Assembly: GCA_024636855.1 (NCBI GenBank)
Contig: JAGXGG010000019.1
Coordinates: 1 to 35,658, forward strand
Origin: Ignavibacteriota bacterium
Lineage (GTDB): Bacteria; Bacteroidota; Ignavibacteria; Kapaibacteriales; UBA2268
Length of the DNA: 35,658 bases
Direction of reading: 5' to 3'
In this document: positions 1 to 35,658 of the stretch, one piece after another
Layout of the letters: every line of letters starts with the position of its first letter
How positions within the stretch are numbered: the first letter of the stretch is position 1
The notes under the pieces: generated by a model
Databases searched by the model: none
Told to the model about the DNA's origin: nothing
What the model saw: the letters and a program-made list of their open reading frames with translations, nothing else
Made by a program: the position numbers and the translations under genes

Positions 1-1
1 G

Positions 2-232
2 TATAGTTCATATATTCTTTTTTCAATTGGATTGGGAATATTAGTGTATGGAATTGCTTATTTTTTAGTTCATGAAGTCTTTATTCACAAGAGATTGAAA
101 TGGTTCAAGAAAACTAATAATCATTATCTAACGGTTTTAAGAAAAGCTCATTATTCACATCACAAGCATTTAGGGAAAGAGGACGGGGAGTCTTTTGGAA
201 TGCTTATAGTTAACTCGAAATACTTTAAATAA
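2..232 (+). CDS. crtZ: Beta-carotene hydroxylase (CrtZ-type), 3' end only
   Basis: The 5' part lies outside the window; the frame is open from base 2. The visible 76 residues match the C-terminal half of bacterial CrtZ, a di-iron membrane enzyme of the fatty-acid hydroxylase superfamily that adds 3-hydroxyl groups to beta-carotene rings on the way to zeaxanthin. Seen directly: a hydrophobic segment (YGIAYFLVHE), the histidine motif HEVFIH, and the second cluster AHYSHHKHLGKEDGESFGML, which is characteristic of Bacteroidota CrtZ. The gene ends TAA just before a hairpin terminator. The rest of any carotenoid cluster would lie to the left. A related sterol-desaturase-type hydroxylase is the main alternative. 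Confidence 0.88.
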   Translation, partial: YSSYILFSIGLGILVYGIAYFLVHEVFIHKRLKWFKKTNNHYLTVLRKAHYSHHKHLGKEDGESFGMLIVNSKYFK

Positions 233-235
233 AAA

Positions 236-263
236 AAATAGCTGTCTGAAAAGACAGCTATTT
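236..263. terminator. Bidirectional intrinsic terminator
   Basis: A perfect 12-bp stem (236-247 with 252-263) is closed by a GAAA tetraloop at 248-251. Eight A's flank its left side, giving a long U-tract when read on the minus strand; the plus-strand tail is weaker. It lies between the converging crtZ and the small minus-strand gene, so it probably ends both transcripts. Confidence 0.85.
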
Positions 264-294
264 AAACTTTGAATTATTTTTAAACTAATTGAAT

Positions 295-591
295 TTATTT
301 AGTCGTTGTGGTTGTATCTCTTCTGATATCATCGTCCCAAGGATCCAATAATGAATCGTCTGAATGGTCTACTGGTTCCTTATCCCAATAAGCAGGTAAT
401 AATACACCACCTTCTTCTGGTGAAAATTCATTGTAAAAGTCAACTGCTGTTACAAATTGATCGTGATTATTTAGTACATTATCCACTTGTTGTCTATTGT
501 CAAGAGCTATATCATAAATATTTTCTTGAGTATAGTAGTTGCCAGGCATTAGTAATGCAAGATACCAAACGATTGCTAATAAAATTTCCAT
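295..591 (-). CDS. Small hypothetical membrane-anchored protein
   Basis: This 98-residue protein belongs to no family I recognise. The first 17 or so residues (MEILLAIVWYLALLMPG) are hydrophobic and could be a signal peptide or a single N-terminal membrane anchor. The rest is polar and acidic, with DPWDDD near the end and a Thr-rich tail (TTTTTK). I take it as real because a good ribosome-binding site (AGGTGA, about 6 bases from the ATG) precedes it and it ends 32 bases before a strong minus-strand terminator. A plus-strand frame over the same region lacks both. It stands alone and is divergent from the kinase gene. No cysteine follows the hydrophobic stretch, so it is not an obvious lipoprotein. 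Confidence 0.6.
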   Translation of the reverse strand: MEILLAIVWYLALLMPGNYYTQENIYDIALDNRQQVDNVLNNHDQFVTAVDFYNEFSPEEGGVLLPAYWDKEPVDHSDDSLLDPWDDDIRRDTTTTTK

Positions 592-789
592 TTAAATCAC
601 CTATAAATTATAATTATTAATATTTTTCTTGTTAGTTTAGTTTATAAACAACGATATTTGTGCCAAAGAAATAATATTTAAATTGAATTAATTACTAAGT
701 TTATATATATTAAAGAAATGAGAAAGTGAATATGGAAAATTTAAAAAAATTTATTTATGATTTTAAAATTAATCAAAAGTAATAATTAG
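592..789. other. Divergent intergenic region upstream of the kinase gene
   Basis: About 200 bases of very AT-rich sequence separate the small minus-strand gene from the plus-strand histidine kinase. It contains a perfect 10-bp palindrome, GTTTATAAAC, at 640-649, and a possible 16-codon reading frame at 732-782 that stops 7 bases before the kinase ATG. Promoters for both genes should lie here, but no -35/-10 pair stands out. Confidence 0.4.
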
Positions 790-3231
790 ATGTTTGGAAT
801 GGACAATATTAGCCACAATAAATTAACAAAAATTTATATTTTGCTAATTTATTTATTTATGATACTTTTGAATGTAGAATTGTTTTCCTCAATACCCTCC
901 GATTCGGTAGATTATTATGAAAAAAATATAAACAAATATCCAAAGTCAGTGAAAATAGATATTCTCACAGACTTATCGCAATACTACAGCAAATTTGATA
1001 CCAAAAAGTCTATAGGGTTTTTATATCAAATATTGAATTATTCAATAGAATCGCAAGACACTCTTAGTATTATTAAATCTGAATTCAGGATAGGATACGT
1101 ATTTCATATGAACCCGTCAATTGTGAAACAATCAATTGATAGCGCTAGAACCCATTACTTTAATGCACTTATACTACTTGATGGAAATGAAGATTTAGAT
1201 TATAGATTTAAAACTTATCTTCAACTTGGTAAATTATACCAAGATAAAAACCTTCAAACTTCGCAAGTATATTATGAAAAAGCTCTAAAGATAGCAGAAG
1301 ATGTTGAATATGATTATAATCTATTACTATTACTCTCACAGAGAATTGCTTACTTAAATCTAAAGCTTAATAGATATCAAAAAGTTATTTTTCATGGCTT
1401 AAAAGTTATAGAAATCTATAATATACTGAAGAAAGAAAAAGAAAAAATATCTTACCTTAACTACATTGGTAATTCATATTTTCAAATGGGTAAATATGAA
1501 AAAGCTCTAAACTATTTCTTTCAAGAGTTAGAACTCAGAAGAAAGTATAATGTCAACCCATTGAATGATGATTTTCTAGATCAATTAGCAAAAGTATATA
1601 CGGCAATGGGGCAATATGATAAAGCTCTAGAATATCATAGAAGGGCTTTAAGAATTTTTGAAAATCAAAAAAATATGGATAAAAAAGAAAAAAAATCAAT
1701 TATTGCCCAATATTATTTGAAAATAGGTTTAGTCTACTATTTAAAGAGTAATTACAATAAATCTCTTGATTACTATAAGCAAGCTTTAGATTTAATAGGA
1801 AATGAAAAGGATGAAGCAAGTCTCAAAGGAAAATCCATAATCTATAATAATATGGCCTTAAACTATAAATCACTTGGGTCAGTTGAAAAGGCATTAGATA
1901 TAATTAGAAAAAGTGAAGAAATAATCAATACAATTGGTTTAGACAATTATGAATTTTATACACTTACTTCTTTTTCCGAGATTTACTCTAAACTGAACAA
2001 GTTCGAAGATGCTGAAAAATACTTATTGAAAGCCATTGAAATTGCAAGAAAAGAAGAGAACACAAATGATGAAAAAAACTCGATATATCTTTTATATGAG
2101 TTATATAAGAAGTTCAACAGATTCGAATCTGCATTAAATACTTATCAAAATTATAAGAACATGTCCGATTCGTTGATAAATTTAGAAATGACTGACAAAC
2201 TTGTAGAATTCCAAACAGTTTATGAGATGGAAAAAAGAAATCAAGAGAACGAAGCTCTTAAAACAGTTAATAGACTACAAAGAGAGAGAGCAGAATTAGA
2301 AAGACAATCGTTCATATTAACATCATTATTTTCTTTGTTAGTGATAATAGTTCTAATGGTTTTATTCTATTTCAGAAAAAGAGCAACTAATGTATTAGTA
2401 GTGAGTAATATAACTATCGAGGGTCAAAATGCAAGATTACTTGAGTTAAATGAAAATTTACGAAAAAGTGAATCTACTCTCAGACACTCAAATACCACAA
2501 AAGATAAATTTATTTCAATTATTGCACATGATCTAAAGAATCCAATGCATTCGATAGGTTTTAGTGCTGATTTGATGATAAATTATTTCGACAATTTAAA
2601 TGATGATAAAAAGAAAGATCACCTCAGAGGAATTTATAAAACATCAAATCATGCTTATGATTTATTAGAGAATCTTCTACATTGGGCAATGGCTCAAAGT
2701 AAATCAATGCATTTTGAACCATATGATATAAATGTGGGTGAAATAATAAAAGACGTAGTTGATTTAAGCTATAGCTCAGCTGAAAATAAGAACGTTAGCA
2801 TAATAAATCATATAAGTACTCCTTATAAAGTTTATGCTGATAAGAATATGATAGAGACCGTAGTAAGAAATTTATTATCAAATTCTATCAAATTTAGTAA
2901 TGAAAATGGTACTATTGAATTATCATTCTATATAGTAAATGAATATGCTATTATTGAGATTACAGATAATGGTGTAGGTATTCCCGAAAAATCTTTAGAA
3001 AAATTATTCAAAATTGAAGAACAGATATCAACACCAGGAACTATGAAAGAATCTGGAACTGGATTAGGTTTACTACTCTGTAAAGAGTTTGTGAATATAA
3101 ACAGGGGAGATATATGGGTAGAAAGCATATATGGTCAAGGTGCCACCTTTAAGTTCACTATTCCAATGAATAAAAATGCTAAGTTCGTAAGTAAAGAAGA
3201 AATACAACAGACATTGAAAGGACTAAATTAG
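790..3231 (+). CDS. TPR-repeat sensor histidine kinase
   Basis: An 813-residue membrane histidine kinase. Order: N-terminal hydrophobic segment or signal (about residues 12-34); a long tetratricopeptide array (about 45-460) with units such as GKYEKALNYFFQEL and GQYDKALEYHRRAL; a coiled-coil stretch (about 465-505); one membrane helix (about 507-528); a second coiled coil; a HisKA domain with phospho-acceptor His580 in AHDLKNP; and a HATPase domain with N-box NLLSNS (694-699), DNGVG (726-730) and GTGLG (756-760). All catalytic motifs are intact. The TPR part would sit in the periplasm, a layout common in Bacteroidota. No response regulator is present in the window, so its partner is unknown. 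An in-frame TAG directly before 790 fixes the earliest start; no clear ribosome-binding site is seen. The stop overlaps the next start. Confidence 0.93.
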   Translation: MFGMDNISHNKLTKIYILLIYLFMILLNVELFSSIPSDSVDYYEKNINKYPKSVKIDILTDLSQYYSKFDTKKSIGFLYQILNYSIESQDTLSIIKSEFRIGYVFHMNPSIVKQSIDSARTHYFNALILLDGNEDLDYRFKTYLQLGKLYQDKNLQTSQVYYEKALKIAEDVEYDYNLLLLLSQRIAYLNLKLNRYQKVIFHGLKVIEIYNILKKEKEKISYLNYIGNSYFQMGKYEKALNYFFQELELRRKYNVNPLNDDFLDQLAKVYTAMGQYDKALEYHRRALRIFENQKNMDKKEKKSIIAQYYLKIGLVYYLKSNYNKSLDYYKQALDLIGNEKDEASLKGKSIIYNNMALNYKSLGSVEKALDIIRKSEEIINTIGLDNYEFYTLTSFSEIYSKLNKFEDAEKYLLKAIEIARKEENTNDEKNSIYLLYELYKKFNRFESALNTYQNYKNMSDSLINLEMTDKLVEFQTVYEMEKRNQENEALKTVNRLQRERAELERQSFILTSLFSLLVIIVLMVLFYFRKRATNVLVVSNITIEGQNARLLELNENLRKSESTLRHSNTTKDKFISIIAHDLKNPMHSIGFSADLMINYFDNLNDDKKKDHLRGIYKTSNHAYDLLENLLHWAMAQSKSMHFEPYDINVGEIIKDVVDLSYSSAENKNVSIINHISTPYKVYADKNMIETVVRNLLSNSIKFSNENGTIELSFYIVNEYAIIEITDNGVGIPEKSLEKLFKIEEQISTPGTMKESGTGLGLLLCKEFVNINRGDIWVESIYGQGATFKFTIPMNKNAKFVSKEEIQQTLKGLN

Positions 3232-4634
3232 TGAAAGCCAAAAAGTTTCCTCATTCATTATTATTAGTATCAATTGTTCTAGTTTCGTTAGTAGTTATGA
3301 CCTGGATAATACCTGCAGGTAAATACGAAACTAAAACTATCGAAATTGGTGGTATGACTAAGAATGTAGTTATACCTGATTCTTATAAAGAAGTAGAACC
3401 TAATTATCAAGGGTTAGAACTATTCTATGCACCTTTAGAAGGTTTTGTATCTGCAGCAGACATAATTGCATTTGTTTTCTTAGTAGGAGGAGCTTTCTCA
3501 ATAATCAATAGAACTGGTGCTATTAATGCAGGTCTTTATAAAGTAATTGAGATAACTAAAAAGAAAGAATCTCTTAGACATTTTGTAATACCAATATTGA
3601 TGCTTTTATTCTCCATAGGAGGAGCTACATTCGGTATGGCAGAAGAAGTACTAGTGTTTCTTATGGTGACTATACCACTTGCGATTGCATTGGGGTATGA
3701 TCCTATAGTAGGTATTGCAATTCCATTTATTGGAGCAGGTGTAGGATTTGCTGGTGCATTCATGAATCCATTTACTGTTGGTATAGCTCAAGGTATAGCT
3801 GAAATTGAACCTTTATTTAGTGGTATGATATATAGACTAATCGTGTGGTTTGCAATCACCTTAATAGCTATAATATTTGTCTATCGTTATGCTGAGAGAG
3901 TACGTAAGGACCTTAGTAAATCTGCAATAGGAAAGATTGATTATGGTGATAAATTAAAAGGTCTTACTAAAGAAGAAATGATTTTTAATTCTAAAAGAAA
4001 GATTATTATATTAGGTCTAATTGTCTCATTAGGTGTATTGATTTACGGAGTTACTAATTATAGCTGGTATATAGCAGAAATTAGTGGATTGTTTCTAGCT
4101 TTAGGAATATTTTCAGCCATTATTTATAGATTAAATCCTGAAGAAATTATTGCTTCGTTTATAGATGGAGCTAAAGATATGATTGTACCGGCAATACTTA
4201 TTGGTCTCGCAAAAGGAGCATTAATTATAGCTGAAAACGGGATGATTATAGATACTATGCTTTATAATATAGCTAATGTAGCAGAAGGAATGCCTAAAAT
4301 AATTAGTGTAGAGATTATGTTTTTAGTTCAAAGTGCTTTAAACTTTATAGTACCTTCTGGTTCAGGTCAAGCTGCTCTAACTATGCCTATATTGGCTCCT
4401 TTATCTGATGTACTTGGTATTTCTAGACAAACATCAGTACTTGCTTATCAGTTTGGAGATGGGATAACTAATTTTATTATACCTACTTCCGGTGTTACTA
4501 TGGGTATATTAGAAATAGCGAAAGTACCCTATAACACTTGGTTAAAATGGATACTTCCGCTAATGATAATACTATTTTTATTCGCATTTCTTATGCTTGC
4601 TATTGCAACATCTTTTGATGTTTGGACTTTATAA
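3231..4634 (+). CDS. YfcC/DcuC-family carboxylate or amino-acid carrier
   Basis: A 467-residue integral membrane transporter with about 11-12 hydrophobic helices. The sequence fits the YfcC branch of the DcuC (C4-dicarboxylate anaerobic carrier) superfamily: an N-terminal helix with IPAGKYE, a glycine-rich GGATFGMAEE, a re-entrant-like FIGAGVGFAGAFMNPFTVG, and the late signature VPSGSGQAALTMPI followed by TNFIIPTSG. Characterised relatives move dicarboxylates or basic amino acids; the substrate here cannot be read from sequence. The GTG start overlaps the kinase stop (TAGTG), with AAAGGA about 9 bases upstream, so translation is probably coupled to the kinase. It converges on the next gene with an 11-base gap and no visible terminator. 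Confidence 0.83.
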   Translation: MKAKKFPHSLLLVSIVLVSLVVMTWIIPAGKYETKTIEIGGMTKNVVIPDSYKEVEPNYQGLELFYAPLEGFVSAADIIAFVFLVGGAFSIINRTGAINAGLYKVIEITKKKESLRHFVIPILMLLFSIGGATFGMAEEVLVFLMVTIPLAIALGYDPIVGIAIPFIGAGVGFAGAFMNPFTVGIAQGIAEIEPLFSGMIYRLIVWFAITLIAIIFVYRYAERVRKDLSKSAIGKIDYGDKLKGLTKEEMIFNSKRKIIILGLIVSLGVLIYGVTNYSWYIAEISGLFLALGIFSAIIYRLNPEEIIASFIDGAKDMIVPAILIGLAKGALIIAENGMIIDTMLYNIANVAEGMPKIISVEIMFLVQSALNFIVPSGSGQAALTMPILAPLSDVLGISRQTSVLAYQFGDGITNFIIPTSGVTMGILEIAKVPYNTWLKWILPLMIILFLFAFLMLAIATSFDVWTL

Positions 4635-4645
4635 TCAAAGAAATA

Positions 4646-7600
4646 TTATTTTAACTTAGGAACTCTACCTGGTAACCAAGGAGAGTTTTTACTTTGTAAC
4701 TCATTTGTTATCATTTCAATAGAGTTATCAACTTTAGTCATTTCTTTTTCTATATTCTTAAATTCATCTTTTATAATTGCTATTGTTTCTAATTGCGTCT
4801 TAGTTGGAGCAGAACTCGAATACCAAAAGCTATAAAGTAAATTCCCTAACCTATCATTTAGTCCTGGTACAAAAGCACTAGATCTTTTTTGTAATGTTGA
4901 GTTTCCATTCAGTATTTTCTTGATTTCGTATATTTTATCTTCAGTATTTTTTATTTCTTTTAAGCTTTTCAAATCCGAATTAGCATAATTAATAATTGTA
5001 TTATGTAATACGTTGAGTTGAGAAGATGCTTCGTCAAGATATTTATCTGCACCAATAAGAACTCTTCTAATTTCAAAGGCATTTTTCTGCATGTCAACTA
5101 AATCATTATTATTTTCTGCTGGTAGTGATCTATTATCAAGTGTCTTAGCAGTAAATTTTACTGGTTTTACTAATTCAGTAACTTCACCATTATGTACTTT
5201 ATGTAATTCTACTGTATAGTCCCCAGGTAAAATAGGCATTCCTGAATATTTCTCAGAAGTGCTATTAGTTGTAAGTGGTGCAGTATCGGCATATCTAAGA
5301 TCCCAAGTAAATCTGTTTATTCCTTTTGAAATAGATTTCTTTAATCTTCTTACCACATTTCCACTCATATCTTTAAATGTAAATAGTAAGTATGGTGATT
5401 CCTCGATATCTTCTTTTTCTAATTGTTCGAAACTAGGATAATCATAATTCTCCTTTTTATCCTTATCTTCTTTTAATCTTTTAGATTTTAAAGTTTCATA
5501 CCCATCTTTTAAATAGTAAGTTATGCTTACTCCAAAATCTGGATTATCAGCTCTGTAATATGACTTACCCAAGCTATTTCTTCCTTTAGATCGGTCTTCT
5601 ATGTACATTAATGCGTCTTTAACTTTAAATATATGAGCATCTTTCTCAAGTAAATCTTTACTCACTTCTCTTATTGGTGAGTAGTTGTCTAAGATATAAA
5701 ACCCTCTACCAAAGCTAGCAAGAGCTAAATCGTTCTCCCTTTTTTGTATTTCAATTTCTCTTATACTAATTGTTGGTAAACCATTTGAAAATTTAATCCA
5801 GTTTTTACCATTGTCTTTTGTGAAATAAACGCCGAATTCAGTTCCTATGAATAATAAATCCTTGTCAAGATGATCTTGGACAATTGAGTGAACTGGCAGA
5901 TTATCAGGTAAATTACCTGAAATACTCGTCCAGCTAGTACCCATATCTTTACTCATTATGATGTATGGTTTGAAGTCACCGTTTTTTCTATTATCAAAAG
6001 TAGCATAAACTACATTTTCATTATGAATTGAAGCAGTTATATCAGATACATATGTAGTTTCTGGAATTGAAGTAAAAGTAGAATTTTTAGTCCAGCTATT
6101 ACCATCATCTTTAGAGACTTGTATTAGACCATCATCTGTACCTACATATAGTACTCCTTTTTCTAAAGGTGATTCATCAAGTGAAACAATATTTCCGTAT
6201 ACTGAAGTAGATTGATTTTTTGCTACTGCTTCTGGAGGCCAAACCTTACCCATTACTTTGAGCTTGTTTCTATCTATATTTCTGGTCATATCTTCACTAA
6301 TCTTAGTCCAAGAGTCACCTCTGTTAGTGGATTTGAATAGTTTATTAGCAGCAAAGTAAAGTGTCTTATTGTCATGTGGACTAATAATAACTGGTGAGTT
6401 CCAGTTCCATTTCAGAATTTCATCTTTTTCAGGTTGAGGTTGAACCCCTGTGAATTCACCACTTTTTTTATCATATCTAACTAAAAATCCATATTGTGGT
6501 TGTGAATAAATAATATTAGGGTCTTTAGGGTCAACTACGGTTTTAAATCCATCGCCACCTACTGTAAATATCCAATCTTCGTTTTTTATACCATTATCAG
6601 AAATAGTACGTGAAGGTCCTCCAAGTGTGTTATTATCTTGAGTACCTCCATACACGTTGTAAAATGGATAGTCGTTGTCAACAGTAACTCTGTAAAATTG
6701 AGTTATAGGCAGATTTTCGAAAAATCTCCAATTATTAGCTCCATCAAAAGTCTCGTATAGACCTCCATCACATCCAATTAAAATATTATCTGGATTCTTA
6801 GGGTTTATCCATATAGCATGGTCATCGACGTGTTTTTCACCTAAAGGTAAAGTACTAAAAGTCTTTCCACCGTCATAAGTAACCTGTGTATATGTGCTAA
6901 GAGAATAAACTATATCCTTATTATTAGGATGTGTTACAATTACCTGGTAATACTGTGGACTACCAGAAACATGATCACTTTGTTTTGATCATGATGCTCC
7001 TCTATCAGTTGATTTGTAAAACCCACCATTTCCTTCTGTTGCTTCTATAATTGCGTAAACGTAATCTGGATCTACATTAGAGATAGCTAACCCAATTCGT
7101 CCTATATCTCCTGTAGGCAAACCTTTAGTTATTTTATCCCATGTCTTGCCCCCGTCTACAGTTTTATATATAGCACCTTCAGGACCGCCATTTATTAAAG
7201 TCCATACATGTCTTCTTCTTTGGTAAGCTGAAGCATAAAGTACTTTAGAATCTCTTGGATCCATAACAATATCTGATACGCCCGTGTTTTCAGAAATTTC
7301 TAGTGATTTTTCCCAAGTTTTTCCACCATCAGTAGTTTTATTTAGTCCTCTATCACCACCATCTTTCCACAAAGGACCTTGAGCTGCTACCCAAACAATA
7401 TCGGAATTATTTGGATCTATTATTATTTTACCGATATGTTCTGAGCTTTTTAATCCAACATTCTTCCAACTTTTACCACCGTCCTCAGATTTATAAACAC
7501 CATCACCATAGGATACACTTCTTTGTGAATTTTTCTCACCAGAACCTACCCATACTACATTCGAATTATTGGGGTCTATTGTTATACAGCCAATAGAATA

Positions 7601-7885
7601 TGAATTTTCGTTATCGAACATTGGAGAGAAAGTAGTTCCATGATTTGTTGTCTTCCATACTCCACCTGACGCTACAGCTACGTAAAATTCATTATAATTA
7701 TTTTGATTAACTGCTAAATCTATAACTCTACCAGAAGCTATAGCCGGACCAATAGATCTAAACTTTAATCCAGAATAAGTTGATGATTTATTAATATCTT
7801 CAACATTTTCTTTTTCTGCTGAAATTAAAATGAGATGAAAATTTACAAATGTTAATAAAAAAATTGAAAATAATAGTCTTTTCAT
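4646..7885 (-). pseudogene. Sortilin-like (VPS10/Asp-box) secreted protein, split by in-frame TGA
   Basis: The full frame encodes about 1,079 codons of a secreted beta-propeller protein of the VPS10/sortilin-type glycosyl-hydrolase-like family. Start at 7885 with AAGGA upstream; signal peptide residues 1-23; repeated Asp-boxes (SxDxGxxW, e.g. KSEDGGKSW, KTVDGGKTW, KSTNRGDSW); then GGTQDNNTLGGPSRT; and a C-terminal region with RFTWDLRY (near residue 858) typical of the family. The frame is broken by a TGA at 6989-6991 (codon 299). It follows STDRGAS, exactly where the Asp-box Trp should be, so TGG to TGA is the simplest change. The same frame continues without stops (SKQSDHVSGSPQYY and on) to 4646. 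Intact parts span 7885-6989 and 6988-4646; an internal ATG lies at 6655. No T9SS domain is seen. A sequencing error, recent inactivation or readthrough remain possible. Confidence 0.88.
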
Positions 7886-7928
7886 TTAGAATCCTTTTGG
7901 TATTTGATAATTACTTTATATTTTGAAA

Positions 7929-7958
7929 CAAAAATAACACTAAAAAAAGTTAAACAAA
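7929..7958 (-). promoter_or_regulatory. Bacteroidota-type promoter for the sortilin-like gene
   Basis: Read on the minus strand, TTTG (7955-7958) and TATTTTTG (7929-7936) are separated by 18 bases. This matches the Bacteroidota major-sigma consensus, TTTG at about -33 and TAnnTTTG at about -7. Transcription would begin near 7922, giving a leader of roughly 37 bases before the ATG at 7885. Confidence 0.6.
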
Positions 7959-7999
7959 AATGTAACGTTTTTTTGTTTCGTTGTTTATTATATTAAATA

Positions 8000-8012
8000 A
8001 GAGGAATATTTG
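8000..8012 (+). promoter_or_regulatory. Ribosome-binding site deciding a TTG start
   Basis: AGAGG at 8000-8004 lies five bases before a TTG codon. The peptide that follows (YKLLLILLTPLVLISS) is a convincing signal peptide, and no ATG or GTG start gives one. This supports a TTG start for the OmpA-family gene. Confidence 0.65.
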
Positions 8013-9977
8013 TATAAACTTTTACTCATTCTATTAACTCCATTAGTACTAATTTCATCTGAAAATGACAAACCTTTTAGGTTAGGAGTATTATTAGGTG
8101 GGAACTATATTCAAAATGAAACAATGTTGCCTATTGTAAATGGCGATACATGTTGTGGAGAATTTAATGACGGAACTGCTTCTGGATTTTATACTGGGTT
8201 GTCTCTTAATTATGAGTTTTTACCTAAATTTATTTCTGCTGATGTTAGGTTTCTATTTGATTCAAGACCGGCTAATTTAACTGCGAATACAAATGATTAT
8301 GAAGTTTTTAATTCTATTAAGCAGGATTACGAAAAAGCTACTGTACAAAACGATTTAGAAGCTTCATTAAATTACTTTGTTTTTGATTTAGGGCTAAAGA
8401 TAAGACCAATTTCATCTATACCTATTGCTTTGAGAGTAGGATTTGATTTTTCTGATGCCTCTATTACAAAGAAATATAATCAAACTAGACACATTATAGA
8501 ACCATCAGGAATCCAAATTAATGGTAAATCAATTGAGACAGTATCTGAAGGTGATTTTGATAATTTATCTGTTTCTCAAGGTTTATCTGGTTCGTTAATA
8601 GGCGATATTGATTTGACAGAATCTATTTTATTATCTCCAGAGTTAAGTTATAGATATCCGATAAATTCATCAATGGAAGATTTTGATTGGTTCACTACAT
8701 TATTCAGAGCTGGTGCAACAATTTCCGTACGATTAAATACTCCTACCAAAGAAGTGGTAAGAGAACTTCAACAAGATACTGTTTTACCAGTTGAAGAGAT
8801 CCCAATAGTTGCTGATGAAATACAAGAAATAAATGCAATTAATAATATTGGAATTGAAAATCTAAAAATAACTCAGACTGTTGTGACTCAGACTTATCCA
8901 ATATTACCTTATATATTCTTTGATAGTACTTCGAGTAAATTATCTAATAAATATTATTACAAAGGTGATACAAAAAACTTCTCAGAGCAGCAATTAGAAA
9001 AAAATTCGCTGAGAATATATGAAAGATTATTAGATATTCTTGGTCATCGACTTAAGGAATCAGATGGTGGGATGACTATAAAAGGATACACTGATGGAAG
9101 AGAAAAATCTACTTTGAACGAGAGGAAAACTTTAGCATATAACAGAGCAAACACAGTCAAAGAGTATTTAACTAGTAAATGGGATTTAAATTCTCAAAAA
9201 TTAATGATAGAAATAGAAGATACCCCTAGTCAACCTACTAGTTCTAGTTATTTAGAAGGTTTAGCAGAGAATAGAAGAGTTGAGTTATTACCTGATGACA
9301 ACAGCCTACTCAAACCCATAGTTCATTCTCAATTTATGGAATATGCAACTAATAAAAACAAATTAAATATAGAATTAGATACAAAAGCTGATGCTATTAA
9401 AGATTATACGATAATTTTAAAAGATAATAATAATCAATTGTATACAGAATCAAAACAGTCTGTCATTCCAAATGATTATACTATAAATCTGAATAATTCA
9501 TTGATAAGTAAAATAGCAGAATCGGAAATTGATAAGCTAGAATTAGAATTGCTTATTACAAAAAATGATGGAAGAATTGAATCTAAAAAGGTACCTTTCA
9601 ATGTAGAAAAAGAGAATAATGATTTCGAATTAGGTAGGTTGAACCTTATAGTATTTGACTTTGATAAGTCTATAATAAGCGAGGCAAATACGAATATGAT
9701 TGATAAATTTATTATAAATAATATTTCTACGGAATCACAGATCGATATAATTGGCTCAACTGACTTCCTTGGTGAAAGATTTTATAACAAAGAGCTTTCA
9801 CAGAAAAGAGCTGATAATGTAGCTGAATACATAAACACATTATTGCCTGACATTAAATTTAATAAAGTAATGGGAATTGGATCTGAGAATCCTAAATTTG
9901 ATAATTCTACACCAGAGGGTAGATTCTATTGTAGAACAGTATTAATAGAAGTTAAAACACCAATAAAAATAAACTAA
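8010..9977 (+). CDS. Outer-membrane protein with tandem OmpA-like domains
   Basis: A 655-residue envelope protein. Signal peptide about residues 1-18; a probable beta-barrel (about 20-245) with alternating strands and a CCGE pair near residue 50; a linker; a first OmpA-like domain (about 296-425; GYTDGREKSTLNERKTLAYNRA, ending ENRRVELL); a middle region (about 435-540); and a second OmpA-like domain (about 544-655; FDFDKSII, GSTDFLGERFYNKELSQKRA). OmpA domains bind peptidoglycan and tether the outer membrane. The first copy keeps the usual NRRVE ending; the second has GRFYCRTVLIEV, with the Arg kept and a Cys inserted. The start is TTG. It shares an intergenic region with the divergent sortilin-like gene and is 10 bases from menA. 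Confidence 0.85.
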   Translation: MYKLLLILLTPLVLISSENDKPFRLGVLLGGNYIQNETMLPIVNGDTCCGEFNDGTASGFYTGLSLNYEFLPKFISADVRFLFDSRPANLTANTNDYEVFNSIKQDYEKATVQNDLEASLNYFVFDLGLKIRPISSIPIALRVGFDFSDASITKKYNQTRHIIEPSGIQINGKSIETVSEGDFDNLSVSQGLSGSLIGDIDLTESILLSPELSYRYPINSSMEDFDWFTTLFRAGATISVRLNTPTKEVVRELQQDTVLPVEEIPIVADEIQEINAINNIGIENLKITQTVVTQTYPILPYIFFDSTSSKLSNKYYYKGDTKNFSEQQLEKNSLRIYERLLDILGHRLKESDGGMTIKGYTDGREKSTLNERKTLAYNRANTVKEYLTSKWDLNSQKLMIEIEDTPSQPTSSSYLEGLAENRRVELLPDDNSLLKPIVHSQFMEYATNKNKLNIELDTKADAIKDYTIILKDNNNQLYTESKQSVIPNDYTINLNNSLISKIAESEIDKLELELLITKNDGRIESKKVPFNVEKENNDFELGRLNLIVFDFDKSIISEANTNMIDKFIINNISTESQIDIIGSTDFLGERFYNKELSQKRADNVAEYINTLLPDIKFNKVMGIGSENPKFDNSTPEGRFYCRTVLIEVKTPIKIN

Positions 9978-9987
9978 GGGGATTTAT

Positions 9988-10911
9988 ATGACAACTATTC
10001 AAAGTAGATCTAAAGCTTCACTTATAACGCAAGCGGTAAGACCTTTTTCATTTTCAGCATCAGTTGTTCCTGTATTAGTAGGGGCGATGTTTGCATTTGC
10101 TTACTATGAGGGAGAGATATTATGGTATTTATTTCCAGTTATAGTCATAGCTAGTATTTTACTACATTCGGGTACAAATCTAGTTAGCGAGTATTATGAC
10201 CTTGAAAAAGGAGTTGATAGAAAGGATACTTTTGGTTCAAGTAAAGTATTAGTTGAAGATTTATTACCACCCAAAACTGTTTTAAAAGCTGGTTACATTT
10301 CATTTGCCTTAGGATTTATTTTAGGTATGGTATTAGTTTACGTTCATGGTCTGCCGATACTATATTTAGGGCTTATAGGTATAGCTGGTGGAGTATTTTA
10401 TACTGGGAAACCAATTGGATACAAATATGTTGCTCTAGGTGATATACTTGTATTCTTTTTGATGGGACCACTAATGGTTATTGGATCATTTTTCTCTTTA
10501 ACAGGAGTTTTTGATTGGAATGTTGCTATTGTTTCATTACCCATTGGTTTCTTAGTTACTGCAATCCTGAATGCAAATAATATTAGAGATATAAAGCATG
10601 ATACAGAAGCACAAGTGAAGACTTTAGCAACAATACTAGGAATTAAAGCCGCAAAAAAAGAATATTATATTCTTGTATTTGGTGCTTATTTGAGTGTGGT
10701 ATTAATGGTAATTAGTGGACTACTTAGTTTCTGGACTTTATTGATAATCATTTCTTTACCGGTGGCTTTGAAAAATATAAAAGAAATTTCAGTTGCTGAG
10801 GTAAACAAGCCTGATTTAATTGCAATGATGGATATTAAAACAGCACAATTACATATGCAATTTGGAATACTATTTACGATTGGGTTAGTATTAACAGCAA
10901 TTTTAAACTGA
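9988..10911 (+). CDS. menA: 1,4-dihydroxy-2-naphthoate polyprenyltransferase (MenA-like, UbiA family)
   Basis: A 307-residue membrane prenyltransferase with about eight to nine helices. It probably attaches the isoprenoid tail to 1,4-dihydroxy-2-naphthoate in menaquinone synthesis. The N-terminal RPFSFSASVVPVLVGA matches the MenA signature. The first Asp-rich Mg-diphosphate motif is NLVSEYYDLEKGVD (residues 64-77), the second NNIRDIKHD (about 197-205). A strong AAGGGGA sits 6 bases before the ATG. It stops with TGA, showing that TGA acts as a stop codon here. Other UbiA-family substrates cannot be excluded from sequence, and no other men gene lies nearby. It is followed by the DUF1800 gene after 16 bases, probably one transcript. 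Confidence 0.82.
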   Translation: MTTIQSRSKASLITQAVRPFSFSASVVPVLVGAMFAFAYYEGEILWYLFPVIVIASILLHSGTNLVSEYYDLEKGVDRKDTFGSSKVLVEDLLPPKTVLKAGYISFALGFILGMVLVYVHGLPILYLGLIGIAGGVFYTGKPIGYKYVALGDILVFFLMGPLMVIGSFFSLTGVFDWNVAIVSLPIGFLVTAILNANNIRDIKHDTEAQVKTLATILGIKAAKKEYYILVFGAYLSVVLMVISGLLSFWTLLIIISLPVALKNIKEISVAEVNKPDLIAMMDIKTAQLHMQFGILFTIGLVLTAILN

Positions 10912-10927
10912 TACAAAAGAGACAGTT

Positions 10928-12547
10928 ATGAAAAAGATTAAATTTAATGAGTTGGATAATAATATATTATATAATTCAGATTTAAATAGGGATAATCAAT
11001 TACGTCAAGTAACTCTTTCCTTAGATGAAGAAGAAGGAAATCTAACAGATGAGAAAGCAAAACATTTATTAAGGCGTATTACTTTCGGACCTACACCTAC
11101 TGAAGTTGATTTAATAAAAGATAGACCTATTTCTGAGGTTGTAGATGAACTACTAGGAGATGGTCTAGACTATCTCCCACAAAATGAGGATAGATTGCCC
11201 CCTAGTGGTTCCTTAAACTGGATCGACACAGTAGAGGAAGATCCATCTAAGGTTCATGTGACTATACGTGGTACTATTGAAGGTAAACATAAAAGCAGAT
11301 ATGCTCAATTTGTAGACTGGTGGTTAAGTCATATGTCAAATGACATCATAAATTCTAAAAATAAGCTAGTTTCTGAAAGGTTAACTTTTTTCTGGCATAC
11401 ACACTGGTGCATTGAGTTCAGTTATGATACTCAAGGATATATTCCACCTCCATTAATATATAGAAGTAATCAATCTATTAGAAAACATAGATCAGGTAAT
11501 TTTAAAAAATTCGTCGAAGAAATGACATTGGATGGTGCATATTTACTCTATCAAAGTTTGAATCTTAGTTCAGGTAAGAACCCTAATGAAAACTACGCTC
11601 GGGAGTTGATGGAGTTATTTACAATGGGGATAGGTAATTACAGTGAGGGAGACATCAGAGAGGCTGCAAGAGCTTTGACTGGATGGAGAGTTTCTGCTCA
11701 CAGACAAGACCCTAAACCATTTGAGTTTTTTGATACTTACTTTTCTCCAAAAGATCATGACTTGGATTCGAAGCAAATAATGGGAGAGACCCTACCTGCA
11801 AGAGCAGAAGAAGATAATACAATGGATAAAGTCCGAGAAGGTGAAGTAAAAGGTCTTATTGACATATTATTCAGAAGAAGACCAGAACCCATTGCTCGAT
11901 TTATCTGCACTAAAATATATAGTCATTTTGTATATAGTAGTCCTTCAAAATATGATCAAATATTTATAAATGAGCTTGCTACTGAAATGATTGCTAGTGA
12001 TTTTGAGTTATTACCAGTATTCAAGAAGTTATTCTAAAGTAAACACTTCTACGAAAAAGCCAATATTGGTGTACAAATCAAACAACCAGTAGAATTAATT
12101 GTCAATTTAGAAAAACTTCTTAAAGTTGATTATGTCAATTCTTCTGCTGCATTAGATGATCTTGAACAAGAAATATATGATCCTCCTAATGTTAGCGGTT
12201 GGAGTGGATATAGAAGTTGGATTTCAACTAAAACATATCCACGTAGGGTAAATCATTTGAAAAACCTAATTAGTAATAAAACAAATACTGCTTGGATGGC
12301 ATTCTTATCAGAGTTCCCAAGTCCATCAAACTTTGATATTGTATTCAAAGAATTAATAGAATATACTTTACCTAAGACTGTTACACCAGAAAGAATAACT
12401 GTTCTAAAAAATAGAATAGAGAGTATATCAAAAGTAAATACTAATAATTGGACTCAAGCTTATAATAGTAGTAGTGATGATATTGGTAAATTTTTAAACA
12501 CATTTTTTCAAGAGCTTATAACAGTTCCTGATATACATTTAGCATAA
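10928..12547 (+). pseudogene. DUF1800 family protein, interrupted by in-frame TAA
   Basis: The continuous frame has 540 codons including both stops and matches the DUF1800 family, proteins of unknown function usually encoded beside DUF1501. Visible features: AKHLLRRITFGPTPTEVD (residues 54-71), LTFFWHTHW (near 150), GKNPNENYARELMELFTMG, and late DPPNVSGW. A TAA at 12035-12037 (codon 370) interrupts it after FELLPVFKKLF. The same frame continues without further stops through SKHFYEKANIGVQIKQPVEL and VSGWSGYRSW to 12547. A single change, such as AAA to TAA, would explain it; no base shift is needed. Unlike DUF1501 it has no signal peptide at the visible start. If real, the product is truncated by about one third and loses conserved C-terminal sequence. 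Confidence 0.85.
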
Positions 12548-12556
12548 GGTGATGAA

Positions 12557-14152
12557 ATGAAAAGAAGAGATTTTATAGCTACAACGATAGCAACTGGTTC
12601 AGCTCTTAGTTTACACCCTTATATATCGAAAGCAAGCCCAGTTAGAAGTACTAAAGTTCAATCGGCAGATGATTTTCTCGAAGATGATAGTATAATGATT
12701 ATTATAGATCTATTTGGAGGAAATGATGGGTTGAACACTGTTATACCATTACAACAGGATGAATATTATAATCTGAGACCCAATATAGCTTTAAAGGAAG
12801 AGGATGCAATCAGGTTTCAAAGCTCTGATTTATATCTACACCCAGCGTTAGTAACAAATGTAGAAAGTGATGGATTTCTTGGCTTATTACAGAATCGAAA
12901 TTTAGCTATAGTTGAAAGAGTAGGTTATGAGAATTACACAATGTCTCATTTCAGGTCTTCTGATATTTGGTCAAGTGGAATTGTTAATACAGACCCTAGT
13001 ATCAAACTTTTGGATGGATGGCTTGGTAGATATTTTGCATCTAAACTAGATAATTATCCTTTTGAGATTCCAGAGCATCCTTTAGGTATATCAATTGGAG
13101 GAGAAGTTCCACTTGAATTCAGAAGTGAAAAAGGTCATATGGGTATAGCCTTAACAGACCCAAATAGTTTTTATAATCTTGGTAAAGGTCTTACCCCTTT
13201 TGAAAATAAATTTCAGGGAGATACCAATTTTGAGAACGAATTTAACTTTATTCATACTATAGCAGAACAATCTGAAATTTACTCTCAAGAAGTAAAATTA
13301 GCTTATGATAAAGGAATTAACGCTGTAAAATATCCAACTTCTGGATTAGCGGCTAAAATGGGATTAATTTCTAAATTGATATCAGGAGGTTTGAAAACTA
13401 AAGTATATCATCTTAGATTAAGCAGTTTTGATTCACATGTTCAGCAAATGAATGAACCACTTTCAGGTCAGCATCCTATATTATTAAATCAATTAGCTTC
13501 AGCAATCTCATTATTTATGAAAGATGCTACTATTCAAGGATTTTCAAAAAGAGTAGCTGGACTTACTACATCTGAGTTTGGACGAAGAGCTTATGACAAT
13601 GGTAGTAGGGGTTCTGATCATGGTGCAAGTAATGTTATGTTTATGTTTGCACATGATGATAGTATTAACTTTGGTCGTGCAGGTGAACCACCAAATCTTT
13701 CAGATTTAGATAATAATGGTAATCCACGATTTCAATTTGATTTTAGAAGACTTTATACTGATTTCTTAGAAACATGGTTTGGAGCTAAAGAATTAGATAC
13801 TGAAGATATTTTCGGTGAACCTATTTTGCCTATGGGTATTCTAAAACCTAGAGTTAAAGCAGGAGTTCAAGATTATGTATTTTCAAATGGACGACCAGGA
13901 ATCGAATTATATCCGAATCCAGTTTATCAGTCTGGAATATGTAACATCAGATTTGATTTGAAGAAATCTGTAATAGGGGACATTAAGGTATATGCTACTG
14001 ATGGTAAAGTAGTTAAACATATTTATAATGGTATGTTATATAATGGACCTAATGATTCTCTTAAAATAAGTGGATTAAGATCAGGCCATTATATGGTAAC
14101 TTTAACTATTGAAAATAAAAGGTATAGCGCACCACTAAATATATTAAAATGA
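12557..14152 (+). CDS. DUF1501 family protein with Tat-like signal and T9SS sorting domain
   Basis: A 531-residue DUF1501 protein, a family with an alkaline-phosphatase/sulfatase-like fold and no settled activity. The N-terminus MKRRDFIATTIATGSALSLH carries a twin-arginine motif (RRDF) and a mild hydrophobic stretch, as in Tat signals. The core shows DLFGGNDGLNTVIPL (about 52-66), NYTMSHFRSSDIW (about 130-142) and EFGRRAYDNGSRGSDHGASN (about 339-358), whose Asp and His residues are candidate metal ligands. The last 80 residues (ELYPNPV, IKVYATDGKVV, GLRSGHYMV) look like a T9SS type A sorting domain. AAGGTGATGAA precedes the ATG. It follows the DUF1800 gene by 9 bases and its TGA overlaps the next ATG (ATGA), so all three genes are probably one operon. 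Confidence 0.9.
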   Translation: MKRRDFIATTIATGSALSLHPYISKASPVRSTKVQSADDFLEDDSIMIIIDLFGGNDGLNTVIPLQQDEYYNLRPNIALKEEDAIRFQSSDLYLHPALVTNVESDGFLGLLQNRNLAIVERVGYENYTMSHFRSSDIWSSGIVNTDPSIKLLDGWLGRYFASKLDNYPFEIPEHPLGISIGGEVPLEFRSEKGHMGIALTDPNSFYNLGKGLTPFENKFQGDTNFENEFNFIHTIAEQSEIYSQEVKLAYDKGINAVKYPTSGLAAKMGLISKLISGGLKTKVYHLRLSSFDSHVQQMNEPLSGQHPILLNQLASAISLFMKDATIQGFSKRVAGLTTSEFGRRAYDNGSRGSDHGASNVMFMFAHDDSINFGRAGEPPNLSDLDNNGNPRFQFDFRRLYTDFLETWFGAKELDTEDIFGEPILPMGILKPRVKAGVQDYVFSNGRPGIELYPNPVYQSGICNIRFDLKKSVIGDIKVYATDGKVVKHIYNGMLYNGPNDSLKISGLRSGHYMVTLTIENKRYSAPLNILK

Positions 14153-17100
14153 CAAAAAAAACTCACATATTAGCTGTAATTATCTTACTTATAGTCCCTT
14201 ACTTGTTGAATGCTCAAAAATGTAATCAATGGCCTTTGACTAGATGTATAGGAAATGGGCTCGATTTCATAAATAATAAAGGACAATCAGCTCATTTCAT
14301 GAATTTGAAGAATAATGCAACACTAAATAGTATTAGCGATGCCATGACTGTTGAAATGTGGATAAAACCAAATTTAGAATTGGGTAAGAGAAATTATTTT
14401 GCTGGTAAATGGGGTCCAACTGTTGATAAATCTGATGTATGGCAATTGTATTACGATCCTAGTAATAAGATTGTATTTGAGATTAATCATCCTACTATAG
14501 AGCTTAAAGAAGTTGACAATACTATTGCTGAATCTAATCCAGTAAGTATAAATGGTGAGTGGCATCATCTTGCGGCTGTATTCGATGGTTCCCAAAACAA
14601 AGCAATGATATATTTAGATGGAGAATTAATAGCAGAAGCTACAAATCCTAGTTATCCTTTGTCAACATTAAAAAAGAACAGTAACGATACTCAATTTGGT
14701 AGAGCAAACGAACTAACTAATAACAATAGTTACAGAACATTTCGTGGTGTAATGGACGAAATAAAAATCTGGAATAGAGCACTTCCAATGTCGGAAATAA
14801 TTTGTGAGAAAGACAAAAGAAGAAATGGTAATGAAGCTGGACTAATCGCATATTTTAGATGTAATGAGGATCCAGGTAATTATTCACCTTGTGATGTAAC
14901 TACTAATAATAGTGCAAATCTTCTTTCTGGATTGACATTTACTCTTACTAAAAATGATAGACCAGAATATAGACCATTTATTGTGACTGATCCTGTTCAA
15001 ATAGATACAATTAGATGTACAACTAGAAAGAAATATTCAATTACAGTTACAGATACATCTCTTTGTGGTTCAAGGGCATATATATGGATTACACCTGAGT
15101 TTAGACCATATTTTGATTACTCTGGTAGTTACGTTACATTACCACCAAATACACCAGTTACATATGAGTTTTATGTAGATAGTGACTTTATTGGAACTAT
15201 TAAACCGCAGATTAGATTAATTCGCGATGATGTTTGTGGGTTCGATTTACTTGCCGGTAACAAAAGGCAATGGACTATTACTAGAGAAACAGAATTAAAG
15301 TACAATGCAGATACTCTTGGTTTTGGAATTCTTAAAGCATTCTGTATTGAAGAGCCATATAAAGATATTAATTTAAAGGTTACTAATAATACTGCTACTT
15401 TTGGAACACAAAAGCCAGTAACTATCACAGGTTATAGTGTTAATTTACCACAATATTATTCTATCGTATCACCTTCATTACCTATAACTCTATCACCAGG
15501 TCAAAGTACAAATTTAGTAGTTAGGTTTAGATCAGGTAGCGTTGCGAACATATTTTATGATACTTTGAGAATACAATCAACGGATCAATGTGCAGGTGCA
15601 GGAATAATTCCGTTGACAGGAGCTGTTGAAAATATAATCAGTTTAACAAAGTTCGGAACAAAGAATGAGCAATTAGATTCTATAGATTTTGGTACTATCT
15701 GTAAATATTTTCCATCAGATGAGACTTTATTTTACTGGGAAAATTTATCTAGTGAGAATATTATAATAACTGATGTTATTGTTCCAGATGAATTCCAATT
15801 TGTTAGATTTAATAAATCTCAACCACAAACATTGGAACCTGAGAAAAGCTATCAAGTTAAGTTAATTCGTTTTATACCTAGTGTAGCTGGTGACTTCAGA
15901 GATACATTATTCATAATAGTTAAAGCAGGGGGATGTACTTTAAGAAAACCTGTAATTGTTAAAGGTAAATCTATTCACCCAGATTTGACTTTTACTGTTG
16001 ATACCGTTGATTTCGGAAATGTTTTCGTTGGCCAAGAATTAGAAAAAATAGTAAAAATAAGAAATAATGGATTAGATGAATTCACTGTAAGTTTTAGTAT
16101 TAGTAGGGGAGAAGCATTCTATTTCCCAGGTGGAAGATTCGCAACTATACCTCCAAATGAGGAAAGAGATGTTAGAGTTAGGTTCAGACCAATTACGGAT
16201 TCATTATATTATGACAAACTCTGTTTCCAAGAAACTCCTCAAACAGGTTGCTATGCATCAGGATGTATTACTTTGAAGGGAAGAGGTATAATAGATAAGT
16301 TTAGATTTAATCCTGAAGTAATGAAAATAGAGAATGTAATAGCTTGTCAAGATTCGATTAATGAAGTTTACATAGTCAATGAATCTCCAGTTACTTTAAA
16401 TCTGAAAGATTTCTATTTGAATGACCCTTCTAAAAGATTTGATATTTTGGAGCCAGTTGCTGATACTAATAGTTTGAAGTCCTTTAATACAAATCTAGCA
16501 GCTGGTGACAGTATAAAATTCAAATTCAGGTATACTCCAAATGATCTAATAAATGATAGAGCTGACAAAGCATTTCTTGAATTTTCGGATCAAGATAATG
16601 AGGATTGGTTTGCCTTTTTACAAGCAAGTTCTACACTCCCAAAATTATTTATGCAAGACAATAATGCATTTGGAACTGTAGAAGTTGGTGAAAGACCTAC
16701 TCAGAAGATTATTCTTGAAAATATATCTTCAATACCAGTTCATTTGGATAGCATTAAAATTGGAGCCAACTTTAATATTTTATATCCACCTAATATAGTT
16801 GATAGAGCTTTAGCACCCAGAGATACAATACAAATAACAGTAGAGTTTGTACCTACTTCAGATATTAATTATACCGCTAAACTAACTTCGTATAGTAGTG
16901 AACCCTGTTTAGTTCAAAATGAGGTATCATTTTCAGGTAAAGGTAAAATAATTCCTATAGAAATTATCTCAACTCTTGTTACTTTTGGGTTTGTTAAATC
17001 ATGTGATTGTGAAACATCAGAGATAACTTTAGCTAATAATTCCAGAGTAAATGATGCCATTATTGACAATATTTGGATAGATGGTGTAGGAATAATTGGA

Positions 17101-19239
17101 ACAGCATATCCAGAGTATTTCACTTGGACTTCAGATATTGCTACAAATGGAAATGAAATGCCTTACAGTATTCCTCCATTAACAAAAGATACTATTAGAG
17201 TAACCTATTGCCCAAGTTCTCCTTCAATCAGAGATAGTCTTAACCATTCAGCATTGATGCATATTGATGCTCATGGTATGAGTGCAGATGGACAAACTGA
17301 AGTGTGGAGATTACAAAAACCCTATGATAGGTTTTTAGCTGGTCGTCAGACTTTAATATATGAACCAGATCCTTTGTTCTCACAATTTCCTCCTACTTTA
17401 GTAGCGACTACTTCACCTGTACCTCAATTTGTGAGAATTACAATTCCTGAAATTGATTATAATCCTGATAGAGAGACTATTGTAATAGATTCAATAACTT
17501 TTGAGCCAGACGATAATGTATTCTTTGCTCAAGAAACTTTGACTAAGACTGATAAAAATATAGTTTATTCAGCCATACAAGATACTTTGATTATACAAAT
17601 AGATTTTAAGCCTCGAATTTCAAGGGATTATATAGGTAAGATGAAAATACATTTTGCTCAACCTTGTAACGGGATTGATACAACAGTAGTAGTAGCGGGA
17701 ACAGGATTAGCTTTTCCTGCACCTATGCCATTCGAATTTACTCCAAATGATCTGATTCAAAGTTATGAAGTCATAAGCTGTGATACTTTATTGCTTCCCG
17801 TTTATGCATTCCAATTAATGAATTTTGATATTATTGACATTGATTGTCAGATTTTCTATGATACTACATTATTTGAGTATATTGGGAATGAAAGTGCATA
17901 TTTAGGAAATACTTATCCAGATACTTCTATTTGTTCTATCTATAATGCTAAAATAAGTATGAATAAGACTGACAGTTCTTCTGTTTTTGTTAGTTTAGAT
18001 AATTTTTGTTCTATTGATTCTTTAACTCCTTTGTTTATTGCAAAGTTTACACCTAAAGTAAATCAAACTATATCAACAACATTTACTTTGGATAGCTTTA
18101 GTTTTGATTCAAAGGGCATAATCCCATATAGATTAATCCCAAATGGTCCAAAGATCGATGTATCTATACTTAAATCAGAAGTGAGTGTTTTGAATGATAT
18201 AGCATATGATACAGTTTATGTATTGGATTGCAAAATAGATACTTTCTTAGTTGAAAATACAGGTGATGTTCCATTTATACTATCACAAATAATCAATTTA
18301 CCTCCAGATGTTAATATATTGAGCATAAATCCACCTTTGACAGATACTCTGTTTCCTGCTGGAATAGCAGAAGTAATAGTAGAGTTTTGTCCTCGTCAAA
18401 TTGGTGATTATAGTTCTATATCATATTCTGAGATATTTGATCCTTGTTATATGTTAGATAGTAATCTCATAACAGGTTACGGATTTGCACCTCCTTTCGA
18501 AGTGCTAGCTGATGTGAGTTCTAATTTCTCAATTATTGATACAGTTTACGGAAGTATAGGCGATACAGTATTAATTCCATTATTTATAGACAAAGATATA
18601 ATGGCTAGTTATAAAGGTATAGACCATTGGATGATAGATATGCACTTCGATATGAATATATCATATGATCCTTATTCTATGAAGTATTTAGATGCTTATT
18701 CGATTATTCCAAATACACCAGCGAATGCTAATTTAATCAATCATGGAAATTTGAAAATAGAATACACTGATGTAGATACACTAAGAGCATCACAGATTGC
18801 TGTGATGAAAATGTTAGTTACTATTCCTATAGATACAACTACACTACTTGATGTAACTATTGATAATTTCGGTTCAGAGTATATTTATTTTCTAGATATA
18901 TTTAATTCAATACAAAATAATTTATTTAACTCTGGTAAATCTTGCAGGATTTCACATATAGTAAGAAGAGAAACAAGTGCATTAAAACAGAACTTCCCAA
19001 ATCCATGGTCTAATGAATCTACGATACCATTAAAACTTGAAACAAAGTCTAGTCCAGTTCTTAGATTATATGATGCTACAGGGAAACTAGTAAGGTTATT
19101 ATTAGATGGCAAAAAGTCATTTGAAGTAGGGGATTATGATATTCTAATCTATTCAAATGACTTAATACCAGGAATTTACTATTATACTTTAGAAATTGGA
19201 GATCTTAAGCAAACTAAACAAATGGTTATTATTAAATAA
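14149..19239 (+). CDS. Giant T9SS-exported surface protein: LamG plus HYDIN-like repeats
   Basis: A 1,696-residue extracellular protein. Signal peptide about 1-22 (ending LNAQ); LamG/concanavalin-like domain (about 35-235; AMTVEMWIKPN, GEWHHLAAVFDGSQNKAMIY, GVMDEIKIWNRAL); then repeated choice-of-anchor-D (HYDIN/ASPM-like) beta-sandwiches starting near 387, 511, 617, 838 and 942, each with an xxFGxxxxG-type opening (e.g. VDFGNVFVGQ, NAFGTVEVGE), and another near 1353; two stretches resembling cohesin-type folds (about 1196-1330 and 1445-1590); and a C-terminal T9SS type A sorting domain from 1613 (LKQNFPNPW, LRLYDATGKLVR, PGIYYYTLEI). No catalytic motif is seen, so an adhesive or structural surface role is inferred. 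It is translationally coupled to the DUF1501 gene by ATGA and ends one base from the converging pepD. Confidence 0.9.
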   Translation: MTKKTHILAVIILLIVPYLLNAQKCNQWPLTRCIGNGLDFINNKGQSAHFMNLKNNATLNSISDAMTVEMWIKPNLELGKRNYFAGKWGPTVDKSDVWQLYYDPSNKIVFEINHPTIELKEVDNTIAESNPVSINGEWHHLAAVFDGSQNKAMIYLDGELIAEATNPSYPLSTLKKNSNDTQFGRANELTNNNSYRTFRGVMDEIKIWNRALPMSEIICEKDKRRNGNEAGLIAYFRCNEDPGNYSPCDVTTNNSANLLSGLTFTLTKNDRPEYRPFIVTDPVQIDTIRCTTRKKYSITVTDTSLCGSRAYIWITPEFRPYFDYSGSYVTLPPNTPVTYEFYVDSDFIGTIKPQIRLIRDDVCGFDLLAGNKRQWTITRETELKYNADTLGFGILKAFCIEEPYKDINLKVTNNTATFGTQKPVTITGYSVNLPQYYSIVSPSLPITLSPGQSTNLVVRFRSGSVANIFYDTLRIQSTDQCAGAGIIPLTGAVENIISLTKFGTKNEQLDSIDFGTICKYFPSDETLFYWENLSSENIIITDVIVPDEFQFVRFNKSQPQTLEPEKSYQVKLIRFIPSVAGDFRDTLFIIVKAGGCTLRKPVIVKGKSIHPDLTFTVDTVDFGNVFVGQELEKIVKIRNNGLDEFTVSFSISRGEAFYFPGGRFATIPPNEERDVRVRFRPITDSLYYDKLCFQETPQTGCYASGCITLKGRGIIDKFRFNPEVMKIENVIACQDSINEVYIVNESPVTLNLKDFYLNDPSKRFDILEPVADTNSLKSFNTNLAAGDSIKFKFRYTPNDLINDRADKAFLEFSDQDNEDWFAFLQASSTLPKLFMQDNNAFGTVEVGERPTQKIILENISSIPVHLDSIKIGANFNILYPPNIVDRALAPRDTIQITVEFVPTSDINYTAKLTSYSSEPCLVQNEVSFSGKGKIIPIEIISTLVTFGFVKSCDCETSEITLANNSRVNDAIIDNIWIDGVGIIGTAYPEYFTWTSDIATNGNEMPYSIPPLTKDTIRVTYCPSSPSIRDSLNHSALMHIDAHGMSADGQTEVWRLQKPYDRFLAGRQTLIYEPDPLFSQFPPTLVATTSPVPQFVRITIPEIDYNPDRETIVIDSITFEPDDNVFFAQETLTKTDKNIVYSAIQDTLIIQIDFKPRISRDYIGKMKIHFAQPCNGIDTTVVVAGTGLAFPAPMPFEFTPNDLIQSYEVISCDTLLLPVYAFQLMNFDIIDIDCQIFYDTTLFEYIGNESAYLGNTYPDTSICSIYNAKISMNKTDSSSVFVSLDNFCSIDSLTPLFIAKFTPKVNQTISTTFTLDSFSFDSKGIIPYRLIPNGPKIDVSILKSEVSVLNDIAYDTVYVLDCKIDTFLVENTGDVPFILSQIINLPPDVNILSINPPLTDTLFPAGIAEVIVEFCPRQIGDYSSISYSEIFDPCYMLDSNLITGYGFAPPFEVLADVSSNFSIIDTVYGSIGDTVLIPLFIDKDIMASYKGIDHWMIDMHFDMNISYDPYSMKYLDAYSIIPNTPANANLINHGNLKIEYTDVDTLRASQIAVMKMLVTIPIDTTTLLDVTIDNFGSEYIYFLDIFNSIQNNLFNSGKSCRISHIVRRETSALKQNFPNPWSNESTIPLKLETKSSPVLRLYDATGKLVRLLLDGKKSFEVGDYDILIYSNDLIPGIYYYTLEIGDLKQTKQMVIIK

Positions 19240-19240
19240 G

Positions 19241-20692
19241 TTATAACTCTTTAATAATATTTTTTAATAATAACCAGCATTTATCTACTGAGTCTATTTC
19301 TATTTTTTCTGAAGGAGTATGTACATCTTTTAATGTAGGTCCAAATGAGAGCATTTCCATTCTTGGATATTTCTCTCCTATAAGACCACATTCTAAGCCA
19401 GCATGAATAAGTTCAATAACTGGTTCATCATTGAAAGTTTCTTTATAAATACGGACTGCTTTGTCAACTAATTCAGAATTCTTTTTAGGTTCCCAAGCAG
19501 GGTAGCCAGAAGTTCTTGAAATATTGAATCCACCTAATTCGAATACGGAATTTACAATACCTGCAATCCAGAATTTCTCAGATTCTACTATGCTTCTTTG
19601 ACTTGTAATAATTTCTATTTTGTTTTTATTAGTTTTAACACTAGCTAAATTTGTTGATGTTTGTACTAATGAAGGTAATTCTGGAGTATATCGTTGGGCT
19701 CCATGCGGTAATGCATTTATCACATTTAATAAATCATCTTGTGTACCAACTGACATCATTTTTTCAAGAAACTCTACATTTTGAAGAGTTAATTCAATAT
19801 TTGGTTCTTTGAATGACCATTCATTTTTTAATATACTTTGATAAGAGGACACCATTGCCTCTAATTTTAATATTTGATCCTTTGGTAGTGAGAAGGTAAT
19901 ATAAGCCTCTCTAGGTATTGCATTGTGCTTATCACCACTTTCAAATGAGTGTAGTCTTATATTAAATCTTTCTTTTAGTTGTAAAACGAAACGAACTAAT
20001 ATTTTTGCAGCATTTCCTCTCTCATCATCAATTTCTATCCCAGAGTGACCACCTAGAAGACCTTTCAGTGATAGTTCATATGATCTATATTGTTTAGGAG
20101 TATCTTCTAAAACAAGGTCTAAAGTACCCAAAGTATTAAGTCCACCAGCACATCCAATTGTAAAATGACCAAAATCTTCAGTGTCTAAATTGATTAGGAT
20201 TTCAGATTTTAATAAATCTGTTCCTAACTCAGCAGCTCCAGTTAATCCAGTTTCTTCATCCAGAGTACATAATAACTCAAATCTAGGATGTTCTAAATCA
20301 TTTGAAGCAAGTACTGCCATACCCATAGCTAAACCAAGTCCATTATCTGCACCAAGAGTAGTTCCTTTCGCTTTTACCCACCCATTATCTATATATGTTT
20401 GTATAGCATCATTATCAAAATCAAATTCAACATCTCGATTTTTTTCAGTGACCATATCTACGTGTGCTTGGATACAAAAAGTAGGTTTATCTTCAAAACC
20501 TTTTGTTGCTGCCTTAGTTATAACAAGATTACCAAGTTTATCTTTCTTAATTGGAAGACTAAGATTATTTGCAAAATCTTTAATGTATTTAACTATTTTT
20601 TCTTCTTTCTTAGAAGGTCTTGGATGTTTTGTTATCTCATGAAATATTTCCCATACAATTTTGGGTTCTAATTTATCTATAGTTGTACTCAT
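19241..20692 (-). CDS. pepD: Aminoacyl-histidine dipeptidase (PepD, M20 family)
   Basis: A 483-residue cytosolic di-zinc dipeptidase of the PepD type, which cleaves Xaa-His and similar dipeptides. Metal and catalytic residues are visible and spaced as in E. coli PepD: His77 and Asp79 in QAHVDMV, Asp116 in TLGADNGLG, Glu146-Glu147 in DEETGLTGA, Asp170 in NLDTED, and His458 in DVHTPSE. HAGLECGLIG (430-439) is also typical. AAGGA lies 7 bases before the ATG. It is the last gene of the minus-strand group nitroreductase-SDR-cinA-tsaD-pepD, 16 bases after tsaD. It converges on the giant T9SS gene with a one-base gap and no terminator, so the two transcripts probably overlap at their 3' ends. Confidence 0.93.
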   Translation of the reverse strand: MSTTIDKLEPKIVWEIFHEITKHPRPSKKEEKIVKYIKDFANNLSLPIKKDKLGNLVITKAATKGFEDKPTFCIQAHVDMVTEKNRDVEFDFDNDAIQTYIDNGWVKAKGTTLGADNGLGLAMGMAVLASNDLEHPRFELLCTLDEETGLTGAAELGTDLLKSEILINLDTEDFGHFTIGCAGGLNTLGTLDLVLEDTPKQYRSYELSLKGLLGGHSGIEIDDERGNAAKILVRFVLQLKERFNIRLHSFESGDKHNAIPREAYITFSLPKDQILKLEAMVSSYQSILKNEWSFKEPNIELTLQNVEFLEKMMSVGTQDDLLNVINALPHGAQRYTPELPSLVQTSTNLASVKTNKNKIEIITSQRSIVESEKFWIAGIVNSVFELGGFNISRTSGYPAWEPKKNSELVDKAVRIYKETFNDEPVIELIHAGLECGLIGEKYPRMEMLSFGPTLKDVHTPSEKIEIDSVDKCWLLLKNIIKEL

Positions 20693-20708
20693 AATATTTC
20701 CTTTTATT

Positions 20709-21716
20709 TTATTTTGATCTCATTGGTCTAGAGCTAACTTTGAAAGTTAAGTCTTTAAATTTATTACTTGTATGCTCAATTTTTTTAATAGCTAAGAAAC
20801 CTATCATTGCAGCATTATCAATACAATACTCCATCTTAGGTAATACTATTTTGAACCCTTTTGATTCCAAATCTAAAAATGATTTTCTTAACAGTGAATT
20901 TGCTGATACACCACCACCGATAACTATATTTTTAACTTTATGCTTTTTTGCAGCTTTATATGTTTTGTGTATTAATACATCCACAATTGCTGATTGAACT
21001 GATGCAGCTAAGTTTTGTTTATTTTTTTCTTCTAATGGAAATTCGAAATTCTTTTGGATAAAATATCTTACAGATGTTTTCAGACCGCTAAAACTAAAAT
21101 CGAAATCGTCAGAATTAATCATGGATCTAGGAAAATCATATTCTGTTGGATTCCCTTCTTTGGCTAACCTATCTATTACAGGTCCACCCGGATAACCAAG
21201 ACCCATAAGTTTTGCTATCTTGTCAAAGGCTTCTCCTGCTGCATCATCTTTAGTCATACCAATTATACTATATTCAGTATAAGACTCAACTAAAAATAAA
21301 GATGTATGACCTCCACTAACAACTAAAGAAATAAATGGGAATTCAAGAGAGTCATCCTCCAAACATCCTGAATAGATATGTCCTTCGATATGATTAATAG
21401 GGATCAAAGGCAGATTATACTTTAAACTTAATCCTTTGGCAAATGAAGAACCTACAATCAGAGAACCCAAAAGCCCAGGTTCAGAAGTAACAGCAATAGC
21501 ATTCACACTTTCTATATCTAATTCAGCAATTTTTAGACTAGTTGCTGTAAGACTAGAAATATTATTAATATGTGCTCTAGAAGCCAATTCTGGAACTATA
21601 CCTCCAAAGTTACTATGTATAGTTTGTGATGAAATTACATTACTTAATACATTATTTTTTTTCAATACTGCAATTGAAGTATCATCGCAGGAGCTTTCTA
21701 TTGCTAATATGTTCAT
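20709..21716 (-). CDS. tsaD: tRNA N6-threonylcarbamoyladenosine synthase subunit TsaD
   Basis: A 335-residue Kae1/TsaD protein of the ASKHA fold, which transfers threonylcarbamoyl to A37 of ANN-decoding tRNAs together with TsaB and TsaE. Visible motifs: N-terminal ILAIESSCDDTS; metal-binding NHIEGH with His109 and His113; the ATP-site VSGGHTSL; GEAFDKIAKLMGLGYPGGP; and VIGGGVSANSLLR near the end. Length is normal for the family. It starts 7 bases after cinA ends, so it is almost certainly co-transcribed; only a weak purine-rich ribosome site precedes it. Essential in most bacteria and intact here. Confidence 0.97.
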   Translation of the reverse strand: MNILAIESSCDDTSIAVLKKNNVLSNVISSQTIHSNFGGIVPELASRAHINNISSLTATSLKIAELDIESVNAIAVTSEPGLLGSLIVGSSFAKGLSLKYNLPLIPINHIEGHIYSGCLEDDSLEFPFISLVVSGGHTSLFLVESYTEYSIIGMTKDDAAGEAFDKIAKLMGLGYPGGPVIDRLAKEGNPTEYDFPRSMINSDDFDFSFSGLKTSVRYFIQKNFEFPLEEKNKQNLAASVQSAIVDVLIHKTYKAAKKHKVKNIVIGGGVSANSLLRKSFLDLESKGFKIVLPKMEYCIDNAAMIGFLAIKKIEHTSNKFKDLTFKVSSRPMRSK

Positions 21717-21723
21717 TTCTTGA

Positions 21724-22974
21724 CTATATATTATATTTTAATTTTCTATAAAGCATTGATAGTGCCGTGTATTTACTTAATTCTCTATTAGCTTCTCTAT
21801 TTTTCAAAAATACGAATTTTGTAGCTTTTGTTTCTTTTGAATCAGAAATTCCAATCCAAACTGTACCAACTGGCTTTCCATTTGTCCCACCGTTAGGGCT
21901 AGCGATACCTGTTATAGATATAGCAAAATCTGTTTTTAATTTGACTCTACAATTATTTGCAAGTTCCAGAGCCGTTTGCTCGCTTACAGCGCCATAATTA
22001 TTTAATGTTGCTTCGTTTACATTTAATAAAACCTTCTTTGCATTATTACTATATACGATATAACCACCTTCAAAGATTTTTGAACTTCCAGATAATTCCG
22101 TGAGTAAACTTCCTAAACCACCACCAGTACACGATTCGGCAACTGAGATAGTCCAATTATTCTTTATAAAATACTCCTGAAAAGCTTCTAATATTGGCTT
22201 ATCTTCTTCTATTATATAGGTTTCAAGAAGTTTGATAATCTTATTTTCAATTTCAATTAATAGATTTTCATTTGTTTCAAGTTCGGACTTTAGCACCCCA
22301 AGTCTTAATCTAACACCAGAATATGAAGGTAAATATGCAAATTTTATTGAATCATTTTCATCATCTAAATATGAAATTCTTTTAGCTATCTCAGATTCAA
22401 CAATCCCTGTTGTATAAATAGTTTTATAAACAAAGTAATCATCATTCATACTATTTTTAAAATCATTTAGTAAAGAGATTATATTCTCTTCGAATATTGA
22501 CTTCATTTCACGAGGGACTCCTGGCAAATTGAAATAGAGTTTGTCATTTTGATTAGTATATATACCAGGTGCTGTACCCACAGAATTGCCCAAAGCAATA
22601 GAACAAGAGGGGAGATGTGCTTGTTCAAAATGAACTTGAGTTATTTCCCTACCTCTTCTATTAAAATACTCAACTAAATGCTTTCGAGTATTAGCATCTT
22701 CACGCATATCTACATTAAAATAAGTCGCTATTGCTTTCTTTGTTATATCATCTTTAGTTGGACCTAATCCACCAGTTGTGATGATAATATCATTAGTTTT
22801 AGCGAGTTGTGAAATAGTACTAATTATAGTGTCTTGATCATCAGAAATCGTAACAGAGGAATTAATTGATATTCCTAGAGTTGTAAGTTCTTTCCCTAAC
22901 CATGCAGAATTTGTATTAATTGTTTCCCCAATTAATAACTCATCACCAATTGCTATTATAGCAGCTTTTATCAT
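21724..22974 (-). CDS. cinA: CinA family protein (NMN deamidase / ADP-ribose-type hydrolase domains)
   Basis: A 416-residue two-domain CinA. The N-terminal MoCF-like domain (about 1-170) contains AIGDELLIGETINTNS and TGGLGPTKDD (67-76); in relatives it hydrolyses ADP-ribose-like pyrophosphates. The C-terminal PncC domain (from about 255) contains SVAESCTGGGLGSLLTELSG (277-296) and GIASPNGGTNGKPVGTVWIG; it deamidates nicotinamide mononucleotide for NAD recycling. The name derives from competence induction, but a salvage role is better supported. It starts 3 bases after the SDR gene, whose 3' end supplies GAAGG as the ribosome site, and lies 7 bases before tsaD. Confidence 0.95.
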   Translation of the reverse strand: MIKAAIIAIGDELLIGETINTNSAWLGKELTTLGISINSSVTISDDQDTIISTISQLAKTNDIIITTGGLGPTKDDITKKAIATYFNVDMREDANTRKHLVEYFNRRGREITQVHFEQAHLPSCSIALGNSVGTAPGIYTNQNDKLYFNLPGVPREMKSIFEENIISLLNDFKNSMNDDYFVYKTIYTTGIVESEIAKRISYLDDENDSIKFAYLPSYSGVRLRLGVLKSELETNENLLIEIENKIIKLLETYIIEEDKPILEAFQEYFIKNNWTISVAESCTGGGLGSLLTELSGSSKIFEGGYIVYSNNAKKVLLNVNEATLNNYGAVSEQTALELANNCRVKLKTDFAISITGIASPNGGTNGKPVGTVWIGISDSKETKATKFVFLKNREANRELSKYTALSMLYRKLKYNI

Positions 22975-22977
22975 AAA

Positions 22978-23715
22978 TTATGGACCTTCAGTAGGGTGAA
23001 TTAATATCTCAGTTACATTTACATGCTTTGGTTGCGAAATAGCATAATGTATTGCTTCAGCAATATCTGAAGCTTCTAAGAAAGTTACGGTTTCCATTCT
23101 TTTAGCAAAATTCTTTTTTATTTCTTCATTCGGTATATGACTTTGAAGTTCTGTTTTAGTTGCCCCTGGTTCAATAGCAGTTACTTTTATATTGTATTTG
23201 GCACTCAGTTCTTGTCTAAGTCCTTCCGTTATAGCATTAACTCCAAACTTTGTTGCGCAATAAACAGCAGCGGTAGGGAAGACTCGTCTACCTGCAACTG
23301 ACGACACATTAATTATATGTCCAGAGTTTTGCTCTATCATTATAGGTACAACTTCATTTATACCATATAGAAGACCTTTCAAATTAACATCAATCATTTT
23401 GTCCCAATCTTCAACTCTTCCTTCTTCAATAGAGGATAACGGCATGATACCTGCATTGTTAATTAGTACATCTACTTTACCAAACCTATCAATTGTATTT
23501 TTAACTAAAGAAATAACATCATTTCTATTTGTAACGTCAGTTTTATGTATTAGTATATTTGAGTCTTCAGTTATTAACTTTTCTTTTAGAGCCAATAGCT
23601 TATCTTCTCTACGAGCTGCTAAAACTAAACTGTGACCTTCTTTCGAAAGTCTTATTGCAGTGGCTTCTCCTATTCCGCTGGAAGCACCAGTTATTATTAT
23701 TACTTTCTTTTTCAT
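22978..23715 (-). CDS. SDR family NAD(P)-dependent oxidoreductase
   Basis: A 245-residue classical short-chain dehydrogenase/reductase. Seen: cofactor motif TGASSGIG (9-16), ARR at 34-36 (the arginines after the second strand favour NADP(H)), NNAG (86-89), catalytic Ser139, and Tyr152-xxx-Lys156 in YCATK. The C-terminal sequence (EPGATKTEL, then AEAIHYAISQPKHVNVTEIL) resembles the YdfG / 3-hydroxy-acid dehydrogenase-like group, but the substrate cannot be assigned. A purine-rich leader (GAGAAAGAA) precedes the ATG. It is 12 bases after the nitroreductase and 3 bases before cinA in one operon. Confidence 0.92.
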   Translation of the reverse strand: MKKKVIIITGASSGIGEATAIRLSKEGHSLVLAARREDKLLALKEKLITEDSNILIHKTDVTNRNDVISLVKNTIDRFGKVDVLINNAGIMPLSSIEEGRVEDWDKMIDVNLKGLLYGINEVVPIMIEQNSGHIINVSSVAGRRVFPTAAVYCATKFGVNAITEGLRQELSAKYNIKVTAIEPGATKTELQSHIPNEEIKKNFAKRMETVTFLEASDIAEAIHYAISQPKHVNVTEILIHPTEGP

Positions 23716-23727
23716 TTCTTTCTCAAT

Positions 23728-24327
23728 TTAATAGTTAGTAATTGGATTTTTCCATTTTGAATTGAAAAAGTTATTCTCAATTGGTTTTCTTTTTCTTTCT
23801 GACAGTTCCATCTTTTGATATTTTTCATCAACAAGAGATAAATCTTCAGATTTGTATCCTATTGCTATCATTGCCATTGGTTTGAATGAAGGTGGGATGT
23901 CAAAACTTATTTTCAATTTCTCTACATCAAAGCCTGCCATTTGATGAGCAAACAAGCCTAGTGAAGTAGCTTGCAAACAAATATTTTCACTAGCTGCACC
24001 AGTATCATATTCTGCCCAATTATTAAATTTATCATTGTCGAAAACAGTATCTGCTATTGCAACAATTAGGACAGGACAGTTTTTTACCCAATTTTGATTT
24101 CCAACATCTAAAGTATCAAAAGCCTTATTGAAATCAATTATATTTGTGTCTTTATTCCAAATAATGTACTTGTAGGGTTGTTGATTAGAACAAGAAGGAG
24201 CCCATCTTGCTGCTTCGCAGATACTTAGAATCTGTTCGTTTGACAATGATTTCTTCGGGTCGAATACTCGAGGACTCCATCTTTTTTCTATCAATGAGTT
24301 GATTTTAGAGTTCTTTTTTTTATTCAT
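23728..24327 (-). CDS. Nitroreductase family protein
   Basis: A 199-residue FMN-dependent nitroreductase-fold oxidoreductase. The N-terminal KRWSPRVFD (15-23) supplies the FMN-phosphate-binding arginines and is followed by AARWAPSCSNQQPYKYIIW. The centre has NWAEYDTGAASENICLQATS, and the C-terminal MIAIGYKSED is also typical. Members reduce nitro, quinone or enone compounds with NAD(P)H; the physiological substrate is not readable. It heads the minus-strand operon with the SDR, cinA, tsaD and pepD. It has no clear Shine-Dalgarno sequence, and a terminator-like hairpin ends 22 bases upstream of its ATG, leaving little room for a promoter of its own. Confidence 0.92.
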   Translation of the reverse strand: MNKKKNSKINSLIEKRWSPRVFDPKKSLSNEQILSICEAARWAPSCSNQQPYKYIIWNKDTNIIDFNKAFDTLDVGNQNWVKNCPVLIVAIADTVFDNDKFNNWAEYDTGAASENICLQATSLGLFAHQMAGFDVEKLKISFDIPPSFKPMAMIAIGYKSEDLSLVDEKYQKMELSERKRKPIENNFFNSKWKNPITNY

Positions 24328-24349
24328 TTAATTTTAAAAGTTTATTAAA

Positions 24350-24375
24350 AAAGGGAAGTATTATTACTTCCCTTT
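24350..24375 (-). terminator. Intrinsic terminator after the SBBP-repeat gene
   Basis: A perfect 11-bp stem (24350-24360 with 24365-24375) has a four-base loop, TTAT on the plus strand. Read on the minus strand it runs GGGAAGTA-loop-TACTTCCC and leads into six T's, then more T-rich sequence. It lies 31 bases after the SBBP gene stop and 22 bases before the nitroreductase start, so it either ends the SBBP transcript or partly attenuates readthrough into the next operon. Confidence 0.82.
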
Positions 24376-24406
24376 GACTTATATAATTCTATGTTATTTT
24401 ATAATG

Positions 24407-27400
24407 TTAATTATACTTAATAATCTTTTCTCTATAAATCATACTGCCTTTATTAATAACTATCCAATAAACACCGTTACTATATTTATTCAAATCAATT
24501 TTAGTATCAGAATATTCAATAGATTCTTCAAGAATATTCCCAATATTATCATATATTTCATATGAATAATCTGAAATACTCATGAATTCTATGCTATATA
24601 TATTTGTACTTGATTCGTAGATACTTGCTATTTCATTAATATTATTTGAAACTGTACCAATAACATCTTTTATTACAACTGTTGATTCATTAGTAGAATC
24701 AATTCCACATTTGCCTTGTATCAGACATCTATAAGTTCCAGCATCATTAAGTGAAAGGTTACTTAAAGTAAGTGTTTTTTTATTTTGAGAAGGTAGATTT
24801 TTACCATTTTTTTGCCAAACGTAATTCAGTTCAACTCCCACTGAATTAGTTGTTAATTCGAGAGTTTCACCTTTATTCTTGGTTAGTTGTTCAGTAATTG
24901 TACCAGCTTTTGTGTTTGGTGATACATATACACTTAATGTTGTTTTAGATTCTTCAGCAGGTGGGCAGTCATTCTTTATAGAGACCTTGTATTTACCTGA
25001 ATTAACAATGGTTGCATTGCTAATTGTAAATTCATTCGTTGTAGTTTTGCCAATTTCTTTATTATCTTTAAACCATGTATATTCTACATTTACACCGTTA
25101 GCAGCTGCCTTAAGGGTTATATCCTCACCAATACAAATAGTATCTGGTGTTGAAAGTTCAAAACTTGTTAGGGTAGCTTTTTCATTTACTTCATAATCTT
25201 TTAAATTCTGTGCAAAAAGTCCAGAATTATGTGTAACTCTTATTTGAACATTTTTCTTACCTGATAATACTGCTGGCACTTTCCATAAAAAAGATTCAGC
25301 TTTTATGTTTGTATCTATTGTTGTAAATACATCATGATTAGTATCATAAGAATAACTAACATTGTATCCATCTGCAGTTACAACATTATCACCAGCCCAT
25401 GTAATAAGTACATCTGAACCCACACATAAACTTTGATTATTTTGTGGTGTCAGTAAATTTAATGTTCCATTTGCATTTCTAATTAGGACAATATCATTAC
25501 TTTTAGAATATTTTGTTTGATATGCATTTGAAGATGTAAAAAAGTCTGTTGAATTTGTATAACCTGCGATTAAGTAACTAGTGTACTTATCGAAGTCAAA
25601 AGAAACTGGATAATCATCATTATTACCACCGAAAATTTTAGCATTATTAACTGTCCCTATAGACATATCGATTTCGGTATAAATTATATTATTTTTTGCT
25701 TTAAGGTCAGATATATTTATTTCTGGAAAACGTCCATCTGAAGATAACACAACTGAAAATGAATTTAAAGTTGGGTGTTTTTTCATATCAGCCATTACTT
25801 CATTACCCTGGGAAGAAACTAATTTTGAATATCCTCTAGTCTGCGTTTTTGCCCCAAAATTTTCTTCAAGTTTATTATAAACAGTTATAAATAAATCTGA
25901 ATTACCTTCTACTGTAGTATTTCCAGTCGAAACAGGAAAAGGTACTCCTTTTGAATTGTTATAAGTTTCTCCGAGTATATAAATATTTTCATTTGGGTCT
26001 TTGTATATTCCCCTACCTATATCATCTCCATCACCACCTAAAAAACCAGAAATTAAGAAACTCTGTGCATTCTTAGATAAAACAATTTCAAAGGCATCTT
26101 TACCTCCATTTGATGTTTCATCATATGGCCCTCCAAATCCAAATCTTTTAACAGGATAAATTGGAAAATCATTTGCAGTTCCTTTAGATGAACTAGTCCA
26201 ACCCGTCATATATATATCTTCATTGTTAGGATCAATATATATATCAGTTGGAACATCGTCAAGGAATCCTCCAATATATGCAGCCATTGATATAGCCTCT
26301 CTGCTAGGTAACATTGTAAACATTAGTATGTCTATTCCACCTTTTCTGTTACTATTAGGTGGGCCAGCCATCGTCTGAATATTACTTGAAGTTGTATGAG
26401 CAGCAAATAAGAAATAATTATTTCTATCCTTACTAACTTCGACTACAATATCGTCCCCGTTTCCTCCAAAAAAAGTCGATTTTAGTAATACATTACCATT
26501 AAGACCTAATGAAGTAACAAAAATATCTTTCCCGCCACCATGTTTTGAAATAATTGCTTTTAATATTGGGAAGTCTGGTGATTCAGTTACACCAGTTACT
26601 AGTATGTATTCATTTGTAAATTCAACATCAATTGCTTCATCAAATTCCAAAGATCCTAAAAAAGTAGTGAATAGAGGTACATATTCGCCATTCACAACTT
26701 TTATTTTTGTTACAAATGCGTCAGTTCTGTCACCATATTCTTCATCATATGAACCAGAAGTAGTTTTAAAATCTGTTGATGTTGTACTTCCAACTAATAA
26801 AATATTATTCTCATCAATATACTTTATTCTTTTAGGTAAATCATCTCCTGATGACCCAAAATATGAAGAATAGATAACTGGATCAATTATTAATTCTTTA
26901 GTTTTATCGTAGTCACCAACTTTGAATGATATTTTGTCATCTATAAGTTCAAACTTACATTCTACTTGTTTTCGATTGCCTTTAATTAACTGATATGCAT
27001 AAAGATTTGAATTTTCTACTATAACACTTGGAGTGATTAATTCAATAATTTCATTTTTTAATTGAATATCTGAAACACCATCGAATTGTAATACAATTTG
27101 GTCTGTACTTGCATGAGGTTCAATAACAAAATCATAACGTGGATTATTATTATCTATGTAGTATACAAAATCAATTCCTTCATATACGTTTTTAGCAACT
27201 AATTTTTTGTAAGTTTTTACATCAGAAACCCATTTGGAATGGTCATTTCCGATAAAATAGTTATATTTTTCTTCTAATTCTTCCTGAGGAATAAAATTTA
27301 ATGATTTAGAATTAATCAGATTCAGTTTTAAAACATCACCCTTAATCCTATTTTCTTTCTTTTGAAAAAAGTCAAAGTAAATTCCAGAATTTGTTACACT

Positions 27401-27550
27401 TGTGATAAGCCCATTTCTTTCAGATATGAAATTTACCTCATCATTCCATTGTCCTTTATTTTCAATGAATTTAACTTCAGTAGAAAATAACGAATTACTT
27501 GATAAAAATAACATTATCATTAACGTGAGTAAGTTATTTATTCTTTTCAT
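24407..27550 (-). CDS. SBBP-repeat beta-propeller surface protein with probable T9SS C-terminus
   Basis: A 1,047-residue secreted protein. Signal peptide about 1-23; an N-terminal DUF7948-type domain (about 27-222; FIENKGQWNDEVNFI, with LIIDPVIYSSYFG at its junction); SBBP-type beta-propeller repeats (about 223-700) with recurring FGGxGDD and DIYxDPNNEDIYMTGWTSS-like units; a Cys-containing beta domain (about 705-790); two Ig-like domains (about 795-880 and 885-970), each with the DxGxY-type core (NSGKYKVSI, DAGTYRCLI); and a short C-terminal sandwich (about 985-1047; YEIYDNIGNIL, KYSNGVYWIVI, YREKIIKYN) resembling T9SS type A sorting domains. No catalytic site is seen, so a surface or adhesion role is inferred. 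It is a single-gene unit ending at a strong hairpin. Confidence 0.88.
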   Translation of the reverse strand: MKRINNLLTLMIMLFLSSNSLFSTEVKFIENKGQWNDEVNFISERNGLITSVTNSGIYFDFFQKKENRIKGDVLKLNLINSKSLNFIPQEELEEKYNYFIGNDHSKWVSDVKTYKKLVAKNVYEGIDFVYYIDNNNPRYDFVIEPHASTDQIVLQFDGVSDIQLKNEIIELITPSVIVENSNLYAYQLIKGNRKQVECKFELIDDKISFKVGDYDKTKELIIDPVIYSSYFGSSGDDLPKRIKYIDENNILLVGSTTSTDFKTTSGSYDEEYGDRTDAFVTKIKVVNGEYVPLFTTFLGSLEFDEAIDVEFTNEYILVTGVTESPDFPILKAIISKHGGGKDIFVTSLGLNGNVLLKSTFFGGNGDDIVVEVSKDRNNYFLFAAHTTSSNIQTMAGPPNSNRKGGIDILMFTMLPSREAISMAAYIGGFLDDVPTDIYIDPNNEDIYMTGWTSSSKGTANDFPIYPVKRFGFGGPYDETSNGGKDAFEIVLSKNAQSFLISGFLGGDGDDIGRGIYKDPNENIYILGETYNNSKGVPFPVSTGNTTVEGNSDLFITVYNKLEENFGAKTQTRGYSKLVSSQGNEVMADMKKHPTLNSFSVVLSSDGRFPEINISDLKAKNNIIYTEIDMSIGTVNNAKIFGGNNDDYPVSFDFDKYTSYLIAGYTNSTDFFTSSNAYQTKYSKSNDIVLIRNANGTLNLLTPQNNQSLCVGSDVLITWAGDNVVTADGYNVSYSYDTNHDVFTTIDTNIKAESFLWKVPAVLSGKKNVQIRVTHNSGLFAQNLKDYEVNEKATLTSFELSTPDTICIGEDITLKAAANGVNVEYTWFKDNKEIGKTTTNEFTISNATIVNSGKYKVSIKNDCPPAEESKTTLSVYVSPNTKAGTITEQLTKNKGETLELTTNSVGVELNYVWQKNGKNLPSQNKKTLTLSNLSLNDAGTYRCLIQGKCGIDSTNESTVVIKDVIGTVSNNINEIASIYESSTNIYSIEFMSISDYSYEIYDNIGNILEESIEYSDTKIDLNKYSNGVYWIVINKGSMIYREKIIKYN

Positions 27551-27594
27551 TTTAATTGGAGTTTTTTAGTTAATAATCTTACTCAAATTAACAA

Positions 27595-27624
27595 AATAAT
27601 CAATAAAAAATTACATTTGTCAAT
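27595..27624 (-). promoter_or_regulatory. Possible promoter of the SBBP-repeat gene
   Basis: On the minus strand a perfect TTGACA (27619-27624) is followed after 18 bases by ATTATT (27595-27600). The -10 match is imperfect, and several near matches to TAnnTTTG follow slightly downstream, so the exact start is uncertain. It lies 45-74 bases before the ATG at 27550, in the short gap after rluD. Confidence 0.4.
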
Positions 27625-27639
27625 AAAATTAACACACAA

Positions 27640-28728
27640 TTAAAGTGACGGATCTAATATTTGTATAACATTTAACATATCTTCTGGAAGTTCAGTAGTG
27701 AACTGCATTAGTTGGTTGGTAATTGGATGTATAAATTGTAGGTTTTTAGCATGAAGCAGTTGCCTGTGTGAACGTGAGATTACAAATTTAGAGAGATTAT
27801 TAAATTCACCATTCGCTCCTTTGTAATTATTAAAACTACCTCCGTAATCTTTATCACCAATAATTGGATGTTTTTGGTGTGTTAAATGAACTCTGATTTG
27901 ATGGGTTCTTCCTGTATCTAATTTTAATTCAATTAAAGAAGCGATAGAGTATCTTTTTAATACTTTATAATTAGTTTTAGCATATTTGCCTGACTTAGTA
28001 GAAACAGCAAACTTTTTTCTGTCAATAGGGGAGCGGTCTATGTTTCCAACTATTGAACCTTCATCTTCAAGTTTTGTTCCCCAAGCTAAAGCATTATATG
28101 TTCTTGAAACAGTTCTATTTGCAAATTGAGCTTGTAGTAAACTAAGTACTTCGGTGGTTTTAGCAACTACTAACAACCCACTAGTGTCCTTATCTAATCT
28201 ATGTACTATACCAGGTCTAACTTCATCCGAGGCAAATACTTTTCCGGGGTCATTTATTATTTCATCGTCTGAACTATCATCGTTAAAATCAATTTCTATA
28301 TCCTCAGTGAGACCCAAATGATATAAAACAGCGTTTACTAAAGTATTATATCTGTTTCCAACTCCAGGGTGAACGACCATACCTGCTGGTTTGTTTACTA
28401 CTAGAAGATAATTATCTTCAAAAACAATGTTTAATGGAATGTCTTGCGGTACTAATTTGACAGGAGGTCTTCTTAACATGATACATTCTATAATACAATC
28501 ACCAGTTATTTTGAAACTAGCTTTTTTGATGATTTTACCATTAACCTTGACCATTCCTTCGTCAAGAGATTTTCTGACTCTAGTTCGACTAGCATTTTTT
28601 ATTAAAGTGGAAAGATATGTATCTATTCTCTCAGGAACTTTGCCTGAAGGTACTTTAAGTACTATTATATCTTCTTCGTAATCAGGGTAATGATTAAAAT
28701 TGTCGTTATTTTCTTCTTTACTATTCAT
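27640..28728 (-). CDS. rluD: RluA/RluD-type 23S rRNA pseudouridine synthase
   Basis: A 362-residue pseudouridine synthase. Order: an acidic N-terminal tail (1-20); an S4 RNA-binding domain (about 30-80; SRTRVRKSLDEGMVKVNGK); and the RluA catalytic domain with NKPAGMVVHPG (113-123), catalytic Asp179 in HRLDKDTSG, and GRTHQIRVHL. By position and family it probably modifies helix 69 of 23S rRNA (RluD), but RluC- or RluA-like targets cannot be excluded. An acidic insertion (about 143-168, Asp/Glu-rich) precedes the catalytic loop. Its ATG overlaps the end of lspA by 8 bases, so translation is probably coupled. It is the last gene of the ileS-side group. Confidence 0.93.
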   Translation of the reverse strand: MNSKEENNDNFNHYPDYEEDIIVLKVPSGKVPERIDTYLSTLIKNASRTRVRKSLDEGMVKVNGKIIKKASFKITGDCIIECIMLRRPPVKLVPQDIPLNIVFEDNYLLVVNKPAGMVVHPGVGNRYNTLVNAVLYHLGLTEDIEIDFNDDSSDDEIINDPGKVFASDEVRPGIVHRLDKDTSGLLVVAKTTEVLSLLQAQFANRTVSRTYNALAWGTKLEDEGSIVGNIDRSPIDRKKFAVSTKSGKYAKTNYKVLKRYSIASLIELKLDTGRTHQIRVHLTHQKHPIIGDKDYGGSFNNYKGANGEFNNLSKFVISRSHRQLLHAKNLQFIHPITNQLMQFTTELPEDMLNVIQILDPSL

Positions 28729-29323
28729 CTATTCTTGTCAAATCTTCATCTTTTTTAATTCCTCTTAACTCGCTTAAAGTAGGAATATGACTATTGTAAA
28801 TCAAGAGTAGAACTATACCAATAGAAACACAAGAATCAGCAACATTGAACACTGGAAAATAATCATAATACTTCCCAAATATATTGATATCAGGGATATC
28901 TACTAATATGAAATCGACTACTTTACCATAGAATAATGGGGCATAATCATAGATTATTCCATAGAATACTCTATCAATCATATTACCTGTGGCACCTGCA
29001 AATATCAACATAACTGATATTTTATAGCCTATTGGTTTATCTCCAATATTTCGAATATAATATAAAAGTAAAATAGAAGCAACAATGGAAAAGAGGCTTA
29101 AGAAAATCTTACCTGCTCCAAATTCGATACTGAAAGCCATACCAGGATTTTCGACAAAAGTAAACTGTATTGCTCTCCCTACAACTTCTACTTTTTCTCC
29201 ATAACCAAAACCTTGATAACTAAAACCAAGAATACTAAATCCCTTTATTAGGAATTTAGTTACTTGATCTAATACGATTAAGAAGAATGAGACTATAAGT
29301 AATAAAGTAGTTTGCTTTTTCAT
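28721..29323 (-). CDS. lspA: Lipoprotein signal peptidase (signal peptidase II)
   Basis: A 200-residue inner-membrane aspartyl protease that removes signal peptides from diacylglyceryl-modified prolipoproteins. Four hydrophobic helices are visible. Family motifs: VENPGMAFSI (57-66), GATGNMIDRVFYG (110-122), and the catalytic Asp pair Asp137 (KVVDF) and Asp163 (FNVADSCVSIG). It is longer than the usual 160-170 residues because of an insertion near 142-156 and a polar C-terminal tail. It lies 19 bases after the DksA-like gene and overlaps rluD by 8 bases. No clear ribosome-binding site precedes the ATG. Confidence 0.96.
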   Translation of the reverse strand: MKKQTTLLLIVSFFLIVLDQVTKFLIKGFSILGFSYQGFGYGEKVEVVGRAIQFTFVENPGMAFSIEFGAGKIFLSLFSIVASILLLYYIRNIGDKPIGYKISVMLIFAGATGNMIDRVFYGIIYDYAPLFYGKVVDFILVDIPDINIFGKYYDYFPVFNVADSCVSIGIVLLLIYNSHIPTLSELRGIKKDEDLTRIDE

Positions 29324-29342
29324 TATAATAGGTAAGTTAGAA

Positions 29343-29849
29343 CTAAACGTTCCTTGCCTCTATTTTATCAATGCCATCAATAGGACATTCTTTTCTTATT
29401 TTAAAAGATGCAGAAAGAGTAGTAATTGGTACAGCAAGTAATCTTTGTTTTGCTATTAGTATACCACATACCCTACATACACCATAAGTTTTTTCATTTA
29501 TTCTACTTAGGGCATCTTCTAACTTTTTAATATATTCATTTATTCTATGAATCTGAGCATAAGTCTTTTCTTTTTCTTGAGCTTCATTTCCTTGATCCCC
29601 CATGTGCATAGAGTAAATCATGCTTTCTTCGGCACTATCAGACTCATTTAGATCATCTATTCTATCTTTTAGCATAGATAATTCATCTAAGGCCTCATCT
29701 CTAGCTTCTACAATTACAGCTTTAAATTCTTCTAATTCTTCGTCAGAATAGCGAATATTTGGATCTCTAGGTGCAGGATTAGATTCATTATAATTTGCAT
29801 AATCGTAATCTTTACTGACTTTTGTTTTCGTTTCTGTTTTCTTTGCCAT
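29343..29849 (-). CDS. DksA/TraR-family protein with incomplete zinc finger
   Basis: A 168-residue DksA/TraR-type protein. A Lys-rich start (MAKKTETKTK) precedes a long coiled coil (about 35-115) with a DxxD-like acidic tip (DDLNESDSAEE), then the C-terminal zinc-finger region YGVCRVCGILIAKQRLLAVP. Only the first CxxC is present; the second pair is replaced by TLSASFK, with one Cys a little further on (KECP). DksA relatives bind the RNA polymerase secondary channel and modulate transcription with ppGpp. I place the start at ATG 29849 because GGAG (29859-29862) sits 9 bases upstream; a TTG five codons earlier would overlap that site. It lies between ileS and lspA, as in many Bacteroidota. Confidence 0.85.
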   Translation of the reverse strand: MAKKTETKTKVSKDYDYANYNESNPAPRDPNIRYSDEELEEFKAVIVEARDEALDELSMLKDRIDDLNESDSAEESMIYSMHMGDQGNEAQEKEKTYAQIHRINEYIKKLEDALSRINEKTYGVCRVCGILIAKQRLLAVPITTLSASFKIRKECPIDGIDKIEARNV

Positions 29850-29899
29850 ATTTATATTCTCCAATGAGCAAAATCATTATTACCAAATAATAAAAGGCA

Positions 29900-29928
29900 A
29901 TTATAAACCTTTACTATTTAAAAAACAA
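29900..29928 (-). promoter_or_regulatory. Possible sigma70-like promoter for the DksA-like/lspA/rluD genes
   Basis: On the minus strand TTGTTT (29923-29928) is followed by a 17-base spacer and a perfect TATAAT (29900-29905). Transcription would begin near 29893, giving a leader of about 44 bases to the ATG at 29849. It lies in the 95-base gap after ileS, so the downstream genes could be transcribed independently of ileS. Confidence 0.45.
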
Positions 29929-29944
29929 AATAATTTACTCACAT

Positions 29945-32900
29945 TTATATTTTTTCTATATTTAACTTAAGTTTTAATTCATCTATTTCGACATCTTGAC
30001 CTTCTGATAATACATCTAATGATGTAACTTCATCGGCAAGTGTTTCAGTTTTAATATAATCAAGCATGCTAGATATTGCATTATCAAATTCAGAATTAAT
30101 AAGTGTAGTAATCTTGATTCTATCTGTTACTTCAAATCCTGAATCTTTACGAATGTTTTGTATTCTACTAACAAACTCTCTTGCGATACCTTCATTCTTT
30201 AATTCCAATGTTATTGTTGTATCTAATGCTACTGTGATATTTTTTTCATTAGCAACTAACCAACCTTCAATGTCTTCATTATATATCTCAACATCTTTAT
30301 CATCTAATTTATATTCTATATCATCGATGTTTAATGTTATTGTACCTTCGTTAATTAATTGAGCGATTTCTTTATCGCCAAATTTCTTAACTTCTTGTGC
30401 AACTACATTAGTTTGTTTTCCATATTTAGCGCCAATACTTCTGAAATCAGGACGAACATTTCTTTTAATAATATCCGAGGCATTATCTGTCATATACTCA
30501 ATTTCTTTTATGTTGAGTTCTTCTTTAATAATTGACGCCATTTGCTCAATATTTCTTCTGAAATTAGGAGTAAGAACCGGAATCAATATTTTTTGAAGAG
30601 GTTGACGAGTCTTTATTTGGGATTTCTCTCTTAAAGAACGAGCTAAATAGACGATTCTCTGAGCTACATCCATTCTCTCTTCAAGTAAAGTATCGATTGC
30701 ATCTTCATTCACATCCATAAAGTCTGTCAAATGAATAGACAATGGTTCACTATCCTTTTTCAATCTTTGATACAAGTCTTCACTCAAGAATGGAGCAGCA
30801 GAAGCAGTAAGCTGTAAGATTCTTACAAAAACTCTTCTAAGTGTTTGATATGCTGATAACTTATCATTATCATTTTCACCTTTCCAAAATCTTCTTCTAT
30901 TTCGACGGATATACCAATTTGAAAGTTCATTAATAGTAAATTCTTGAATTAATCTATGTGCTTTAGTAAGCTCATATTCATCCATTAATTTGATATACTC
31001 TTTGGCAATAGTGTTTGCACGAGATATAATCCACTTATCAATTTCTGGACGTTCATCCATTGGAACTTCTTCTTTATTGACGTCAAATTTATCGATATTT
31101 GCATAAAGTGAAAAGAAATTATAAGTCTGTGTTAATGATCTGAAAAAATCCGCAATAACTACTCTTGAAATTCCTTCAGAATCAAATTTAGTTGTGTTCC
31201 ACGGTGGATTATTCACAAATAAGTACCATCTAACAGCATCAGCTCCTAAACGGTTCATTATTTCAAATGGGTCAACTGAATTGCCTAATCGCTTAGACAT
31301 TTTGACACCATTTTTATCTAGAATTAACTCATTAACTACAATATTTTTATAAGCCGGTTTGTCAAATATAGCTGTGGCAATATTATGTAGTGTATAGAAC
31401 CAACCTCGAGTCTGGTCTATTCCTTCAGCAATGAAATCCGCAGGAAAAGACTTATCAAATAATTCTTTGTTTTCAAATGGATAGTGCATTTGTGCAAAAG
31501 GCATAGAACCAGAATCGAACCAAGCATCTATTACTTCGTGAGTTCTACGATATTTATTACCATTTTTCTCGAAAACAACACTATCAACAAATGGTCTATG
31601 TAAGTCAATCTCTTGACCACAGTCATCTATTGAAATTAATGTCCCATCTTCTTTTTCGAATTTTCCTTGTTTCAAATCTTCTATAGAACCAACAGCAATA
31701 ATATCTGTTTCATCATTTTCGTTTATCCAAAGAGGTAAAGGAGTACCCCAAAATCTATCTCTAGATAAAGACCAATCTTTAACGTCTTCAAGCCAATTTC
31801 CAAAACGACCTTCTCCTATCTCTTTTGGTTGCCAGTTGATTTCTTTGTTTAAAGCAATCATTCTTTCTTTGTAAGCTGGTGATTTGATAAACCAACTTTC
31901 ACGAGCATAATACATGATTGGATTACCTGTACGCCAACAATGAGGATAATTATGTAGATAATCTTTTTGGGAGCGATAAATCTTACCTGCAACTTTTAAT
32001 GCAATTACTACATCAGTCTCTACACCTACTTCTTTTCTATCTTCGTAATCAAAATCTTTTATTGCTCTTCCTGCAAAAGGGCCTAACTCTTCTGTTAAGT
32101 GACCACTAGGAGTTACAGGCTGAACAAAAGGTAAATTATACTCTAATGATAGTCTATAGTCATCTTCACCAAATGCTGGAGCTAAATGAACTATACCAGA
32201 ACCATCTTCTGTAGAAACGAAATCACCTTCAATTATTGATAATGCGTTTGGGTGTTCATCTTCTTTTAAATCTAAATAAGGGAATATTTGTTCGTATTTA
32301 GTTCCTAATAATTCATTACCTTTGAAACTATCTATAATTTTGTATTCACCATCTAGTGTTTCTAATCGGTCTTTTGCTAAGATAATGTTATCTACTAAAA
32401 CTTCTTCTTTTATTTTCCTAGTGTTTTTAACTAATACGTAGTCAATATTAACTCCAACGGCTAAAGCAACATTAGAGAATAAAGTCCACGGAGTAGTTGT
32501 CCAAACTAGAAGTTCAGCACCTTCTGTACTTTTGATTTTAGCATCTGTAACTTTAAGTTTAATATAGCAATTGTAATCTTTAACTTCTTTATAGCCTAAT
32601 GATAACTCATGCGAGCTAAGAGGTGTTTCAATAGTAGGGGATTGTGGTACTACTTTGAATCCTTTAAAGATAAGCTCTTTATCAAATAATTGCTTTAACG
32701 CCCACCAAACAGATTCAATGTAATTGTTAGTACAAGTAATATAAGCAGTATCTAGATCAACCCAATAACCCATTCTTCTAGTAAGAGTTCGCCAACCTTC
32801 ATCCATTTCTATATTCTTATAAACTAAATCTTTACAAGCTGCATTGAATTTAACAATACCAATAGTTTCAACTTCAGATTTATTGGCAATACCTAATTCT

Positions 32901-33193
32901 TTCTCAGCTTGAATCTCTACTGGTAACCCGTGAGTATCCCAACCTGCTTGTCTTCTTACAAAGTAACCTTGCATAGTTTTGTATCTGCAAACAGTATCTT
33001 TGATAGTTCTAGCCATCATGTGATGAATACCTGGCTTTCCATTTACAGTAGGTGGACCTTCATAAAATGTAAAGCTTTTGCTTTCAGATCTTAGATCCAA
33101 TGATTTTTCAAATATTTTATTCTCTTCCCAAAACTTTAGAACACTTTCTTCTAATTCTGGATATGAGATATTGTTTGGCAATTCTTTGAACAT
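29945..33193 (-). CDS. ileS: Isoleucyl-tRNA synthetase
   Basis: A class I aminoacyl-tRNA synthetase of 1,082 residues from the ATG at 33193. The frame stays open upstream to 33289, but the family begins near MFKELPNNISYPELEE, and the longer form would overlap the divergent Rieske gene, so the shorter start is chosen. Seen: the HIGH-type motif NGKPGIHH (about 51-58), WDTHGLPVE, an editing domain rich in TTPWTL, the WFxSGSMPFAQMHYPF region, KMSKRLGNS (about 630) and a C-terminal anticodon-binding region (NWYIRRNRRRFW). The length and GIHH form suit the eukaryote-like long IleRS found in many Bacteroidota. No leader T-box is visible. Confidence 0.96.
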   Translation of the reverse strand: MFKELPNNISYPELEESVLKFWEENKIFEKSLDLRSESKSFTFYEGPPTVNGKPGIHHMMARTIKDTVCRYKTMQGYFVRRQAGWDTHGLPVEIQAEKELGIANKSEVETIGIVKFNAACKDLVYKNIEMDEGWRTLTRRMGYWVDLDTAYITCTNNYIESVWWALKQLFDKELIFKGFKVVPQSPTIETPLSSHELSLGYKEVKDYNCYIKLKVTDAKIKSTEGAELLVWTTTPWTLFSNVALAVGVNIDYVLVKNTRKIKEEVLVDNIILAKDRLETLDGEYKIIDSFKGNELLGTKYEQIFPYLDLKEDEHPNALSIIEGDFVSTEDGSGIVHLAPAFGEDDYRLSLEYNLPFVQPVTPSGHLTEELGPFAGRAIKDFDYEDRKEVGVETDVVIALKVAGKIYRSQKDYLHNYPHCWRTGNPIMYYARESWFIKSPAYKERMIALNKEINWQPKEIGEGRFGNWLEDVKDWSLSRDRFWGTPLPLWINENDETDIIAVGSIEDLKQGKFEKEDGTLISIDDCGQEIDLHRPFVDSVVFEKNGNKYRRTHEVIDAWFDSGSMPFAQMHYPFENKELFDKSFPADFIAEGIDQTRGWFYTLHNIATAIFDKPAYKNIVVNELILDKNGVKMSKRLGNSVDPFEIMNRLGADAVRWYLFVNNPPWNTTKFDSEGISRVVIADFFRSLTQTYNFFSLYANIDKFDVNKEEVPMDERPEIDKWIISRANTIAKEYIKLMDEYELTKAHRLIQEFTINELSNWYIRRNRRRFWKGENDNDKLSAYQTLRRVFVRILQLTASAAPFLSEDLYQRLKKDSEPLSIHLTDFMDVNEDAIDTLLEERMDVAQRIVYLARSLREKSQIKTRQPLQKILIPVLTPNFRRNIEQMASIIKEELNIKEIEYMTDNASDIIKRNVRPDFRSIGAKYGKQTNVVAQEVKKFGDKEIAQLINEGTITLNIDDIEYKLDDKDVEIYNEDIEGWLVANEKNITVALDTTITLELKNEGIAREFVSRIQNIRKDSGFEVTDRIKITTLINSEFDNAISSMLDYIKTETLADEVTSLDVLSEGQDVEIDELKLKLNIEKI

Positions 33194-33234
33194 ATTTTTT
33201 ATGTAATTATTTTTTTGAATAACTTGCAAAACTA

Positions 33235-33244
33235 TATAATTATA
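33235..33244. promoter_or_regulatory. Overlapping divergent -10 elements (TATAATTATA)
   Basis: The perfect palindrome TATAATTATA contains TATAAT on both strands (33235-33240 forward, 33239-33244 reverse). It lies in the 79-base gap between ileS (start 33193, minus) and the Rieske gene (start 33273, plus), at sensible distances from both. No convincing -35 partner is seen on either strand, so this is tentative. Confidence 0.35.
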
Positions 33245-33272
33245 GTAAAATAATCTAAATTTTGGGATAAGT

Positions 33273-33647
33273 ATGAAATCAATCACCATTGACGGAAAAC
33301 TATATGTTTCAGTTTGTAAGACTGATGAGTTGATTCCTGAAAAAGGGAAAAAGATTCAGTTCGAAGATGACATTGATATGGAAGTATCTATATTTAAAAT
33401 TGCTAGTGAGTATTATTGTGTTTCTAATATTTGTCCTCATAAACACCAACCTGTTATATACAAAGGGATTATAAAGGATTGTACAGTGACTTGTCCAGCA
33501 CATGGTTGGACTTATAATTTGAAAACTGGTGAGAATACTAATAAACACCAAGGTATAAAACAGTTAAAAAAATATGAGATATTTGAGAAAGATGGGGATA
33601 TATATATAGAAAAACCTAAATTAGAAATCCCAAAATGGCGACAGTAA
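33273..33647 (+). CDS. Small Rieske [2Fe-2S] protein
   Basis: A 124-residue soluble Rieske-type protein with the full cluster-binding set: Cys54 and His56 in CPHKH, and Cys74 and His77 in CPAHGW. There is no signal peptide or membrane helix, so it should be a cytosolic ferredoxin-like electron carrier, akin to the small Rieske subunits of nitrite reductases (NirD) and dioxygenase ferredoxins. No oxygenase or nitrite reductase large subunit is adjacent. Instead queG starts one base after its stop, hinting that it may feed electrons to QueG (inference only). GGGATAAGT precedes the ATG; it is divergent from ileS. Confidence 0.9.
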   Translation: MKSITIDGKLYVSVCKTDELIPEKGKKIQFEDDIDMEVSIFKIASEYYCVSNICPHKHQPVIYKGIIKDCTVTCPAHGWTYNLKTGENTNKHQGIKQLKKYEIFEKDGDIYIEKPKLEIPKWRQ

Positions 33648-33648
33648 C

Positions 33649-34584
33649 TTGATTTCTCAAATAGAAAAAGAAAAAATTATTGAAATTTGTGACAAAGAAA
33701 ACTTTTCAAAAGTAAATTTCGCAAAGTATGAACTACTTCAATTTGAAATAGAAAATTATAAGGATTGGATTTCTAAAGGCTTCAGCGCTGATATGGAGTG
33801 GATGAAAAATTATCTTGATAAAAGATTAGATGTCAGACTAATTCAGGACAATACAAAATCCATTATAGTTCTTGCATATAACTACAATCAAACTACTTTA
33901 CATGAAAAGGATGTTAATAAAATCTCAAGATATGCTTGGGGTGATGATTACCACAATTATATACCTAAAAAGCTAAAACGAATATGTAGTGAATTAAAAA
34001 TTATTTACCCGAAAGAAGAGTTCAAATATTACGTAGATACTGGTGCAATACTTGAAAAACAATGGGGTATTAAATCTGGTTTAGGGTGGCAAGGAAAAAA
34101 TAGTTTATTACTTAACAAAAAATTAGGTTCATACTTTTTTATTTCAATTATTTTCTCAACATTAGAAATAGAAAAAGATGAATTAGTAAAGGATTATTGT
34201 GGAAAATGTACCAAATGTATTGATGCTTGTCCGACTAATGCTATAATAGAAGATAAGATAATAGATTCAACTAAGTGTATATCATATTGGACAATAGAGT
34301 CTAAAGCTGAGAACTTCCCTAAAGAAATATCTGATAATCTGGAAGGTTGGGCATTTGGTTGTGATATTTGTCAGGAAGTATGTCCATGGAATAATCACAG
34401 AGTTCCTGTTCAAATTGAAGATTTTGTAAAGCCTAGGTTTGAAGAAACAGTATTTGAAAAAGAAACAATATTCAATTATTCTATTGATGAGTTTAGAGAG
34501 AGGTATATAAAAAGCCCAATAAAAAGACCTAAGATTCATGGAATAAAAAGAAATCTTTTGGAAGTAGAAAAGAGTACAAAATAG
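33649..34584 (+). CDS. queG: Epoxyqueuosine reductase QueG
   Basis: A 311-residue cytosolic cobalamin- and iron-sulfur-dependent enzyme that reduces epoxyqueuosine to queuosine in tRNA. Seen: YVDTGAILEKQWG with the conserved Asp130; GLGWQGKNSLLL (144-155); first 4Fe4S ligands Cys184, Cys187 and Cys190 with Cys194 in CGKCTKCIDACP; and the second set from Cys210 plus Cys238, Cys241 and Cys245 (GCDICQEVCPWN). Length fits the form without C-terminal HEAT repeats. The TTG start lies one base after the Rieske stop; the N-terminal residues that follow it align with the family, and no better start is available. The ribosome-binding site is weak, suggesting coupling to the upstream gene. Confidence 0.93.
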   Translation: MISQIEKEKIIEICDKENFSKVNFAKYELLQFEIENYKDWISKGFSADMEWMKNYLDKRLDVRLIQDNTKSIIVLAYNYNQTTLHEKDVNKISRYAWGDDYHNYIPKKLKRICSELKIIYPKEEFKYYVDTGAILEKQWGIKSGLGWQGKNSLLLNKKLGSYFFISIIFSTLEIEKDELVKDYCGKCTKCIDACPTNAIIEDKIIDSTKCISYWTIESKAENFPKEISDNLEGWAFGCDICQEVCPWNNHRVPVQIEDFVKPRFEETVFEKETIFNYSIDEFRERYIKSPIKRPKIHGIKRNLLEVEKSTK

Positions 34585-34638
34585 AACATTAATAAAAAGT
34601 ATTTAAAATCGTCAAAAAGAAAATTAATATTTAAGAAT

Positions 34639-34655
34639 AGGAGAAATAAGATTTG
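34639..34655 (+). promoter_or_regulatory. Ribosome-binding site deciding the TTG start of trxB
   Basis: AGGAG at 34639-34643 lies nine bases upstream of TTG (34653-34655), directly before the codons for STHHQVIIIGSG. No ATG occurs before the FAD-binding motif, so TTG is the start. Confidence 0.7.
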
Positions 34656-35597
34656 TCAACACATCATCAAGTAATAATAATAGGTTCTGGCCCAGCTGGT
34701 TTAACAGCTGCTCTATATGCATCAAGAGCAAACCTAGAAGTTGTAGTTTTCGAAGGAATGTTGCCAGGTGGCCAGTTAACTATAACTACTGAAGTAGAAA
34801 ACTATCCTGGATTCGTGAATGGAATACAGGGTCCTGAAATGATGGATATACTTAGAAAACAAGCACAAAGATTTGGCACTCAATCAATCAATGAAACGGT
34901 AAACAAAGTCGATTTCTCTCAAAGACCATTTAAAATGACTACTGAGAAAGGTGATTATACTGCCGATGCAGTAATTATCTCTACTGGAGCAACTGCTAAA
35001 TTACTTAATATACCTAGTGAGCAAACTTACTGGGGATCTGGAATCTCTGCTTGTGCTACATGCGATGGCTTTTTCTTCAATGGAGAGAAAAACTTATTCA
35101 TAATTGGTGGGGGAGATACGGCTATGGAAGAAGCTTTATTCCTAACTAAATATGGGCAGAAAGTTACGATAGTAAATAGAAGTGAGAATTATAGAGCATC
35201 TAGAATTATGCTTGAAAGAGCAAGAAATCATCCAAAAATTGAGTTCATAGAAAACGTTGTTGTAGATGAATATATTGGTGAGACTAATAACGGTATTAAA
35301 AAACTAACTGGACTTAACTTAAAAGATTTAAATACTGGTGAAGTTATCTTCCACGAGGGAGGAGGAGCATTTATAGCTATAGGTCACAAACCTAATACTG
35401 ATATTTTCGAAGGGATTATAGATATGAATGAAGTTGGTTATATAGAAACTAAAGGGAAATCAACTTATACTAATATAGAAGGTATTTTTGCTTGTGGCGA
35501 TGCACAAGATCACGTTTACAGACAAGCAGTAACAGCTGCTGGTACTGGATGTATGGCAGCTATAGATGCTGAAAGATGGCTTGCTGAACAAGAATAG
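34653..35597 (+). CDS. trxB: Thioredoxin-disulfide reductase
   Basis: A 314-residue low-molecular-weight flavoprotein that reduces thioredoxin with NADPH. Seen: N-terminal FAD site IIIGSGPAGLTAALYASRA (8-26); the redox-active CATC (Cys134, Cys137) in SACATCDGFFF; the NADPH site IIGGGDTAMEEALFL followed by the usual basic RSENYRASRIM; and the second FAD motif GIFACGDAQDHVYRQAVTAAG. Length and spacing are normal. The start is TTG with a strong AGGAG. It lies 68 bases after queG, and may be in the same operon or have its own promoter. A hairpin follows the stop. Confidence 0.97.
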   Translation: MSTHHQVIIIGSGPAGLTAALYASRANLEVVVFEGMLPGGQLTITTEVENYPGFVNGIQGPEMMDILRKQAQRFGTQSINETVNKVDFSQRPFKMTTEKGDYTADAVIISTGATAKLLNIPSEQTYWGSGISACATCDGFFFNGEKNLFIIGGGDTAMEEALFLTKYGQKVTIVNRSENYRASRIMLERARNHPKIEFIENVVVDEYIGETNNGIKKLTGLNLKDLNTGEVIFHEGGGAFIAIGHKPNTDIFEGIIDMNEVGYIETKGKSTYTNIEGIFACGDAQDHVYRQAVTAAGTGCMAAIDAERWLAEQE

Positions 35598-35611
35598 TTT
35601 GATTTTAAAGT

Positions 35612-35652
35612 TAGATAGAAGCTAGTATAATTTGAATATTAGTTTCTATCTA
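35612..35652 (+). terminator. Long hairpin after trxB, probable terminator
   Basis: A 17-bp stem (35612-35628 with 35636-35652) contains two G-U pairs and a 7-base loop (AATTTGA). It begins 15 bases after the trxB stop. The bases immediately after it, before the window ends, are not T-rich, so termination is likely but not certain. Confidence 0.5.
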
Positions 35653-35658
35653 GTTCAA

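Follow-up and report, generated by a model that had tools for sequence, protein, structure and literature searches.

The window, a 35,658-nucleotide stretch of DNA corresponding to contig C60 of a draft Ignavibacteriae assembly (G000; 3.10 Mb in 110 contigs, 96.4% complete), carries on its minus strand a gene for a secreted sortilin/Vps10-like, BNR/Asp-box β-propeller protein (positions 4646–7885). The gene is composed of 1,079 codons and a terminal TAA stop, and is interrupted at codon 299 by an in-frame TGA (6989–6991). Translation of the minus-strand frame from 7885 to 4646 confirmed that this TGA, read from 6991 to 6989, is its sole internal stop, as a sequence-only reading of the window had stated; the codon falls inside the interval 6986–6994 given in that reading. 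The stop divides the gene into an upstream piece of 298 codons (6992–7885, minus strand), the N terminus of which resembles a signal peptide when inspected by eye, and a downstream piece of 780 open codons (4646–6988, minus strand) with no nearby restart, the first GTG or TTG lying 111 codons and the first ATG 233 codons beyond the TGA.

Both pieces match the Sortilin-Vps10 profile PF15902, with 57.7 and 58.1 bits against a gathering score of 33, which bears out the earlier proposal that the same family and frame continue on either side of the stop. Matches of the propeller protein to NCBIfam profiles lie below cut-off, the two pieces reaching 65.6 and 73.5 bits with NF045728 (cut-off 175), and sequence searches against solved structures returned weak matches to a BNR-repeat glycosyl hydrolase, the dispase autolysis-inducing protein and Ycf48/HCF136. 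On sequence grounds, the protein appears to belong among the BNR/Asp-box β-propellers. It resembles the bacterial Sortilin-Vps10/BNR-repeat secreted β-propellers (PF15902, NF045728-like) in its PF15902 score above the gathering threshold and in its Asp-box repeats, whereas it differs from them in being encoded by an interrupted gene and in falling short of the NF045728 cut-off. Several near-complete relatives (for example, G005, G008 and G023) give only weak matches to the propeller protein, and the gene therefore looks dispensable in the family.

Codon 299 sits at the tryptophan position of an Asp-box. The sequence-only reading had placed the stop there, and the position stands; the significance implied by this placement is lowered, because TGG is one substitution away from TGA and the gene contains 21 TGG codons besides the single TGA. 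Comparison with three same-genus relatives (G001, G002 and G003; protein identity 87–90%) showed that codon 299 is TGG in all three, with no break at this point. The orthologues of G003 (90% identity across the portion after the stop) and G002 (87% identity) are single open frames of 1,079 amino acids, that of G001 ends at a contig edge, and the window as a whole is collinear with G003 DNA along its full length at 83% identity. More distant homologues have TGG at this codon in nearly every case, with one exception (TTT, phenylalanine), and the column is tryptophan in 15 of the 15 full-length orthologues aligned when the TGA is read as tryptophan. A stop at this site was found in none of the homologues compared. 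Because the orthologues have a single frame with TGG at codon 299, the stop is, as judged from the alignment, private and derived and differs from the ancestral codon by one base, and the 780 codons that follow it do not form a gene of their own. An end-to-end arrangement of two separate genes, an alternative considered earlier, is thus refuted by the single 1,079-residue frames of the relatives; with the lack of a nearby start codon in the downstream piece also against it, this alternative retains next to no probability.

The coding sequence surrounding the stop is otherwise well preserved. The ratio dN/dS against the G003 orthologue is 0.048 before the stop and 0.042 after it (overall range about 0.04–0.06). 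Parsimony assigns 40 synonymous and 6 non-synonymous changes before the stop, and 113.5 and 12.5 after it, to the source lineage, and 31 and 5 before the stop, and 111 and 27 after it, to G003; the changes of the source lineage are thus no more non-synonymous than those of G003, although both dN/dS values and change ratios are rough, as synonymous sites are near saturation. At the 223 columns that are invariant in the other orthologues, the source protein differs at one, by a conservative replacement of isoleucine with valine. The gene appears to have been under purifying selection until practically now, in agreement with the earlier observation that it carries no other decay, and an older decay was rejected on the basis of the low dN/dS on both sides of the stop and the single change in the invariant columns.

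Further premature stops were sought in a sample of 826 kb (27% of the genome, including the window), which was scanned for long frames that a single stop divides and that have no ATG close to it, and was compared, in part, with collinear DNA of G002 and G003; the many apparent stops in tblastn alignments that were due to open frames lying antisense or out of frame were set aside. Besides the TGA of the propeller gene, three further clear gene-splitting stops were found, TAA, TAA and TAG, so that all three stop types occur among the four. One of them, missed by the sequence-only reading, lies in the window itself, where a DUF1800 gene on the plus strand (10928–12544) is interrupted by a premature TAA at 12035–12037; its two halves match profile positions 1–285 and 287–404, and its orthologues are intact in G001 and G002 (542–546 amino acids), while in G003 the frame is open across this position. 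The second TAA interrupts a gene for a VWA/Ig-like secreted protein (C63:29757), which has orthologues of 1,576 amino acids in G002 and G003, and the TAG interrupts a gene for a cation efflux (CDF) transporter (C105:7181, minus strand), with orthologues of 338–339 amino acids in G001–G003. The VWA/Ig-like protein carries a type IX-like sorting tail. Two other candidate split genes, at C98:3209 and C93:10208, were rejected, as their halves match unrelated families and represent separate genes. Contigs C60 and C63 adjoin by synteny (they abut in contig C62 of G003), which places three of the four premature stops in one chromosomal region and the fourth outside it; this clustering may reflect locally poor coverage. 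The aligned residues of the source genome, about 39,700 in all, revealed no frameshift.

Premature stops of all three types indicate that there is nothing special about a TGA at a tryptophan codon, and the decoding machinery of the genome is ordinary. UGA is a normal stop: TGA terminates 50 of the 403 long frames in the 826-kb sample and prfB is present above cut-off. The single tRNA-Trp gene identified with ARAGORN has the anticodon CCA, no tRNA-Trp(UCA) was found in the genome by the same program, and genome matches to tRNA-Sec and SelB are below cut-off, those to tRNA-Sec falling on ordinary tRNA genes. The frame of the propeller gene is open under translation table 4, as expected if UGA were reassigned to tryptophan, but the anticodon, the release factor and the use of TGA as a terminator all speak against this code; selenocysteine at codon 299 is likewise opposed by the sub-cut-off scores of its machinery and by an aligned residue that is tryptophan and not cysteine. 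No report of UGA recoding in Ignavibacteria emerged from a search of the literature, and we attach hardly any probability to either form of recoding. Readthrough of the UGA by near-cognate tRNA-Trp, whether tolerated or efficient, would yield some full-length protein and would fit the strong selection on the downstream part until now. It is opposed by the base that follows the TGA, a T, which is considered a strong termination context after UGA. The stop is conserved in no relative, as it would be in programmed readthrough, and the D-arm of tRNA-Trp is ordinary, with G at position 24, so that suppression by a tRNA-Trp altered at this D-arm position was rejected. The TGA is one base from TGG, and cases in which a near-cognate tRNA inserts tryptophan at UGA have been documented (review: PMC7918605); even so, with three premature stops of other types and ordinary decoding machinery in the same genome, the tolerated readthrough suggested by the sequence-only reading is improbable. 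More doubtful still is a raised misreading rate through which the lineage would tolerate every kind of premature stop and continue to make full-length protein from its interrupted genes.

The feature is therefore a sporadic private nonsense substitution, either a null allele of recent origin or an error in the consensus, and the first three of the four options put forward earlier, a recent inactivation, a population variant and a base-call error, remain. We consider it slightly better than an even chance that the single-base change is genuine and represents a very recent null or segregating allele. This is consistent with TGG at the site in the same-genus relatives, two of which have complete copies, with the low dN/dS on both sides and the single conservative change in the invariant columns, with the apparent dispensability of the gene in the family, and with the occurrence in the assembly of sporadic nonsense of any type, as seen in three more stops with intact same-genus orthologues. 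An erroneous consensus base in the draft metagenome assembly, arising from low coverage or collapsed strains and leaving the gene of the organism itself intact, is a serious contender at somewhat under even odds. Natural inactivation usually includes frameshifts, and a pattern made up entirely of substitutions, in which the sampled 27% of the genome yields four premature stops of three types and the stretches compared yield no frameshift, leaves ample scope for an error; at least one, and probably two, of the four changes are transversions, which also counts against a genuine allele. The fragmentation of the assembly points in the same direction as the substitution-only pattern, and so does the gene itself, which otherwise gives no indication of relaxed selection. 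Against a consensus error, four nonsense changes in 826 kb are also within the range that real genomes carry, and the gene shows no excess of odd replacements, a weak test given that a single gene should contain no more than a few additional errors.

The stop is an ordinary nonsense change and not a new reading of the code. With one in-frame stop interrupting a gene that is otherwise conserved and under selection, the locus resembles the nonsense-type recent pseudogenes and in-frame stop polymorphisms of bacteria (PMC7918605), and, as in nonsense pseudogenes, the premature stop is missing from close relatives. That study concentrates on in-frame stops common to two or more genomes, whereas the stop described here is private to one draft assembly. 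A stop at a conserved tryptophan can mimic recoding, and it is the relatives and the other stops that identify it as ordinary sporadic nonsense; the assembly should be flagged as containing several genes broken by single-base changes, which may be erroneous.

If the base is real, translation would stop after 298 codons and, to judge from the repeat pattern, the product would end inside the first propeller, only part of which would be made. The 780-codon remainder, which lacks both a signal peptide and a start codon close by, would be unlikely to give a functional product. Loss of function is likely in that case, since the truncated product ends inside the first propeller and the remainder offers no start codon over the distances given above, and the product of the interrupted gene would presumably be non-functional.
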